Shown: one piece after another, positions 1-64,000 of the stretch
How the letters are laid out: every line of letters starts with the position of its first letter
How positions within the stretch are numbered: position 1 is the stretch's first letter
From: Candidatus Bathyarchaeota archaeon
Lineage (GTDB): Archaea; Thermoproteota; Bathyarchaeia; Bathyarchaeales; Bathycorpusculaceae
Reading direction: 5' to 3'
NCBI GenBank assembly: GCA_026014685.1
Contig: JAOZHW010000007.1
Span: forward strand, 186,001 to 250,000
Length of the DNA stretch: 64,000 nucleotides
Made by a program: the position numbers and the translations under genes
The notes under the pieces: generated by a model
What the model was told of the DNA's origin: nothing
Seen by the model: the letters and a program-made list of their open reading frames with translations, nothing else
Databases searched by the model: none

Positions 1-3000
1 ACCGGGGCGGCCTCAGCGCCAAGAAACTCCGCTAACGTCCCAGCCCACTTCGGTTTCGAATTAGCTGTGAAGCCGACGGTTTCTGAAATTCCCCGCCACA
101 GCAGTGCCTTGTCGTAGTCGCGGGCATCTTGTGGCATAAACTCGAAAATCGATCGGCTAGCCACAATCACCAGCTTCTTCTTCATGCGGCTGATGGCGAC
201 GTTAATGCGGTTCAGGTTGAGGAGAAATTCGCTTTCGCTCCGAACATAGTCGGGGTCGCTTACACAGGTAGAAATTATGATGAAGTCTGCTTCGCCGCCC
301 TGGTAACGCTCCACCGTGTCCACTCGAACGTCCTTGCAGGCGTCGCTGAGCATGTTTTTGAGCAAACCCTTCTGCGCGTTGTGAGGTGTGATTACTCCGA
401 TGCTTTCAGACTGGGCGCTTTCTACTAAGGCTTTAACTATCGCTGCCTCCGTAAGGTTTGATTGGAAACTCTCTGCTTCATCATGAACAACAAGCACAAA
501 GATACTCTCAGGCTCCAACGCCACACCTAAACCGCCCGTCTTAGCCTTCACGGGAGAGATAGTCTCCTTCTGTTCAGAGCGGAAATCAATCGCATCCTTC
601 TCATACACCCACTCACGCAAGAACTCAGCGACAACTGAGTGGCAACGGTGGCTTTCACAGAGCCGCACAGCAGGGATGGCGGCAGGATTTCGGCATTTAA
701 TCCTCTCCAACCCCAACTCCTCGTTACGCAGCAACCGTAAGAAATCCATCGCTGAGAGGAAAGACGCCATTTCTTCGAGTGTGCGGCGGTCTTCTTTTTC
801 CCAGTTATGCGCCACAATCGGCGGTAGTTGGCGGTGGTCGCCTGCGACGAGGATTTGGCTGTTTTTGGTTAGGAAGCTGCCTGAGAGGATAAGTTCGGGC
901 AGTCGCATCATGCTGGCTTCGTCTACGACTAGCAGGTCAAAGAAGCCTTCGCCCCAAGGCGGCTCCTTGTCGCCAATCTTCTTCATCAACCCATACAAAC
1001 CAGGAGGAGTTAAACAGAGAACCAAGGGCGCCCCAACCGCGTCGGGTGACATCAAAGTTGACTGGTTCATGAGGCAGTCTGCGACTTCTTTGACGGTTTC
1101 GGGGTCTTCGTTGTAGTTGAAGTATTTTACGCCTTCAAGCGGAGGAGTTAACGCTGTGTCGCTACTTAGCACGCGGTAAATTTTTAGGTTTTTAAGGTCT
1201 CTGCCGCCTTGAATGGTGTATTCTTGCCAGCATCGGGCGAGTTTGGCGACGAATTCTTGGATGGCTTTGTGTGTGGGGGCAACCATGAGGACGCGGCAGC
1301 GGGATTTCGCGCGGTGGGCAGCTATGTGGGCCAGGACTGCCAACTGGAGAGTTTCTGTTTTTCCTGTTCCAGGAGGACCCTGCAACATCACAATCGGTTC
1401 CTGCCCAAAGACTTGGTCAACCATCCTCTTCTGCTCACTTTTGGGTTGCAGACTCCGCTTTTCTACCCAACTCAAAAACTGCGCAGCCCCCTCTTTTGAG
1501 AGCGGAGTGTGGTTGCCGCCGCATGTTTTGCCTGCCAAATAATCCGCCAGCAAACAGTACAACACATTGTTGGCAGCGTAGTCGAGGCATTTGGCGGCTC
1601 TATCAGAGATTATGTCGTCAGCCAATTCGTCCAAGATGTAGTAGCGTCCAGCCTCGAAGAGCTGCAAGAATTTGTTCTGGGCAGCTTTTTCTGGGTCAGT
1701 TGTTGGTAGGTTGTGCCATGCGCTGTATTTGCTGCCTTTACCCCGAGGCCAACTGACCACCTTAACAACAACTTCAAGTTTGGTTACATCAACCTTATCG
1801 ACGATGGCACGGGCTGATTTCTCTACTTCGGCGGGTGAGTGCTTCTCGGTTTCCTCAAACTGCCCCTGTCCGTTACGGTGCAACTCGGTGACGACCATCC
1901 AGTCTCCTGAACTGGAGCCATCAGAACCTTTCACTCGGCAGGCGTTGGCGACACATTCAGCTTTGGGCAACCCTATGCCTTCATAGACTAGTTTGCCTCG
2001 GACGATAAAGTCATGTTCTAATTCATCGACTCGAGTACACTGGAAAATCAGCGAACGCCCAGAAGCCACCCGCTGATATGGCAACATCGCGTAGTGCTGG
2101 TACATTTCTTGTCGTTTAGAGAAGTATTCTAAGTCGAGAAATTCTCGACAACTGCGTTCCAATGTGGCGTCGCCGAGTGTGAACTCTGAGATTTTGGGGA
2201 TGTCGATGGGTTTTTTGCCTAAGCGTCGGTTGCGGATTGTCATTGAGCGCTCTATTTGTTCTATGGCTTGGCAGATTTTGGTTCCCATCAAGTTGAGTTC
2301 TTCGTCGGTTATGCGGCGGGTTTTCTGGTTATAATCGCACCATTTACGTTTGTCAAGAAGAATCTTGGCTGGACCTTTAACTTGTTCAAAGTTATCAAGA
2401 CGCCCCTTAGCCCCCCAGATGTATTCGATGGGTATCTGGTCGCCGAAGCGGGCGCGAGCAGGATAGTAACCGTCGTTTGCGCCTTCTTTTAGGAAAGCCA
2501 TTGTGCCATCGGGGTTTCTGCGGAATGGCAATGCGTAATTGAACAATCCATCGCGGAAAACCATGGCTAAATCAACTGTGCTGCCGTCTTTGCGTGTGGC
2601 TCGCCATTGCTGGCGGTCATAGTAGTTGGATTGTTCAAGAATCGGCAATAACCCTGAACTGTGGAATCGGAGGGCTTTACGGTGAACGACTTCGTCTTGA
2701 ATGATTGAAAACATGGGTTGATCGATGGCTTGCCTTAACCCCAAAAGGTCCCGAACCGCCCGTGCACTGATCAGTGTCGGTTGGCGGCAGACCGCTTTCA
2801 TTAAGACGTCGCGTTCTTGGCGACTGAAGAAGTAAAGGTGGATTGGAGCTTGATCTGGGCTTCCCACAGAGTTGGCGACTTCAGTTATTGCGCGGGTCAG
2901 GTCTTTGAAGAATGCTTCCATGAGGGCTTTTTCTTCGTCAAGGCATTGGTGGCGGTCGTCTGGGAGGCTGCCTATGACGTGGGAGACGGTTTGGGGTTTG

Positions 3001-4316
3001 CCTCTGTAGCGGGTGCAGCTGACTTTGGCGCTTAACATCGACACCACATCTAGCATGTAGTCCCATTCGACGAAGAGGTAGATGCGAATCATGCCGTCAG
3101 GGCTGTAAAGCAACGGCGAATCGATGCCTGCAGATGGGCTATCTTCGGGGAGCCCGCCATACCCTGTACCTGTCAACCAAGGCATCCAGCGGCTTTTGCT
3201 CGCGTGGGGGCTGTTGGGTCTGATGCCGCCGAGCATGTATTGGGCTCGCTGAATCAGCCAGTCAAGTTTCGCCCCGATTATGGGGTCAGTTGACAACTCA
3301 TGCACTTTTTTTGCGTCTTTGGGTGGGATGGTTTTGAAGTCGTAGGGCTTCAGGTTGGCGGTGTCGATTACAGGTTTGAGCCGTGCTAAATCCTCCAACT
3401 TTGTAATTCCATGGTTCCTAAGGGCTTTCTGCTCTCCTCGACTCAGATTAAGCAGTGCGATGCTTTCGTTTTCTACGGCGCAGACGATGCAGCATTCGTT
3501 GAAGCCGCAGTTGTCACATCGCCAACAAAGCTGGTACTCGACTTTCTCAATTGGGGTTTCGTGTATGCGGTTTAGTTCCCCGTTTTTGGATAGCAACCGC
3601 TCGACGTCTTGAATGAGGGGGCTTAGTTTAAATTTTGGGAGGTTATCGGGGTGGAGGTTTTCAAGGCTGGTCTCGCGGTTGATTACTCCGCCCTCCAACT
3701 CGACTTTTGATAGTAAACTGCCCAGTTCTCGTCTGAGCAGCAGAATGTATATGGCTACTTGGATGCGGTGTGCGGTTTGTTCTTTCCATGACGATTTTAA
3801 CTCGAAAATTCGGATTTTCAGTTTGCCATCTTTAAGTGGCCAAATCGCGATTAAATCAGCTATGCCTTTAACGTCCCAAACACCTATTGGGCCTTTCATG
3901 GGTACCTGATAGAGTAGAAGCGGCTTGCCGTCTGCTTTCTCTCCTTCTTCGATTTGGTGTTCAATTATGTATCGTAAGTTGTCCATGGAGTCTTTGGCTT
4001 TTTCCCAACCGTTTTTGCCATGATGTTTAGGGTCGTAGATTGTGAAATCGAGGTATTTTGCGGCTTTTTCTTTGAGTTCAGCTACCTTTTTTTCTTCCAG
4101 TGCTTTGCCAGTGCCGTAGAGCAGGGGGCTGATGGGTTTGAAGGCTTCAGGCCAGACGCGTTTGCGGACTTCTTTGCCTTCGAATTTTAGTTTGAAGAAT
4201 CGGGGGCAACAGTTGAAGCGGATGTACTCAGCAATTCCTGAAGCGGTTAAGGTTCCCTCAGGTTCCTCTTCGCTGTCGTCATCTGGTACTTCGGTGATGA
4301 AATCGTCGCTTAACAT
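1..4316 (-). CDS. Cas4/RecB-like nuclease fused to RNase H-like and SF1 (Dna2/Upf1-type) helicase, 3' end outside window
   Basis: This is an open frame of at least 1438 codons read from an ATG at 4316 with a strong AGGAGG six bases upstream. It continues off the left edge, so the C-terminus is missing. Domains in order: residues about 25-280 are a PD-(D/E)XK nuclease (GIAD near 150, FELKSS near 172) with Cys36/37 and a Cys-rich group at about 262-277 that could hold an Fe-S cluster as in Cas4/AddB. An HhH-like segment follows. Residues about 360-470 resemble the YprB/TM0106 RNase H-like fold (YLFVEWDYM). The rest is an SF1 helicase with Walker A GPPGTGKT at 980-987 and Walker B LLVVDEAS ending near 1135. 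The family is linked to DNA end processing, but the exact role is inferred. I read the frame at many points and saw no frameshift. Confidence 0.88.
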   Translation of the reverse strand, partial: MLSDDFITEVPDDDSEEEPEGTLTASGIAEYIRFNCCPRFFKLKFEGKEVRKRVWPEAFKPISPLLYGTGKALEEKKVAELKEKAAKYLDFTIYDPKHHGKNGWEKAKDSMDNLRYIIEHQIEEGEKADGKPLLLYQVPMKGPIGVWDVKGIADLIAIWPLKDGKLKIRIFELKSSWKEQTAHRIQVAIYILLLRRELGSLLSKVELEGGVINRETSLENLHPDNLPKFKLSPLIQDVERLLSKNGELNRIHETPIEKVEYQLCWRCDNCGFNECCIVCAVENESIALLNLSRGEQKALRNHGITKLEDLARLKPVIDTANLKPYDFKTIPPKDAKKVHELSTDPIIGAKLDWLIQRAQYMLGGIRPNSPHASKSRWMPWLTGTGYGGLPEDSPSAGIDSPLLYSPDGMIRIYLFVEWDYMLDVVSMLSAKVSCTRYRGKPQTVSHVIGSLPDDRHQCLDEEKALMEAFFKDLTRAITEVANSVGSPDQAPIHLYFFSRQERDVLMKAVCRQPTLISARAVRDLLGLRQAIDQPMFSIIQDEVVHRKALRFHSSGLLPILEQSNYYDRQQWRATRKDGSTVDLAMVFRDGLFNYALPFRRNPDGTMAFLKEGANDGYYPARARFGDQIPIEYIWGAKGRLDNFEQVKGPAKILLDKRKWCDYNQKTRRITDEELNLMGTKICQAIEQIERSMTIRNRRLGKKPIDIPKISEFTLGDATLERSCREFLDLEYFSKRQEMYQHYAMLPYQRVASGRSLIFQCTRVDELEHDFIVRGKLVYEGIGLPKAECVANACRVKGSDGSSSGDWMVVTELHRNGQGQFEETEKHSPAEVEKSARAIVDKVDVTKLEVVVKVVSWPRGKGSKYSAWHNLPTTDPEKAAQNKFLQLFEAGRYYILDELADDIISDRAAKCLDYAANNVLYCLLADYLAGKTCGGNHTPLSKEGAAQFLSWVEKRSLQPKSEQKRMVDQVFGQEPIVMLQGPPGTGKTETLQLAVLAHIAAHRAKSRCRVLMVAPTHKAIQEFVAKLARCWQEYTIQGGRDLKNLKIYRVLSSDTALTPPLEGVKYFNYNEDPETVKEVADCLMNQSTLMSPDAVGAPLVLCLTPPGLYGLMKKIGDKEPPWGEGFFDLLVVDEASMMRLPELILSGSFLTKNSQILVAGDHRQLPPIVAHNWEKEDRRTLEEMASFLSAMDFLRLLRNEELGLERIKCRNPAAIPAVRLCESHRCHSVVAEFLREWVYEKDAIDFRSEQKETISPVKAKTGGLGVALEPESIFVLVVHDEAESFQSNLTEAAIVKALVESAQSESIGVITPHNAQKGLLKNMLSDACKDVRVDTVERYQGGEADFIIISTCVSDPDYVRSESEFLLNLNRINVAISRMKKKLVIVASRSIFEFMPQDARDYDKALLWRGISETVGFTANSKPKWAGTLAEFLGAEAAP

Positions 4317-4465
4317 TGTCGCCTCCTCACTGATGCCTGAACTTGTTTTCTTTAACCCGTGTGGAGCCTTTTGTATTTACCGTTAATTCACAACCAAACA
4401 CGACCTGCAACAGATGACGCTGTAAGTGTTTTGGGGAAAATTTATTGTTAACAAAGGCTCTATTG

Positions 4466-5047
4466 ATGCGACGAAACATGCCCAAAAACGAGAGAGACAC
4501 AAAGCAGTCTACGCTAGATAAACTACCTGAGCGCCCAAAAGACGCGCTTGAAATCATCAAAGCCACCCCAGACCCCATAGACATAACACAGATACAAGCC
4601 ACCACAAAAGAAGAGGACGAGTTAGCGGTTAAAATCTCGTTTAAGCTGCCCCCAAAAAAAGCGTTCTCAAGGGTGAAGGCGAATTTGTGGTTTGATGGGC
4701 ACCAAATCAGCTCGGTTGCTATTCGGATACTGCAGGGACCGTTGGCAACGGAGGAATCTGAGTTCTCAGCGGTTTTGGATATGCGGGGTGTAGCGGCGGG
4801 GAAGCATGTGGTCACGGTTGAGATGTTTGGGCTGTGGGATTTAAATGAAAAACTCAGCCGCGCTTTGAAGGAGACAACGATTAATTATGTACCTCAAACT
4901 CGAATGTCACGACTCGTTAAAGTACCAACCGTGAAAAGTGTGGCGGGGGCAGATTTGGCTGTGTTTTCAAAAACAGAAAGCAGTCTCTACGAAGGAATCG
5001 CAGAAAATCAAAAGAAAGAGCAGCTAAGTAAAAGGGATAGCTGGTAA
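4466..5047 (+). CDS. conserved-looking hypothetical protein
   Basis: I do not recognise this 193-residue protein. The frame opens at a TTG (4445), but ATG at 4466 is the better start because an AT-rich TATA-like stretch lies about 25 bases upstream; ATG 4478 is also possible. The N-terminal 45 residues are charged and probably disordered. The middle (about 50-150) alternates hydrophobic and polar residues like a beta-sandwich, with the segment ANLWFDGHQISSVAIRI. The tail is again charged. No signal peptide, membrane segment or catalytic motif is visible. It is divergent from the nuclease-helicase, so a shared function is only a guess. Confidence 0.7.
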   Translation: MRRNMPKNERDTKQSTLDKLPERPKDALEIIKATPDPIDITQIQATTKEEDELAVKISFKLPPKKAFSRVKANLWFDGHQISSVAIRILQGPLATEESEFSAVLDMRGVAAGKHVVTVEMFGLWDLNEKLSRALKETTINYVPQTRMSRLVKVPTVKSVAGADLAVFSKTESSLYEGIAENQKKEQLSKRDSW

Positions 5048-5051
5048 GCTA

Positions 5052-5186
5052 CTATCGTTTCTTACCTTTTGGCGGAAGCTGGTTTAACATTGCTTTTTTT
5101 GCTGCTTCTTTTTCCCGTTTAGCTTTCTTTTCCTGTTCTTTGCGGGTGTTGATGTTTTTCCTTTTCATTGTGCCCATTTTAGCCAT
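5052..5186 (-). CDS. 44-residue lysine-rich small protein
   Basis: A short frame reads ATG at 5186 to TAG at 5052. The product has 44 residues, about a third of them Lys or Arg, with an alternating Lys/Glu/Ala helix in the middle and a C-terminus PPKGKKR. It lies in the gap between two plus-strand frames and overlaps neither. An AT-rich stretch precedes the start and GAG touches the ATG. The composition suggests nucleic-acid or ribosome binding, but nothing more can be said. It could be a chance frame. Confidence 0.5.
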   Translation of the reverse strand: MAKMGTMKRKNINTRKEQEKKAKREKEAAKKAMLNQLPPKGKKR

Positions 5187-5222
5187 CTCAAATAAAAAAT
5201 TAAAGGGTCAGCGTGCACTAAA

Positions 5223-5510
5223 ATGTTGCCCTTTTTCTGGGGCAAAAAACAAAAGTCACACAAAATCCTAAATCTTCTCTTGCGTCCAAAAAGTCCTTTG
5301 CGTGAGGAATGCTTATCAAAATGCGCCACTTATGTTTATCTTGGTGCTAAGGTGCCGACTAGAACTCTGCTCTGTGGATGCGTTTATGAAGAAAACGACT
5401 GGATGCTCGTTCGCGTTAAAGAATGCGAAAAACACCATAAAGCAAGAAACAGAAAAGTAGAGTACCGCCCCAAAGCTGAATGTAACCGCAACGACACCCG
5501 AGGAGAATAA
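5223..5510 (+). CDS. possible small Cys-containing protein, uncertain
   Basis: This frame would encode 95 residues starting MLPFFWGKK. The central part has five Cys residues (C-x3-C, then CGC, then a Cys before EKHH), which could bind a metal. The C-terminal third is basic. There is no clear ribosome-binding site before the ATG, and codon use is not convincing. It fills a gap between divergent and convergent genes. I list it as possible, not certain. Confidence 0.33.
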   Translation: MLPFFWGKKQKSHKILNLLLRPKSPLREECLSKCATYVYLGAKVPTRTLLCGCVYEENDWMLVRVKECEKHHKARNRKVEYRPKAECNRNDTRGE

Positions 5511-5513
5511 GCC

Positions 5514-6668
5514 CTACTTGCTGGTTTCGCCATTGTCAGCGGCTGGGTTGCCGTTTTTGTTATTATGTAACTCCGACAATCTTAAGATTGTATCTTTGTA
5601 GACTGCTATCGCATTTAAGTAATCATTGATTTCTATGTGTTCGTCTATGGTATGGTCGAGGTGGGAGTCACCGGGGCCGTATGTGACGATTGGGATGTTC
5701 ATGGCTTTTCCGAGGATGTTCATGTCGCCTGTGCCTGTTTTGCGTAGGAGTGTTGCGGGTTTGTTGAGGACTTTACGCACCGAAGAAGACAGCACATGCA
5801 CAAGTGGCGAGGACTTGTTTGCTTCAAACGGTTCTACAGTGTCGAGTACGGTGGCTTTGATTCCGACTTTTGGGTTTGCGTTCTGGTAGCTGGCGATTAT
5901 CTTCATCATCTTTTCGTAGACTTGGGTTGTGGTGTATTGTATTGGAACGCGTATGTCGAGGTTCATTTCTGTTTCGAAGGGTATAACCGAGTTACCTCTG
6001 CCGCCAACCATACGAACCAAGCAGACTGTAATCGCTGTGAAGGGGGTTTCCTGTGGTTCAATCGAGGGGTAAGTGCAGGCAGCTTTAATTTTCTCCCAAA
6101 GCTCATAGGCCTTCTCTAATGCATTGTCAAAGAGCCACGGTGTCGAGGAGTGACCCGTTTCAGTTTTGACGACAAGCTTTAGCTGGATTTGTCCTTTGAA
6201 GCCGATGGTTATGTTTTCGACTCCGCTGGGTTCACCGAATATCGCGTAGTGTGCGTCGATGCCTTGAGTTATGAGGTGGCGGACTCCTTTGCTTGTGGCT
6301 TCTTCTTCGACGACGCTTGCTATGAGAATTTTCCCCTTAAAGGTGGGGTCTTTACCTGCCTGCGCGGCAGCCATAATCATGGCGGCGAGTGGTCCTTTGG
6401 CGTCAACTGCGCCTCGGGCGTAGATTTTGCCTTCTTCCAGTCGCAACGGAACATGCCCTGCTACGGTGTCCATGTGACCGCAGAGCAAGATGACGGGTTC
6501 ACCTTTGCCGACGACGCCGATGACGTTGCCGATGCTGTCTATGCCGACTTCGAAGCCCATGCGCTTCATTTCGGAAGCTACAAAGTTGGCAACATCTTGC
6601 TCTTTGCCGCTGGGGCTGTAGATACCCAGCAGGTTAGTTAGGAACCGAACTGCTGCTTGCTCGCTCAA
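5514..6668 (-). CDS. lysK: [LysW]-lysine/ornithine hydrolase (M20 family)
   Basis: LysK releases lysine (or ornithine) from the C-terminal Glu of the LysW carrier, the last step of the carrier pathway. The 384-residue protein shows the M20 metal ligands: CGHMDT (His65, Asp67), Asp89 in GAVDAKG, the Glu121-123 catalytic region (VVEEEATSKG), and a late His in GDSHLDH. Length fits the family. It is the last gene of the operon, and its TTG start overlaps the lysJ end by 35 bases, implying translational coupling. Whether it acts on lysine, ornithine or both cannot be read from the sequence. Confidence 0.9.
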   Translation of the reverse strand: MSEQAAVRFLTNLLGIYSPSGKEQDVANFVASEMKRMGFEVGIDSIGNVIGVVGKGEPVILLCGHMDTVAGHVPLRLEEGKIYARGAVDAKGPLAAMIMAAAQAGKDPTFKGKILIASVVEEEATSKGVRHLITQGIDAHYAIFGEPSGVENITIGFKGQIQLKLVVKTETGHSSTPWLFDNALEKAYELWEKIKAACTYPSIEPQETPFTAITVCLVRMVGGRGNSVIPFETEMNLDIRVPIQYTTTQVYEKMMKIIASYQNANPKVGIKATVLDTVEPFEANKSSPLVHVLSSSVRKVLNKPATLLRKTGTGDMNILGKAMNIPIVTYGPGDSHLDHTIDEHIEINDYLNAIAVYKDTILRLSELHNNKNGNPAADNGETSK

Positions 6669-7848
6669 TTTCTTCTTCTCCTAATGCTTCATCTAAAACT
6701 GTCACGGCTCGGTCAATCTGGGGCTTAGTTATAACCAGAGGGGGGAGTAAGCGCACGACGGTTCTGCCTGCGTCGATGACTAAAACGCCTTTGTTGAGTG
6801 CCTTTTGGATTACGCCGTAAACATCGTAGCGTAACTCCATGCCAAGCATCAAGCCTAAACCGCGGACTTCCTTGATTATCTTATGCTTCTCAGCTAAGCC
6901 TTCCAGTTGGGTTTTGAAGTATTTACCGTTTAAGGCAGCTTTGTCGGCGAGTTTCTCCTCCATCAAAGCGTCGATGGCGGCGCAGCCTGCAGCGCAAACC
7001 AGAGGGCTCCCGCTGAAAGTAGTAGTGTGCTCACCCAGCTTCAGTGACGCCATAATGGTGTCTTTTGCGACGGTTATGCCGATGGGTAACCCACCTGCAA
7101 AAGGCTTAGCTAAACACATGATATCGGGTGTGACGCCCCAGTTTTCGCCACCGAACAATTTGCCCGTGCGCCCAAAGCTGCTTTGGACTTCGTCAAAGAT
7201 GAGTAGGACGCCGCGTTTGTTGCAGATTTCACGGACCTCTTGGAAGTAGCCGTTTGGGGGCACACGAATGCCGCCTTCGCCTCGCACAGGCTCCAAGATG
7301 ACGGCGGCGGTTTTCTCTGTGATTGCCTCTGCAATTTTTGCGGCGTTGTCTGGCGCAACATGCTTAACATCTGGGATAAGCGGCATGAAGGGTTCACGGT
7401 ATTTCTTGTCCCAAGTCGCCGACAATGCCCCCATGGTTTTGCCATGGTAAGAACCCATCACCGCAATGATTTCGGTTTTAGCTGTAGCTTTGCGAGCTAA
7501 CTTCAGAGCACACTCTACGGATTCGGCTCCACTGTTAGATAGAAACGCTTTGTTGAGCCCTTTTGGGGTGATTTTGATGAGTTTGTCGATGAATTCAGCG
7601 CGTTTGTCGTTGTAGTAGCAACTGTGGCAGGTTATGAGTTGCTCAGATTGAGCTTTGATGGCTTCAACGATTTTTGGGTGACAATGCCCCAATGCGGCGA
7701 CACCGTAGCTGCTTGAGCAATCCACGTATTCCTTGCCGTTTATGTCCCAGACCAAGGCGCCTTTGCCATGGGTTATGACGACGGGTTTCTTAGCGAACAC
7801 GTTAGCCAGATAGCAATCTTCAGTTTCCATTATTTCAGTTTCATTCAC
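6634..7848 (-). CDS. lysJ: [LysW]-aminoadipate/glutamate semialdehyde aminotransferase
   Basis: This is a PLP-dependent class III aminotransferase (404 residues) that aminates the LysW-bound semialdehyde, using glutamate as donor. Visible motifs are the phosphate-binding SNSGAESVE (about 104-112), DEVQSSFGRTG with Asp219 contacting the PLP ring nitrogen, and the PLP lysine in CLAKPFAGG (Lys248). It resembles ArgD/LysJ. It overlaps lysZ by 8 bases upstream and lysK by 35 bases downstream. The same enzyme often serves lysine and arginine synthesis in archaea. Confidence 0.91.
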   Translation of the reverse strand: MNETEIMETEDCYLANVFAKKPVVITHGKGALVWDINGKEYVDCSSSYGVAALGHCHPKIVEAIKAQSEQLITCHSCYYNDKRAEFIDKLIKITPKGLNKAFLSNSGAESVECALKLARKATAKTEIIAVMGSYHGKTMGALSATWDKKYREPFMPLIPDVKHVAPDNAAKIAEAITEKTAAVILEPVRGEGGIRVPPNGYFQEVREICNKRGVLLIFDEVQSSFGRTGKLFGGENWGVTPDIMCLAKPFAGGLPIGITVAKDTIMASLKLGEHTTTFSGSPLVCAAGCAAIDALMEEKLADKAALNGKYFKTQLEGLAEKHKIIKEVRGLGLMLGMELRYDVYGVIQKALNKGVLVIDAGRTVVRLLPPLVITKPQIDRAVTVLDEALGEEEIERASSSSVPN

Positions 7849-8659
7849 TCGTGATCACGGTACCAGTTTGGTGATTTAGTACTGAGGTGATGGGTTGCTT
7901 AGCGGTTCCAGAAGTAACCAACACTTCTTTGACGCCTTGATTGAGTGCTTCGAGACCCGCGTGGACTTTGGTGCTCATGCCGCCGCCGATTTTGCTGAGG
8001 ACTTCTTTTACTTCTGTCGCGGCGATTTTAGGCACACGTTCCCCTTTTAGAATTAAGCCTTCGACGTCGGTAAGTAAGATGAGTTTGTCTGCTTTGAGTG
8101 CACCTGCAACGATGGCTGCGGTTCGGTCGCCGTCCACGTTTAAGGGTTCGCAGTCTTGACTAAGAGCAATCGGTGTCACAATCGGCACATAGCCCTTCTC
8201 AAGCAGCAAACCGAGCAACTCAGTGTTCACTTGGGTAATTTTGCCTGTGTAGCCGCCGTCGATTACTTTTTTGCGGCCTCGCTCGTCTACAGCGATGAGT
8301 TTGGTTTTGCGCTCAGCCCTTAAAATGGCAGCGTCAAGACCGCTTAAACCGACGGCAGATATGCCTTGGCTTTGCAGTGCAAGAACGATTTGTTTGTTCA
8401 TTTTGCCTGCCATAACCATGGTGTAGATTTCGATGGTTTCTTTGTCGGTGTAGCGACTACGGAACCCCTCAGGCGACATGATGAACTTCTGCTCTTTGCC
8501 CAGCTTCGAGGCGATTTCGGTGACTTCTGCGCCGCCGCCGTGTACCAAAACAACTTTGTGCTGTTTGGCAACTTCTTTGAGGTCAGCTACGAGGTCGCTT
8601 GAGGCGCCTTCTTTTAGGATGCTTCCACCCATCTTAATAACAAGCAACATACCTATCAC
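7841..8659 (-). CDS. lysZ: [LysW]-aminoadipate/glutamate kinase
   Basis: This amino-acid kinase (272 residues) phosphorylates the side chain of the LysW-bound substrate using ATP. N-terminal KMGGS (Lys9, Gly11-12) and HGGGAEV (40-46) are the ATP and substrate loops of the ArgB/LysZ family, and SPEGFRSRYTD (62-72) is typical of the LysZ branch rather than classic ArgB. An internal ATG three codons in (8650) is an alternative start. It overlaps lysY by 4 bases and lysJ by 8. Confidence 0.91.
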   Translation of the reverse strand: MIGMLLVIKMGGSILKEGASSDLVADLKEVAKQHKVVLVHGGGAEVTEIASKLGKEQKFIMSPEGFRSRYTDKETIEIYTMVMAGKMNKQIVLALQSQGISAVGLSGLDAAILRAERKTKLIAVDERGRKKVIDGGYTGKITQVNTELLGLLLEKGYVPIVTPIALSQDCEPLNVDGDRTAAIVAGALKADKLILLTDVEGLILKGERVPKIAATEVKEVLSKIGGGMSTKVHAGLEALNQGVKEVLVTSGTAKQPITSVLNHQTGTVITSE

Positions 8660-9705
8660 ATCGGGTGGAACCCAGTGCTCTTAAGGCCTGTGGTTTCGTC
8701 AATTCCCATCATAACGTTTAGGCACTGCACACCCTGTCCCGCTGCACCTTTAACCATGTTGTCCAATGCTGAGAACATTATGAGGCGATTGGCGTGTTCG
8801 TCGATTTCGAAGCCCACGTCGCAGAAGTTGGTGCCTGTGGTGATTTTGGGGTCAGGTAACTGGTAGGGGCCTTTTAGGTATTTTACGAGGCGAATGAATG
8901 GTTCGTTTCCGTACATGCCGCGTAGTGCTTTCCAGAGGTCTTTGCTTGCGATTGGCTGCTTGGGGAAAGTGTGGATAGTTGCCAATATGCCGCGCACCAT
9001 GTTAACCGCGTGGGGGGTGAAGGAGATTTTCACTTGCCCGCCTAGAGGTGCGAGTTCTTGTTCGACTTCTGCTATGTGGCGGTGCCCAACGACTTTGTAG
9101 GGTCGGACGCCTCCGAAGCGTTCAGGGTGGTGCGAAGCAATGGTGGGTTTGCTGCCGCCGCCTGAGGACCCGACTTTGAGGTCGACGACGATTTTGTTTT
9201 CATCAATCAATCCCGCTTTTACTATTGGAGCTAAGCCGAGGATTGCGGCTGTGGCTTCGCAACCGGGGCACGCGACAAGTTTAGCTTTCTTGATTTCTTC
9301 CCGATGTAACTCAGGCAAACCGTAAGCGGCTTCCTTGAGCATCTCTTGGTGACCATGCGTCCAGCCGTAGTATTTTTCGTAGTCGGCTGGATTTTTTAAG
9401 CGAAAGTCAGCGCTCATGTCAATAACTTTTAAGCCTGCCTCAAGCAACTTCGGAACCAAGTTCACTGAGCCGCCATGTGGGGTAGCTGTGAAGACTAAAT
9501 CGCAGTTTTTCTGTAGTTCAGTCATGTCTTGGGGAACAAACTTGAGTTGTGTCATGCCTCTGAGGTTTGGGTGCACGTTGAAGACGTATTCGCCTGCGCT
9601 TTGGCGTGAAGTAACCATCGTTACCTCAACCTCTGGGTGTAGAAGTAGCAGTCTTAATAGTTCGCTTCCAACGTATCCTGAACCGCCGATTATTCCAACT
9701 TTCAT
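8656..9705 (-). CDS. lysY: [LysW]-aminoadipyl/glutamyl phosphate reductase
   Basis: This NADPH-dependent reductase (349 residues) converts the LysW-bound acyl phosphate to the semialdehyde. GGSGYVGSE (7-15) is the Rossmann nucleotide loop, and VACPGC (Cys149 as the likely thioester nucleophile) is the ArgC/LysY active-site motif. GSSGGG near 185 and HRHIAEVEQ are also typical. It follows lysX by 31 bases and overlaps lysZ by 4 bases, in pathway order. Confidence 0.92.
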   Translation of the reverse strand: MKVGIIGGSGYVGSELLRLLLLHPEVEVTMVTSRQSAGEYVFNVHPNLRGMTQLKFVPQDMTELQKNCDLVFTATPHGGSVNLVPKLLEAGLKVIDMSADFRLKNPADYEKYYGWTHGHQEMLKEAAYGLPELHREEIKKAKLVACPGCEATAAILGLAPIVKAGLIDENKIVVDLKVGSSGGGSKPTIASHHPERFGGVRPYKVVGHRHIAEVEQELAPLGGQVKISFTPHAVNMVRGILATIHTFPKQPIASKDLWKALRGMYGNEPFIRLVKYLKGPYQLPDPKITTGTNFCDVGFEIDEHANRLIMFSALDNMVKGAAGQGVQCLNVMMGIDETTGLKSTGFHPM

Positions 9706-9736
9706 TTTCTGTATCCTCTTTTCACTATTTGTTTGA

Positions 9737-10921
9737 TTAATGGTCGATTAGGCTAACTGCACCCTTAAGCAACGGCTCCGCCACGTTAAGCCCCGTTGCC
9801 AGCCGAGTGTTTTCCCAGAATTCTGGGCACGAATTTGACTCGTGAAACACAAGGGCGTCTTGATTGTTTTGTAGGCTCTCTTCGATTATGTTTTTAATGT
9901 TTTCGTAAGCTGACGTAGCTCGGTAGGTTTTAAACGCGGCTTCGAGTTTTTTGTTCCAGCCTTCAAAGTCTGTTAGGCGGGTTTCGTCTTTTTTGACTTT
10001 CTGTACATCCAGCCAAGCCTGTGCAGCCGAATCAAGCTGACCTTTGAGGTATGCTTCGTCAGCGTTTTTGTTTTCTTTAACGTCAACCATGGCGTCTAAA
10101 GCGAAAATCCAAGCGTCCGATCCTGCGCCAAGGGTTTTGCCGCATTTAACCGCCAACTGCTGCACACTCAGCGGCAACTTAGCGTGAAAAACCAAGTTGC
10201 CAAGAAACGTGTTGGTGCGGAAATCTTTGAAGCCCGCCCGAGCCATCGAAGTGTGATAGCAGACGGGTTCCTTGCCCTTCTCTTTAGAGACAATTATGCG
10301 TAAGTCGTAGAACCATTTCTCAACCAGTTCCTGTGCGACTACACCGATAGGGTTGATGATACCTGGTTTGGTTTCTTTGATGTTTGCTTCCAATTCAGCG
10401 CGGTTCTGGGAGAGCATAATCATTTTGCCATGCGTCCCCGCATCCGCCTTGATCACAATGCCGTCTGAAAGCGGAATTTCCGCCTCAAAGAGGTCAGCGA
10501 TGTCTTTTTCATTGTGGATTTCTTTGCCGTTCTTCATGACGTCGGTTGCATCGCAGGGCACAAAGACAGTTTTGGGAATGGGAAGCCCCTCCTTATGCAA
10601 GTTCAGAAGGGTGCGGAGTTTGCTGTAGCAGACGAACTCAATTTGGGAGGAGTTTAGGGTTTTTTTCCCCAAGGCTTCCATTATGTAGGATGCTTGGAGA
10701 CGGCGGTTTTTGCTCTGTGCACGGTTAAGGACGACTTTGGTGTCTTGAAAGGTTTGGGTGTAGTCTTTACCTTTGGTTTTAGCTGAGAAGCCGTCTTTGC
10801 CGATGGACAGAGCGATTTTTCGGAAGGGAATAAAGGTTAGGTCTATGCCGAGTTGTTGAGCGGTGAGCTTTATGCCGTTTTCGTCGTTTTCCGAACGTTC
10901 ATAAAGAAGTGCAATGCTCAT
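9737..10921 (-). CDS. lysX: LysX-like ATP-grasp ligase, enlarged and divergent
   Basis: By position and fold this is the RimK-type ATP-grasp ligase that attaches aminoadipate or glutamate to the LysW C-terminal Glu. It has 394 residues, against about 280 for well-known LysX/ArgX proteins. IVIKADAGTHGK (about 155-166) is the ATP-grasp Lys/Gly loop, QELVEKWFYDLRIIV is the central strand pair, and the metal site E-x-N is Glu361/Asn363. Extra sequence at about 270-350 is charged and helical. The substrate-loop region near the C-terminus, NSCPEFWENTRLATG, differs from the NxTxEFKN-like motif I know for LysX and ArgX, so substrate choice is open. LysX identity rests strongly on its operon. Confidence 0.78.
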   Translation of the reverse strand: MSIALLYERSENDENGIKLTAQQLGIDLTFIPFRKIALSIGKDGFSAKTKGKDYTQTFQDTKVVLNRAQSKNRRLQASYIMEALGKKTLNSSQIEFVCYSKLRTLLNLHKEGLPIPKTVFVPCDATDVMKNGKEIHNEKDIADLFEAEIPLSDGIVIKADAGTHGKMIMLSQNRAELEANIKETKPGIINPIGVVAQELVEKWFYDLRIIVSKEKGKEPVCYHTSMARAGFKDFRTNTFLGNLVFHAKLPLSVQQLAVKCGKTLGAGSDAWIFALDAMVDVKENKNADEAYLKGQLDSAAQAWLDVQKVKKDETRLTDFEGWNKKLEAAFKTYRATSAYENIKNIIEESLQNNQDALVFHESNSCPEFWENTRLATGLNVAEPLLKGAVSLIDH

Positions 10922-11003
10922 CGCCTACCGCTTCCATGAAAAAATTATTTTTGCCTTAAAAGGGTGGTTCAAATAAGGGAGTCAAAGTGGAGGTGGATAC
11001 GGC

Positions 11004-11213
11004 TTATTCGCCCCAGTCTTCGCCTTCAATAGTGAGTTCTTGAAGGTCTACGCATCCGCCTTTAACCTGTTTAACCTCGAGCTCGAGTCCACAGCCTGGG
11101 CAGCTTAGGATTTCGCCTTTTTCTGTATCAGATGGGACATCGAGGTCTGCGTCGCAGTCGGGGCATTTTGCGGTGAATGCTTTCATTTCGGTTTGGTTTG
11201 CTTGTTTAATCAT
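11004..11213 (-). CDS. lysW: amino-group carrier protein LysW
   Basis: The 69-residue acidic protein carries the intermediate on its C-terminal glutamate. CPDC (17-20) and CPGC (38-41) form the zinc ribbon, and the C-terminus GEDWGE matches the conserved EDWGE tail to which LysX couples the substrate. The usual length is about 54, so the real start may be Met10 (MKAF). It is the first gene of the operon, with its own TATA box (TTTAAAAG at 11271-11278). Confidence 0.93.
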   Translation of the reverse strand: MIKQANQTEMKAFTAKCPDCDADLDVPSDTEKGEILSCPGCGLELEVKQVKGGCVDLQELTIEGEDWGE

Positions 11214-11270
11214 TTTTTGTTCGTCACTTTATTTTTTTGTTTGGAAATGTCATTGTGAATATTTCGGGTA

Positions 11271-11301
11271 TCTTTTAAACCTTGTGACGAATTTGTTACA
11301 A
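11271..11301 (-). promoter_or_regulatory. lysW operon TATA box with adjoining imperfect palindrome
   Basis: On the minus strand TTTAAAAG (11271-11278) is a good archaeal TATA box. Transcription would start near 11249, giving a leader of about 36 bases before lysW. Immediately upstream, 11282-11301 is an imperfect 20-bp palindrome (TTGTGACGAA/TTTGTTACAA, 8 of 10 pairs). This fits an Lrp-type site at the BRE/TATA, where a regulator could block or recruit TFB. TATA assignment is from sequence; the regulator is inferred. Confidence 0.65.
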
Positions 11302-11315
11302 CTTGGGGTTGTAAT
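11295..11315. promoter_or_regulatory. second inverted repeat in lysW-lrp intergenic region
   Basis: GTTACAAC (11295-11302) and GTTGTAAT (11308-11315) form an inverted repeat with 7 of 8 matches around TTGGG. It overlaps the first palindrome by seven bases, so two dyads share one half-site. Overlapping dyads at one helical-turn spacing are common in Lrp operators. The sites lie between the divergent lysW and lrp genes. Confidence 0.5.
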
Positions 11316-11464
11316 GTTCCATTTTGTACATGTGTTCATGGGCTAAAAGTGCCAAAATAACTAAAAACAATGCACTTGATGGACGAAAAACGTATCTCTA
11401 CTTCAAATTAAAGTATGGAAAACGTTAAATTCACACTAACACAATAACCAGACGGCTGAAACGC

Positions 11465-11875
11465 ATGGACGAGAAAGACAAACAAATCATAAAAACCCTA
11501 AAAGACGACGCCCGAGCAGGCTACGCCGACATCGGAAGCAAAATCGGCCTCTCCGAAGGCGCCGTACGTAAAAGAATCAAAACCCTCACCGACGAAGGCG
11601 TCATCCGCAAATTCACGGTCAAAGTCAACGTCGCAGAAGGCGCCCAAGCCATCACTCTACTGGCAACTAACCCCGCTTACCCAACATTGGAAGTATCCAA
11701 AAAAATCCAAACCCTCCCCAACGTGGAAACCATCTACGAAGTCACAGGAGAATACGACATAGTCGCCGTCATCACAGGCATGAACGTCACCGAAGTCAAC
11801 GAATGCATAGAGAAAATCCGCCGCGTCGAAGGCATCATGAAAACCAACACCATGATCGTACTAAGAAGCTGGTGA
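11465..11875 (+). CDS. Lrp/AsnC-family regulator, candidate LysM-type regulator
   Basis: The 136-residue protein has an N-terminal winged helix (DEKDKQIIKTLKDDAR, then IGLSEGAVRKRIKTL as recognition helix, about 22-40) and a C-terminal RAM domain (EVTGEYDIVAVITG, about 84-97) that binds amino acids and forms octamers. It is divergent from lysW with palindromes between. In Sulfolobus an Lrp-like protein, LysM, activates lysWXJK, so a similar job here is likely but inferred. Its stop touches the next, convergent gene. Confidence 0.88.
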   Translation: MDEKDKQIIKTLKDDARAGYADIGSKIGLSEGAVRKRIKTLTDEGVIRKFTVKVNVAEGAQAITLLATNPAYPTLEVSKKIQTLPNVETIYEVTGEYDIVAVITGMNVTEVNECIEKIRRVEGIMKTNTMIVLRSW

Positions 11876-12328
11876 CTAAACTTTTTCTCCAGCTTTCACG
11901 CAACTAACTTTTAAGCCGTTTTTCTTGAGCAAAGCAGCAGTTACGCCGTCGCCCGCCTTGAATTTTTCTTTGAAGGTGCCGTCGAAGATTTTTCCGCACC
12001 CGCAAGAGGGACTTTTCTCGATTAACAGTGCTTCTTTTGCCCCTACTGCTTGGCCTATTTGCAGGGCTCGCTTGGCACCCTCTACGAATTGAACAGTAAC
12101 ATCAACACCTTCCATGTTCATCACCTTGGCTTTGCCCTCAAGCACATCCCAACCGTCACCGCCCACAATTTCCGCTGGCACACGGGGAACCGACAAGCCG
12201 CCGAGAACTTCGGGACAAACAGGAAACAACTCCCCCCTGAGAAACTCTTCTCGAAGTTTAGGATTTAGCCAGTTTTTTGCTTCAAAGTTGCAGTTGACGC
12301 CCAAGAGACAGGCACTAACGAGTTTCAT
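11876..12328 (-). CDS. DUF523 family protein (TudS-like)
   Basis: The 150-residue protein matches DUF523. SACLLGV (Cys7), FPVCPE (Cys38) and KSPSCG (Cys109) are the three conserved cysteines. In the thiouracil desulfidase TudS, a DUF523 protein, equivalent cysteines bind a [4Fe-4S] cluster that removes sulfur from thiolated pyrimidines. Whether this archaeal copy does that is inference. Cys13 and Cys111 are extra. It ends directly against the lrp gene on the other strand. Confidence 0.82.
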   Translation of the reverse strand: MKLVSACLLGVNCNFEAKNWLNPKLREEFLRGELFPVCPEVLGGLSVPRVPAEIVGGDGWDVLEGKAKVMNMEGVDVTVQFVEGAKRALQIGQAVGAKEALLIEKSPSCGCGKIFDGTFKEKFKAGDGVTAALLKKNGLKVSCVKAGEKV

Positions 12329-12435
12329 ACTCTAACAGTTGTGGTTGCAGCTTATAGGTTTAGTTTCATTCTATTTGGTGGCTTTTCAGTGTAATTGCTT
12401 ATAACCTTGAAGTAGTGGTTCTATTCTGATGTCTC

Positions 12436-12615
12436 ATGTGTGAATTTAATGTAATCTTAAACGGCAAAGTCCAAGCCAAAGATGTAATCTACGCCAAAAT
12501 TGAGGGCGGCAAAGTAGTCGTAAAGGATATTATGGGTGAACCCAAAGAGTTTGCAGGCTACAAGATTGTAGAGGTGGACGTGCCCAACGCCCGATTGGTT
12601 TTGCAACAAGCATAA
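12436..12615 (+). CDS. CooT-like small nickel-binding protein
   Basis: A 59-residue frame begins MCEFNVILNGK and ends at TAA 12615. The Met-Cys N-terminus, KDVIYAKIEGGKVVVKDIMGE in the middle (a beta-barrel turn) and a terminal hydrophobic strand match the CooT family, where the N-terminal Cys2 binds Ni(II) in a homodimer. No CO dehydrogenase gene is in the window, so the nickel enzyme it may serve is unknown. The gene stands alone with short AT-rich flanks. Confidence 0.75.
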   Translation: MCEFNVILNGKVQAKDVIYAKIEGGKVVVKDIMGEPKEFAGYKIVEVDVPNARLVLQQA

Positions 12616-12902
12616 CTACATTGACTTCTATTTTTAATTAACCATAGACGTAAGCTCTTGGCACGTAGAGAACCCAACCATTTTCGATTCTATATATAAT
12701 GGAGTGGAGAGAGACGGCAAAGCAGCATTGTTCAAAGTATGTTAAATTTGGTTTAAGCGCTTGTTTGCTCCAGTTTTCTCATTATCTGTGTTTCTTGAGC
12801 GGGTGTCATTCAACCTTTTTGTTTTTGCAACCAAAACTTAGCTTATTATGCAAAACTTTATAACCGCGCCGAGCGTTTTGAGTTCTAAAAAGGTAGAAGC
12901 AA
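12616..12902. promoter_or_regulatory. intergenic region with TATA box of the next gene
   Basis: TTTATAA at 12857-12863 is a good TATA box; transcription would start near 12885, leaving a short leader with AAGGT before the ATG at 12903. A second AT-run, TATATATAATGG near 12691, precedes a 50-codon frame that looks like chance. I see no RNA gene here. Confidence 0.6.
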
Positions 12903-13823
12903 ATGAAATTCGGCACATACATGTTTGAAGCAAAGAAAGTTCCAGGCTTCGACTTTGACCTTTTCCGCGTTAAACCTGAAGTCGGAAGACGATTACCCCC
13001 CAAAGCAGATATGTACAGCAACGTAGCAATCTTCGGCGACAACGTCACAGCACGCCTCCACCCAGACTGGATCAGCCAAAGCGACCTTGGTCCAGCATGG
13101 AGAACCAACGACAACTTTAACGTCCGCTGGGAAGTCCTCTGCCAAACACAACCTGAACACAGAGCCGAACAACTCGACTACATGGAAGACGTAGCACGCA
13201 AAAGCCAAGGTGTCTGGCTAAACAGCATCCACTTCGCAGAACACGGTCACTGCACCTGCCCACGCTGCAAAGAACTCCACGCAAAAAGCGGCTTATCATG
13301 GTATGAATGGAGACGAAAAGAAGTCACAGACTACATGGCAGCAACAAGCGACCGCGTAATCAACAAAGCCAAAAAACCACTCTACATCGGTATCCTGCCA
13401 GACCCAGTCACAAACTATGAACGCTTCGGCGTCTGGTTCGACGATTTGCTCCCGCTCACAACCGAAATGTTCGTCGTCATGTTCAGCAAGAACTACGCTA
13501 CACCCTGGTACTGGGAAATGCTCACACGCAACTTCAAGAAACTCTTCAAAGACGTCAAGCTAAACATCGCACTCTACGTCATTGGCCCCGGCGACGACCC
13601 ACGTGAAACACCAACCCCAAGCGAACTCCTCACAGTTTCAGTCCGCATGGCACGCGCAGGCGCTGACGGTTTACTATACCTCACAGACAAAGCAGCACAG
13701 ATGCAAGAATTCCAGAAGGCAGCAATCGCTCAGAAAGAAACACGCGAACGTCTGAAAACCTACGGCGGCAAAGCAGGCCAAGAAGTCCTAGACTTAGTTA
13801 CAAGCTGGGAAAAACTCTTCTAA
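12903..13823 (+). CDS. TIM-barrel-like, glycosidase-like protein of unknown function
   Basis: I do not recognise a named family. The 306-residue protein has no signal peptide or membrane segment. Alternating strands and helices (GVWLNSIHFAEHG, PLYIGILPDP, EMFVVMFSKNY, LNIALYVIGPGDD, ARAGADGLLYLTD) fit a TIM barrel. HGHCTCPRCKELH (about 115-127) places three Cys and His residues after a strand; CxC-x2-C motifs at that point occur in several glycoside-hydrolase-like barrels. The gene is rich in C-ending codons and has a strong promoter, suggesting high expression. Catalytic residues cannot be named. Confidence 0.75.
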   Translation: MKFGTYMFEAKKVPGFDFDLFRVKPEVGRRLPPKADMYSNVAIFGDNVTARLHPDWISQSDLGPAWRTNDNFNVRWEVLCQTQPEHRAEQLDYMEDVARKSQGVWLNSIHFAEHGHCTCPRCKELHAKSGLSWYEWRRKEVTDYMAATSDRVINKAKKPLYIGILPDPVTNYERFGVWFDDLLPLTTEMFVVMFSKNYATPWYWEMLTRNFKKLFKDVKLNIALYVIGPGDDPRETPTPSELLTVSVRMARAGADGLLYLTDKAAQMQEFQKAAIAQKETRERLKTYGGKAGQEVLDLVTSWEKLF

Positions 13824-13898
13824 AAATTTGGAATTAGCTACGGCAGTCAACACTTTGCGGTTGAAAGCCAAGCTGAATTTTTTTATTCTTTTATCTCT

Positions 13899-14330
13899 TT
13901 AGTGGATGTAGCCGAGGTTTTGTTTTTGGGATTCGTTGATTTCCTTCATCGATTCGTATTGTGCTTCGATGAGGATTTTTAGTGCGTCGATGTTCTTTTT
14001 TATGTCTTCTAGTTCGACTCCACTTTGTAGGACGCCTGATTTGACGAGTTGGTCTTTTATGTTGTCGACGGAGACTTCTAGAACTTTTACTTTGAACGCG
14101 AAAATCTGTAGGGAATAGAGCAGGCTTAGCTGCGAGTTAAGGTGCTCAAGGCGGTCAAGCTCTAAGGTTTTTTTAACAAATGCTTTAATTTTCTGCTCTT
14201 CCGTTGCTTCAGGCGACTGCTGAAGCTTTTCGTAAATCGCTGACTGCTTCCATACTGCTTCTTTGGTTTCATCCGCGCTTTTTTGGATTCGTTTAGCGGT
14301 TTTATCGAGCATCTCTAAGACTTCATCCAA
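13899..14330 (-). CDS. coiled-coil hypothetical protein
   Basis: The 143-residue protein is almost wholly helical, with heptad-like hydrophobic spacing and many Lys/Glu/Gln residues. There is no signal peptide, membrane segment, Cys cluster or enzyme motif. A GGAGG sits about ten bases before the TTG start at 14330, which supports that start; Met8 is an alternative. It is convergent with the preceding gene. It may be a structural or adaptor protein, but its function is unknown. Confidence 0.7.
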   Translation of the reverse strand: MDEVLEMLDKTAKRIQKSADETKEAVWKQSAIYEKLQQSPEATEEQKIKAFVKKTLELDRLEHLNSQLSLLYSLQIFAFKVKVLEVSVDNIKDQLVKSGVLQSGVELEDIKKNIDALKILIEAQYESMKEINESQKQNLGYIH

Positions 14331-14444
14331 GGTAAATCGTCCTCCCTCAACAGAGGTTACTTCATTTCAGCAACAACTATCCGACCAATTATATAAGCTG
14401 AATCATAATTTCCAAATAGCCTTATTCTAAGAGCAAGTCAATGG

Positions 14445-15152
14445 CTAAACGTATCTGCGCTCGTTATCGCAGTACCAGCGTTGATATTGCTGTATGTAGC
14501 GGATTGGGTTTCGGCAGTAAGGGCATGTTGGGGTTTGGGTTGGCGGTGGCGGAGGTGGAGGTGGCAGAGGCATTTGGGGTTGTGTCTGGGTTTGGGTGAG
14601 GGGTGAGCCGCATGTGGTGCAGAATTTTGATCCTGAACTGTCAGGCGTGCCACATCGTTGGCAGGTTCGCTGCGCCTGCTGAGTGGCACTGACTGCCTGT
14701 GTTGGGCTGGCGTTTATGGCTGTTTTGGCTTGGTTTATGGCTGCTACCCACTGCTGGTTGTTGTTGCCGCCGGCCACGACGTAGGCGTGAACTGGTTTTT
14801 CTGTGCCTGTGCTGTCGACGCGGACGTAGGATTGCCCCATCTTTTTTCCTGCTTCTACACGTGTTATGTTCTGCAGGGGCATGTAGTAGCTACCTTGTTG
14901 AGTTGCAAGTTCGTCTATTTCGGCTTTGGAGACGCGTTGCTCTATGGCTTGAGCGGCGAATACTCCGCCGATTGCCCATGCTGCTGCACGTGATGCGCCG
15001 CCTTTGGCGATGTAGATGAGACGTTTGTTGGTTAAAATTAATGTGCCGAGGTCGGCGAATGCGCCTGCTTTCAAGCCGACGGTTGGGGGTGACTCGGATT
15101 GGTGGTCTTTTACTCCTGCTTCCTGTCTTAAGATGACTTCGTACTCCGACAC
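14445..15152 (-). CDS. PH/GRAM-like domain protein with two zinc ribbons and a polyproline linker
   Basis: The 235-residue protein starts at GTG with AGAGGT upstream. Residues about 30-145 look like a bacterial-type PH/GRAM domain (GTLILTNKRLIYIAKGG, then a Gly/Ala-rich helix, then ITRVEAGKKMGQSYVRV). C-QRC...CTTC (about 165-185) is one zinc ribbon. A run of eight prolines follows, then a second CPYC...C ribbon at the C-terminus. No membrane segment is sure. The layout suggests a lipid- or protein-binding adaptor; the function is unknown. Confidence 0.75.
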   Translation of the reverse strand: MSEYEVILRQEAGVKDHQSESPPTVGLKAGAFADLGTLILTNKRLIYIAKGGASRAAAWAIGGVFAAQAIEQRVSKAEIDELATQQGSYYMPLQNITRVEAGKKMGQSYVRVDSTGTEKPVHAYVVAGGNNNQQWVAAINQAKTAINASPTQAVSATQQAQRTCQRCGTPDSSGSKFCTTCGSPLTQTQTQPQMPLPPPPPPPPTQTPTCPYCRNPIRYIQQYQRWYCDNERRYV

Positions 15153-15204
15153 TGAATAACCTCTTTAGGTATTTTGGTTCGTTAACGCTTTAAGGCTATC
15201 GGGT

Positions 15205-15717
15205 TTACCGTTTGTCCACCAATTTGAGTGTTTTCTCTACGTCGCGTTTAAGAAGACTCTGCTGGTTCTCCTTGTACATGTCAAATTTGAGCTTAAGCAA
15301 ACCCTGCTTAATCGCGCCGTTGTACTTGTCAGTGGATTGCATGACTGTGGCGAGTGCTTGGATGGTTTGGCGGGCAGTTATGAATTTCTCGTCGTTGCAG
15401 CAAACCCAAAACTTGCCAAGCACATCATTGAACCTGTCGTCTATGTCCCAGCGAACGTTTTCGGCAAGCAACATCACACCGAGGCTGCGTTGATAAGAGT
15501 TGTCACTATCCAGCTTCTTTTCCAACACATTCCAGTGCGGGTAAACTGACGCGGCGATTTTGGAGTGCGCTTGGAGAAGCAAAAATGCGTTGTAACGCAG
15601 TTTATCGTCCTTCTCCGCAAGGGTTTCAACCAAAAAGCCTATGTCGGCTGCGGTGAGGTTTTTTGCAAGTAGAGAAATTTGAGTTTTGGAGACTAATTTT
15701 AACTCGCTGGGATTCAA
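15205..15717 (-). CDS. HEAT-repeat-like hypothetical protein
   Basis: The 170-residue all-helical protein has paired helices such as FLVETLAEKDDKLRYNAFLLL and SYQRSLGVMLLAENVRW that recall HEAT repeats, which mediate protein-protein contacts. The start is TTG at 15717. It lies 52 bases upstream of the PH/zinc-ribbon gene on the same strand, so the two may be co-transcribed. No catalytic motif is present. Confidence 0.72.
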   Translation of the reverse strand: MNPSELKLVSKTQISLLAKNLTAADIGFLVETLAEKDDKLRYNAFLLLQAHSKIAASVYPHWNVLEKKLDSDNSYQRSLGVMLLAENVRWDIDDRFNDVLGKFWVCCNDEKFITARQTIQALATVMQSTDKYNGAIKQGLLKLKFDMYKENQQSLLKRDVEKTLKLVDKR

Positions 15718-15792
15718 CGTTTATCGCCACCGATAGTTAGCTTCAATCAATGTATAACGTTAGCGGTCAAATGCTCAGCGGTTAATAGACGC

Positions 15793-15884
15793 CCCTTATT
15801 TAAAGTCGCATACGAATCCGTATCCGCAAATAGCTGGAACCACGCGACCTCTCACAGCAGACCCCCCTCCCTTATTTAAAGAAC
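15793..15884 (+). repeat. dispersed promoter-associated element, copy A
   Basis: This copy begins and ends with the same 13-mer CCCTTATTTAAAG (15793-15805 and 15869-15881), 76 bases apart. Inside are a small hairpin, ATACG-AATC-CGTAT (15811-15824), then a GC-rich core with CTGGAACCACGCGACC. Bases 15817-15854 are identical to 55074-55111 read on the other strand (38 bases). The right-hand TATA faces the IMPase gene at 16003. The core is not coding in any frame I could follow. Confidence 0.85.
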
Positions 15885-16002
15885 TAAAGTTGCTTCTATA
15901 GCTGGATTGCTGTGAGTGTTTCTATTGAGCTAATTGGAGACTTGCGGGATAGAGATTATTCTTTATCAACTTGACCGCCAATAATACGGTGAAGGTTAAG
16001 CA

Positions 16003-16833
16003 ATGAAAACCCAACTTGACTGGCAACAAATCCTAACCGAATGCAAAACCAACATCCAAACAGCCATAAAACCGCTCTTCAAAACCCTCCGCGAGCCTCA
16101 ACCGAACTTGGGCATGGGCGCAGGAGGCGACCTGATGAAACCCGTAGATTTAGCCGCTGAAACCGCCATCGTTGAAACCCTCAAGCGTCACAACATCTCG
16201 TTTACTTTAATTAGTGAAGAGTCAGGCGTCAAAGAATATGGCAACTCACCAAACGGCTGCTACCTGTGCGTGGATCCCATTGATGGAACCACCAACCTCA
16301 TCCATGGGCTGCCCTTCTATGCCTCATCCATAGCGGTTTCAAGCCAACCTGAGCTGGGTGCGGTTTATGCGGGGATGGTTGCGGATTTGGCTCATGATGA
16401 AGTCTTCATTGGCCTCGAAGGAAAAGGTGCGTACCGAAACGGTGAACGACTACACGCCTCGAAAACCGCAAGCTTGGATGAAGCGGTCATCGGTTTAGAC
16501 CTAAACGCCTACAAAGCCAAACTAAACATGACCTGTGCAGCCGCTTTAATCGAAAACATCAAGCACACTCGTCACTTCGGCGCCAACGCCCTCGAAGTGT
16601 GCCATGTCGCAGCAGGCCTTACAGATGGCTTCATCGATATACGCAACAAAATCCGAACAACAGACGTCGCCGCAGCATTCCTCATCGCCAAAGAGGCAGG
16701 CGCAATAGTCACCGACGCAAACAACAAACCCATAAACGTACCCCTCGATCCCAAGCAGACGTTGAATTTTGTTGCTTCAGCAAACATGGAGATTCATAAA
16801 CAAATCCTAAGCTTGGTTCAATCTGATGTTTAA
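16003..16833 (+). CDS. inositol monophosphatase family phosphatase (IMPase/FBPase)
   Basis: The 276-residue Mg-dependent phosphatase shows SEESG (71-75, metal-binding Glu), DPIDGTTN (91-98, the family signature with two Asp ligands), and a late Asp in TTDVAAA (about 222). Archaeal members act on inositol phosphate and often fructose-1,6-bisphosphate, so it may serve gluconeogenesis or inositol-lipid synthesis. It overlaps the next gene by 8 bases. Element A supplies a likely promoter 120 bases upstream. Confidence 0.9.
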   Translation: MKTQLDWQQILTECKTNIQTAIKPLFKTLREPQPNLGMGAGGDLMKPVDLAAETAIVETLKRHNISFTLISEESGVKEYGNSPNGCYLCVDPIDGTTNLIHGLPFYASSIAVSSQPELGAVYAGMVADLAHDEVFIGLEGKGAYRNGERLHASKTASLDEAVIGLDLNAYKAKLNMTCAAALIENIKHTRHFGANALEVCHVAAGLTDGFIDIRNKIRTTDVAAAFLIAKEAGAIVTDANNKPINVPLDPKQTLNFVASANMEIHKQILSLVQSDV

Positions 16834-17671
16834 TTTGCTTTTGCCTCACCCCGCCGCGCTGGTTAAATCGGAAAAAAACAGCACGCTCCTCATCGCTGAC
16901 CCCCACATCGGCTGGGAAATGGAGCTACAAGAAAAAGGCATCCATGTACCGAGCCAAACAATCAAGCTGCTAAACAAGTTAACAGCCATCCTAGCCGAGT
17001 ATAAGCCAGATGCATTGGTAGTTTTAGGCGACGTTAAGTACACGGTGGTTTCAAGCGAAATGGGCGAGTGGCGTGACATCCCGGATTTCTTCAAAAAAAT
17101 CCAGTCACACGTCGGCGACATCGCAATCGTGCGGGGCAACCACGACGCCAACCTTGAGCCACTTCTCCCAGAAAACGTAAAACTTCTGCCTGCCACTGGA
17201 GTAGTGATTGGGGATGTGGGGGTTTTTCATGGGCATAAGTGGCCGTCTCCCGCGGTTTTGGGCTGTAAAACCCTTGTTATGGGGCATTTGCATCCTGTGG
17301 TGGTTTTCCGTGACCCAACTGGTTGCAAGATGACGCGACAGGTGTGGATGAGGGCAAACTTGGACAGCGAAGCCTTGGCGAAAACGCTACTGCAAAAGAG
17401 CAACATCAAAAGCGTTGGGTCAGTTGAGGAGACCCTTCAGAAAAACTTCGGCATCAAACTCAGGGCGTCGGAACTCTACATTATGCCCAGCTTCAACGAC
17501 TTCCTCGGTGGCAGACCCATAAACGAATCCAAACCCAAACGTGAAATCGACGCCGAAGCCCTCATTGGACCCGTGCTGCGGTCGGAGGCAGTAGATGTCG
17601 ATAATTCTGAGCTTTATCTTTTGGATGGAATTTATTTGGGAACCTTAGATAATTTGAGGAAGCTCAGTTGA
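16826..17671 (+). CDS. archaeal SbcD/Mre11-related metallophosphoesterase
   Basis: The 281-residue calcineurin-like phosphoesterase has ADPHIGW (Asp25, His27), VLGDVK (Asp69), RGNHD (Asn105-Asp107), FHGHKW (His135/137) and MGHLHP (His154/156), the full two-metal site. It matches the archaeal SbcD-related group (TIGR00024-like), whose substrate is unknown. The IMPase gene overlaps its start, so they form one operon. A C-terminal extension after residue 165 is family-typical. Confidence 0.88.
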   Translation: MFNLLLPHPAALVKSEKNSTLLIADPHIGWEMELQEKGIHVPSQTIKLLNKLTAILAEYKPDALVVLGDVKYTVVSSEMGEWRDIPDFFKKIQSHVGDIAIVRGNHDANLEPLLPENVKLLPATGVVIGDVGVFHGHKWPSPAVLGCKTLVMGHLHPVVVFRDPTGCKMTRQVWMRANLDSEALAKTLLQKSNIKSVGSVEETLQKNFGIKLRASELYIMPSFNDFLGGRPINESKPKREIDAEALIGPVLRSEAVDVDNSELYLLDGIYLGTLDNLRKLS

Positions 17672-17744
17672 AGCTTGTTTATCATGTCTTCTGGCAAAGT
17701 TTATATTAACTTCGAGGTGGTCTATTGATGTTTGGTGCTCTTTG

Positions 17745-17966
17745 ATGGTTGAAGTTAACGATAGGAAATTCACAGTCATTCTAAGAGAAGAAGCTGAAGG
17801 TTATTCAGCCCAAGTTGTTGAGCTACCTGGCTGTATTAGTCAAGGAAAAACCAGGAAAGAAGTTATATCAAACATCAAGGAAGCCATTGAAGGTTACATT
17901 GAAGCTTTCCCTGAAGAAATAGACCAGCTTAGCGGAAAAAAGGAGCTGGTGGAAGTCTCTGTCTGA
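17745..17966 (+). CDS. hicB: HicB-family antitoxin
   Basis: The 73-residue protein has the HicB partial RNase H-like fold: FTVILREEAEGYSAQVVELPGCISQGKT followed by a helix (EVISNIKEAIEGYIEAF). It would bind and neutralise HicA and repress the operon. No C-terminal DNA-binding domain is present, so repression may be weak. ATG 17745 is the start; the TTG one codon earlier is less likely. It overlaps the hicA start. Confidence 0.85.
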   Translation: MVEVNDRKFTVILREEAEGYSAQVVELPGCISQGKTRKEVISNIKEAIEGYIEAFPEEIDQLSGKKELVEVSV

Positions 17967-18177
17967 AAAGCTTCCAGCCATTTCTTACCGCAAACTCCTC
18001 AAAGCCTTAAACAAGGCAGGTTTTAAAATTGTTCATCAGCGTGGAAGCCATATTTTCCTGACTGATGGTGTTCATAAGATTACTGTCCCACGACATGAGG
18101 TTATCCAGAAGGGAACTCTTCTGGCGATTCTCCAGCAGGCTGGTTTGACGAGAAAGGAGTTTCTCAAATTACTATGA
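17959..18177 (+). CDS. hicA: HicA-family mRNA-interferase toxin, with a probable CTG start
   Basis: The frame reads LSEKLPAISYRKLLKALNKAGF, then HQRGSHIFL with the catalytic His of HicA, then ITVPRH and a terminal TRKEFLKLL: a full-length 72-residue HicA. Upstream to the in-frame TAG at 17920 there is no ATG, GTG or TTG. CTG at 17959 lies right where HicA proteins normally begin, with GGTGG six bases before it (17948-17952). It overlaps hicB by 8 bases. Weak start or coupling to hicB may limit toxin output. Confidence 0.8.
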   Translation: MSEKLPAISYRKLLKALNKAGFKIVHQRGSHIFLTDGVHKITVPRHEVIQKGTLLAILQQAGLTRKEFLKLL

Positions 18178-18265
18178 TAAACATTAGCAGCAATCAGAGA
18201 TGGGCTAACTCTTATATTTGCCACATGTTATATGGCTAACATAGTTACAGGGAGAGAATACAGCA

Positions 18266-18421
18266 ATGAAGTTAGTAACGGTTCTTTTACCAGAAGCCTA
18301 CCTAGAAGGCTTAGACGAATTAGTTCGAGCCAACATGTACCCAAGCAGAAGCAGCGTCATCCGCAGCGCTGTTCGGGATTTGCTAAAGAAAGAACTTTGG
18401 GAGAACAAACGCGGAAGATAA
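18266..18421 (+). CDS. ribbon-helix-helix DNA-binding protein
   Basis: This is a 51-residue protein. MKLVTVLLPEAYLEGLDEL gives the beta strand and first helix of a CopG/NikR-type RHH domain, and YPSRSSVIRSAVRDLLKKEL gives the turn and second helix. It has no effector domain, so it resembles short archaeal RHH repressors. It lies 88 bases after hicA; a longer frame starting at 18232 in another register is not coding. Function is DNA binding, target unknown. Confidence 0.82.
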   Translation: MKLVTVLLPEAYLEGLDELVRANMYPSRSSVIRSAVRDLLKKELWENKRGR

Positions 18422-18426
18422 ACCGC

Positions 18427-19176
18427 TTACAAATTTTTTGTCGAATACAGAATCGTCTGTGCAGCTTCCGCAGGGTTACTTGACATCGTTATTTCTCTGC
18501 CGACAATCAAGTAGTTGGCGCCCGCACGCATCGCTGTTGCTGCAGCGCCGCCCTGTGCCCCTACACCAGGCGAGTAGACGTCAACTTTGTTGCCTAAGAT
18601 ACCTTTGACTTCTGCTATTTTGTCAGGCACTGTTGCGCCTACAACCACGCCGTCTGCACCCCACTCTAAAGCTTTGTTGGCAAACGCGACATACTGCGGC
18701 GTCTGAACACCCGTGTAGATGTCCACGATGGTTTGTCCGTATCCTTCAGAGGCACCTTTATGGCTCATGTAGGTAAGCAAGATGACTCCACGATTGAGGC
18801 GTTTGGAAACGTCAAAAAGTGGTTTTAAGCCTTCTTCCCAACCCACAAACGGATTCGCGATGATGGCGTCGAATCCTGCTGCATAGTAGTATTCAGCTAT
18901 GGTTTGGTTGGTGTTGCCTATGTCGTTGACTTTGGCATCCATAATCGCTAGCAAACCCTGCCCACGTATCTGCTCTACAAGATCCGCGACGCCGTCAAAG
19001 ATACCCAACGGCAACGTGAGGTGATGGTTGATTTTTACGGCGGCGATGTAGGGGTGGACGACTTCGAGGATTTTCTGCGCTTTAATGAGTATGTTGTTGC
19101 GGTTTTCGGCTGGTTGAAAGGGGAAATCCAACGCTAAGATGAGGGGGGATTTTTTGCTTTTTGCGGCTTCCTGCAT
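18427..19176 (-). CDS. pyrF: orotidine 5'-phosphate decarboxylase
   Basis: This enzyme makes UMP from OMP, the last step of pyrimidine synthesis. From ATG 19176 it has 249 residues. LALDF (Asp17), AVKIN (Lys48) and the catalytic DAKVND (Asp80, Lys82, Asp85) are visible, with a phosphate loop near the C-terminus (GANYLIVGREI). The frame is open seven codons further to a TTG (19197), but ATG fits family starts better. It is convergent with the RHH gene. Confidence 0.92.
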   Translation of the reverse strand: MQEAAKSKKSPLILALDFPFQPAENRNNILIKAQKILEVVHPYIAAVKINHHLTLPLGIFDGVADLVEQIRGQGLLAIMDAKVNDIGNTNQTIAEYYYAAGFDAIIANPFVGWEEGLKPLFDVSKRLNRGVILLTYMSHKGASEGYGQTIVDIYTGVQTPQYVAFANKALEWGADGVVVGATVPDKIAEVKGILGNKVDVYSPGVGAQGGAAATAMRAGANYLIVGREITMSSNPAEAAQTILYSTKNL

Positions 19177-19552
19177 TTTAATTTTAAACGACAACACGAC
19201 GCCTTCCTGTCTTATTGTTGCTTTTATCCTATTTCTGTTTTCTCTCTATATGTATAGCGGTTTATGGGACACTGCAAACGGCAGTGGGGCGCAGTTGCTT
19301 TTTGGGCTGTAACACTCGTATGACCAAGGCCTGTTGCCCAGTTTTCTTTGGGTATTTCAATAAAGATTATTTTGAGGGGTTTGAGGACGCTTTCATGTAG
19401 ATGGACTGTCGAGTGGTTCCAAGATGGATGGTGTTGGCTGCGAAATGCGGGGGATTCTGCAGAAATCTAAGATAAGCTTAATTTCTCAGCGCAAAAAGGA
19501 ATAATAACAATAATACACGCTCATTAAACCAAGATTACTGTAGGGAAAGATT
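19177..19552. other. non-coding gap between pyrF and aconitase
   Basis: This 376-base gap has no frame I believe in: a 61-codon TTG frame at 19215 is Cys/Phe-rich without a ribosome-binding site. It must hold both divergent promoters. AT-rich stretches lie at 19500-19515 before the aconitase start. I see no RNA gene or clear repeat. Confidence 0.5.
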
Positions 19553-21472
19553 ATGCCGAAAACCTTAGCTGAAAAAATCATAACCAAACACCTAGTTGAA
19601 GGCAAAATGGTAGCAGGCGAAGAAATCGCCATAAAAATCGACCACACTCTCACTCAGGACTCTACAGGCACGATGGCATACCTCGAGTTCGAAGCCATGG
19701 GCGTTCCCAAAGTCAAAACTTTTCTCAGCGTCAGCTTCGTCGACCACAACATGCTCCAAAACGACTTCCGCAACGCTGACGACCACCGCTACCTCCAAGG
19801 CGTCGCATCCAAATACGGCATAATCTTTAGCCGACCCGGTAACGGCATCTGCCACCAGCTCTTCTTGGAGCGCTTCGCCAGACCTGGCTACACGCTTTTG
19901 GGTAGCGACAGCCACACCCCCACCGCGGGCGGCGCAGGCATGATAGCCATCGGCGCAGGTGGCTTAGACGTCGCCGCAGCAATGGCGGGAGAACCCTTCT
20001 ATTTGGAAATGCCTAAAATCGTCGGCGTAAAACTCACAGGTAAACTTCAACCCTTCGTCTCAGCCAAAGACGTTATCCTCCAAGTCCTCAAAATCCTAAC
20101 CGTCAAAGGCGGGGTAAACAAAATCCTCGAATACTACGGTCCAGGCGTAGAAACCCTCAGCGTCCCCGAACGCGGCACCATCACCAACATGGGAGCCGAA
20201 ACAGGAGCCACCACCTCGATTTTTCCCTCTGACGAAGTCACCCGAGCGTTCCTTGCCGCACAGGGACGAGAGGAAATGTGGGTTGAACTCAAAGCAGATG
20301 AAGGCGCAAAATACGATGAGAACATCGAAATTGACCTTTCCAAACTTGAGCCGCTGATTGCCCTGCCACATAGCCCTGACAACGTTAAAAAAGTCAGCGA
20401 AGTCGAAGGCAGCCCAGTTGACCAAGTCTGCATCGGTAGCTGCACCAACTCCTCGCTGCGCGACCTCAAAATCGTCTCCGCCCTACTTCGGGGCAAGAAG
20501 GTTCACGAAAACACCAGCTTAACAGTCTCCGCAGGCTCCCGTCAAGTCATGGAAAACCTCGCCGCGGCAGGCGAACTGGAACCTTTCATCCAATCAGGCG
20601 CAAGAATCCTCGAAAATGCATGCGGACCCTGCATCGGCATCGGTCAAGCCCCGCCTACAGAAGCCGTTTCTCTGCGCACTTTTAACCGCAACTTTAAAGG
20701 TCGCAGCGGAACACAGGACGCGAAAGTTTACCTTGTCAGCCCTGAAACCGCAGTGGCCGCGGCCCTAACAGGTAAAATCACGGATCCCCGCAAACTCGGA
20801 AAATTCCCTGAAATCAAAATGCCTGAAAAGTTCCTCTTAAGCGACGCCATGTTTCTGCAACCCAGCGGCTGCGCAACAGCCAAAGTGGTTATGGGACCAA
20901 ACATTAAGCCGCTACCAGACTTTCCGCCGTTGCCAGCTAAATTATGCGGAGAAGTTCTGCTGAAAACAGGCGACAACATCACAACCGACGACATCATCCC
21001 CGGCGGCTCAGAAATCATGTCACTACGCAGCAACATCCCCCAAATCAGCACCTACACCTTCTGCCACGTAGACAAAACCTTCGCCTCCCGAGCACTCCAG
21101 AAAGGCGGCGGATTCATAGTCGGAGGCGAAAACTACGGCCAAGGCAGCAGCCGCGAACATGCAGCACTCGCCCCCAAGTACCTCGGCGTAAAAGCCATCA
21201 TCGCAAAATCTTTTGCCCGCATCCACATGGCTAACCTCGTCAACTTCGGCATACTCCCCTTGACATTCGCAGACAAAAAAGACTATGATTCTATAGAGAT
21301 GGGTGACGAATTGGAACTCGCGGTTGAAGGCTTAAAAGAGCACCTGGTCGTCACCAACAAAACTAAGGGCACAAAAATCAACGTGAACCTAAACCTAAGC
21401 GCAATCGAGAAAGAGCAGGTGCTTGCAGGCGGAAAATTGGCGTTGATAAAAGCTAAGCAACACAAAAAATAG
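19553..21472 (+). CDS. acnA: aconitate hydratase, Aquifex type
   Basis: This citric-acid-cycle enzyme isomerises citrate and isocitrate through a [4Fe-4S] cluster. The 639-residue protein has the cluster ligands Cys297 (GSCTNS), Cys357 and Cys360 (CGPCIGIG), GSDSHTPTAGG (117-127) and a C-terminal swivel domain with YGQGSSREHAAL. At about 640 residues it matches the shorter Aquifex-type group rather than the 900-residue AcnA. A homoaconitase role in lysine synthesis is conceivable, given the lys operon 8 kb away, but no homocitrate synthase is seen here. Confidence 0.9.
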   Translation: MPKTLAEKIITKHLVEGKMVAGEEIAIKIDHTLTQDSTGTMAYLEFEAMGVPKVKTFLSVSFVDHNMLQNDFRNADDHRYLQGVASKYGIIFSRPGNGICHQLFLERFARPGYTLLGSDSHTPTAGGAGMIAIGAGGLDVAAAMAGEPFYLEMPKIVGVKLTGKLQPFVSAKDVILQVLKILTVKGGVNKILEYYGPGVETLSVPERGTITNMGAETGATTSIFPSDEVTRAFLAAQGREEMWVELKADEGAKYDENIEIDLSKLEPLIALPHSPDNVKKVSEVEGSPVDQVCIGSCTNSSLRDLKIVSALLRGKKVHENTSLTVSAGSRQVMENLAAAGELEPFIQSGARILENACGPCIGIGQAPPTEAVSLRTFNRNFKGRSGTQDAKVYLVSPETAVAAALTGKITDPRKLGKFPEIKMPEKFLLSDAMFLQPSGCATAKVVMGPNIKPLPDFPPLPAKLCGEVLLKTGDNITTDDIIPGGSEIMSLRSNIPQISTYTFCHVDKTFASRALQKGGGFIVGGENYGQGSSREHAALAPKYLGVKAIIAKSFARIHMANLVNFGILPLTFADKKDYDSIEMGDELELAVEGLKEHLVVTNKTKGTKINVNLNLSAIEKEQVLAGGKLALIKAKQHKK

Positions 21473-21511
21473 AACAGGTTAGTTGGGAGAAAAGAATTGG
21501 TTAAAGGTTGT

Positions 21512-22198
21512 TTAGACCTGCCAAACTGACGTGTCTACTAGTTTCCATGTGACGACTTGCTGCATCTCAGGGTTGTTAAAGAACTGATACCAAGTGAAAG
21601 AAGTCATCATCCCAGTTTCTTTGTCAAAGAATATCTGCCGATAATCATACATTAAAGTGTTCTGTGTTGGGTCTGTGTAGTCGAAGAACTGGTTGTTAAT
21701 GAACCAGTAACATCTGGATCTAACACCGCTGGAGTAGGTTTTCGTGTCGGTGTTGTTGACTGTGTAGCCGTCATATCCTTTAGGGCGAAGCAAGTCAGTT
21801 TTTTCTAGTTTCGCGGGGTAGATGGCCCAGAAACCGTTTTCATCGGTTTTATCACCAGTAGCTATGTCTATGGTTTGCGGGTATGGTACTTCTGTGCCGT
21901 TTTTAAATTTCCAAACTGCCTCCAAAGACACCTTAGTGCCGTTTACGCCGGTGATTGTGACTTTGTAGTATTCGGTTTGGTTGTATTGGTAGAATCCTGG
22001 GGTTTCAGTGGCGTTTGCAGCGGTCAAGGTTGATACGCCTTCTAATTGGTAAGTGAAAGTGTCGCCTACTTTTACGCCGACTTCGACGGGTTTAACACTT
22101 AGGAAAGCAAAGGCTACAAATCCACCGATAACTGCCAGAATGAGTATTGTTAGGAGCGCTATGTTGCGTTTGAAGTTACTTTTCTTTACGTAGGTCAT
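21512..22198 (-). CDS. membrane-anchored extracellular protein, unknown
   Basis: The 228-residue protein has a basic start (KKSNFKRN), one transmembrane anchor at about 13-33 (IALLTILILAVIGGFVAFAF), then an outside domain rich in Asn-x-Ser/Thr sites (candidate N-glycosylation), Tyr and Trp. GDTFTYQLEG and repeated beta strands suggest a beta-sandwich. No known family is recognised. It is convergent with acnA and divergent from the exchanger. Confidence 0.75.
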   Translation of the reverse strand: MTYVKKSNFKRNIALLTILILAVIGGFVAFAFLSVKPVEVGVKVGDTFTYQLEGVSTLTAANATETPGFYQYNQTEYYKVTITGVNGTKVSLEAVWKFKNGTEVPYPQTIDIATGDKTDENGFWAIYPAKLEKTDLLRPKGYDGYTVNNTDTKTYSSGVRSRCYWFINNQFFDYTDPTQNTLMYDYRQIFFDKETGMMTSFTWYQFFNNPEMQQVVTWKLVDTSVWQV

Positions 22199-22352
22199 AG
22201 CTTATTGATTGAAGTCTTCAAGTATTTAGTTGTTTTCCCAAAAGCCACATATAAAACAGGCGCTGTTGATGTATCAAAACGCCGCTTTTTTAGGTGCAAA
22301 CAAACCTAAAGTTACATAAAGGAATAAATCAGACTGCATCCGCCTAATAATC

Positions 22353-23300
22353 ATGGTTCTTATCCCAATTTTGCTTATCGCAGCAGGCTTAACTGTTGTG
22401 GTGCTCTGTGCAGACGAAGCCATCAAACGCTTGCTGAACCTAGCCAGATTTTTCCGCCTGTCTGAATTCACAACAAGCTTCGTTTTAGCAGGCGTCATCG
22501 CCATCTTACCTGAACTAACCATAGGCGTAGTGGCGGCGCTTTCAGGTTCATCCTCGCTTGGCTACGGTGTTATCATAGGCTCAAACGTAATCGACCTGAC
22601 CCTCATAGTTGGCGTAGTCGTCCTGTACTCTGGGAAGCTAACGTTGGACTCTGCGATGATAAAAAACATACGCATGTCTTTTTTGGCGGTTATACTCCCA
22701 GTGGTGCTGTTTTTTGATTTGGAAATCTCGCGCCTAGACGGCGTCATTTTGATTGCTGCGTTTGCTGTTTATGTGGCGGTGCTGCTTCGAAACAAAAGAG
22801 ACGGTGAAGCAACTCAGGGCAAAAGAGCGAAACTGCGGTTCATCTTTGAATTCGCGATTCTACTGGTCAGTTTAGCGATACTATTTGCTGGCGCAACCCT
22901 TGTCACCAACAACGCCCAAGAAGTAAGTTTGCTTTTGGGGTTGCCCTTGTTTGTAGTCGGAGTCGTAGTGGCGGTTGGGACTTGTTTGCCTGAACTGGTT
23001 TTTGCCCTTCGAGCCTGCAACAAAAAACACTGCGGACTCGGCTTAGGCAACATCTTAGGAAACGTCCTCGCAGACTCCATGCTAACCATCGGCATAATAG
23101 CACTCATCCAACCCATCAAACCCACATTCCCCCTGCCACCACTCGCAACAGGAGTTGTGATGGCGGTTTCAGCGTTGATAGTGTATTGGGTTTCAAGAGA
23201 CGGTGTATTAGATAGAAAAAACGGTGCGTTGTTGCTAGGGGTTTTTGTTGGTTTTCTGGTTATGCAAGCGGTTATCGAGACTTTCAAGTTAGCAATTTAA
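22353..23300 (+). CDS. sodium/calcium exchanger family (CaCA) membrane protein
   Basis: The 315-residue protein has about ten hydrophobic helices in two homologous halves. The alpha repeats are visible as LPELTIGVV...GSNVIDLTLIVG (about 53-86) and LPELVFAL...GNILGNVLADSMLTIG (about 212-235). Acidic residues in these repeats bind cations. It probably exports Ca2+ or another cation in exchange for Na+ or H+ across the cell membrane. Confidence 0.88.
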   Translation: MVLIPILLIAAGLTVVVLCADEAIKRLLNLARFFRLSEFTTSFVLAGVIAILPELTIGVVAALSGSSSLGYGVIIGSNVIDLTLIVGVVVLYSGKLTLDSAMIKNIRMSFLAVILPVVLFFDLEISRLDGVILIAAFAVYVAVLLRNKRDGEATQGKRAKLRFIFEFAILLVSLAILFAGATLVTNNAQEVSLLLGLPLFVVGVVVAVGTCLPELVFALRACNKKHCGLGLGNILGNVLADSMLTIGIIALIQPIKPTFPLPPLATGVVMAVSALIVYWVSRDGVLDRKNGALLLGVFVGFLVMQAVIETFKLAI

Positions 23301-23377
23301 GTTGAGCTCACATAAACGGAGCTTTCAACCCCGACAAGCAAACTTCGGAAAGTTCAAGGATATACTGACTTGCTTTT

Positions 23378-23794
23378 CTAACGAGTCACAATAACTGGGC
23401 AGGGCGCATTCTCTGCCACGCCATGACTGACGCTGCCCATCATGATCTCCTCTAACTTACTCAACCCTCTAGCGCCAACCACAACCAAACCGAACTGCCC
23501 CTCTTTAGCCGTCTTAACAATCTGATCAACCACGTTGCCTTCCAACAGCAAGGTCTGAACAGAAACACCTTCAGCTTCAACGATTCTTTTTCCGTCAACC
23601 AAGATGCTTTGAGCAGCACTTTGTGATGCTTCTTTGTCTTGTGGCTTAGCTGGAGGAATTAGGGGTGCCCTTTTTGGTTGTACATGCAACAAGGTTATTG
23701 TTCCGCCAGTCATTTTAGCGACTTTTATGGCTTCGTTCAATGCGCGTTTAGAATGTTCAGAGCCGTCTACTGGTACTAAGATTTTTTCATACAT
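23378..23794 (-). CDS. universal stress protein (UspA family)
   Basis: The 138-residue single Usp domain begins YEKILVPVDGSEHSKRAL and ends with the ATP-binding loop GARGLSKLEEIMMGSVSHG and PCPVIVTR. The G-x2-G-x9-GS spacing is kept, so it probably binds ATP. The cellular role of archaeal Usp proteins is poorly known. It is convergent with the CaCA gene and stands alone. Confidence 0.9.
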   Translation of the reverse strand: MYEKILVPVDGSEHSKRALNEAIKVAKMTGGTITLLHVQPKRAPLIPPAKPQDKEASQSAAQSILVDGKRIVEAEGVSVQTLLLEGNVVDQIVKTAKEGQFGLVVVGARGLSKLEEIMMGSVSHGVAENAPCPVIVTR

Positions 23795-23908
23795 CAGAGT
23801 GCCCTTGTATTTTCCTTAACTGTTGTAGGTATTAATAATATTTTTCTAAAAATATGGTGCAAGGGGGGATTTAACCAATGGCGGTTATTTCCCGAACGTG
23901 GGAAAAGG

Positions 23909-25171
23909 TTATTGCTTCAAGTTAGCAGTTTTTCGATGCCTTCTATAAAGCAATACTGAGAAAACTACAATCGCTAAAATTACTAAGGCAATGGTTATGA
24001 TTTCTAAATCCAAAACTACACCACTTGTTGGGAAAGGCATCGGAGTCGGAGCTATGGCGTTAGTATCAACCTGTTGAGTTAATGGGTAGTGGTCAACGTT
24101 TTTCTCATCAATAACGTAAGAACCGTTACCATTGTAATCGTCCCAATAGTTACCGACAACACCATTATCCCAAGAAACAACATCTGTTACATTGCCGATG
24201 ACATATCGTCTTTCTATTTTATCTAGAGTTAGGTTGTAGGGATATTCTGTTTCCACATAAGCGTTTTTTGTGTTATCAATTATGTTGTTATAGAATATTT
24301 TAGTTCCATTGCTGATGGGAGGGTATTTTTGGAGAGCGAAATTGTTTAAATATATTCCAATTCCGTTTCGTGTAATATAATTAGAATAAATACATGAGTT
24401 GCTTACCGCTCCCTCAAATTCGATACCGTATCTTGAATTATCCGTTATGTTGTTGTAAGAAATGGTGATGTTGTTAACAACATCATGATAAAAATCAGAA
24501 AGGTTGATTCCAATACTGTTATTGAAAATGTTGTTTCTTATTATGGTAACGTTAGAACTTTTAGAAACATGCAAACCCACATAACTATTAGTTAATATAT
24601 TATTTTCAACCACACTATTTGAAAACTGTATACTCAATGAACCCTCAAAGGTGTTAGAAGATATATTTTGATTATTTCCGATTCCTGAGAGGTAGGTTTG
24701 GAAAGTATTGTTTATAATCTTGCAGTTAGAACCAAGAATTCCAACGCTGCCAATTTGTGAGTAAATAGTTGAACCGAAAAAACTTTTGATTGTAAACCCA
24801 GAAAAAGTAACATTATCAGCTTCTATACAAACTGCTACGGAAACTCCTTGAGACCAGTCCATTGAAAGAACAGTATTTCTATTTTCACCAACCAAAGAAA
24901 TTGATTTGTTAACTATAACTCCATAATTAGGAGTTCCTGAATGGGGACGTGCTATTATGGAGTTTTGCTCAGTATACTTGTAAGTTCCTGCTCTCACGAC
25001 AACTGTATCGCCATCGTTTGCATGGTTTATCGCTGTCTGGATGTCGGAATAATCATCTGGTACAATGATATTTCTGGTTTGGGCTTTAACGGTTAATTGT
25101 GCAGTAGAGGTTACTATTAACAAAACAACTAAACATATTGTGAGATACTTACCCAATCTAGCCATAATCAA
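23909..25171 (-). CDS. NosD-like parallel beta-helix surface protein
   Basis: The 420-residue protein has a signal peptide (about 8-30, ending near TVKAQT), then IIVPDDYSDIQTAINHANDGDTVVV, the usual start of NosD/CASH beta-helix proteins. Rungs rich in Asn follow (SNCKIINNTFQ, NNITISYNNITDN and similar) to about 360. A C-terminal helix (ITIALVILAIVVFSVLLY) and RRHRK anchor it. The gene is clearly more AT-rich than its neighbours and lies beside an integrase fragment, so it may be cargo of a past insertion. Carbohydrate or surface binding is inferred. Confidence 0.85.
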   Translation of the reverse strand: MIMARLGKYLTICLVVLLIVTSTAQLTVKAQTRNIIVPDDYSDIQTAINHANDGDTVVVRAGTYKYTEQNSIIARPHSGTPNYGVIVNKSISLVGENRNTVLSMDWSQGVSVAVCIEADNVTFSGFTIKSFFGSTIYSQIGSVGILGSNCKIINNTFQTYLSGIGNNQNISSNTFEGSLSIQFSNSVVENNILTNSYVGLHVSKSSNVTIIRNNIFNNSIGINLSDFYHDVVNNITISYNNITDNSRYGIEFEGAVSNSCIYSNYITRNGIGIYLNNFALQKYPPISNGTKIFYNNIIDNTKNAYVETEYPYNLTLDKIERRYVIGNVTDVVSWDNGVVGNYWDDYNGNGSYVIDEKNVDHYPLTQQVDTNAIAPTPMPFPTSGVVLDLEIITIALVILAIVVFSVLLYRRHRKTANLKQ

Positions 25172-25198
25172 AGTTAGCAGTCTGAAAGGTTATATAAT

Positions 25199-25447
25199 TT
25201 ACTTGAAAATTCTAATACTAATTATTTTGTTAATATCTTCCTCTCTTGGAACTTTTGTTATCCTTTCCTCTCTAATGTAAATGGGTTTAGTCCATTGTAT
25301 AGCGTAGTGTTTGCAAAAGTGACTATAAGCATCAATCTGGTTGTCTTTGTAGCCATCGGCATATTTTTGAGAAGCTATGAATTCCTTGACTTTCTCAGGG
25401 TCGTTTAAGTCTACATTTCTACTTAAGAACTTTAGTCGTTTAAGCAT
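25199..25447 (-). pseudogene. truncated tyrosine recombinase (integrase), N-terminal fragment
   Basis: The 82 codons resemble the N-terminal SAM-like (core-binding) domain of archaeal XerC/D-type integrases: EKVKEFIASQKYADGYKDNQ, then a helix with YSHFCKHY and a linker KVPREEDINKII that normally leads into the catalytic domain. The reading frame ends five residues later, so the Arg-His-x-x-Arg...Tyr catalytic part is missing. It starts 85 bases from a tRNA 3'-end fragment and reads away from it, as integrase genes do next to an attachment site. AT-rich composition supports foreign origin. Confidence 0.7.
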
Positions 25448-25527
25448 TGGAGCAAGAGTAGTGTCTTTCTGCCTTCACTTTTTAGCTTTAAAATCACAGG
25501 CAAAACAAATGCGATAGAGTCAGATTG

Positions 25528-25590
25528 TGGTCAGGGGGTGGGATTCGAACCCTCAGTCAGCGGGCGATATCGCCAGCCTATGTTTCTTCG
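25528..25590 (-). pseudogene. tRNA 3'-end fragment, possible attachment-site remnant
   Basis: Read on the minus strand this has a variable-arm-like palindrome GGCGATATCGCC (25563-25574), a T-arm (GAGGGTTCGAATCCCAC with one mismatched stem pair) and CCCCTGACCA. Bases 25532-25552 are identical to 26099-26119 in the intact tRNA-Leu, in the same orientation. The acceptor end lacks one base compared with tRNA-Leu, and no 5' half with a matching acceptor strand is found upstream. It is most likely a duplicated tRNA end left by integration; a trans-split tRNA half is the less likely alternative. Confidence 0.6.
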
Positions 25591-25668
25591 CAGCTTCCTT
25601 CCACCTTTTCCTTCCTTTACCAGAACTACCCACAGAATCTTAAGCTGAATTGTGGATTCAATTACCAT

Positions 25669-25932
25669 TTAACCGACATTGCCAAAGAAACTAACTGTCC
25701 ACCCTGCTTCCCCTGGGAACGCCACAAACCTACCGAAAGGAACCCAGCTGACTTGTTTCGGAATGTCTTTTACAGCCATGTCATCACCCAGATAAGTGAA
25801 ACGAGTATCTGGTCCACCAAGTTTTTCCACAACCCTGTCGATGGCGTAGTCGTGAGTGATCCATGGTGCCCAAAGCAAAACGATGAAAGTAAAACTCGCG
25901 GCAACCAAAATGGCTACGATTTTCTTTTTCAT
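25669..25932 (-). CDS. small secreted or membrane protein, unknown
   Basis: The 87-residue protein has a KKK start, one hydrophobic stretch (IVAILVAASFTFIVLLWAPWI, about 5-25) and an outside part with WVPFGRFVAFPGEAGWTVSFFG. No family is recognised. It is the only believable gene between the two tRNA-derived repeats. It may be part of a decayed element. Confidence 0.55.
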   Translation of the reverse strand: MKKKIVAILVAASFTFIVLLWAPWITHDYAIDRVVEKLGGPDTRFTYLGDDMAVKDIPKQVSWVPFGRFVAFPGEAGWTVSFFGNVG

Positions 25933-26093
25933 TCTTTTGAAGCTTCCACATACAGATATTTACCACCTTGGCTAAATATTTTCGCTGAATCACGTGACTG
26001 GTGCATTTTGCTTTATTATGTTATGCTGGAGGCCTGATTTTTTTGATTAAAAGAAGCTAAATCGCTAAAATAAACTCCTATGTTTTAACATAC

Positions 26094-26181
26094 TGGTGCA
26101 GGGGGTGGGATTCGAACCCACGAACGCCTACGCGATAAGGTCCTAAGCCTTACTCCGTTGACCTGGCTTGGAGACCCCTGC
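26094..26181 (-). tRNA. tRNA-Leu (anticodon TAG), CCA encoded
   Basis: On the minus strand GCAGGGG pairs with CCCCTGC, followed by discriminator A and an encoded CCA (26094-26096). The anticodon arm is TAAGG-CTTAGGA-CCTTA with anticodon TAG. A long variable arm (CGC...GCG) and T-arm GTGGG-TTCGAAT-CCCAC complete a class II tRNA of 85 bases plus CCA. No intron is needed. Confidence 0.93.
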
Positions 26182-26332
26182 AGACGTGTGGTCAAAGAAA
26201 AATAACGTCCTGCCTAATATTTATTTAATCTCACAAGAAAATAACTGAGCCCAATATGTCGCTTTGAGGGTGCGCGCTGGGAATAGCTTTTATTTTTCAA
26301 CTAAAGTAATAGTCACTTGTGGCAGACATACG

Positions 26333-27577
26333 TTGACCTTTCTGACACCTTTCTGGGAAGGCTTCACATGTTGGCTGGGCAACTTAACTATCTGGGATCT
26401 TATTCTAATTTTTTGGCTATTCATCGCAGTTGACCTGACCCGCTCAATCGGAAAACCCCTTTTCCTCTTAGCCCACAGCCTCCACACCAAACTCAAACCC
26501 AAAAAACCCCCTCCCGCCTTTAACCCAAAAATTTCAGTCATAATTCCCGCATACAACGAAGAAAACGCGATTGCAAAATCAATAGAGTCTGCACTAAACG
26601 CGGACTACGATTACAAGGAGATCATCGTTGTAGATGACGGTTCCAAAGACAACACGTATCAACGGGCGAATTTTTTTGCCTCCGACGGTCGAATAAAACT
26701 TGTTCACCGCGACTACTCAAGCGGCAGCAAAGCAGGTGCCTTAAACTACGGTATACTTTTTGCCTCTGGAGAGGTGCTTGTCACCGTAGATGCAGACACC
26801 TTAATTGAAAAAAACGCCTTAAAAGAAATCGTGCAACCCCTAAGTGATCCTGATGTGGTTGCTGCGTCGGGAAAAGTAGGCATCCTTAGTGGCGAAAACG
26901 GCTCCAAAAACCTGCTGGTTCGCCTCCAAGAATACGAGTATTTTTTGGCTTTTGAGGTGGGTCGCCCATTCAACTCAGTTATGGGGACGATTATGATAAT
27001 TTCAGGTGCGTTCGGTGCGTTTCGCGGCAGAGAAATGAAAAACTTGGGGCAGTATGATAAGGACACGATTACTGAAGATTTTGATTTAACGATAAAGCTT
27101 AGGAAACTTGGTAAAAAAATCGTGTACGCCAACAAAGCTGTCGCGTGGACTCTTTCTCCGTTTACTTGGAAAAGTTGGAGAAAGCAGAGGATCCGTTGGA
27201 CAAGAGGTGAAGCGGAGACTCTTTGGAAGCACCGAAACGTCCTTCGGCGGAGAGGGTTTGATTTGAGGTCGGTGGTTTCGACTTGGGATATGTTGTTTAT
27301 GGATGTGATTTTGCTTGTGCTAAGAGCTGTTTGGTTTGTGAGTTTAGCGTATATGTTTAGCGCTAGTTTAGTGTATGTTTTGTTTTTGAGTTTGATTATA
27401 TATTTAGTGATGGAAATGTTTGTTGTGGTTTTTGCGGTGGGTCATTCGCGGAGGTTACGTGACTTAAGGCACATGTTGCTCATACCTGTAATGGTTTTAA
27501 TTTACAGGCCATACTATGCTGTCATTCGGTTGAAGGCGTATTTTGATTGGCTTTTCAAGAAAAAAACAGAATGGTAA
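26333..27577 (+). CDS. membrane glycosyltransferase family 2 (processive, cellulose-synthase-like)
   Basis: A catalytic GT-A domain follows an N-terminal membrane helix. SVIIPAYNEE, VVDDGSKDNT, VTVDADT (the DxD metal site), TEDFDL (catalytic Asp) and QRIRW are the hallmarks of processive family-2 enzymes. Four or so C-terminal hydrophobic helices form the channel. It probably makes a surface polysaccharide from a nucleotide sugar. The frame is open to a TTG at 26264, but a TATA-like CTTTTATTTT at about 26286 would place the start of transcription later, favouring TTG 26333. Confidence 0.87.
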   Translation: MTFLTPFWEGFTCWLGNLTIWDLILIFWLFIAVDLTRSIGKPLFLLAHSLHTKLKPKKPPPAFNPKISVIIPAYNEENAIAKSIESALNADYDYKEIIVVDDGSKDNTYQRANFFASDGRIKLVHRDYSSGSKAGALNYGILFASGEVLVTVDADTLIEKNALKEIVQPLSDPDVVAASGKVGILSGENGSKNLLVRLQEYEYFLAFEVGRPFNSVMGTIMIISGAFGAFRGREMKNLGQYDKDTITEDFDLTIKLRKLGKKIVYANKAVAWTLSPFTWKSWRKQRIRWTRGEAETLWKHRNVLRRRGFDLRSVVSTWDMLFMDVILLVLRAVWFVSLAYMFSASLVYVLFLSLIIYLVMEMFVVVFAVGHSRRLRDLRHMLLIPVMVLIYRPYYAVIRLKAYFDWLFKKKTEW

Positions 27578-27583
27578 ATCTGC

Positions 27584-28867
27584 TCATACACTTAAAACAT
27601 TCTGGTCATACCTATCCTGCGAGAGTTGATGTTTGCCTTTCTCGGTTAATTCATAGATGTATTGTTTTTCAAGTTTAGCTTCACTGAAGTCAAACTGTTC
27701 TTTGCATTTTGAACACACAAAAACTATTCGTGGAGTTGAAAACAGGTGTCTATTAGCACAACTGTACCCTACGCCCACCCTTCGGTAGTCAACGCCTATC
27801 TGCTTTAGGTCTTTGTTGCATTTCAAGCAGACCAACTTGTCGTCTCGTTTAAAGTTTGTATCGAAATCTACGTAGCCGCAACTGAAATGCTCGATTATTT
27901 CGCCTCTGTTAAGCAGACGACTTTCGCATTGGGGGCACTGTAAATAGAACTCGAATGATTGGCCGTTGCATGTTGCGCATTTTATCGTGGAGCAGTATGG
28001 AGTCTTTTTTACTGTTTTTTTGTCTTCCAGAAGCGTTAATTTTTCTGCGACCTCGTCAATTGAGCCATCTATCTCGGCTGAAGTGGTCAACTTTAGTGTG
28101 GGTGTGATTTTTAGTTCCTGGAAGTCTGCTAATATTGATAGGAGTGTTTGTTCGTTTTCTGTTTCAGTAGGTGATTTTAAGGCGACTTTGCCGTCTTGGT
28201 CGGTTGAAAGCAGAAATTCTTGATGGTTTACATGTTCAAAGCGGTCAACAATCAGGGTCTCTCCTTTGAAGAGCAAGTTTCCGTCAGAGTTTGAGACAAT
28301 GAGATCCAAGTCGGCTACTGGCGCATGGGTGATGCCGATGATTATGAGGTTGAAGGCTCTGCCTAGCAGTTTTATTCCTCTTATGAAGTCGTAGGCTTCT
28401 TTTGTATCCATGTTTAAGGTAAGTGTGGAAAGGGAGTCGATTATTATGAAGCCGTTTTTTATCCAGTCAAGAAATGGGCTGATGGTTTCTAGGAGCATGT
28501 GAGGGTTGTATTCGAGGGTTCTTAGCTCGGCGGTTTCGATTAAGGCTTTTTGGCTGTAGGAGAAGAAGTCTATGAAGAAGAGGCTGTAGCTTTTGTCGTA
28601 GGCTGTTATGTCTAGTTTGATTTGTTTGAAATGCCGTTTGATTTCTGCTGCTGGGCGGTCTAGACAGATGTATAGGCCTTTGAGGCCGTTTTTTAGGAAA
28701 TTGTTTGTTAATTGAAGTATAAAGTTACGTTGGTTTGGGGTGAATTTGCCGCTTATACAGATGCATGAGGGAGCGATTATGCCGCTCTCTAAGGTTTCGT
28801 CAAGTATAGAAAACCCTGTTGGCACATGTAGCATTAAGTCACCTTTTGGCTGCCTTTTGGCTGCCAT
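27584..28867 (-). CDS. KaiC/RecA-like domain with degenerate Walker A, fused to TackOD1-like zinc domain
   Basis: Residues about 10-230 have the RecA-like core seen in KaiC/RadA-type proteins: GFSILDETLESGI at the start, and a Walker B FIIIDSLSTLTL (about 140-151). The P-loop position reads SGKFTPNQRNF, lacking the GKT/GKS end, so ATP hydrolysis is doubtful. The C-terminal third has at least five pairs of Cys (CATC, CPQC, CLKC, CSKC and others) with HFSCGYVDFD and IGVDYRRVGVGYSC, which match my memory of the TackOD1 output domain of TACK archaea. It may be a signalling protein. Function is unknown. Confidence 0.78.
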   Translation of the reverse strand: MAAKRQPKGDLMLHVPTGFSILDETLESGIIAPSCICISGKFTPNQRNFILQLTNNFLKNGLKGLYICLDRPAAEIKRHFKQIKLDITAYDKSYSLFFIDFFSYSQKALIETAELRTLEYNPHMLLETISPFLDWIKNGFIIIDSLSTLTLNMDTKEAYDFIRGIKLLGRAFNLIIIGITHAPVADLDLIVSNSDGNLLFKGETLIVDRFEHVNHQEFLLSTDQDGKVALKSPTETENEQTLLSILADFQELKITPTLKLTTSAEIDGSIDEVAEKLTLLEDKKTVKKTPYCSTIKCATCNGQSFEFYLQCPQCESRLLNRGEIIEHFSCGYVDFDTNFKRDDKLVCLKCNKDLKQIGVDYRRVGVGYSCANRHLFSTPRIVFVCSKCKEQFDFSEAKLEKQYIYELTEKGKHQLSQDRYDQNVLSV

Positions 28868-29016
28868 AGTTGACTTGAATGCTAAAATTAATTAAGCTTT
28901 CCTGTACCCAACCCAACACCCTGCGCTCTTTCCTGTTTTCCCTGTTTAAAATGAACGCTTTGACCGCAAGCTCTTTATTTACTATCGTATTTGTTTTGGA
29001 GGAAGAACAAAAATTT

Positions 29017-29093
29017 GCCTTCGTAGCCTAGCCCGGTGGGGCGTTACCTTGGTAAGGTAATGGTCGCGGGTCCAAATCCCGCCGAAGGCTCCA
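29017..29093 (+). tRNA. tRNA-Thr (anticodon GGT), CCA encoded
   Basis: Acceptor GCCTTCG pairs with CGAAGGC; the discriminator is T and CCA is encoded (29091-29093). The anticodon arm TTACC-TTGGTAA-GGTAA carries GGT, and the T-arm is GCGGG-TCCAAAT-CCCGC. No intron is seen. Confidence 0.95.
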
Positions 29094-29179
29094 CTTCTGT
29101 TCATTTTTGGTTAAGCTAAATTGCGGTTTTGGTTGGTTGTACCAAAATAGATAATAAACTGCCGTATGATTTCGACTCA

Positions 29180-30139
29180 ATGACCTTTAGTAGCTTCGTT
29201 AGTCGGCTTTCTGGTGTTGTGGTTAGTCTTCTGAGCAGTAGTTCGTTGATGATGTTGTCTGCTCTTGTTTTGGTTTTGGGTGTCGGAGGTTTTCCAGAGG
29301 GGTTTTTGGTTTCAAACGGGGACATAGCCATGATGTCGTTGATACTGATGATGACTCTTGCGCTTTCCTCCATACAGCTCAGAAGCCTCAAACTCCGCTC
29401 CTACATTAAAGAGGTTAGAAACGCTTTTGGTCTGTCTTTTGTGCTCTTGACCGGCGTCACTTTAGTTGTAGCATACTTCTTTAGCGGTGACCTGAGAGCA
29501 GGCTGGATACTGTTGGCTGCGGTGCCGTCTGCGGTGTCAGTGATATCTTTCACTTGTCTGTGGGGTGGAGAAACGGAGTCGTCAGCTGTCTCGACGATTG
29601 CAATGTACCTTGCCGCGTTGGTGGTTACGCCACTGATTACTTTCGTATTCTTGGGCACCGCGGTAAGCATGTTAACTTTGCTGTACTATCTGTGTCTCCA
29701 AATAGTATTGCCTCTGTTCCTTTCAAGAATAGTTAAACGCTACCTAACCTCTCCCAAAACCCGCAACATACTCATCCACAGCTGCTTCTTCATTCTCGTA
29801 ATCGCAGTAATGGGCGAAAACCGAAGTCTGCTATTCTCCGCGGGAACCGTCGTGGCGACTTTAGCGGTGTTTGCGGTCATAAGAATCTTCGGCGTCGGCA
29901 TAGCTTCTGATCGTCTTCTTCGTAAACGCGGCATAAAACAGTCCAGTGCCGTTTCCAAGGTTCTCTTCAGCACCTACAAGAATACAGGCATGGCGGCGTC
30001 GTTGGCATTGATGCTCTTGGGACCTCAAGGGGCTCTGCCTGCTGCAGTTTGCATGGTGGTCGATGTGGTGTGGCTTATATTCGCGGGGAAGTTCCTGTTC
30101 CCCCAAAAAGCAGAGTCTGCTTTCGCCGCAGAAGAATGA
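29180..30139 (+). CDS. bile acid:sodium symporter (BASS/ACR3)-superfamily transporter
   Basis: About nine or ten hydrophobic helices fill this 319-residue protein (from ATG 29180; a TTG frame begins at 29129). The C-terminal half has STYKNTGMAASLALMLLGPQGALPAAV, like the conserved KNxGxAxxLAL helix of the BASS family, which cotransports organic acids with Na+. The substrate is unknown. It follows tRNA-Thr by 87 bases on the same strand. Confidence 0.78.
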   Translation: MTFSSFVSRLSGVVVSLLSSSSLMMLSALVLVLGVGGFPEGFLVSNGDIAMMSLILMMTLALSSIQLRSLKLRSYIKEVRNAFGLSFVLLTGVTLVVAYFFSGDLRAGWILLAAVPSAVSVISFTCLWGGETESSAVSTIAMYLAALVVTPLITFVFLGTAVSMLTLLYYLCLQIVLPLFLSRIVKRYLTSPKTRNILIHSCFFILVIAVMGENRSLLFSAGTVVATLAVFAVIRIFGVGIASDRLLRKRGIKQSSAVSKVLFSTYKNTGMAASLALMLLGPQGALPAAVCMVVDVVWLIFAGKFLFPQKAESAFAAEE

Positions 30140-30190
30140 ATTAACATTCAAAACTCGATGTCTTAAGCGGTTAATCTCAGTAGGTAGCGT

Positions 30191-30210
30191 TTGTATAAAA
30201 TTGTATAAAA
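30191..30210 (+). repeat. tandem duplicated TATA-like 10-mer
   Basis: TTGTATAAAA occurs twice head to tail (30191-30200 and 30201-30210), one helical turn apart, about 90 bases before the glycosylation operon. Each copy could serve as a TATA box, giving two start points on the same face of the helix. A weaker TATA-like site lies nearer the start (about 30250). Confidence 0.55.
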
Positions 30211-30299
30211 TTGGTTAACCTTATTCCCATTGTTGGGGCAGGTTTGGAAAAAACTTCTTATGCCTTGTATGCGAGATAGTCTTTCACCGAGAGGGGAAC

Positions 30300-31568
30300 A
30301 TGGTTAGGTTCTCGTTTGAGAAACGCGAAGTCGCAACTTTAGCGGTGTTGCTTCTGGGTGCCTTCGCAGTTAGAGTTCTGCTGTACCCCCAGCAAGGTTA
30401 CCCCATTGACACCAACGACTTTCTTTCGTGGTTCAATACGGCAGCCACAGGCGGCATAAGAGATTTCTATCAAAACACGTGGTGTGATTACCCGCCGGTT
30501 AACATTTACCTCTTCTGGTTCTTCGGCAACATAGCCAACGCCGCCACAACCCTCGGCATAAACGCCGTCAACATCGTCAAATTAGCACCCACCCTGTTTG
30601 ACCTCGCCACAGTCGTCCTAATCTACATGTTTCTGCGCAAACAATTCAGCCACAAACAAACCCTCATAGCCACATCCCTCTATGCATTCAACCCCGCAGT
30701 AATCTTTAACGTTGCATGGTGGGGACAATTCGACGCCATCTACACCTTCTTCTTGGTGTTATCGCTCATGTTGGCGCTCAAAAGGAAACCGGAATTATCC
30801 GCAGTAACCTTTGCGGTAGCGTTGTTGACTAAACCGCAAGGTATCGCTTTACTTCCGCTGGTTGTGTTGGTTATTTTCATGAAGGATGGCGTCAAGCGAC
30901 TTCTCACATCTGTAGCTGCCTTTACAGCAACCGTGTTCTTGCTGATTTTACCCTTCCAGTGGAGCAACCCCATCACTTTCCTCACAGACATCTACTTCGG
31001 AGCGTACAGCGGCTACCAGTACACTTCAATCAACGCCTTTAACATCTGGGGCATGTTCGGCATGTGGATGCCCGACAGCGGCGGCCTCTTTGTTTTGGGC
31101 TGGGTTATGTTCGGATTTTTTGCTACGTTATTCCTGTTTGTAACGTATAAACGGTTCAAAGTATCAGGCGAGGGACTTGTTTTCTTCACTGCGTCAATGT
31201 TGTTCTTTGCATTTTTCATGTTACCCACCCGCATCCACGAACGTTACCTATTCCCTGTGCTGGCGGTTTTGGCACTGAGTTTTCTGCTCTACAAGAAATC
31301 AAGGGTTATCTATGCAGCGTTAACTGGAACTGTTCTGGCGAACCAAGCCTACATCCTCTACTGGCTTAACGTGTCCTATCCGAACGCTTCGCCTAATTTG
31401 ACGGGGGACCCTGTGGTTTTGGCGGTAAGCGTTATTAATTTAGTGCTGTTCCTTTATGGCGTAATGCTAATGTACAGTGAACTTAGGGCGCAATCATCGC
31501 TCCAAGCTAAGCCAACGGAGCCACTGAACCAAAAAGAGCCAAAAGGGGAATCGCAAAGTGAACTTTGA
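30300..31568 (+). CDS. GT-C fold polytopic glycosyltransferase
   Basis: The 422-residue protein has about ten membrane helices. The first extracellular loop has PIDTNDFLSWF with Asp residues as in GT-C enzymes, and NVAWWGQFDAIYTFF is a common motif of DUF2029/PIG-M/PIG-V-like mannosyltransferases. It would transfer a sugar from a dolichyl-phosphate donor on the outer side of the membrane. A hydrophilic tail follows (about 400-422). It is the first gene of a three-gene operon and overlaps the PMT gene by 11 bases. Confidence 0.82.
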   Translation: MVRFSFEKREVATLAVLLLGAFAVRVLLYPQQGYPIDTNDFLSWFNTAATGGIRDFYQNTWCDYPPVNIYLFWFFGNIANAATTLGINAVNIVKLAPTLFDLATVVLIYMFLRKQFSHKQTLIATSLYAFNPAVIFNVAWWGQFDAIYTFFLVLSLMLALKRKPELSAVTFAVALLTKPQGIALLPLVVLVIFMKDGVKRLLTSVAAFTATVFLLILPFQWSNPITFLTDIYFGAYSGYQYTSINAFNIWGMFGMWMPDSGGLFVLGWVMFGFFATLFLFVTYKRFKVSGEGLVFFTASMLFFAFFMLPTRIHERYLFPVLAVLALSFLLYKKSRVIYAALTGTVLANQAYILYWLNVSYPNASPNLTGDPVVLAVSVINLVLFLYGVMLMYSELRAQSSLQAKPTEPLNQKEPKGESQSEL

Positions 31569-33423
31569 GCTAAAAATAACAAAAGCAGACATCCTAACAA
31601 TGGTGCTTTTGTCGGTACTGTTCTTCGGTATAGCCTCATGGAACGTGGGCAGAATCGACTCACCGACCACGGATTGGGAAACCACACAGCAAGCAAGTTT
31701 CTATGTTGATTTAGGCTCCGTTCAGCAAGTGCAAAACGTTATCCTTTGGGTGAAAATGGGCAACGCCTCAGCACAGGTCTTCTCAGGCGACCCCGACGCG
31801 TGGAACTCGTTGGGCAACTTTAGCCTCCAAGACCGCGCCACAGACTACCAAGTCCAAAAAACCCTACCAGTAAACAGCAACACACGGTACTTGCGGTTTG
31901 ACATAGTAGCGGTTACTTTTGATTCTCGCCCGAACTTTTCGAATTGGGGCGTAACTAACCCCACCGACAAGGACCCCTCGCCATACATCCAGATAACAGA
32001 GATTGGACTCAGCGACCCAAACAATCAACAGGTGCCAATTGTTTCTGTTTCAGGGTTAAACGGAACAGACGCAACCATCAACAATTTAGTTGACGAGCAA
32101 TCCTCCCTTGAGATTCCACCCACCTACATGTCTAAAATGTACTTTGACGAAGTCTACTTTGCAAGGGCAGCAGAAGACTACGTGAACCATGTCTTTCCCT
32201 TAGAGCGCACACATCCACCGCTGGGCAAGCTAATCCAGTCTTTAGGCATCGTGGCTTTTGGTGAGACGCCGTTTGGCTGGCGCATAATGGGCGTCATCTT
32301 TGGAACTCTGATGGTTCCCTTGATGTACCTCTTGGGCAAGAAGCTATTTGGGACATGGATAGGCGGATTTTCCGCTGCGTTTCTGTTCACGTTTGATTTC
32401 ATGCATTTCACCATGGCAAGAATCGGCACCGTAGACACCTACGTCGTGTTCTTTTCGTTGCTTTCTCAACTGTTCTTTTTAGTCTACTTCACCAATGTCC
32501 TCAAGAAAGGCTGGAAAGAAACTTCGGTTTTGCCGCTTCTGTTGGCGGTGGTTTTCTTTGCGTTGGGTTTCTCGACGAAGTGGTTCATTCTCTGGGGCAC
32601 AGCAGGGTTACTGGCGCTACTCGTTGCAGTCAGGCTCAGAGAAGTTTTGCGACTCAAAGGCAGCTTAAGCGACAAATACGTAGCTTTCTTTGCCCACCCC
32701 TTCCTGCTACTATTGGGCTGCATCGGCGTGGTTGCCGCCATCTACTTTGCCACCTACATCCCCGAAATGCTCATGGGAAACTCCCCGATGACCATCCTTG
32801 AACTGCAAAACGCCATGTTCAGCTTCCACTCAGGCACCGTAACCGACTCCGCTGCGGCTCCATGGTGGTCTTGGCCATTCATGTTCCGCTTGGACGGCAC
32901 AACAGTACCCAGATGGTTTGACATAACCTACTTACCTAACAGCACGGTTTCGACGATTACAGTGTTTGGGAACCCCGCAGTTTGGTGGGTCGGCTTTGCG
33001 GCTATGCTGATTTTGGCGTTCAAAGCGTTCCACGTGGAAGAAGCGTTCACGGTTCTCAAAAGACGCTTATCCAAATCTGCGGCAGAGGAACAAGAACCAG
33101 TAACCGTCAGGGGAAAAGGTTGGGATGTCACGGCAATCTACATCGTTGTCGTGTTCTTGTTCTCGTGGTTAACCTACGTTTTTGTGGGCAGAGCCACCTA
33201 CATCTACCACTACTACCTAAGCGTGCCCCTCATCTGTTTCGCCACAACCTACTTCATCAACAAATACTGGCATAAACCTCTGGGAAAAGTAGCAACAATA
33301 ATTCTCTTTGCAGCCACAGTCGCCTTGTTCTTGGCGTTTTACCCTGTGATTTCAGGCGCACCCGCATCGACGGATTATATTCATAACTTAAAGTGGTTCA
33401 AAAGCTGGTTCTTTGCGCCATGA
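31558..33423 (+). CDS. PMT-family (GT39) dolichyl-phosphate-mannose protein mannosyltransferase-like
   Basis: The 621-residue membrane protein, with a GTG start, has YFDEVYFARAAEDY with the Asp-Glu pair of PMT enzymes and HPPLGKLI in the first loop, then FDFMHFTMARIGTVDTY, all hallmarks of PMT/O-mannosyltransferases. Residues about 30-190 are an outside beta-sandwich-like domain, unusual before the catalytic part. The predicted role is O-glycosylation of exported proteins. The middle position in an operon with a GT-C and a dolichol-phosphate glycosyltransferase supports this. Confidence 0.87.
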   Translation: MNFELKITKADILTMVLLSVLFFGIASWNVGRIDSPTTDWETTQQASFYVDLGSVQQVQNVILWVKMGNASAQVFSGDPDAWNSLGNFSLQDRATDYQVQKTLPVNSNTRYLRFDIVAVTFDSRPNFSNWGVTNPTDKDPSPYIQITEIGLSDPNNQQVPIVSVSGLNGTDATINNLVDEQSSLEIPPTYMSKMYFDEVYFARAAEDYVNHVFPLERTHPPLGKLIQSLGIVAFGETPFGWRIMGVIFGTLMVPLMYLLGKKLFGTWIGGFSAAFLFTFDFMHFTMARIGTVDTYVVFFSLLSQLFFLVYFTNVLKKGWKETSVLPLLLAVVFFALGFSTKWFILWGTAGLLALLVAVRLREVLRLKGSLSDKYVAFFAHPFLLLLGCIGVVAAIYFATYIPEMLMGNSPMTILELQNAMFSFHSGTVTDSAAAPWWSWPFMFRLDGTTVPRWFDITYLPNSTVSTITVFGNPAVWWVGFAAMLILAFKAFHVEEAFTVLKRRLSKSAAEEQEPVTVRGKGWDVTAIYIVVVFLFSWLTYVFVGRATYIYHYYLSVPLICFATTYFINKYWHKPLGKVATIILFAATVALFLAFYPVISGAPASTDYIHNLKWFKSWFFAP

Positions 33424-34163
33424 CCACACCAAAACTGAACGAAACAGTACAGGTTTCAGTGGTGTTGCCCGCCTACAACGAAGTCAACTACCTCACACCA
33501 GCCGTAGAAAAAACCATCCAAACCCTAAACCAATTCGTGGATTCCTACGAAATAATCATAGCCGAAGACGGCAGCACAGACGGCACCGCCCAACGCGCCC
33601 AGCAACTTGCTCAACAATACCCATGCGTGGTACATATTCACCGAGAAAAAAGGTTAGGGCGGGGAACTGCACTCAACAACGCTTTCTGCCAGAGCCGCGG
33701 ACAAGTTTTGGTTTACATGGACCTCGACTTAGCCACCGACCTCAAACACCTAAAACCCCTCGTTGAAGCCATCAGCGTTGGGGGTTACGATTTCGCCACG
33801 GGTTCAAGGATGCTTGAAGAGAGCAAAGCCGAACGCACGTTTAGCAGGGGGTTTAGCTCTAAAACTTACAATTGGCTCGTCAGACGCATGTTGGGCTCTA
33901 AGTTGCGTGACCATCAATGCGGATTCAAAGCGTTTAGGCGGGAAGCGCTTTTGGGTTTGCTCGGTGAGGTGGAGGCGACGCATTGGTTCTGGGACACAGA
34001 AGTCATGGTCAGAGGCTATCGTCATGGTTTGCGAATTAAGGAGTTTGCGGTGGAGTGGCATAGCGGCAAAGACACCAAAGTCAACTTAGCAAAAGACGCT
34101 TGGAACATGTTTCGGCAAACCGTTGGGTTATGGTGGAAGTTTAAAACAGAGAAAAAACCGTAA
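33420..34163 (+). CDS. dolichyl-phosphate glycosyltransferase-like (GT2)
   Basis: The 247-residue soluble GT2 domain has VSVVLPAYNEV, IIAEDGSTDGT, MDLDLATD (DxD) and GFKAFRREALLGLL, as in dolichyl-phosphate glucosyl/mannosyltransferases. It likely makes the lipid-linked sugar used by the PMT protein upstream. Its ATG overlaps the PMT stop in ATGA (33420-33423), so the two are translationally coupled. No membrane helices are present. Confidence 0.88.
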   Translation: MTTPKLNETVQVSVVLPAYNEVNYLTPAVEKTIQTLNQFVDSYEIIIAEDGSTDGTAQRAQQLAQQYPCVVHIHREKRLGRGTALNNAFCQSRGQVLVYMDLDLATDLKHLKPLVEAISVGGYDFATGSRMLEESKAERTFSRGFSSKTYNWLVRRMLGSKLRDHQCGFKAFRREALLGLLGEVEATHWFWDTEVMVRGYRHGLRIKEFAVEWHSGKDTKVNLAKDAWNMFRQTVGLWWKFKTEKKP

Positions 34164-34251
34164 TTCAGCCTTTAGTTTATAGAATGAGATGTTGCGTTGA
34201 GGTTGGGTTGCAGGTTTGTTAAATCAGAAAAAAGCTCGTAAGAACGCCTAC

Positions 34252-34291
34252 TGCTCTGCTGCCTCCTCCCCTCCCTTATTTAAAGAACAAA
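34252..34291 (+). repeat. dispersed promoter-associated element, copy B (promoter half only)
   Basis: CCTCCCCTCCCTTATTTAAAG (34265-34284) and the following GAACAAA are almost identical to the right end of elements A, C and D. The hairpin and GC-rich core are missing. It faces the MFS gene at 34371, so this is a plausible promoter with an extended pyrimidine tract before the TATA box. Confidence 0.75.
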
Positions 34292-34370
34292 GAGGCCCTT
34301 CGTAACCGACCATAATGCCTTTAAGAACAAACAGAATAACCAAGTCCTCTTATAGCAAAGGGTTAGCTGC

Positions 34371-35558
34371 TTGACTATCTCAAAAAGAACCGCCTACGTT
34401 GCAATCCTCACAATGGGTATCGTAAGCATGTTAGGCGACATCGTTTACGAGTCAGGCAGAGGCATAACTCCTGATTACCTGAGTTTTCTGGGTCTCTCCG
34501 CGTTAACCATCGGTTTAGTCAGCGGGTTTGGAGAGTTTCTTGGTTATGCTGCAAGACTCGTCACAGGCAAACTGGCAGATAAGAGCCGCGCGTACTGGTT
34601 TTTCATTTTCCTCGGTTACGGCTGCATACTTGCCATACCCCTAGTAGGCGTGTCAACGAGTGTAGAATTAGTTATCGCTTTAATTTTGACGGAGCGATTA
34701 GGGAAGGCTTTGAGGTCGCCTTCTCGGGACACGGTTGTCTCGGTTATTAGTAAAAGTGTTGGGGCAGGGAAAGCTTTTGGTCTTCACGAAGCTATCGATC
34801 AAATAGGCGCAATCATTGGGCCCGCACTTTTCGGCGTTATACTACTGCTAACTGCAAACAATTACTCCATTGCGTTTGAACTGCTGATAATTCCCTTCAT
34901 TCTAATGATAATCGCGTTGATTTTCACCTATAAAAAAATCGGTAAAAAAGTAGACCAAAACATAGAGGTTGAAATAAAAGCAGCCAACGACAAAAAAACA
35001 CCGCTTAACCGCCACTTCTGGCTCTACTGCTCAGCAGTGTTCCTAAACACACTCGGTCTTCTTCCTGTAGCTTTGATACTGTTTCGTGGCTCCATGATTC
35101 TTCAACCGCTAGGGGCGCAGTGGATTATTCCTTTCCTCTATGTCATTGTTCAAGTGGTCGATGTTCCGATGGCTTTAGTGTCAGGGCACCTTTTCGACAA
35201 AATAGGTTTGAAAATTCTTTTGTTACCCTTTGCCCTTTCACTTCTCCCTGTGCTCGCTATCGCCTACGGCGGCTTAACTGGAGTAATCGCAGCCTGTGTC
35301 CTGTTCGGTTTAGTTTTAGGAATGCAGGAATCGATTTACCGTGCTGCAGTTAGCAATTTGGTTTCGCTCAACCAGCGAGGCACCGCGTACGGCGTTTTTA
35401 ACACCGTTTTGGGTGTCGGTACGCTTGCCAGCGGAGCCATCTTTGGTTTCTTGATGGACAGCGGATATTCTGTGTTAATATGGATTGGATTCTCAGCGGT
35501 AATCCAGATAGTAGCCTTATTGATGTTACAGAAGGCGCGGAATTGCCCGCTTACTTAG
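34371..35558 (+). CDS. major facilitator superfamily transporter
   Basis: The 395-residue protein has about twelve membrane helices with a TTG start. LADKSRAYW sits between helices 2 and 3, and EAIDQIGAIIGPALFG is the helix-5 motif of many drug and metabolite MFS exporters. The central loop (about 180-210) is charged. The substrate is unknown. Promoter copy B is 87 bases upstream. Confidence 0.87.
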   Translation: MTISKRTAYVAILTMGIVSMLGDIVYESGRGITPDYLSFLGLSALTIGLVSGFGEFLGYAARLVTGKLADKSRAYWFFIFLGYGCILAIPLVGVSTSVELVIALILTERLGKALRSPSRDTVVSVISKSVGAGKAFGLHEAIDQIGAIIGPALFGVILLLTANNYSIAFELLIIPFILMIIALIFTYKKIGKKVDQNIEVEIKAANDKKTPLNRHFWLYCSAVFLNTLGLLPVALILFRGSMILQPLGAQWIIPFLYVIVQVVDVPMALVSGHLFDKIGLKILLLPFALSLLPVLAIAYGGLTGVIAACVLFGLVLGMQESIYRAAVSNLVSLNQRGTAYGVFNTVLGVGTLASGAIFGFLMDSGYSVLIWIGFSAVIQIVALLMLQKARNCPLT

Positions 35559-35603
35559 GGCGACTGTCAGAAAGAAGCTGATGTGTTTACTACTAAGTTC
35601 TTT

Positions 35604-36896
35604 TTAGCGGGTAGCGGGGAGGGTTTGGTTCCAGTAGTAAACCGACTTATAATCCGCTTTCGAAACTGGGTAAGCTTCATCCTCAAAAACGATGTCCAGC
35701 GATGCGCCGTACCTCGCCAACAGTTTCCCCATGATGATGGCGATTTGCTCTGTGTTATCATCCGTATTCCAGAAGCCCCAAATTTTGTCGTCGGGTTCAC
35801 GCATGCCCCAACCATAATTGTGGGGTAAAACCAGCACCGCCTCAGGTTTACTTAAGTCAGTATAGGGCTTGCTGTGGATGTCGTTCCAGAAACGCTCCAG
35901 CGCAAGATAGTGCTCGTCAATCATAGCGGCTGCTGTGTTACCGTTGTCGTCTTTGGCATAGTTAAAGATCACTATGTACTTGGCTCCTGCCTGATAGGCG
36001 GTCAGCATCTGGCTGTAGATTTTTTCGCCTGAATCAAGAAAAGGCACATCATAATATTTCCAAGTGATCATGGCACCCCACTCTTTATCCATTAAACGAG
36101 CTGCACCTTTTACTTGAGCTATCTGCTGGGCAACACTGGCATTCCAACCTAACTCGGCGAACATTACATCATAGCCGCCTATGTAGTCCCACCAATACAA
36201 ACAGTAATCTGAAGTGAAAATCGGGATACCTCCAGTGGTTAGGTTCTGCATGCCAGGGTCTTTTACGATCACTTCGTTGATGAAGAAGTCAGCTTCCATG
36301 TTGTAATCTGTGGGTTTGACGCCGTTATCTACGTAGTTGAGCATTTTTAGGTAAATCTGGTACATAGCTTCGGCTGCTGAATGGTCTATTTCGTTGAGGT
36401 GTTCACCGAACCATTGATACCAAAGTCCCCACTCGCCATCCAGTTGGATTCCTCCGGGCTCATCGTTGTAATAGACACCAAGGAACTTATTCCCCCAACG
36501 TTGTGTCCAATTCTGCTTAACAGCAGTCATGTCCTGCTCCCAAAACCAAGTGGTGGTGTCGTTATCGTAGGGACTGTTGATCCCCAAGTTAACTATGACG
36601 CTTTGCCCGTTGGCTACCGCGTAATCGCAGATTTCCATAACCGCCGTTTCGTTTCTGCTTAGTGTGCTTCTCCCGATGTCTAGAATAAACAGGTTAGTGT
36701 AGGTTTTTGTCCGGTCGATTTGGGTTTTGGCTTCGGCGCTGGTGTTTCCGCAGAACGCGATCCCAACGTAGGGGTTGCTGTTTATGGTGGCGCTTGTTAG
36801 GCTTAGATGTAGCTGGAGAAGTGTGGCGGAGAGCACTATGAGGGCGATGAGGGTGGTGGGAATCAAGTATTTCTTGACTCGACTAATCCTACTCAT
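35604..36896 (-). CDS. membrane-anchored glycosidase-like extracellular protein
   Basis: The 430-residue protein has an N-terminal membrane anchor (about 10-31) and an outside domain with many Trp, Tyr and N-glycosylation sites. FLGVYYNDEPGG (about 139-150), IPIFTSDYCLYWWDYIGG and GAMITWKYYD look like barrel strand ends with acidic residues, as in glycoside hydrolases, but I cannot name a family or the catalytic pair. It has a convergent neighbour and a divergent NosD-like gene, so this is a surface-protein cluster. Confidence 0.72.
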   Translation of the reverse strand: MSRISRVKKYLIPTTLIALIVLSATLLQLHLSLTSATINSNPYVGIAFCGNTSAEAKTQIDRTKTYTNLFILDIGRSTLSRNETAVMEICDYAVANGQSVIVNLGINSPYDNDTTTWFWEQDMTAVKQNWTQRWGNKFLGVYYNDEPGGIQLDGEWGLWYQWFGEHLNEIDHSAAEAMYQIYLKMLNYVDNGVKPTDYNMEADFFINEVIVKDPGMQNLTTGGIPIFTSDYCLYWWDYIGGYDVMFAELGWNASVAQQIAQVKGAARLMDKEWGAMITWKYYDVPFLDSGEKIYSQMLTAYQAGAKYIVIFNYAKDDNGNTAAAMIDEHYLALERFWNDIHSKPYTDLSKPEAVLVLPHNYGWGMREPDDKIWGFWNTDDNTEQIAIIMGKLLARYGASLDIVFEDEAYPVSKADYKSVYYWNQTLPATR

Positions 36897-37049
36897 GTCA
36901 AAGCCTTACAGTGAACTGGCGGCTTCCTTCTGCTTATAGTTTTGCCAAAAACACACCCAAAAAAACAGCCCCAAAGTGAGCATGAGTGTTCCAGTTTGGG
37001 AACATTTTGTTCCTTGAGTAGAACTAAATCCGCTGTTACAGTTGACTTG

Positions 37050-38168
37050 ATGGTGAACTGTATGCGCAAAGCTGCAAGCTTAACGATAATCATCTTCATG
37101 TTAGCGGCTTCTATAGTTGTGTTTCAGCCTTTGGAGGCAAAGGGAAACGTGATAGTGGTTCCCGACGATTTTCTCACCATAAACCAAGCCATCCAGAACG
37201 CTAAAGACGACGACACAATATTCATCAAACAAGGCATCTACAATGAAACCTTAGTCATCGATAAACGGTTGACAATCAGGGGCGAGGATACAAACAAAAC
37301 TGTACTCAACGGGAACTATCGCGAAACCGTTATTCAGGTCCGCTATTATAACGTCACCATAACAGGTTTGACGATTTTGTTCTCTCAAGACCACAATAGT
37401 GCACACCGCTACTATATACGTCCCCCTGGCAACAGTTCCGCCTTCTTTGTAAGGCATACTGACTGGGAAGAAGGGCTGTCTGGAATTCATCTTCAAAATG
37501 CCCAATACTGCAACATCTCTGGTAACATAGTTTCAGATTGTGGCTTGGGTTTATGGCTAACAGGATCCCAGTACAACACGATTTCTGGAAATACCTTTGT
37601 TCGAAACAACAATGGATTAGTGGCTCAAACTTCATGGTACAACAAAATCGTCGGAAACACGTTTCTAGATGGAGGCGCAGGCGTTTGTTTACCGCCACAA
37701 AACGTCTTTAAAACGGGTTTGGTCAACGATCAATCATCTGGTTACAATACATTTGTACATAACAACTTTATCGGCAACCAAATACCCATAGAAAGCCTAA
37801 GCCTAGTAAATACAACGTCGAACATTTGGGATGATGGAACAGAAGGCAACTACTGGAGCACATACAACGGCACTGACAGCGATGGCAACCACATAGGCGA
37901 CCAACCCTACCAAATCATGGCAGAATACTACACAGGTTACATAAGCAATGCCGTCTGGAAAGAGCAAGTGTACGGCGTAGATAACTACCCCCTTATGGAG
38001 CCTTTCAATGATGACAATGTGGTTGTCGCATCAACAGACCCTGATATGCAAGCAAAACAGAACTCAGCCACCTTAACCCTGATAGAGGTAACCGCCGCAG
38101 TGACAGCCCTAATCGTCATCGTAGCATTGATTGTTTACTTCAAGAAACACGGTTTCTTCTCACTTTAA
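37050..38168 (+). CDS. second NosD-like beta-helix surface protein
   Basis: From ATG 37050 this is 372 residues. A signal peptide (about 5-27, ending QPLEAKG) leads to VIVVPDDFLTINQAIQNAKDDDTIFI, the same opening as the NosD-like protein at 24 kb. Beta-helix rungs follow (NAQYCNISGNIVSDCG, SQYNTISGNTFVRNN), and a C-terminal helix with LIVIVALIVYFKKH anchors it. The frame is open further upstream, but the signal peptide sets the start. It overlaps the ECF gene stop by 4 bases. Confidence 0.85.
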   Translation: MVNCMRKAASLTIIIFMLAASIVVFQPLEAKGNVIVVPDDFLTINQAIQNAKDDDTIFIKQGIYNETLVIDKRLTIRGEDTNKTVLNGNYRETVIQVRYYNVTITGLTILFSQDHNSAHRYYIRPPGNSSAFFVRHTDWEEGLSGIHLQNAQYCNISGNIVSDCGLGLWLTGSQYNTISGNTFVRNNNGLVAQTSWYNKIVGNTFLDGGAGVCLPPQNVFKTGLVNDQSSGYNTFVHNNFIGNQIPIESLSLVNTTSNIWDDGTEGNYWSTYNGTDSDGNHIGDQPYQIMAEYYTGYISNAVWKEQVYGVDNYPLMEPFNDDNVVVASTDPDMQAKQNSATLTLIEVTAAVTALIVIVALIVYFKKHGFFSL

Positions 38169-38758
38169 ATTAGCGGAGAATTCGAAACTAGCGAGCCGTA
38201 CTTAACTAGTCTTTTGGCTATGAGGTAACTTAATGGAACCATGATGATGGGCACGGTTATGTTGTAGATAATCATGGCGGGCAGCATTGCAAGCACCATA
38301 TTATACGAAGCTGCAATAGACAACCCCGAAACCACCGACACCAAGAAACCATACACAAAATAATCCAGCGGCAACATAATTAATGTCCTACTTACCGCGC
38401 CAAGGGTTGTGGAGAACCCCACCGATTTGGCTACGTAAACGTTTTTTGACATTTGGCGCCGCTTAACAAACTCTATTGCAGAGTAAATCCCTAAAAACAT
38501 TGCAATGACTGAAATTAAATAGTAAGGTGGCCCGATTGGACCCGCGGGGTTTTGGTAGAGCACAATCGTCATGAGCATGTTTAGGGTTGCAATTAAAAGG
38601 GCTGGCTTCAACCCAAAAAGCAACAGCGCCACAATCAAGACGACGTCGCCCATTTGATACGAAAAGTATGGCAAATAAGGTACAGGAATTTTGATGTAGT
38701 TTAGCACTGTTGCGAGAGCAGTGAAAGCGATAGCAACCGCTACTGCTTTAGTGTTCAC
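38165..38758 (-). CDS. ECF transporter S component-like membrane protein
   Basis: The 197-residue protein has about six helices and starts at GTG with AAGGAG upstream. IPVPYLPYFSYQMGDVVLIVALLLFG is typical of ECF substrate-binding (S) subunits, which take up vitamins or metals with a shared energising module. The substrate cannot be read. No ATPase or T component is in the window. The Lrp pair lies just upstream on the same strand. Confidence 0.75.
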   Translation of the reverse strand: MNTKAVAVAIAFTALATVLNYIKIPVPYLPYFSYQMGDVVLIVALLLFGLKPALLIATLNMLMTIVLYQNPAGPIGPPYYLISVIAMFLGIYSAIEFVKRRQMSKNVYVAKSVGFSTTLGAVSRTLIMLPLDYFVYGFLVSVVSGLSIAASYNMVLAMLPAMIIYNITVPIIMVPLSYLIAKRLVKYGSLVSNSPLI

Positions 38759-38854
38759 TTTTCTTTCTCCTTAGGGGCAAACCTCGCCTGCCTTTTGGGC
38801 ATTTTAGAATATGATGCTAATAGATTTTTCCAAAATCCACCCTGCTTGAAGCTC

Positions 38855-39340
38855 TCACAGTTTATCTGCAAGAACCCGGCATCTCTGATTGAGCATCTCA
38901 CCAAAGTTGTGCCCGATTGGAAAACTATTGTTGTTTATGCAGTAAAAATCAACTTTTTGGATGTTGGGCGCTTTTTTTGCCTCCGATATCAGTGTTTGGA
39001 TGCTTGTTAGGTCTGTAATAGGCGCGATCGCCATTATGTCGCAGGGGCCGATGATTTCTGTGACTACTAGCACGTTTTTTATGTTCTTTAGGTACGCCAC
39101 GGTTTCGAATTTGTTGCTGTTCGGCAGCAGGTTAATGAGTAGAAAAGTTTTTCCTTGGTAGCCTAACCGCGCCAAGTCAAGGGATACGATGCAGCGAAAA
39201 ATTTTGCCCTCTTTCTTCATTTTTTCATAGCGTCTTCGAACGGTGCAGGGGGTGGAGTGAACATTTTTTGCTATGTCAACAAAAGACATCAACCCGTCTT
39301 TTTGCAGTTCAGCTAAAATGAGGTAATCTAGCTTGTCCAT
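38855..39340 (-). CDS. Lrp/AsnC-family regulator (second of a coupled pair)
   Basis: The 161-residue protein has a winged helix (DYLILAELQKDGLMSFVDIAK, recognition helix TPCTVRRRYEKMKKEG) and a RAM-like domain (VVTEIIGPCDIMAIAPITD). Its ATG shares a base with the stop of the upstream lrp (TGATG at 39338-39342), so both are made together. Such pairs may form mixed oligomers. Confidence 0.86.
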   Translation of the reverse strand: MDKLDYLILAELQKDGLMSFVDIAKNVHSTPCTVRRRYEKMKKEGKIFRCIVSLDLARLGYQGKTFLLINLLPNSNKFETVAYLKNIKNVLVVTEIIGPCDIMAIAPITDLTSIQTLISEAKKAPNIQKVDFYCINNNSFPIGHNFGEMLNQRCRVLADKL

Positions 39341-39825
39341 CAGGTACACCCAGTTTTCGGCATCAAATCAATGTTTTCGAAATTTAGGATTGGTAACCCT
39401 GACCACACGGACACAACGACTTTTCGGATTCCAGGTAGCCGCCGCACCATTTCCACGCGATCGTTTAGGCTTTCGAAATTTTCTGAATAAATCAATGCGT
39501 AGAGGTCGTATTTTCCTATGCTTACGGAGGGCTCGATTAGGCAGGTGTGTTCTTTGAAAAACCTTAAAATTTCATCTACGTCGGCGTCGTTTTCAGTTTC
39601 CATTCCAATAGAGGCAACTAGGTATAGTTTGAAATTATCCAGTGAGGCGAACAGGGTTGCGCCTGTGATGACGCCTTGTTTTTTGAGGCGGTTTATTCGG
39701 TTGAATACTGATACGGCGGATATGCCGCATTTTTTGGCTATTTCTTTTAGGCTTAGGCGTGCGTCTTTGATGAGGAGGTGTATGATTTGTTCGTCTATTT
39801 CGTCGATTTCAACTTTGGGGGACAT
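39340..39825 (-). CDS. Lrp/AsnC-family regulator (first of a coupled pair)
   Basis: The 161-residue protein has an N-terminal HTH (DEQIIHLLIKDARLSLKEIAK, then ISAVSVFNRINRLKKQG) and a C-terminal RAM domain (IGKYDLYALIYSENFE). It is divergent from the large surface-protein gene and shares with it a 205-base region that holds a perfect 20-bp palindrome. It may control its own gene and the surface protein. Confidence 0.88.
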   Translation of the reverse strand: MSPKVEIDEIDEQIIHLLIKDARLSLKEIAKKCGISAVSVFNRINRLKKQGVITGATLFASLDNFKLYLVASIGMETENDADVDEILRFFKEHTCLIEPSVSIGKYDLYALIYSENFESLNDRVEMVRRLPGIRKVVVSVWSGLPILNFENIDLMPKTGCT

Positions 39826-39886
39826 ATGTGTAGCCAGTTTCTTGTGTGATAGATAGGTGTTTGTGTTTTTCTTCTTTAATTATACG

Positions 39887-39908
39887 TCATAATATATATC
39901 CATTATGA
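39887..39908. promoter_or_regulatory. inverted repeat between lrp pair and surface-protein gene
   Basis: TCATAAT (39887-39893) and ATTATGA (39902-39908) are perfect complements with an 8-base AT-rich spacer. It sits just upstream of the lrp promoter region and fits an Lrp-type dyad. It is separate from the palindrome at 39930. Confidence 0.6.
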
Positions 39909-39929
39909 TAAAATTTTAGTGATTTAGCA

Positions 39930-39949
39930 ATTTATTATTAATAATAAAT
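39930..39949. promoter_or_regulatory. perfect 20-bp AT palindrome
   Basis: ATTTATTATT followed by its exact complement AATAATAAAT spans 39930-39949. Centred about 40 bases upstream of the surface-protein TATA box (TTTTATAAA, 39975-39983), it is placed as an operator or activator site. Lrp-family proteins often bind such AT palindromes. Confidence 0.65.
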
Positions 39950-39974
39950 CAGTATAAAGCAGTGTTTTGAAAAG

Positions 39975-40021
39975 TTTTATAAACACAACACATCGAGATG
40001 TAGAAGCACGCACTTAAGGAG
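39975..40021 (+). promoter_or_regulatory. promoter and ribosome-binding site of the surface-protein gene
   Basis: TTTTATAAA at 39975-39983 is a strong TATA box, and transcription would start near 40008. AAGGAG at 40016-40021 lies ten bases before the ATG at 40032. The strength of both signals fits an abundant protein. Confidence 0.7.
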
Positions 40022-40031
40022 AAAAAGAAAA

Positions 40032-42518
40032 ATGAAAATTAGTATAAAAAAAGCAGCAGCAACAATCCTACTGCTCTCATTCATACTACCAATGATAGCG
40101 ATACTACCAGCAATCGACGCACAAACCGCCTTAACTAGAAAAACCTACGCATTCTGTAACGCCACACCAAACCCCGTCGGCGTCGGCCAAGAAACACTCA
40201 TCCACCTCGGCATCTCCGAAGCCACCAACGGCACCTACTTCCAATGGAAAGGCCTAACCGTCGAAGTAATCCGACCAGACAACACAACCACAACCCTTGG
40301 ACCATTCAACACAGACTCCACAGGCGGAACAGGCACAGTCCTCGTACCCGACCAAGTCGGAACATACAAACTAAGAACACACTTCCCAGAACAGAAAATG
40401 GTCCCTGCATTCACATTCCCCGCTGTTGAATATACTTTTACTGCTAGCACCAGCGAATGGCTTAATTTGGTCGTTCAAGAAGAACCCATACCTTACTTTC
40501 CAGGTTTTCCGCTGCCAACTGAATACTGGAACAGACCCATCAACGCACAATTCTACGAATGGGCTCCTCTGACAGGCCAATGGTTAAGACCCGCAGGTAG
40601 CTACAGCATGCCCCCAATCGAAAAGTTCCACGAAGGCAATTCTGAAGCACCTGAAACAGCTCACATACTCTGGACCAAACAGTATGCCCAAGGAGGCATG
40701 ACTGGAGGCGAACAGGGAGTAATGGGTTACGAGATGGGTGACGCATACGTCGGCAAATTCTTAGGTACCGTTGTCATCGACGGCGTAATGTACTACAACG
40801 CTTTCCAATCCACAGGCGGTACAAATGTAGAACAAAATGTCCACGCAATCAACCTGAAAACTGGCGAAGAACTATGGGTTAAAAACTGGAATAACACACG
40901 CTTAGCCTTTGGTCAGGTATACAACTTCCAAGGATTCAACTACTACGGCGCATTCGCATACTTATGGACAACAACTGGCACCACATGGGACGCATACGAC
41001 GCATTAACTGGCAGATGGGTATACCGCATAACCGATGTTCCCTCAGCGAGCCCAAACTATAACTACTATGGCGAAAGAGGCGAAATCATAAGATACCAAG
41101 TTAACCTACAAAACGGCTGGATGATATGCTGGAACTCGAGTCGAGCTACAAACCCCCAGACAGCAATGGCTGTTGCAGACGGCAGTTGGGACGTACCCGG
41201 AAACACATACAACGGCACAAGAGGCATAATGTGGAATGTAACCATACCCAAAGGACTACCAGGCGCAGTATGCCACGCAGAAGTTAACGACTGCATACTT
41301 GGGTCACAGGCATCTGCATTCCCAAGTTACAGAGGCTCAACCATCACTTCATGGGCAATTAGCACAAAACCAGAAACCGCGGGGCAACTGTTATGGAACA
41401 AAACTTGGACGGTACCTTCAGGGTTTGAAGACGCAAACTGGGTTTGGAGCGACGTCAGCTTCGAAGACCGCGTTTTCATCATATCCTGCAAAGAAAACAT
41501 CCGATTCTACGGCTTCAACCTAAATACCGGGAATTTCATGTGGGAAACCGAACCTGAACCATACCTACAATACTACGACAAATGGTACGGCCCCTGCCAC
41601 GGCTACGGATTATTCTTCAGCGAACGCATGAGCGGACAAACAATCGCCTACGACATGCAAACAGGCAAACGAGTCTGGAACTATAACTGCTCAGACCCCT
41701 ACTCAGAAATCCTATGGAGCGAAAACTTCCCAACCATGTTCCACTTCGTCACCGACGGCAAAATCTACCTGTCCTACGCAGAGCACTCACCCAACCTAAG
41801 CTCAAGAGGCGCACCCATGGTCTGCCTCAACGCAACCACAGGTGAAGAAATCTGGCGAATCAGCTGGTTTGCTAACTGGTGGGGCGGAACATGCGTCATC
41901 GGCGACAGCGTAATGGCAGGTCTCAACGCAGGCTACGACAACCGCCTATACTCATTTGGCAAAGGCCCCAGCGCAACAACGATTTCCGCGGCACCCAAAG
42001 TCTCAACTAACGGCAACAAAGTCCTAGTGGAAGGCTTCGTAACTGACCTTGCACCAGGCCTAAGCAACTATGACATCAAAGTTCGCTTCCCCAACGGTGT
42101 CCCCGCAGTCTCAGACGCAAGCATGACGGATTGGATGCAATACGTCTGGATGCAGTACCCACGCCCAACCAACGCCACAGGCGTAGATGTAACCATAACT
42201 GTGTTTGACCCCAACGGCAACCACTACAAAGTAGCTAGCGCAACAAGCGACGCAAACGGTTTCTACAGCACCTCATTTGTGCCAGAAGTTCCAGGCAGAT
42301 ACACCCTCATCGCAACCTTTGACGGCACAAAATCATACTACGGTTCAACTGCAGTGACCGCGATAGAAGTCGAAGACGCACCACAGCCAACCGCTGCACC
42401 CACACCAGCACCTGCATCACCCGTTGAGATGTACTTTGTTCCAGCAGTAGTCGCCATTATAATTGCTATCGTCTTAGTCGGCGTAGTAATCATAATGGTC
42501 CTCAAGAAAAGACCATAA
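40032..42518 (+). CDS. large PQQ-like beta-propeller surface protein with C-terminal anchor
   Basis: The 828-residue protein has a signal peptide (about 1-31, ending AIDAQT), an Ig-like first domain (30-130), then PQQ/WD-like propeller repeats: NLKTGEELWVKNW, DALTGRWVYRI, NLNTGNFMWETE, DMQTGKRVWNYN, NATTGEEIWRISW. A second Ig-like domain follows (about 660-770), then a Pro/Ala/Thr stalk, one membrane helix (VPAVVAIIIAIVLVGVVIIM) and KKRP. C-rich codon use and a strong promoter suggest high expression, possibly an S-layer or sugar-binding coat protein. No enzyme site is seen. Confidence 0.87.
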   Translation: MKISIKKAAATILLLSFILPMIAILPAIDAQTALTRKTYAFCNATPNPVGVGQETLIHLGISEATNGTYFQWKGLTVEVIRPDNTTTTLGPFNTDSTGGTGTVLVPDQVGTYKLRTHFPEQKMVPAFTFPAVEYTFTASTSEWLNLVVQEEPIPYFPGFPLPTEYWNRPINAQFYEWAPLTGQWLRPAGSYSMPPIEKFHEGNSEAPETAHILWTKQYAQGGMTGGEQGVMGYEMGDAYVGKFLGTVVIDGVMYYNAFQSTGGTNVEQNVHAINLKTGEELWVKNWNNTRLAFGQVYNFQGFNYYGAFAYLWTTTGTTWDAYDALTGRWVYRITDVPSASPNYNYYGERGEIIRYQVNLQNGWMICWNSSRATNPQTAMAVADGSWDVPGNTYNGTRGIMWNVTIPKGLPGAVCHAEVNDCILGSQASAFPSYRGSTITSWAISTKPETAGQLLWNKTWTVPSGFEDANWVWSDVSFEDRVFIISCKENIRFYGFNLNTGNFMWETEPEPYLQYYDKWYGPCHGYGLFFSERMSGQTIAYDMQTGKRVWNYNCSDPYSEILWSENFPTMFHFVTDGKIYLSYAEHSPNLSSRGAPMVCLNATTGEEIWRISWFANWWGGTCVIGDSVMAGLNAGYDNRLYSFGKGPSATTISAAPKVSTNGNKVLVEGFVTDLAPGLSNYDIKVRFPNGVPAVSDASMTDWMQYVWMQYPRPTNATGVDVTITVFDPNGNHYKVASATSDANGFYSTSFVPEVPGRYTLIATFDGTKSYYGSTAVTAIEVEDAPQPTAAPTPAPASPVEMYFVPAVVAIIIAIVLVGVVIIMVLKKRP

Positions 42519-42712
42519 AACAACAAACACCAAAATCCCTTCCCCTTTTTTAGTCCCAAATAAGTGTTGGAGAAAGAACGAGGCTGAGAGGGCTCTGGCT
42601 CAAACTTAAGAGTTGCAAAGTAGCGTTTGCATTTCTTTCTCCTAAAAACCAGAGCCCCAGCAAACCCCACCACATTTGCCGACGCATATTTTTTAAGCAT
42701 ACACCACCCTAA
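42519..42712 (+). other. intergenic region with interleaved inverted repeats (possible pseudoknot)
   Basis: L1 GGAGAAAGAA (42569-42578) is complementary to R1 TTCTTTCTCC (42633-42642), and L2 GGGCTCTGG (42590-42598) to R2 CCAGAGCCC (42649-42657). The order L1-L2-R1-R2 is that of an H-type pseudoknot, with loops of 11, 34 and 6 bases. Upstream, a pyrimidine/T-run (about 42538-42551) may end the surface-protein transcript. A TATA-like stretch near 42688 serves the next gene. I see no frame here. Confidence 0.6.
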
Positions 42713-43180
42713 TTGTCAACAACGGAGCCTAACCCTTTGGAGCCAAACGAAGAACTCAACTCAACACTATTCCAAACATACGTTTACATTGTTAAAGCCG
42801 ACAAACCTGTGGGTCCACGGGATTTGATGCGCGGCGCCAACCTCAGCAGCCCAAGCGTTGCCTACCGTAACCTTCAGCGCCTCATCGACTTAGATTTGGT
42901 TGTTAAAGACGACTACGGTAACTATGTGGCCAAAAAGAAGGTTAATTTGAAGGGGTATGTTTGGGTTGGGAAAAGGCTGGTTCTGCGCTTTGCGATTTTT
43001 GGTTTGGTTTTTTTGGGGGTTTTGCTTGCAGAGTTTGCGGTTTTGATTCCGCATCTTTTGTTGGGTTCGATGGTTGAGGGCTCGTTTTGGCTTTTAACGA
43101 TTGTGACGGTTGTTTCTGCAGCGATTTTTCTCTATGAAGGCTTGAAGTATAGGAAGAAGCGGCGACCGAGAAGCAACTAG
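42713..43180 (+). CDS. winged-helix protein with membrane helices
   Basis: The 155-residue protein begins at TTG, about 22-25 bases after an AT-run (TATTTTTTAA, 42688-42697), so the mRNA may be leaderless. Residues about 15-75 are a winged helix (YIVKADKPVGPRDLMRGANLSSPSVAYRNLQRLIDLDLV). Two or three membrane helices follow and a basic tail KYRKKRRPRSN. A membrane-tethered regulator is implied. Its target is unknown; the surface-protein gene upstream is a candidate. Confidence 0.8.
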   Translation: MSTTEPNPLEPNEELNSTLFQTYVYIVKADKPVGPRDLMRGANLSSPSVAYRNLQRLIDLDLVVKDDYGNYVAKKKVNLKGYVWVGKRLVLRFAIFGLVFLGVLLAEFAVLIPHLLLGSMVEGSFWLLTIVTVVSAAIFLYEGLKYRKKRRPRSN

Positions 43181-44562
43181 TTCCTTCTCAGTTTCAGCTT
43201 GATGTTCGCAATTAAATGCATACCGACTACGATGGCGGTGGAGAGTTTGAAGCGTCGGCTCTTATCCATAAAGTACGCCCTTCGTAGATAGTAGTGGTGG
43301 AATGCGCCTTCACGGAGTTTCCCCAACTCCTTCATGCTAAGCTGCGGCGTCTCAAAAATCGGGCGTGTTGTGTCGTACTTGTCGAAGTCGGTGACGCGGA
43401 GCCAACCGTTAGCCTTAACTTGATCATACAGCGGTGTGCCCGGGAAGGGTGTAGCGACGTTGTAGAAGCCTACTGCGTCCGGAGCGACTTTTTCTATGAA
43501 TTTGATGGTGTCCCACGCGGACTTTTTGGTTTCACCTGGGAAACCTAAAATTACGTTTGGAACAGGTCTCAAACCCACTTCGCGAACCCAACCTAGGACT
43601 TTTTCTGTTAATTCGGGTGTGATGCCTTTTTTCATTGCATCCAGCATCTGCTGTGTACCTGATTCGACGCCGAACCAAACCGAAACGCAACCCGCCTCCT
43701 TCATGGTGACCAACAAATCTTTGGTTAACATGTCTACGCGGGTACCGCAGTTCCACTCGATTTTGAGTCCCCGTTTCTTTATTTCGTTACAGATGTCGAT
43801 GACTTTTTGTTGGTCGACTGTGAAGGCGTCGTCGCAGAAGGTGAACTTGGTTTTGCCATAAGTTTTGTAGAGAAACTCTAATTCGTCTGCGACGTTTTTG
43901 GCACTTCGCATACGGTACTTGCGTCCATGCATGCGCACAGTACAGCAAAATTCACACCAGTAAACGCAGCCACGGCTCATCGCCAAGTAGAGGACATCTT
44001 CGTACTGGGCGAATTTATCCATCGGCCAGAGATGCCGCGCGGGAAAGGGCAAGCTGTCGAGGTCTTCGATGTAGGGGCGGTCGGGGTTTCTTATGATTTT
44101 GCCGTCTTTGCGGTATGTTATTCCTAAAACGTCGGCGCAGCTTTCTTCAGCCTCGATACGCTGCACCAACTCCACAAGAGTGGCTTCTCCTTCTCTGCGA
44201 ATGACTATGTCTAATTCTGGGCACTCCTCAAGCGCGTGGTCATCCCAAAATGTCACGTGGGGGCCGCCTGCGAGGGTTATGCAGTTTGGGCAGGCTTCTC
44301 TTGCCGCTTTAATCAGCTTCAAACCTGACTTGTAAGTGAGCGTAGATGAGGTAACTCCGACGATGTCTGGTTGGCGTTTTTCTATTTCTTTTTTGAACTC
44401 TTCAATGGACATCGGCTGTACTTGGCAGTCGATAACGTCTACTTTGTAGTTGTTTTTCTCTAAAACCGCCGCCAAGTACCCTAAACCCAACAGGGCAAAC
44501 GGCCAGTGCATGACGGCGCCAGCGGGTGCAGCGGGGTTAACGAGCGTTATGTGGGGTTTCAT
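43177..44562 (-). CDS. B12-binding-domain radical SAM enzyme (first)
   Basis: Residues 1-140 are a B12-binding-like Rossmann domain. The usual DxHxxG motif is not clear (the region reads VDVIDCQVQP), so cobalamin binding is unsure. The radical SAM cluster is SRGCVYWCEFC with Cys199, Cys203 and Cys206 (CxxxCxxC). A TIM-barrel half and a C-terminal helical domain follow, as in BchE/HpnJ-like enzymes. The substrate is unknown. It lies across from a methyltransferase and near a second enzyme of this class at 46.8 kb. Confidence 0.87.
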   Translation of the reverse strand: MKPHITLVNPAAPAGAVMHWPFALLGLGYLAAVLEKNNYKVDVIDCQVQPMSIEEFKKEIEKRQPDIVGVTSSTLTYKSGLKLIKAAREACPNCITLAGGPHVTFWDDHALEECPELDIVIRREGEATLVELVQRIEAEESCADVLGITYRKDGKIIRNPDRPYIEDLDSLPFPARHLWPMDKFAQYEDVLYLAMSRGCVYWCEFCCTVRMHGRKYRMRSAKNVADELEFLYKTYGKTKFTFCDDAFTVDQQKVIDICNEIKKRGLKIEWNCGTRVDMLTKDLLVTMKEAGCVSVWFGVESGTQQMLDAMKKGITPELTEKVLGWVREVGLRPVPNVILGFPGETKKSAWDTIKFIEKVAPDAVGFYNVATPFPGTPLYDQVKANGWLRVTDFDKYDTTRPIFETPQLSMKELGKLREGAFHHYYLRRAYFMDKSRRFKLSTAIVVGMHLIANIKLKLRRN

Positions 44563-44693
44563 GTCTGCTTCACGCTTAAGTGTTGTCTGTTTGAAGGGGT
44601 TTGATGCTTAAATCGTTTCGCATTTTAATGTATTAACTCTACCTTGTGCATCTCCTTGATAAGCAATTAGATTGGTGTCTGTTTTTCTCAAAC

Positions 44694-44700
44694 TATTTAA
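44694..44700 (+). promoter_or_regulatory. TATA box of a leaderless methyltransferase gene
   Basis: TATTTAA at 44694-44700 lies 19-25 bases before the ATG at 44719. The archaeal start of transcription falls at or next to this ATG, so the mRNA should be leaderless. No ribosome-binding site is seen before the ATG, which agrees. Confidence 0.6.
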
Positions 44701-44718
44701 ATGCTGTAAACCGTTTTA

Positions 44719-45558
44719 ATGCAATACACTTCGGAGGAAAACGTAACGCTACACAACCAAGCACTAAGCGAACAAATTCATAAAGCCAACATAGAGGTCC
44801 ACCGCAGCGAAGCCAAATATTACGAAGCCATCCACCCCGAAGTCTACAGCAAAAAAGAACAAAAACGCCTAACAGCCCAACTAAACGCCATCGACAAAAT
44901 GGTGACCCACAACCAGAAAAAAGCCCTCGACGTAGGCGCAGGCACAGGCAACCTCACGGGCAAACTCCTCGCAATGGGGTATCATGTGACTGCAACAGAT
45001 ATTTCTCCTGAGATGTGTGCTATACTCAAAAAGAAGTACGCCGCGTTCATGCCTGACAAGTTGGTGGTTATCAATTCGCCCATAGAAGCGTTGACCTTCC
45101 AAGAAGGCGAGTTCGATTTAATAACCAGTTACTCAGTGCTTCATCATCTGCCCGATTACGAGGCGGCTCTTGTTGCTCTTTGCGGCTACCTCAAGAAGGG
45201 CGGAGTCATCTACATCGATCACGAAGCCTCCCCTTACTATTGGGCTACTGAGAAGGGCATGTTGGCAAGCATCATCAAAGGCTTCACGTTCCACTCCAAC
45301 CCCATGCTCAACAGCCTCTACTTTGGAATCGTCGGATTAAGAATCCCCATGATTGATTACACGTTGTCTGATTATTGGTTTAAGAAAGAGCACGCCCTAA
45401 ACCACACCGTTATCGCCGAGGTTTTTAGGCGGCAGCGTTTTGAACACTACCAAAGAACAGACCACTACTTAACGGGAACTTGGCTGCCCAACCCCCTTGC
45501 GTACATTTATCGGCTTGTCTGTAAGCCTGAGATGAGTTTTTGGGTAGCAAAAAAATAG
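44719..45558 (+). CDS. class I SAM-dependent methyltransferase
   Basis: The 279-residue protein has the nucleotide loop LDVGAGTGNLTGKLL (about 73-87), an acidic end of strand 2 (ATDISPEM) and SYSVLHHLPDYEAAL (about 138-152), as in UbiE/COQ5-like methyltransferases. A charged helix precedes the core. The substrate is unknown. It is divergent from the first radical SAM gene and convergent with the tandem Lrp gene. Confidence 0.86.
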   Translation: MQYTSEENVTLHNQALSEQIHKANIEVHRSEAKYYEAIHPEVYSKKEQKRLTAQLNAIDKMVTHNQKKALDVGAGTGNLTGKLLAMGYHVTATDISPEMCAILKKKYAAFMPDKLVVINSPIEALTFQEGEFDLITSYSVLHHLPDYEAALVALCGYLKKGGVIYIDHEASPYYWATEKGMLASIIKGFTFHSNPMLNSLYFGIVGLRIPMIDYTLSDYWFKKEHALNHTVIAEVFRRQRFEHYQRTDHYLTGTWLPNPLAYIYRLVCKPEMSFWVAKK

Positions 45559-45565
45559 AAAAGAA

Positions 45566-46597
45566 TTAAGGATTAGGCGGTTTGGGTGCCCAATATTTTG
45601 GCATAGCACCAGTTTCCAGCAGCGAAGAGAACAAATCCAGCGGCCAAGCAGCTGGCGACGGACCCAAAAGGACATCTGGTTCAAGGTTGTTGATTCTGTT
45701 GATCTGCTGGGTGACTTCGAACATTTTATCAAAGTCCTCCAACGCTACCGCTGCATACAAATCGAAGTGGCCGATGAGTCTGATGATGACGATTAGGTTC
45801 GGTATTTTGAGCAGCTGACTGTAGATTTCAGTCATTTTACTTCTGTTTGAGACGTTTATGTAAAAGTGGGCTAACGCTTTGTAACCCAACTTAGCTAGGT
45901 CCAGTGTAATAGTTGAAGTTGGAAGAAGGGTTTTCCGTAGCTTCTTGTACCTTTGAATAACCGTCTTAGTGGATATACCCAACTGTTCGCCGATCTGCCT
46001 AAAAGGGGTCCGCGAATTTTTAGCGACAATTATCGCGATTTGCCTATCGATGTCATCGAAATCCAACAGGGAAGGGTCTATGTCGGTTTTTGGAGAAGGT
46101 AATTTTTTTGCGTCACTTTTAAGGGGCAACGGTTTGATGGTTAAGTTTGAGGCGAACTCTACGTTCACTGCATCTGCCCAAATCAATGCATCGACATGTT
46201 TGATTTTTGGGCAGGACTCTAAATCTTCAATTACATCCAGTAAGCTGTTGATTTCTTTTAAAGCGGCTTTGCCGAAGAAATTGTATTTACCCATATGCCG
46301 AATTACTTGTGAAATTTGCGGTCGGGTCTCCAGAAAAGCGGCGACTTCATCTTCATGCTCAAAGTCGGTTATGATTCCTAAATCTACAATATGGCTGTAG
46401 CCGAGGCATCGAGGGTTAACCAGCGTCACTTCACCTGTAATTATGCCTTCTTTCCAGAGGCGCTTGTAACGCATCCTAACTGCACCGACAGTGATTTTGC
46501 ATACCTTCGCAATGTCAGTGAAGCTGGTTCGTGACTCTGCGAGAAGCATTTTGATTATTGTTGCGTCTATTGCGTCTATTTTAGGGTCTGCTGACAT
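45566..46597 (-). CDS. fused tandem Lrp/AsnC regulator (two complete units)
   Basis: The 343-residue protein holds two full Lrp units. Unit 1 is HTH (IDATIIKMLLAESRTSFTDIA, then KITVGAVRMRYKRLWKEG) plus RAM (about 1-160). Unit 2 starts near 178 (DIDRQIAIIVAKNSRTPFRQIG, then ISTKTVIQRYKKLRK) and ends with RAM near 320. A charged linker of about 20 residues joins them. The gene stands divergent from the second radical SAM gene, so that is its most likely target besides itself. Confidence 0.88.
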   Translation of the reverse strand: MSADPKIDAIDATIIKMLLAESRTSFTDIAKVCKITVGAVRMRYKRLWKEGIITGEVTLVNPRCLGYSHIVDLGIITDFEHEDEVAAFLETRPQISQVIRHMGKYNFFGKAALKEINSLLDVIEDLESCPKIKHVDALIWADAVNVEFASNLTIKPLPLKSDAKKLPSPKTDIDPSLLDFDDIDRQIAIIVAKNSRTPFRQIGEQLGISTKTVIQRYKKLRKTLLPTSTITLDLAKLGYKALAHFYINVSNRSKMTEIYSQLLKIPNLIVIIRLIGHFDLYAAVALEDFDKMFEVTQQINRINNLEPDVLLGPSPAAWPLDLFSSLLETGAMPKYWAPKPPNP

Positions 46598-46820
46598 GTA
46601 AAGACCTGGAGAGATAAATTTTGTTTACTTTGAGTTAAAAGCAGAATTTAAAGTTTGTTTTATTCACCCTTTAACACTGTGCGCTTAATATTTTGGCAGA
46701 CTTGGAACTTTGGTAAACCGAGTTTTGAGGGAAAAATTTTAGAGTGTAGGTTTTTCCGTTAAAGCTATAACTCTGCGAACCATCAAACCTAACAATCACC
46801 CCTCAAGAGACAAACCCCAC

Positions 46821-48239
46821 ATGCCCAAACGTCCCCAAAAAAACCCTGGAAACTCACAGCGCAGTATCTTGCTTATGACAACGGCGCCGCCCGAAAAAGA
46901 CACATGGTACCACGGGAAACGGTTGCCTCCCATCGGTTTAATGTACATCGCTGCGGCACTCGAAAAAGCAGGCTACAAAGTTCAGATGCTTGACAATTAC
47001 CTCGCCAACAAACCCGCCGCTGAGGTTAAGCAACTTGTCGAGCAAGCCTCCCCGTTTATGGTGGGTATTACTTGTGGTTCAGCCACGTTTGCGCGGTGCG
47101 TGGAAACTGCTAAACTCATTAAAGAAGTAAAACAGGACTGCACCGTCGTGGTCGGTGGTTGGCATGCCTCCTATTTACCTGAAACACTTCTTGCACACCC
47201 AGAAATCGATTATGTCGTTATGGGTGAAGGAGAACGCGCGATAACCCAGTTAGCCAACGCGTTGTCAAGTGGCGACAAAACTCAAGCCGAAACCGTTCCA
47301 GGGGTCGCTTGCAGAGGAAGCGGCGGCAACATAATCAACCCGCCCCAATTCATCGAAGACATGGATGAAATCCCATACCCAGCACGGCACCTGCTACCGC
47401 TGGACCAGTATGACCGCACCATCGAATTCTTAGACGCCAAACCCGCCGACGTCATGAGCATCAGTCGTGGCTGCGTCTTCAACTGTGGTTTCTGTGAAAC
47501 CCGCAAACTCTGGGGTAACATCTGCCGCGGTTTTAGCCCCAAACGCGTGTTGGGCGAAATCCAAGACCTGCAAGCCAAATACGGCACCAAAGGCATATAC
47601 TTCATAAACGACAATTTTACGCTACGTAAAGAGAAAACCAAAGAACTCTGCCACCTCATCATCGAAAACAAGCTCGATTTAGAGTGGGTCTGTGACACCC
47701 GCGTGGATCTGGTCGATGATGAGCTTTTGGAGTTGATGAACAAAGCGGGTTGCAAGGTGATTTGGTTCGGCGTCGAATCAGGTTCCCCTAAAGTTCTCAA
47801 ACGCATAGGCAGAAACACCACTCCCGAACAGGTCGAATCCGCGTTTAAGCTCTGCAAGAAACATGGCATAAAAACCGCCTGCTCATTCATGCTGGGCTTA
47901 CCCGACGAAACCCTCGCAGACATGGAGGTATCCCTGAAGTTCGCCAAAAAACTCAGCCCAGACTACTGCCAATTTAACATCTTCATCGCGTACCCCGACA
48001 GCAAACTCTACAACGAGATGCTCCAGAGCGGAAAATACACCCAGCTAGACGATTACCTGCTCAGCGTCAAATCCGAAGAATACGACTTCGAATCCCTCAA
48101 AGCTGTGCAGTGGCGCTTCTTCAAAAGCTTCCACATGACCCCTAAACAAATCATTAAACGCGCCAAACGCGAAGGCATCTTCAACTTCGCCAAAAGCCGC
48201 CTGATGCATGGAACCAAAAAAGCCAGCGGTTCGGCTTAG
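46821..48239 (+). CDS. B12-binding-domain radical SAM enzyme (second)
   Basis: The 472-residue protein has a B12-binding-like domain (20-150), then the radical SAM cluster SISRGCVFNCGFCET with Cys218, Cys222 and Cys225, and HKCNLR-like follow-up strands, then GVESGSPKVLKRIGRNTT, typical of the class. The C-terminal domain has FIAYPDSKLYNEML. It is a paralogue of the enzyme at 43.2 kb (both have CGTRVDM/CDTRVDL). Substrate unknown; cobalamin-dependent methylation or lipid modification are possibilities. Confidence 0.87.
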   Translation: MPKRPQKNPGNSQRSILLMTTAPPEKDTWYHGKRLPPIGLMYIAAALEKAGYKVQMLDNYLANKPAAEVKQLVEQASPFMVGITCGSATFARCVETAKLIKEVKQDCTVVVGGWHASYLPETLLAHPEIDYVVMGEGERAITQLANALSSGDKTQAETVPGVACRGSGGNIINPPQFIEDMDEIPYPARHLLPLDQYDRTIEFLDAKPADVMSISRGCVFNCGFCETRKLWGNICRGFSPKRVLGEIQDLQAKYGTKGIYFINDNFTLRKEKTKELCHLIIENKLDLEWVCDTRVDLVDDELLELMNKAGCKVIWFGVESGSPKVLKRIGRNTTPEQVESAFKLCKKHGIKTACSFMLGLPDETLADMEVSLKFAKKLSPDYCQFNIFIAYPDSKLYNEMLQSGKYTQLDDYLLSVKSEEYDFESLKAVQWRFFKSFHMTPKQIIKRAKREGIFNFAKSRLMHGTKKASGSA

Positions 48240-48249
48240 GTGAAGCCGA

Positions 48250-49344
48250 GTGGATAAGCGGAGGCTTGGCAGAACAAACCTCTCGGTGTCGCAGGTTGGG
48301 TTCGGCGGCACATGGATAGCTGAACTCACAAAAGAGGAAGCGGTAAAGGTTGTTAGGCACGCTTTTGATTTGGGCATTAACTATTTTGATACGGCACGCT
48401 GGGACGGAGACAGTGAAGAAAAAATCGGCGAAGCCCTCCAAGACGTCCGAAGCCAATGTGTAATCGCGACTAAGACGGGGAGCCGAACAAAACGGGAATC
48501 GATGGCTGACTTCGCGGTGAGCCTCAAAAACCTCCGCACCGACCACGTCAACATCCTTCAATTGCATGGCATCGATGACGAGAAAACTCTTGAGAAAGCC
48601 ATGAGCGTAGATGGGTCGCTGCAGACATGCAAAGAAGCCCGCCGTGAGGGGCTGGCAGATTTTGTAGGCATCACGGGGCATAAGCCACGGGTACTCGCGA
48701 AGGCTGTTGCGACAGGCGAGTTCGACACGGTTTTGGTGCCCTTAAATGCGGTGACTCGGCAGGCGATTGAAGAGCTGTTACCTGCTGCGAAGGCGCATGA
48801 CGTAGGCGTAGTCGCCATGAAGCCATTGATGGCGAAAACTTCGAATTTGATTACTTGCCTCTATCGGCCTTCGCTTTCTTTGGTTTCAGATGAACCAGAA
48901 CTCAAAGCGTGGCTGGGCGAATCGGCGGATGAACGGGTTAACAGTTTGCTGCGGTTTGTTCTATCGCAGGATGTCGCCGCGGTTATTCCCGGGTTGCGAA
49001 GCGTCGGCGAAGTAGAGGCTGCGATGAAAGCAGGGGGAGAATTCAAAGGCTTAACACCCCAAGAGCAGAGGCGATTCAGTTTTGAGTTGGGCGACTACTG
49101 CCGTGACTGCGGAGCCTGCATGCCCTGCCCCCAAAACATCAACATACCCGCTATCCTACGATTCCACAGCTTCCACGAAGCTTATGGGCTCAAGGAGTGG
49201 GCGTGTAAACTCTACGGTGGACTCGAAGTTAAAGCGGACAAATGTACAGGGTGTGGAGAATGTAGGCCTAAATGCCCCTATCAGCTACCCATTGAGGCGC
49301 AGTTACAGAGCGCCCACAGAGACCTCACATTCAACCAACATTAA
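48250..49344 (+). CDS. aldo/keto reductase with C-terminal 2x[4Fe-4S] domain, catalytic Tyr replaced
   Basis: The 364-residue protein, GTG start, has an AKR barrel: GFGGTWI, FDTARWDGDSEEKIGEAL (46-63), VIATKTGSR (Lys75) and ILQLHGID (His near 100). Relatives read FDTARGYGDSEE, so the position of the catalytic Tyr is Asp52 here. Two ferredoxin clusters close the protein: CRDCGACMPC and CTGCGECRPKC, as in the Fe-S AKR group. It follows the radical SAM gene by 10 bases and probably belongs to the same operon. Electron transfer may be its job rather than standard reduction. Confidence 0.85.
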   Translation: MDKRRLGRTNLSVSQVGFGGTWIAELTKEEAVKVVRHAFDLGINYFDTARWDGDSEEKIGEALQDVRSQCVIATKTGSRTKRESMADFAVSLKNLRTDHVNILQLHGIDDEKTLEKAMSVDGSLQTCKEARREGLADFVGITGHKPRVLAKAVATGEFDTVLVPLNAVTRQAIEELLPAAKAHDVGVVAMKPLMAKTSNLITCLYRPSLSLVSDEPELKAWLGESADERVNSLLRFVLSQDVAAVIPGLRSVGEVEAAMKAGGEFKGLTPQEQRRFSFELGDYCRDCGACMPCPQNINIPAILRFHSFHEAYGLKEWACKLYGGLEVKADKCTGCGECRPKCPYQLPIEAQLQSAHRDLTFNQH

Positions 49345-49351
49345 TTTTGTG

Positions 49352-49741
49352 TTAGTTGTTTTTGTCTGCGAACAGTGTCTTAAACAAGTACACTATGAGG
49401 GGCAGGTTGATTGCGACGCGAATTGCGTTTAGCCACACCTGATAGTAAATCAAAATCCCCACACTGGTGCTCAGCGTGTAGGTTAAGGTGAATATGGCGA
49501 ACGCTATGCCCCATTTGCGATTCGAAAGCAACGCGGGAATCGAGGTTGACCAAAGCGCGATTTCTATCCAGTTGTTGAGGTCTTCAACGTCGCCGTTTAA
49601 GATGATTACAGCCATTAAAACGATGTTTAGCGCCATCCATAAAGCGGCGCCATACAGTAAGGGTGACCTCTGAGTTTTTGTTGCGATCAAGACTTTCTCC
49701 ACAGCGGAAAACGCAGATTCGCCATATAACGTTTTGCACAT
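49352..49741 (-). CDS. small polytopic membrane protein, unknown
   Basis: The 129-residue protein has about four hydrophobic helices (LLYGAALWMALNIVLMAVIIL, then ALWSTSIPALL, then AIFTLTYTLSTSVGILIYY, then AINLPLIVYLF) with short loops. No family or motif is recognised. It is convergent with the aldo/keto reductase and divergent from the GT-C gene. Confidence 0.68.
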   Translation of the reverse strand: MCKTLYGESAFSAVEKVLIATKTQRSPLLYGAALWMALNIVLMAVIILNGDVEDLNNWIEIALWSTSIPALLSNRKWGIAFAIFTLTYTLSTSVGILIYYQVWLNAIRVAINLPLIVYLFKTLFADKNN

Positions 49742-49808
49742 TCACGCAGAAATGTTTAGGATAATATTTTATTGCCAAACCGCTGATGCTAAAGTCTGGG
49801 AAGCAACC

Positions 49809-51161
49809 GTGACAGCAAAGAAGGTTGAGGAGTTTCTATGCGAGCACAGCATGCTCATCTTGGTCTTAGTCGGTAGCTTCCTCATCACCGCACCCATGGG
49901 CACCTACAGCAACTGGGATGCACAACTCGAATACGAAGCCACCGCCAGCATTCTCACCACAGGATACCCCACTGTCACAACGGGACTTATGATTAATCAG
50001 CCTCCGCTGGGTTTCTACACCTCAGCTGCTACCTTCGCAATCTTCGGCGCGTCATACCTAAATGGCGTGGCTCTGGTGACTGTGTTTGGGCTCGGCTGCG
50101 TCGCGGCAGTCTACGCCTTAGGCACAGTACTATATGGCAAAAAAACAGGTTTAGCCGCCTCAGCGCTCTTCGGTTTTGTCCCCTGGCACGTTTACATGTC
50201 GAGAATTTTCTTAATCGACAACCAATACCTTTTCTTGAGCCTAACGTTCCTAACATTGGCAGTTTTGGCTGTTAAACGCAACAGTGAACGGCTGGTTTTG
50301 GCTGCTGGTGTGGTGTTTGCGTTGGCTTTTTTAACCAAGCTCTTCGCCGTGTTCACCCTAATCCCCCTACTGCTCTTCATAACTCTGAACAGAAAAGAGA
50401 GTACCTTCAAGTTGGATAGACACAAGGTGCTGTTGTTTGTTTTGCCCTCGCTTATTCTGCAGACGGTTTGGTTTGGAGGGTTTGCAAACCAGCATTTCTT
50501 CGGCGTCTACTTCGCCAGCGACTTCACCCACCCCGAACTCGTCGCCAACCCTGTACCAGAATTCTTACCGATAATTTATGTAAAGAGTGCAGGGTGGTTC
50601 CTGTTTGCTGCGGTTTTCTTTTCTGCGGCGCTTGCGGTTGCCTATCGGCGGCAGCTGAAAAGGTTTTTGCGTTTAGACCTTGTCTGCCTCGGAGCCGTCG
50701 CGGCGGTTATGGCGCTTGATATGCTGTTGGTTTTGGTTTTTCATTTGACAGTGCCCTATGTCAGCGCCGTGAAATACAACTATTTCGCGTTGCCCTTCCT
50801 GTGTTTGGCTGCAGCGTCGATAGCCGACAAAGGCCACGTCTTGATTGGTTCATTGGATACCAAGAAAAAAATCGACTGGATAAAACCTGCCTTGGTTTTA
50901 GCGGGGTTGCTTTTGGTTTTTGCTTCGTTGGTTGAAAGCACGCTGTTTGTGAATGCGTGGTATGGTTTTGTTTCGTTTGGCGTGGACTCGGTCACCTACT
51001 ACGGATTCTACCTAAACACCCCCGTAGAAGATCCAAATCTCATGGTTAACATGCATTTTGTGGGGTTAGCGTTAACTGTTGTGGGCTTAGTTGCCTCAGC
51101 GTTTTTTAGTTTGCTAAGCGGCACCTTGAGACGACGGGTTAATTCGAAGGTGGTACCTTAA
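49809..51161 (+). CDS. GT-C/ArnT-like polytopic glycosyltransferase
   Basis: The protein has about eleven membrane helices. GTYSNWDAQLEYEATA in the first loop gives the acidic pair, and LMINQPPLGFYTSA recalls the PPL motif of PMT/ArnT-like enzymes. SRIFLIDNQYLFLSL follows as in GT83/GT39. From GTG 49809 it has 450 residues; a longer frame to 49734 exists, but a TATA-like AATATTTTAT at about 49762 makes GTG more likely. It probably uses a lipid-linked sugar. Confidence 0.82.
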   Translation: MTAKKVEEFLCEHSMLILVLVGSFLITAPMGTYSNWDAQLEYEATASILTTGYPTVTTGLMINQPPLGFYTSAATFAIFGASYLNGVALVTVFGLGCVAAVYALGTVLYGKKTGLAASALFGFVPWHVYMSRIFLIDNQYLFLSLTFLTLAVLAVKRNSERLVLAAGVVFALAFLTKLFAVFTLIPLLLFITLNRKESTFKLDRHKVLLFVLPSLILQTVWFGGFANQHFFGVYFASDFTHPELVANPVPEFLPIIYVKSAGWFLFAAVFFSAALAVAYRRQLKRFLRLDLVCLGAVAAVMALDMLLVLVFHLTVPYVSAVKYNYFALPFLCLAAASIADKGHVLIGSLDTKKKIDWIKPALVLAGLLLVFASLVESTLFVNAWYGFVSFGVDSVTYYGFYLNTPVEDPNLMVNMHFVGLALTVVGLVASAFFSLLSGTLRRRVNSKVVP

Positions 51162-52350
51162 CCCGCCTTTTGCTCAAAACAAAAACCGCTATCGAGCTTG
51201 CCAGCAGCGTACTCAGAGAGGCAAACAAACCCAGATAATGCAGACTTGTTGCGAATATGATGCCGCTTAAAATGGGTCCTAAAGTTTGCCCTATATCCAT
51301 AACGGTTGCGAGAAAACCCATCGAAGCACCCACCAGCGACGCGGGCACCAACTCGCTCATCAACGGCGTAGTCGAAGATAGAACAGCGGCAAACGCTACA
51401 CCGTACCCAACCGCCAAGAGGAGCAGCAATGGGAACGCTGTTGTGAAAGGAATTACCGCAATCAGGAGGCAACTGGCGGCTGCGCCTGCGATGATGGGTT
51501 TAGAGCGCCCAATCCTATCCGAGACTCGCCCTATTAGGGGTCGCGCAATCACCAGCGCAGCGATTTGGCTGCCTGCAATGACGCCGACGGAAAAAATGTC
51601 TAGTCCCGCAACCTCCGTCAAGTAGCCGACTAAGAAAAACTCTACGGAGCCAAACACGTAGTACTGGATCGCTTGAACGTAGCTTACCCCTAAAACCCTG
51701 CGGTTCCTGATTAGATAAACCCAGCCGCCTAACATTTTTCTGGTTGACCGTTCCACAGGTCGCACCACCTGTGTTGATTCTCTTTTTTCAGCTAAAAACA
51801 GCACCGCAACCACCAACGCCGTCACCCCCGCCACGCCCACAGCCAAGTAGAGCGAGAAGTAGCTCTGGCTAGTTGCGAACAGGATGTAGCCGCCGAGAAA
51901 AGGAGCTAAAGCCCGACCCACCGCAGTGGCAGAACTGAAAAGCGAGATACGCTCACCGCGCTTGGTTGGGTAGAGTTCGGCGATTGAGGCTTCAGCTACT
52001 GGGATAAAGATGGCAGTGGCGAAACCGTGATAGAAACGGACAAGCGCCAACGTCCACCAAGAATCCACTCCCAAGTAGAAGAAAGGTGCGGAGGCAAAAA
52101 CGAAAGCGGATAGTAGCAGCATTTTGCGTCTGCCAAAGATGTCGGAGAGTGATGCTGCGGGCAAACTGACGAGGATGCCTGGTATGGTTGAGGCAGAGGC
52201 TACGATGCCCAGCAGTTCGTTGGGGGTGCCTAAGCTGGTTGCGAAGGGTTTAAGCACGGGGTTTTTTGACATAGTTGAGCTAAGGATAGCGAAAAAGCCC
52301 AGTATACACATGATAACGAAGATTTTCTGGGTGTTGCTAAGCCTAAGCAT
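51139..52350 (-). CDS. major facilitator superfamily transporter
   Basis: The 403-residue protein shows twelve helices. SDIFGRRKMLLLSAF is the conserved loop-2/3 motif, RFYHGFATAIFIPVAEASIAEL is helix 4-5, and a second SDRIGRSKPIIAG lies in the symmetric half. It is likely a proton-driven exporter of a small molecule. Its end overlaps the GT-C gene end on the other strand by 23 bases. Confidence 0.88.
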   Translation of the reverse strand: MLRLSNTQKIFVIMCILGFFAILSSTMSKNPVLKPFATSLGTPNELLGIVASASTIPGILVSLPAASLSDIFGRRKMLLLSAFVFASAPFFYLGVDSWWTLALVRFYHGFATAIFIPVAEASIAELYPTKRGERISLFSSATAVGRALAPFLGGYILFATSQSYFSLYLAVGVAGVTALVVAVLFLAEKRESTQVVRPVERSTRKMLGGWVYLIRNRRVLGVSYVQAIQYYVFGSVEFFLVGYLTEVAGLDIFSVGVIAGSQIAALVIARPLIGRVSDRIGRSKPIIAGAAASCLLIAVIPFTTAFPLLLLLAVGYGVAFAAVLSSTTPLMSELVPASLVGASMGFLATVMDIGQTLGPILSGIIFATSLHYLGLFASLSTLLASSIAVFVLSKRRVKVPPSN

Positions 52351-52471
52351 GTGCGGTAACCTTACAAGGAAGCTGCAGTTGGCGTATTTTTTGTTTACTC
52401 TAACCTCCTAAGAACGATGTTGTTTATTAAGAAAGAACGTGTTCAATTAGAAGCTAATTGAAGGCACCACA

Positions 52472-53161
52472 TTGAGTATACTACCGAAAATAACCCGCAA
52501 CGAGAACTTCAAATCCATACTCGCTATCGCCATAATCGTAATCATAGTTTTAGGTTTCTTCTTTGGGCTACGGTTCGCCCTAAACACAGATGTCCCAGTT
52601 CGCGTTGTTGAAAGCGGCAGCATGTGTGTACCCTACGACGGCTTATGCGACGGCTGGAGCCACACCTTCGCCCAAACATTACACGTCGGCGACATCATAA
52701 TCATCCAAGGCGTAGACCCAAAAACCCTAAACGCAGATTACCCCAACAGCGACGTCATAGTCTACCTAAACCCCAACAACCCCTCAGCCACCCCAATTGT
52801 GCACAGAATAGTTTCAAAGTACGAAATCAACGGCACCCTTTACTTCCAAACTAAAGGCGACGGCAACGGCGACCCCTGGCCCAAAGAGGTTTCACCAAAC
52901 CAGTATGACTCCCGCACGCTCTGGAACAGCGGTCAAGGTGTACCCGAAAACCTCGTTATCGGCAAAGTTGTTATGCGTATCCCATGGTTTGGGCACATAA
53001 CGCTCTTTCTGAGAAACAACCCTGTGGGGTTACCGATTGTTATTGGGTTAATCATCTTGCTGTTGCTGGTTGAGTTCATCATACCTTTAATCAGGAAAAA
53101 AACGCAGCAACCACCACAACCTGCTATGCCAGAGACAGAAAAAGGAAATTTTGAAGTGTAA
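52472..53161 (+). CDS. archaeal signal peptidase I (Sec11-like)
   Basis: The 229-residue membrane protein has an N-terminal helix (about 15-34). The ESGSM motif gives nucleophile Ser50, IVHRIV gives His111 in place of bacterial Lys (the ER/archaeal Ser-His type), and KGDGNGDPWP gives Asp130/Asp134. A second membrane helix follows (about 182-205), then a basic Pro/Gln tail. It would cleave signal peptides of the many secreted proteins here. TTG start. Confidence 0.9.
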   Translation: MSILPKITRNENFKSILAIAIIVIIVLGFFFGLRFALNTDVPVRVVESGSMCVPYDGLCDGWSHTFAQTLHVGDIIIIQGVDPKTLNADYPNSDVIVYLNPNNPSATPIVHRIVSKYEINGTLYFQTKGDGNGDPWPKEVSPNQYDSRTLWNSGQGVPENLVIGKVVMRIPWFGHITLFLRNNPVGLPIVIGLIILLLLVEFIIPLIRKKTQQPPQPAMPETEKGNFEV

Positions 53162-53163
53162 AT

Positions 53164-53727
53164 TTATTTAAGCAGATTTGTCACGAATTGTCGGCATTTA
53201 GCGTCTACATCGTCACTGTTGGCAATTTTTGTAGCGGCTGTTAAAACCAAGTGGCTGTCGCTTGGAAGGTTCGCCACATCCGCCATCACAGCAGTTTGAT
53301 CCGCGTCGTCGATTTGTGCGCTGCCATAGCCGAACACGCCTACTTCTACGCCTGCGGGTTGAGTTAGACGGTTTAGATAAGTTTGGATGGCGCTTGCGGG
53401 TTTGCCTGCATAGATTGGGCCGCCCACCACCACAAGGTCATAGCTTGCGATGTCTGCAGCGGCGGAGCTTTTGACGCCTGCTAACGTAACGTCGTAGCCA
53501 GCTGCTTGTAGGTTGTAGCCGATTTTTGTAGCCACATCCTTAGCGCCACCGGTTAAACCAGGAGAATACACAATCAAGGCTTTGCCTGTTGCGTTTCCGT
53601 GTGGTAACGGATGCGTGTCAGTTGCCAAGTTACCTGCAACATCAAAGATCACTAAGGCGAAACCTGCAAAAACCGCAACAAAGAACACAGCGAAAACTAT
53701 CAGAATTATTTTCAGTATTTTGTTCAT
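53164..53727 (-). CDS. membrane-anchored flavodoxin-like protein
   Basis: The 187-residue protein has an N-terminal helix (about 5-27, LIVFAVFFVAVFAGFALVIF) and a flavodoxin fold: KALIVYSPGLTGGAKDVATKIG, YDLVVVGGPIYAGKPASAIQTY and VFGYGSAQ. The FMN phosphate loop is not a perfect T-G-N-T match. It is probably outside or membrane bound. A similar fold without an anchor is encoded next door. Confidence 0.78.
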   Translation of the reverse strand: MNKILKIILIVFAVFFVAVFAGFALVIFDVAGNLATDTHPLPHGNATGKALIVYSPGLTGGAKDVATKIGYNLQAAGYDVTLAGVKSSAAADIASYDLVVVGGPIYAGKPASAIQTYLNRLTQPAGVEVGVFGYGSAQIDDADQTAVMADVANLPSDSHLVLTAATKIANSDDVDAKCRQFVTNLLK

Positions 53728-53816
53728 GCTCGTCTCTTTTCCTCTCTGTCGAGGTAATTTGGATGATGAGATAAAAAGTTAGCCCGAGAAGAGAAGCAGT
53801 TTTTCATGCAGCCTTG

Positions 53817-54386
53817 TCAGGTTTGACTTGCTTTTTGAGCTAAATCTTTTGCCCAACTTCGAATTTCTTCCATATCACGCAGGTCGTAGACTCCAGGTGA
53901 GGTTTCTTTGAAACCGTCTTTTTCTAGCTGCTGACGAATTGAACCCAACGTTTTGCGGAACAAAAAATTCATCTTATTGTAATCAATCACTCCGCCAAAG
54001 AAACCCAAAGAGATGGGCTGCAGACTGTACTTGGTGACTTTGTCGGTTAAGGCGAACTTTCGGGTTACTTCTACGTCTTGGGTTTTGCCCTGTCGCTCCG
54101 AAACCGTCTTCATCGTCGAAGCAAACAATGCCAGTTTTTTGTTGGCGAAGTCGTTTTGGAAGCGTTTAAGAAAATCCTCTGCTTCACTGGTCCATTTTCC
54201 TATCTGTAACCCGCTGCCCACAACTATGAGCTCGTATGGGTTGAGGTCTTTGATTTTTTCTTCTTTAGCATTTACAACTTTAACGTCAAAGCCTTCGCCT
54301 CTGAGGACTGAGGCGATTTCTTCAGCTGTGCCTGCGGATGCGCCGTAGCGGGTGCCATAAACTATGAGTGCCTTCACGTTTTCCAC
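53817..54386 (-). CDS. flavodoxin-family protein (HemG/protoporphyrinogen-oxidase-like)
   Basis: The 189-residue protein starts KALIVYGTRYGASAGTAEEIASVL, the FMN loop of the HemG-type group, then LIVVGSGLQIGKWTSEAEDFL, and LALFASTMK. It likely binds FMN and moves electrons. The tail resembles that of HemG. It follows the other flavodoxin gene on the same strand with 89 bases between. Confidence 0.82.
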   Translation of the reverse strand: MENVKALIVYGTRYGASAGTAEEIASVLRGEGFDVKVVNAKEEKIKDLNPYELIVVGSGLQIGKWTSEAEDFLKRFQNDFANKKLALFASTMKTVSERQGKTQDVEVTRKFALTDKVTKYSLQPISLGFFGGVIDYNKMNFLFRKTLGSIRQQLEKDGFKETSPGVYDLRDMEEIRSWAKDLAQKASQT

Positions 54387-54499
54387 CAGTACCTACTCGG
54401 TTGAGTCGTTTAATAAAACTATGTCAACATATTTTCAGCGCTTTATAGAGGGTAGACGTCTATGCAGATCAAAACCTATTCTTCTTGCCATGCTTCTTG

Positions 54500-55012
54500 T
54501 CAGTTCATGGTGTCGGAGCCGAGCACTCTGCCAGAAACTTTGCCGATTACGCCGGGGCGAAGCGCCTGCACCATCCATGCGTCTGCGACTTCTGCGGGGA
54601 GGGGGTATGTGGGTTCGAAGCCCAATTTTGAGGCCGGCGTGAAACCGAACTTTGGGTAGTATGCTATGTGTCCGAGCACAAAAACGAGGTCTGTGCCTGT
54701 TTGATTTTGGAGTTCTAGGCCTTTATTGATGAGGGTGCCGCCTATGCCTTGCTTTTGGAACTCGGGGATGACGGCGAGGGGCGCGAGGAATGAGGCTTTG
54801 ATGTTGGGGGCGCCGACGACTGTTGCTTTGGAGAAGAGGATATGCCCAACTGGCTGTCCATCAACGTAAGCGAGTAGCGACAGCAACGGCTTGGCGGATG
54901 GGTCAACTAAGAGGTCACGGGTCAAGTTAACCTCTGCGTCCCTGTTGAAAGCCGCCCGCTCAACCAACAGTATGTCATTTAAGTCTGCGTCGGAGGTTTC
55001 ACGTATTAGCAT
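54500..55012 (-). CDS. GNAT-family N-acetyltransferase
   Basis: The GNAT fold is clear: LIRETSDADLNDI, HILFSKATV, LAPLAVIPEFQKQGIGGTLINKGLE (the acetyl-CoA loop Q-x-x-G-x-G/A) and VLGHIAYYPKFGFTPA. ATG 55012 is chosen: the frame is open to 55036, but promoter element C ends at 55042 and would start transcription near 55026, after that codon. From 55012 the protein has 170 residues and starts MLIRETSDAD, as relatives do. The substrate is unknown. Confidence 0.85.
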   Translation of the reverse strand: MLIRETSDADLNDILLVERAAFNRDAEVNLTRDLLVDPSAKPLLSLLAYVDGQPVGHILFSKATVVGAPNIKASFLAPLAVIPEFQKQGIGGTLINKGLELQNQTGTDLVFVLGHIAYYPKFGFTPASKLGFEPTYPLPAEVADAWMVQALRPGVIGKVSGRVLGSDTMN

Positions 55013-55041
55013 AAGCTTCACTTGGGCAATACTCATTCGCT

Positions 55042-55140
55042 TGTTCTTTATATAAGGGAGGGGAGGTACACGCTGAGAGGTCGCGTGGTTCCAGCTATTT
55101 GCGGATACGGAAACGTATGCGTCTCTAAAATAGAAGGGGG
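55042..55140 (-). repeat. dispersed promoter-associated element, copy C
   Basis: Read on the minus strand it has the hairpin ATACG-TTTC-CGTAT, the core CTGGAACCACGCGACC, and the TATA end CTCCCTTATATAAAG-AACAAG. Bases 55074-55111 match 15817-15854 exactly (38 bases). The hairpin loop differs from copy A while the stem is kept. The TATA sits right before the GNAT gene. Confidence 0.85.
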
Positions 55141-55158
55141 TTATTCAACCGAGAGCCG

Positions 55159-55416
55159 TTAGGTTTTTTCAATAACGTTGAGGACGTTTAGGGTTGAGTT
55201 TATCCATCTTAGGTAAGCATTAAGTGTTGCTCTAAGTGCAACCGTGTCTTCTGCAGTCACCATCAAAGTTAGGGTGCAATCACCTTTTTGAAGCGTTACT
55301 GATGAGCGGTGTGTTGGAGGTGCTTTGACTTCAGGCATCAACGCAGCAAGAAGGGTGTCGATTTGTTTTTGGTTCCCAAATCGTAAATGGATGGTGGCTT
55401 TTGCGTTTTTAGACAT
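55159..55416 (-). CDS. pcc1: KEOPS complex subunit Pcc1
   Basis: The 85-residue protein from ATG 55416 has the Pcc1 fold: AKATIHLRF, then LLAALMPEV, and a beta strand GDCTLTLMVTAEDTVALRATLNAYLRWI with a long C-terminal helix. It forms part of KEOPS, which makes tRNA t6A. Met9 of a longer frame (55440) is the better start. It lies downstream of eL43 in the exosome/proteasome operon, a well-known archaeal neighbourhood. Confidence 0.85.
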   Translation of the reverse strand: MSKNAKATIHLRFGNQKQIDTLLAALMPEVKAPPTHRSSVTLQKGDCTLTLMVTAEDTVALRATLNAYLRWINSTLNVLNVIEKT

Positions 55417-55483
55417 AACGTTCACTATGAACAAAAACAAGCATGATTAATAAACAAAAACTAAAAATTAAAAAAGGAAAAGT

Positions 55484-55819
55484 TTACTCGGTGGCTTCTT
55501 CTGTTGCCGGCTCAACCGATTCAACTTCAGCTTCAGAAGCCTGTTTTTGGGCTTCTTCCACTGGCATGCCTTTCGCTGCACGCTTCGCAACAGCGCCGAG
55601 TTTAGTGTGGGGCGTGTATGCTCCACCTGCAAATTTGAACCCACATTTCCCGCATTGCCAAACACCGACGCTTACCCGTTTAACTCGGGTGAAGCCGCAT
55701 TGTTGGCATCGGTGGGGTTTCTTGAGTTCAGTTATGACTTTAACGTAGCGTTTCCTTACTGTGGCGCCGTAACGTGTTCCGAGTCCTCGAGTTGGACCAA
55801 CTTTCTTCATCTTAGGCAA
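55484..55819 (-). CDS. rpl37ae: ribosomal protein eL43 (L37Ae)
   Basis: The 111-residue protein has TRGLGTRYGATVRKRYVKVI and the zinc ribbon CQQC...CGKCGF, hallmarks of eL43 of the large ribosomal subunit. The usual length is about 70-95; here an acidic tail of some 25 residues (EEAQKQASEAEVESVEPATEE) is added. The operon position after rrp42 is the classic archaeal one. Confidence 0.92.
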   Translation of the reverse strand: MPKMKKVGPTRGLGTRYGATVRKRYVKVITELKKPHRCQQCGFTRVKRVSVGVWQCGKCGFKFAGGAYTPHTKLGAVAKRAAKGMPVEEAQKQASEAEVESVEPATEEATE

Positions 55820-55825
55820 CTATGT

Positions 55826-56617
55826 TCACCAGTTGAGTTTCTTGCGCAGTTCTGCTGCTTTGTCCAGAGCAATCTTTGAGGCTTCTAAAATCTGTTGCGG
55901 TGTAAAAGAGCTCGACCCGCCCTTCTGAATGGCGCAGATGTTGCCGTCTTCGTTGGTTGCGAAGGTGATACGTGAGTCCATAACGGATTCTTCTTCAAGC
56001 CAGGGGTCAACTAGCAGTTTGTTGTTGATTTTGCCGATAGTGACAGTTATTGGGTGGCTTTTCATCGGTAGTGGTGTGTAGCCTTGTTTGATTTTGACTT
56101 CGCCGTCTTTAACTTCATAGTTAGGCATCTTTGTGTTTAGCAAAGCCGCGATGGCTGCGATGGCTGAAGCATCGATGAGGTTTCCGTCGTGGTTCAAAAC
56201 GTAGACGTCTACGAAAACCACAAAGACGTTTTTGCCTGGTTCAATGCAGAGTTTAGCGGTGTCGATTGCGTGTGATTCTCTTATGCCTCTGTCGACGACG
56301 CGTGCGAGCTCGATGCTGTTTTCGTCAGGTGGACCAGGCTCAAAGTTTGGTGAAGCAAGAGGAACGAGTTCTGCGTTGACGGTCATTACACCTTCGTTTG
56401 GTGTGTCTGGGAAAGGTTCACCTGTTTCGATTTTTACGCCGACGAGAACCTCGGTTTTTCCGAGTAAAACGCGGGCTGAGCCTTCAGCTTTCTCGATCAT
56501 TCCTTGTTCGATTTTGATTTCGCGGGTATCCAGTAAGCCTCTGTCGTCGAGGCGTTTGCCTTTTTCGAGGAGTGTTTCAATTTGCTTTAGACGTACTTTA
56601 GTTATAGGTGATGACAT
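55826..56617 (-). CDS. rrp42: exosome complex subunit Rrp42
   Basis: The 263-residue RNase PH-like protein is the inactive subunit of the archaeal exosome core; with Rrp41 it forms the hexameric ring that degrades RNA. DTREIKIEQG, VDVYVLNHDGNLIDASAIAAIAALLNTKMP and VTIGKINNKLLVDPWLEEE are typical. The start overlaps the rrp41 stop by one base, implying coupled production of the two ring subunits. Confidence 0.93.
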   Translation of the reverse strand: MSSPITKVRLKQIETLLEKGKRLDDRGLLDTREIKIEQGMIEKAEGSARVLLGKTEVLVGVKIETGEPFPDTPNEGVMTVNAELVPLASPNFEPGPPDENSIELARVVDRGIRESHAIDTAKLCIEPGKNVFVVFVDVYVLNHDGNLIDASAIAAIAALLNTKMPNYEVKDGEVKIKQGYTPLPMKSHPITVTIGKINNKLLVDPWLEEESVMDSRITFATNEDGNICAIQKGGSSSFTPQQILEASKIALDKAAELRKKLNW

Positions 56618-57351
56618 TACTCTTCGACCTCCTTAACAACCATGTACTTAGTTTTGAGTGCTTCTTTCTGCAGGGCGTAGATTTTCTTGCAGCCATCCAT
56701 TGCCATGTTGACTGCTTTCTCGAATTCATCAGGGCTCAGGATACCGTCCATCTGCAGCAAGGTAACAGCGTTTAAGCTGGGCATGTAGGCAACAGGCACG
56801 TCTGCACAACCGAGTTTATCCTCAGCGTCATAGAGGTCCAAGACGACTGTATCGTCAACTTTGCCTGCGGCGCATGCCGCAACTAAGTCACGCATGGGAA
56901 CTCCTGCGTCAGCGATTGCCAACGCTGCGGCGGTTATGCTTGCGCATCTGGTTCCGCCGTCTGCTTGCAGGACTTCTACGAAAACATCTACACCTGTGCG
57001 GGGGTAAAGTTCCAAGAAAAGTGCTGGTTCAAGGGATTCTTTTATGACTTTGCTGAGTTCTACTTCGCGGCGTGAGGGTGCAGGGGATTTGCGTTCCTGT
57101 ACACTGAAAGGTGCCATGTGGTAGCGGCATCTTAGAACCATTCTGTCTGGTTGTGCTAGGTGTTTGGGGTGCATTTCTCTTGGGCCGAATGCTGCGGCTA
57201 AAATTTTGTTTTTGCCGTGTTCAATGTAGGCTGAGCCGTCTGCGTTTGAGAGTACGCCGACTTGAAGTTTTAGGGGGCGAAGTTCATCCGCTTTTCGTCC
57301 GTCTCCACGGATGCCCTTTTTGTCGATTAGTTTATCGGGTTTTTCATTCAA
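56617..57351 (-). CDS. rrp41: exosome complex catalytic subunit Rrp41
   Basis: The 244-residue RNase PH domain carries [55 protein letters not shown] and a [20 protein letters not shown] strand with the catalytic Asp pair. It is the phosphorolytic subunit. Order rrp4-rrp41-rrp42 with overlaps of 8 and 1 bases matches most archaea. Confidence 0.94.
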
Positions 57352-58060
57352 CTTTATTTTCCTCCAATTTAGCTGGTTGTTTCTTTTCTTTCAATAACTG
57401 CGTGATGCGGTCAGTTAAGCCGCTGGTGTGGGATTCTTCTTCAATTTTACGTATGGCTCCGATGGCAACTTCCTCATCTTCAGGGGTTTTGCCAGTGACC
57501 AAGACCACACCGTTTAAGCCGAGTATGATTTGGCAGTTGGTTTCCTGTTTAATCATAGAAATCATGGAGCCTTTGCGTCCGATGATGCGTGGAATCTTTG
57601 TCGGGGTCACTCTGAGAATTTGACCGCGTGTAATCTTGCCCAAGCCGGGTTCGCCCACGGTTAATTGGGGGTCGTGTGCGCGGTCGTAGGATGCGATTTT
57701 GGCAACGATTAGGTCGCCTGCGTTTAGGACTGCACTTAATTCATCGTTTTGGGGTTTGAAGGGTCTGCTCAAGACATCTGAGGCTCGGAGCATGGCTGTG
57801 TAGGGTGCTTTGATGTCCACTGTCCAGCCGTTGAAGCCTACTTCAATGACTGTGCCGATAACTATGTCACCTGTTTTTGGGACATAGAATGCTCTGAGTG
57901 CAACGACGTTGACTTTTTTGTTGTCGCTGTCTACGAGTCCAATCCTTGAGGCATAAATCTTGCCGTTTTCTACAAACGTGTTTTCGCCGGGTAAGTAGTC
58001 GCCTTCAGCGAGTAATTCTCCGGGCGTTACGAGCTGTTTTTTTTCAAAGAATGCTGGCAT
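57344..58060 (-). CDS. rrp4: exosome RNA-binding cap subunit Rrp4
   Basis: The 238-residue protein has an N-terminal domain ([19 protein letters not shown]), an S1 domain ([20 protein letters not shown], about 65-140) and a KH domain with [18 protein letters not shown] (about 160-180). It caps the exosome and guides RNA in. It lies between sbds and rrp41. Confidence 0.94.
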
Positions 58061-58090
58061 AAAATCACCATTTTTTGTTTTTCATGTTAC

Positions 58091-58777
58091 TTAGATTATT
58101 TTTGCTTCTCCACTTCCTTTAGTTACGTCGCCCAACTTATTTAGCAGTGAAGCGTATGATCCTGCGGGCAACTCGAGTTCACCGTACCATGAGCCGTCAC
58201 CGCGCCATTCTTCCCGTTTTATGGTGCCGAGTGCTTTGACGGTGCCGTATGCTCTGGCGGCGTACTGTGTGGGAATTTTTACTGCAACCTTGATTTGCTC
58301 CACTTTGAGTGGCAGTATGGGTCGCAGAAGTTTAACTATGTCTTTGGCTTGTTCCTCGACAGGTTTGTACGGGTCGATGGGGTAGCGGATTTGCTCCATG
58401 GCGTTTTCGATGCGCATGGGTGGATGCGGCAAGTTGGTTTTTGGGTCAACTGCCTGACGAGAAATGAAGTCGATTACTTGTCTTTTTTTGTCTTCGACCA
58501 TTTTTCTTCTTTGGTCGGTTGTAAGCTGGAGGGTTCCTTTCTTTATGATTTCATCTGCGATTTTGAGTGGATCCACCGTTTTGAAGGCTTTTTTCATGGC
58601 TTCTTCGGAGACTTTGGTGCCTTTGTTTGCGTCAGAAAAAATGATTTCTGCAGCTAAAACCTCGGTTATTCCTGAGATTTTGCCGCTTCGGTAGTCTAGT
58701 GCTTTGTTGGGTTTTACTAGGATTTCGAAGTGTTCGTTTTCTCGGGTTAAGCGTGCGACGGTGAACTTTTCACTCAT
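58091..58777 (-). CDS. sbds: ribosome maturation protein SBDS
   Basis: The 228-residue protein has the SBDS N-terminal FYSH domain (FEILVKPNKALDYRSGK, then EAMKKAFKT), the middle domain with LTTDQRRKMVEDKKRQVIDFISRQAVDP and IRYPIDPYKP, and a C-terminal ferredoxin-like domain. It helps release the anti-association factor (aIF6) from the large ribosomal subunit. It lies 8 bases after psmA. Confidence 0.93.
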   Translation of the reverse strand: MSEKFTVARLTRENEHFEILVKPNKALDYRSGKISGITEVLAAEIIFSDANKGTKVSEEAMKKAFKTVDPLKIADEIIKKGTLQLTTDQRRKMVEDKKRQVIDFISRQAVDPKTNLPHPPMRIENAMEQIRYPIDPYKPVEEQAKDIVKLLRPILPLKVEQIKVAVKIPTQYAARAYGTVKALGTIKREEWRGDGSWYGELELPAGSYASLLNKLGDVTKGSGEAKII

Positions 58778-58784
58778 TACTTTG

Positions 58785-59513
58785 TCACTTGCTTGAACCC
58801 AGCTCTTTAATGTAACCTTCGACTTTGTCGTCGCTTAGCATTTCCATCTTTTTGGTTGAGGCTGGGATGATCGCTATTTTGATTCTTGGCGGTAGCTGCC
58901 GTGCTTCCAGTGCCTTTATGAGGCATTTCACTGCCAGTTTGATGGTGCTGTCTAGTTTTAGGTCTTCTTTGTATTCCTCTTTTAGGATGTTTAGGACTGT
59001 TTCTCGTCCTGCACCCAACGCAGTGGCTTTGTATCCGCGGTATGTTCCACTTGGATGTGTGCCGAATACTCGTGCGCCTGTTTTGTCGACACCGCCGAAG
59101 ATTATGGATACACCGAACGGTCGGACACCTGCATGTTGGGTGTACATTTGTTGGATATCGCAGATGCGTTTGGTGACGACTTCTACATCGATGGGTTCAT
59201 CGTATGTTAGTTTGTTACTTTGAGCATAGATGCGTGCTTGATCGATTAGGATTCTTGCGTCGCTGCTTAATCCAACGATGGCTGCGCCTATGTGGTCGTC
59301 TACGCGGAAGATTTTGTATGAGAAGCCTGCTTCTTCGAGGGCTTCTATGTTTTCCTCGGACCCCAAGACTAAGCCGTCTGAGGTTTGGATGCCAAGTATG
59401 GTGGCTCCGCGGTTGACGAGTTCCATCGCGTATTCGACTTGGAAGAGTCGACCATCAGGCGAGAAAACTGTGATTGCACGGTCATATGCTCCTGGTGCTG
59501 CAAATACGGACAT
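58785..59513 (-). CDS. psmA: 20S proteasome subunit alpha
   Basis: The 242-residue alpha subunit has the N-terminal gate segment AYDRAITVFSPDGRLFQVEYAMELVNRGATILGIQ and the ring helix with GVRPFGVSIIFGG. No catalytic Thr is expected in alpha subunits. It leads the operon, with GAGGTT before the ATG and a TATA-like TTTTATAG near 59584-59591. No beta subunit is in the window. Confidence 0.94.
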   Translation of the reverse strand: MSVFAAPGAYDRAITVFSPDGRLFQVEYAMELVNRGATILGIQTSDGLVLGSEENIEALEEAGFSYKIFRVDDHIGAAIVGLSSDARILIDQARIYAQSNKLTYDEPIDVEVVTKRICDIQQMYTQHAGVRPFGVSIIFGGVDKTGARVFGTHPSGTYRGYKATALGAGRETVLNILKEEYKEDLKLDSTIKLAVKCLIKALEARQLPPRIKIAIIPASTKKMEMLSDDKVEGYIKELGSSK

Positions 59514-59619
59514 AATATGTTAACCTCATTTATCCTGTTGACTTTTTCACAGACTCATACAATAACTATACTAAAAACCTTCCTATAAAAGGAAAACCTA
59601 AAACTTGTCCAACACAGGG

Positions 59620-59640
59620 GCTAAAAAGGCGCTTTTTAGC
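59620..59640. promoter_or_regulatory. palindromic hairpin upstream of the psmA operon
   Basis: GCTAAAAAG and CTTTTTAGC are perfect 9-base complements around GCG. It lies about 30-55 bases upstream of the psmA TATA box, where archaeal activators bind. It could also be a terminator on the plus strand, but no T-run follows. Confidence 0.55.
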
Positions 59641-59686
59641 AGCAAAACAGACCACAAGAGGCGTTATCAGTTACAATTTTCTCTTT

Positions 59687-59781
59687 CCCTCTTATTTAGG
59701 GACGCATACGAACGTACCTACAACTTCTGGAGCCACGCGACGTCTCAAAGCTGACCTCCCCTCCCTTATATAAAGAACAAA
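59687..59781 (+). repeat. dispersed promoter-associated element, copy D
   Basis: It has CTTATTTAGGGACGCATACG at the left, TACG-AA-CGTA as the hairpin, CCACGCGAC and TCTCA in the core, and CTCCCTTATATAAAGAACAA at the right. It is more divergent than A and C in the middle. It points at the 3' end of the beta-propeller gene on the other strand, so no coding gene lies downstream in its orientation. Confidence 0.8.
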
Positions 59782-59821
59782 CTGGTTAAGCAAATGGAGA
59801 GGTTACTACATCAAAAAGTGG

Positions 59822-61192
59822 CTATGTACAGGCTGTGAGCCAGAGGTCACCAGCAATAAACACTTGGTCGCCGTCTTTTACTGGCGGCAGAACAAAATGG
59901 TCGAACCGATGGAGCTCCGTCAAGTTGCCTGTTGAAGCGTCCAATATCCAAAGCGAAGTGTGTTCCGTTAAATAAACTGTACCCTTGTTGACGACCATGC
60001 CTGCTGAGGGACTATAAAAGCTACCCTTGTTCTCTATCACTTGTATCCACGTCAGGTTGCCGTTGGGTAAGTCAAGGCTACAGACGACTCCTGTGTACGT
60101 GTAGTTTTTGTTTGAACTGCTGGTTACCAGTTTTTGGGTTACACCGAAGCTCCAGTATAAACGGTTGTTTTTAGTGTCAATTTGAATGGGGTATGTTGTC
60201 AGGGTTATTTTGTCATCGTCCACATTAGTCAACAGGTTTTTGCTGTCAATATTACTTATCCACACCTGTTTGCCTTCAGAGACGTTTACTGCATAGAGGT
60301 TGCCGTTACCAGCGCCAAAAAATAACAGGTTCCCATTTGATGTTGCCTGATAGATTGAAGCGCCGACATCGAAAGTCCAAAGGATTTTACCTGAGGTTTC
60401 ATCTAAAGAAATGAGTTGTGTAATGTTAGCTATTATGACTTGACGTTGGGTGATAGCTATAATAATTGGAAGAGTTTCAAGTGTTGATTCTGTGTTTGTT
60501 TGCCAAAGGATATTGCCGTTTTTTGTGTCCAGCTTGAAAAAGTATACGTCTGATGCGTTGCCGCCAATACAGTATACCCAACTACCATCAAATGTGTTGC
60601 CGACCAATGGAAACCCACTAACCCGCCAATTTTTGAGGTCAGTAATGTTGCCAACGGTTCTCCCGTAATAGCGTACAGCCTCCCATATCAAATCCCCCGT
60701 CGATGCATTAATAGCAATAACATAACCCCCGAAACCTGCTGAAACAGCAAAAACCCTTCCATTATTCACTATAACCGTGTCAGCTACATGAAATCGGACC
60801 GCTGTCCCATATTGGATCCATTTGAATTGTCCTGTAGCTTCATCCAAACAGCCAACCGCGCCATGTCTTTTGGCTCCACAAACAATTCCCTCAGAAACCA
60901 CCAATTCGCTTTGAATCAGTGCACCTAAGCCCAAACCTGAACCGTTCCAGATGGATCGCCCAGTTTTGGCGTCATAACAGTTTACGTTGTATTGTGCGTC
61001 TGTGGTAAACACTTTGCCATTAGCGCTTGTCAGTGCAGTTGCGAAGTGCCCGATTGGGCGTTGCCATGAACCTATTGGTTCTTCTGGACTGAGAAGGCTG
61101 TTTTGGTAGATTACTAAAGAAGAAACTGCTATGGCCGTAACCAAAAATGTGGCAAGGATTACTTTGATTTGCCGATTCATCTTCCTTCTCAA
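59822..61192 (-). CDS. PQQ-like beta-propeller protein with N-terminal anchor
   Basis: The 456-residue protein has a membrane helix (about 9-29, VILATFLVTAIAVSSLVIY) and propeller repeats: YDAKTGRSIWNGS, DEATGQFKWIQY, NASTGDLIWEAV, DTKNGNILWQT, DETSGKILWTF, NVSEGKQVWISN. It lies outside the cell. It lacks the C-terminal anchor of the 828-residue protein at 40 kb but has the same repeat type. Function unknown; PQQ binding is not shown. Confidence 0.83.
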   Translation of the reverse strand: MRRKMNRQIKVILATFLVTAIAVSSLVIYQNSLLSPEEPIGSWQRPIGHFATALTSANGKVFTTDAQYNVNCYDAKTGRSIWNGSGLGLGALIQSELVVSEGIVCGAKRHGAVGCLDEATGQFKWIQYGTAVRFHVADTVIVNNGRVFAVSAGFGGYVIAINASTGDLIWEAVRYYGRTVGNITDLKNWRVSGFPLVGNTFDGSWVYCIGGNASDVYFFKLDTKNGNILWQTNTESTLETLPIIIAITQRQVIIANITQLISLDETSGKILWTFDVGASIYQATSNGNLLFFGAGNGNLYAVNVSEGKQVWISNIDSKNLLTNVDDDKITLTTYPIQIDTKNNRLYWSFGVTQKLVTSSSNKNYTYTGVVCSLDLPNGNLTWIQVIENKGSFYSPSAGMVVNKGTVYLTEHTSLWILDASTGNLTELHRFDHFVLPPVKDGDQVFIAGDLWLTACT

Positions 61193-61359
61193 TCTGCTCG
61201 TGGGTTATCCGATCTTATATCGTTTTGCAGTTTTCCGTTGTTATTCAAGGGGACCATTTTTGCTATTAAATCTAAGTTGATAACAAAAAGCAATTAGAGA
61301 AATCTTTACATCTCCCCCACCTCAAATTAACTATCAAACCCGCCTCGAGAAGCCCGCAT

Positions 61360-62787
61360 ATGAGCATCCTATCTCATGACACATTCTGGAACGGCATCGT
61401 CTCCATGCCCATGACCAAGCGGATGCTCCAGCTCTCGCTTAAAAAGTGCCCAGCCTGCGGCAGAACGGTTCTTGAAGCGGCGCTGGATGATTACGGCGGC
61501 AAAACCGACAAAAAATGCCGCAAATGCAGTGGGCTCTACTCGCAGATTATCGCGTTCTGGATAGAATTCCTACGCAGGGCATTGGGATTCAAACGGGCTA
61601 AAGTCGAGAAGCTCCTAACGGACAGATACGCGCGCAACGCTGTCCTCAACTTGGTTGAATCTTTTGAGCACTTCGGCATAAAGAAGCCAATTTCGCTTGT
61701 AGCTCCTTTTTTGGTGGTTTGGGATTTCACCCACAAATGCAATTTGCGTTGCAAGCACTGCTACAGCAACAGCGGCGAACCCGAGCCTGACGAGTTAACA
61801 ACCGAGCAGGCACTCAACGTTGTTGACCAGTTGGCTGATGCGCATGTTACGGCGTTGGCGTTTAGCGGCGGCGAACCCCTCACACGCAAAGACTTCTTCC
61901 AAGTTGCAAAACACGCCTCAGACCGAGGTCTCTACATTTCTTTAGCGTCAAACGGCACCCTACTAAATAGGGAGAACGCTGCTAAACTGAAACAGGCGGG
62001 AGTTAACTACGTTGATATTAGCATCGATGGGGCAACTGCGAAAACCCATGACGACTTCCGCGGGGTAAACGGCGCCTACGACCGTGCTGTTGCGGGTCTC
62101 AAGAACTGCATCGAAGCCGACATCTGCACGTGCATCGCCACCACCGTTGGCAAAAACAACATGGCGGAGCTCCCTGCTATAATCGATTTAGCTGAAGAAT
62201 TGGGAGTGGAACGGTTTACTTACTTCAATTTTATCCCTGCTGGACGCGGCAAAGACCACGCCGACCAAGACCTAACAGCACAAGAACGCGAAGACGTAAT
62301 GCGCTACCTTCTGAATCGTATGTCGGCAGGCTGCAAAACCACCATACTCGCAACGGCGCCGCAGTTGGCTCGGGTTGCAGCTCAATGTCAAGGTGACGCA
62401 GGTACAGGGGAAGTCACGATGGCTTTGGCGCATATGCAAACCGTCAAAGTCACAAAGAAAGCGGTGCCCTTGGGTGAGTTCATAGGCGGCTGTGGAGCAG
62501 GAAGACTCTACTGCGCCATTTCTCCGCAGGGTGACGTGCGCCCCTGTGTGTTCCTTCCAGTTAACGTGGGTAACCTTAAAGAACGCACATTCAAAGACAT
62601 CTGGCTAAACGCGCCGCTCTTTAACGCCTTCCGCAACCGAGCTAACCTCAAAGGCAGCTGCAGCAAATGCACCTACAAGTACATCTGCGGCGGATGCCGA
62701 GCACGCAGCGCAGCTTACCATAACGGAGACACCTTAAACGGTGACCCAGGCTGTCTTAACGGAGTGAAAATCCAAAATGGCAGCTAA
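61360..62787 (+). CDS. radical SAM/SPASM protein with N-terminal zinc ribbon
   Basis: The 475-residue protein starts with CPACG (30-34) and CRKC (53-56), a zinc ribbon. The radical SAM site is HKCNLRCKHCYS (Cys127, Cys131, Cys134), then AFSGGEPLTRKDFF. The C-terminal SPASM-like part has CSKCTYKYICGGCRARS. It resembles heme-biosynthesis AhbD-like and peptide-modifying enzymes, but the substrate is unknown. It overlaps the DUF362 gene by 11 bases. Confidence 0.87.
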   Translation: MSILSHDTFWNGIVSMPMTKRMLQLSLKKCPACGRTVLEAALDDYGGKTDKKCRKCSGLYSQIIAFWIEFLRRALGFKRAKVEKLLTDRYARNAVLNLVESFEHFGIKKPISLVAPFLVVWDFTHKCNLRCKHCYSNSGEPEPDELTTEQALNVVDQLADAHVTALAFSGGEPLTRKDFFQVAKHASDRGLYISLASNGTLLNRENAAKLKQAGVNYVDISIDGATAKTHDDFRGVNGAYDRAVAGLKNCIEADICTCIATTVGKNNMAELPAIIDLAEELGVERFTYFNFIPAGRGKDHADQDLTAQEREDVMRYLLNRMSAGCKTTILATAPQLARVAAQCQGDAGTGEVTMALAHMQTVKVTKKAVPLGEFIGGCGAGRLYCAISPQGDVRPCVFLPVNVGNLKERTFKDIWLNAPLFNAFRNRANLKGSCSKCTYKYICGGCRARSAAYHNGDTLNGDPGCLNGVKIQNGS

Positions 62788-63730
62788 CACGGTGAAAATC
62801 AGCCGTGCAGGCAACGACGTAAGCGGCATCATTAAAGAAGCCGTCTCAAAAGCTAACCTCAAAGGCAAAAAACGGATTTACATCAAACCCAACCTCAGCC
62901 ACCCCGAATACCTGCCCGGCGTCGTCACCAGCCCCGAAGTCATGCGTCAAGTCGTCAGCCTCTTACGCGACGCCAACAGCGAAGTTATAGTCGGTGAATC
63001 CAACGGTTTCAACTATCCCTGCTGGACCGCCTTTGACAAAACGGGGGTGCAGGCAGCGGTTGAGGCGGCAGGCGGAAAAGTCATCAACCTCTCTGAGGAC
63101 AAAGTAGTTGAAGTAAAATTCCAGACCAACACACCTCTCAAAAGGCTCTACCTTCCCAAAACCATCATAGACGCAGACGCCGTCGTCGATTTGCCGCTAA
63201 TGAAGACGCATGAGTTTATGGCGTACAGTGGAGCCGTCAAGAACCTCTTTGGATGCGTGCCAAGCAACCGCCGCATCTATCTGCATCCGTATCTGCCTGA
63301 AGTGTTCTATCGGCTCTATTCTCTTTTCAAGCCGTCGCTTACAATCATGGACGCCCGCATCGGAATCGAGGGCAACGGCCCAACCAAAGGCAAACCCGTC
63401 AAAATGGGCTTATTCCTAACGGGCAACGACGCCTTGGCAGTGGACATCGTCGCCGCAGAAGTTATGATGTTGGATTGGAAGAAAACCTACCTCAAATATG
63501 TCGCCGACAAATCGGGCTTCAACGGAGACGCCATCCAAGTTGAAGGGTTGCAGGTAAGGGAGGTTGCGCACCGCTTTGAGCCGCCCCGAATTGACCTGCC
63601 TGTGAAGGCGCAGATGATGATTTATCAGCATGAGTATTTGACCAAGTTTTTCTTCTGCTCACTCGACATTGTGCACTTGTTCCAGAGGGTTACACAAGCT
63701 TACCGAAAAGAACCCGTACAAATTGCCTAA
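62777..63730 (+). CDS. DUF362 family protein
   Basis: The 317-residue protein shows the DUF362 pattern: IYIKPNLSHPEY with a PNL loop, VIVGESNG, DADAVVDLPLMKTHEFMAYSGAVKNLFGCVP, and DARIGIEGNGPTKGKP. No ferredoxin motif is present, unlike longer DUF362 proteins. Co-occurrence and overlap with the SPASM enzyme suggest a joint pathway. The real reaction is unknown. Confidence 0.86.
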   Translation: MAANTVKISRAGNDVSGIIKEAVSKANLKGKKRIYIKPNLSHPEYLPGVVTSPEVMRQVVSLLRDANSEVIVGESNGFNYPCWTAFDKTGVQAAVEAAGGKVINLSEDKVVEVKFQTNTPLKRLYLPKTIIDADAVVDLPLMKTHEFMAYSGAVKNLFGCVPSNRRIYLHPYLPEVFYRLYSLFKPSLTIMDARIGIEGNGPTKGKPVKMGLFLTGNDALAVDIVAAEVMMLDWKKTYLKYVADKSGFNGDAIQVEGLQVREVAHRFEPPRIDLPVKAQMMIYQHEYLTKFFFCSLDIVHLFQRVTQAYRKEPVQIA

Positions 63731-64000
63731 CTAAGCGCTTCTTGGTAGACTTTCATGGCGTCTTTGACCACAATGCGCCAATCCAGCTGCTCAACCACCG
63801 TCTGCCGCGCTTTTACCCCCATCTCAGAGGCCTCCGCTGGGTGCTCAAGCAAGTGGAGGATTCTGTCCGCGAATGCTTTTTCATCGAAGGGCTTAACAAG
63901 GAAGCCGTTTTTGCCGCTTTGGATTGTTTCGGGGATGCCGCCCACCGTTGTCGTCACTACAGGTAAACCTGTTGCCAACGCCTCCAACACTGCAAAGGGG
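63727..64000 (-). CDS. glycosyltransferase family 4, C-terminal part only
   Basis: The last 91 codons of a GT4/GT1-like glycosyltransferase, continuing past the right edge. PFAVLEALATGLPVVTTTVGGIPE is the nucleotide-sugar-binding E-x7-E region. The stop codon overlaps the DUF362 stop on the opposite strand. The substrate is unknown. Confidence 0.85.
   Translation of the reverse strand, partial: PFAVLEALATGLPVVTTTVGGIPETIQSGKNGFLVKPFDEKAFADRILHLLEHPAEASEMGVKARQTVVEQLDWRIVVKDAMKVYQEALS

Follow-up and report, generated by a model that had tools for sequence, protein, structure and literature searches.

Copies of the element in the window

The window, by which we refer to the whole 64-kb stretch of DNA analysed here, carries four copies of a short dispersed element (A to D; Table 1), all of which had been predicted from the sequence at the same positions. 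The genes adjoining copies A, B and C were identified by Pfam as those of an IMPase-family, an MFS and a GNAT protein, respectively, as originally proposed. Copy D fronts no gene: a proteasome alpha gene starts on one side of it and, on the other, a convergent gene (59822-61180, minus strand) has its 3' end. The 13-base direct repeat CCCTTATTTAAAG of copy A (15793-15805 and 15869-15881, 76 bases apart) was present as described, as were the 38-base identity between A and C, the ATACG..CGTAT stem of these two copies and the corresponding TACG-AA-CGTA of D. The window contains the right-end motif CTCCCTTATWTAAAG exactly four times, and seven matches were obtained when up to two mismatches were allowed, against 0.21 expected from shuffled sequences. 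Copy B, which had been considered to be a promoter-only copy, is instead a member of a second subfamily, in which CTACTGCTCTG replaces CACGCGACGTCTC. A possible decayed copy of this subfamily obtained a score of 9.5, the best scores of mononucleotide shuffles being 8.3-12.6.

Table 1. Element copies and their parts in the 64-kb window
Feature	Position	Strand	Support or remark
Copy A, full subfamily 1	15791..15881	+	Profile match E=3e-20
Copy A, left TATA-like repeat	15793-15805		
Copy A, stem	15810-15814 with 15819-15823		
Copy A, box	15841-15854		
Copy A, right end	to 15881		
Copy B, subfamily 2	34244..34291	+	Box CTACTGCTCTG; profile E=1e-5; PWM score 51.7 against subfamily 2
Copy B, right end	34271-34285		
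Copy C, full subfamily 1, inverted	55046..55133	-	Profile E=7e-24; subfamily PWM
Copy C, right end	55046-55060		
Copy C, stem	55105-55109 with 55114-55118		
Copy D, full subfamily 1	59687..59775	+	Profile E=2e-20; subfamily PWM
Copy D, stem	59707-59710 with 59713-59716		
Copy D, box	59734-59747		
Copy D, right end	59761-59775		
Possible decayed subfamily-2 copy	12682..12729	-	GCTGCTTTGCCG...CTCCATTATATATAG; not significant by itself

Architecture and subfamilies

The element contains two invariant blocks, CACGCGACGTCTC and ACCTCCCCTCCCTTATWTAAAG, separated by a variable spacer of 6 nt. Some 20 positions were essentially invariant in a set of 80 subfamily-1 copies, in which the spacer between the blocks varied; these copies were selected by match score, so the invariance is somewhat overstated. 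Two subfamilies can be told apart by the box, which is CACGCGACGTCTC in copies A, C and D, and of the GCTGCTCTG type in copy B and others. Homology among copies stops abruptly at the right end, and the left modules are interchangeable: a hairpin module, a AACATTGAAAAC-type module or, in some copies, a longer stretch, reaching about -260, that contains hairpins and a T-tract (GCGATTTTTTCTATAG). A full left part including the hairpin module was found in about 45 of the profile matches, and many others start near GAAYCACGCG. Some intergenic regions contain two or more units in tandem. The existence of separable modules was thus confirmed by full, half, long and tandem forms, all with the same right end.

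Copy number and distribution among relatives

A nucleotide search with copy A as the query gave 40 scored matches in the genome under study (G000, 2.3 Mb). A profile based purely on the sequence of 37 copies gave 124 matches at E≤5 and about 119 at E≤0.01. The four copies of the original prediction are all real, but the genome as a whole contains about 120, and the additional copies that it anticipated, in the genome and in relatives, were readily found. In a survey of the genus with the same profile (E≤0.01), 11 of 32 genomes had a match, with 119 in G000, 87 in G018 (a related species of the same genus), 35 in G009, 29 in G012, 7 in G015 and at most three elsewhere. The end motif, with no more than one mismatch, was present in 6 of 32 congeners, and the reversed-pattern control gave zero matches in all of them. 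The element was absent from all 22 other genera sampled by nucleotide search. The 21-base right end was found, in the GTDB collection, in Bathyarchaeota MAGs only, mostly FK_Sedi_B_Bin.165; it was absent from IMG/VR, and a viral origin was rejected on this basis. The G009 and G012 copies examined retained the right end, with a box and left part unlike those of G000, and the versions of the element therefore look homogenised within a species. Literature searches yielded no described or comparable family for Bathyarchaeia.

Gene context

Genes were called with a simple codon-usage caller written for this analysis. None of the 87 loci with enough flanking sequence lay inside a predicted gene, 83% of the window being coding; in the first-pass gene calls, two short-flank loci (L036 and L041) overlapped low-scoring ORFs. 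Both neighbouring genes were available at 82 loci; the one on the right had the same direction as the element in 40 cases and the opposite direction in 42. Copies were under-represented in divergent intergenic regions (17 of these 82 loci, versus 13 of the 29 intergenic regions of the window), and many half copies start 3-30 nt downstream of a stop codon.

Synteny breakpoints

We retrieved 40 G018 stretches bearing the element, and reciprocal-best proteins between these and the G000 stretches retrieved had a median identity of about 90%. At several orthologous places, a copy was present in both genomes; these copies agreed in the invariant blocks and differed in loop, spacer and left module, and collinearity was often limited to a single flank. 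Half of the element sites were not positionally common to the two genomes.

As 20-kb queries taken from the window were swamped by element matches in G018, we used flank probes of 200 bp (-500 to -300 and +200 to +400), mapped to G000. Twelve loci were drawn at random from 23 not previously used. Both flanks could be mapped for ten, eight of which (L186, L187, L189, L190, L191, L205, L214 and L215) lay at synteny breakpoints with G000, the other two (L204 and L206) being collinear. Among 12 random non-element intergenic regions from the same G018 stretches, which were not length-matched to the element-bearing ones, nine had both flanks mapped and all nine were collinear. Breakpoints were therefore associated with the element (8/10 versus 0/9; Fisher p=0.0007) in this comparison of one species pair, based on draft assemblies and small samples of probes. 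An earlier set of 12 loci, biased in that it was chosen for not matching an element locus of G000, included nine with both flanks mapped, none of which was collinear, with L223 displaced by only about 4 kb. Locus L191 of the random sample corresponds to an 11.6-kb inversion between inverted G000 copies at C5:263337 (+) and C5:274931 (-).

A copy was detected in G000 by the profile on at least one side of seven of the eight random-sample junctions, and the eighth (L186) had a subfamily-2 copy. We also fetched 20 G000 junction regions in which a profile match was weak or lacking; a clear subfamily-2 copy lay at the junction in four of them, and the other 16 contained no element even in a relaxed search. 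A simple reciprocal exchange between two copies cannot, therefore, explain all of the junctions, and copy gain or loss is also required.

The reverse test, from G000, was mostly uninformative: loci with both flanks mapped were non-collinear in two cases (L138 and L185) and collinear in one (L166), and none of the eight window controls mapped in G018. A version of the test based on gene pairs within the stretches retrieved gave three collinear and three broken pairs with the element, versus 29 and four without it (p=0.06), a small sample that is suggestive only. The main block of the window collinear with G018 extends from 49755 to 55066 and ends inside copy C.

For most of positions 1-49000 and 56000-64000 of the window, little was found in G018. 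One G000 contig (C20, L031:1-5340), which codes for a NucS endonuclease and a Cdc6/Orc1-like protein, has 153-bp inverted repeats as its ends, which are 99% complementary. Either an invertible segment or an assembly break at inverted copies may account for this contig.

Nature of the element

The element combines a high copy number, two conserved blocks at a fixed spacing and swappable left modules with an intergenic location without orientation preference, a restriction to a few species and an association with synteny breakpoints. On sequence evidence, we consider it probable, if only just, that it is a lineage-specific, non-coding and modular intergenic mosaic repeat of the BOX/BIME type, present in a few species of one Bathyarchaeia genus, with which the chromosome is reshuffled. 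Copies would be retained between genes, often just past stop codons, and the presence of about 100 similar copies in either orientation would allow the chromosome to be rearranged, through exchange from one copy to another or through breaks that are made and rejoined at copies. The copies themselves would be the substrate of recombination, and the family may spread as a selfish or near-neutral element. Homologous recombination, site-specific exchange and preferential insertion at breaks would each give the observed pattern; a length of about 80 bp at 80-90% identity is short for ordinary homologous recombination. A repeat with about 120 copies, located at most of the junctions sampled, would explain much of the gene-order change in the clade, and would provide concrete sites for culture-free measurements of archaeal genome plasticity in metagenomes.

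The BIME/REP sequences of enterobacteria are intergenic mosaics of several repeat units, often located after genes and present in high copy number. These features are shared with the element described here, the core of which is nevertheless asymmetric, with no palindromic unit; a REP/RAYT system was rejected, as the genome has no Y1 (RAYT) transposase. The BOX elements of Streptococcus pneumoniae are composite boxA-boxB-boxC repeats with 125 copies, predicted to fold as RNA (PMC3049150). They resemble our element in having separable modules, a similar copy number (about 120 for a genome of about 2 Mb) and an intergenic location with enrichment away from promoters, and differ from it in phylum and in their predicted RNA fold, no such fold being predicted for the core studied here. 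The association with breakpoints distinguishes the Bathyarchaeia element from BOX. In terms of organisation rather than sequence, the element is closest to pneumococcal BOX, on account of its number of copies, its mosaic construction and its gene context, and resembles BIMEs more loosely. On these grounds, it would best be regarded as a new intergenic mosaic repeat of archaea, the breakpoint association probably being the part worth following.

The element might alternatively be the site of a dedicated site-specific recombinase, similar to those of invertons or attC, with proteins binding the box and the TATA-like end and exchange shuffling blocks of genes. Two invariant blocks at a fixed spacing, with a variable spacer between them, would be expected of such a site, and the majority of sampled copies lie at breakpoints; in addition, each of the 153-bp inverted terminal repeats of contig C20 includes a copy. 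Integron attC and invertible-segment sites likewise have conserved boxes around a variable spacer, are frequent just past stop codons and occur at the junctions of gene blocks, but no linked recombinase (in a search covering Y1 only), cassette arrays or gene-orientation rule was observed here. No defined exchange point was seen within the element, and many G000 junctions have no copy. We regard this interpretation as unlikely. The broader proposal that Bathyarchaeia possess an active, hitherto undescribed recombination system, for which the repeats serve as sites and which cuts and rejoins the chromosome between genes such that about 100 sites largely set gene order, is similarly doubtful.

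Another possibility, also of low probability, is that the copies bind a chromosomal protein, as a nucleoid organiser, an insulator or a two-way transcription-end signal, and are kept for this function, with rearrangements tolerated only at these sites, so that copies and breakpoints would coincide. Invariant columns stand beside fast-changing ones, including at orthologous sites, and copies are often found 3-30 nt past stop codons and rarely in divergent regions, all of which is consistent with a functional site. Most congeners nevertheless lack the element, half of the sites differ in position between the two species, and the core contains no poly-T or hairpin terminator.

The original prediction also considered a mobile element. 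The large number of copies, their restriction to a clade, their modular build and their location at breakpoints agree with a dispersed element, but no sign of classical transposition was found. It is improbable that the element is a MITE moved by some transposase, with breakpoints following from transposition or from homology between copies. MITEs, including those of archaea (PMC10969869), are also short, non-coding, multi-copy, lineage-specific and intergenic, and the existence of subfamilies, the intergenic bias and the expansion to a high copy number in one lineage fit this description. However, the alignment of copies revealed no terminal inverted repeats, the ends carrying the 13-base direct repeat instead, and the left end is variable. 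A comparison of L187/L203 with L265 at one site revealed no clear target-site duplication, clean empty sites being few, and no parent transposon was found. The only transposase family searched for, Y1 (PF01797), was absent from G000; the same search detected it in 5 of 14 control genomes. Thus, a classical MITE is not supported by the sequences compared.

A non-coding RNA gene is very improbable. RNAalifold gave an energy of -2.4 kcal/mol with almost no covariation, and an Rfam scan of the window identified nothing other than two tRNAs. Single folds of both strands had unremarkable z-scores (-0.1 to -2.1); one reverse-strand fold reached -2.1 and the other five lay between -0.1 and -1.6. The presence of hairpin-rich extra modules beside some copies is compatible with an RNA, but the folding, covariation and Rfam results led us to reject this reading for the element itself. 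The stem had been thought to be maintained by selection on structure. The same pairs were found at the stem columns in 31-33 of 37 rows, the remaining rows being mostly copies lacking the hairpin module, and selection therefore appears to act on the sequence of the stem rather than on pairing. Uncompensated change, which the original prediction would have counted against itself, was seen only insofar as the stem hardly changes.

A regulon promoter, in which the TATA-like end would drive the downstream gene and the box would bind an activator, has next to no probability despite the presence of that end and the genes in front of which A, B and C stand: it was rejected on the random orientation of the right-hand gene (40:42), and, with copies under-represented between divergent genes and D fronting none, the element probably does not drive its neighbours.

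A second repeated module and shared flanks

Some element copies have, on their left or right, a second repeated module that is about 130 nt long, contains hairpins (GTTGTTGTTGC...CAACAACAAC and CTGGTTGTGGC...CCGCAAGCAG) and is preceded by a T-tract. This module was found at L150:2086-2220(+), L136:1780-1914(+), L090:1302-1436(+), L220:4161-4295(-) and about 14 more loci. Its first hairpin has two alternative arm pairs, GTTGTTG/CAACAAC and GGAAGATG/CATCTTCTTCC, a hint of covariation. Loci L008 and L029 on the one hand, and L026, L032 and L127 on the other, share between 30 and 500 bp of sequence to the right of the element, and these duplications therefore carried the flank along. The left flanks of loci L149 and L150 are homologous over about 500 bp, which appears to reflect a duplication including the element.
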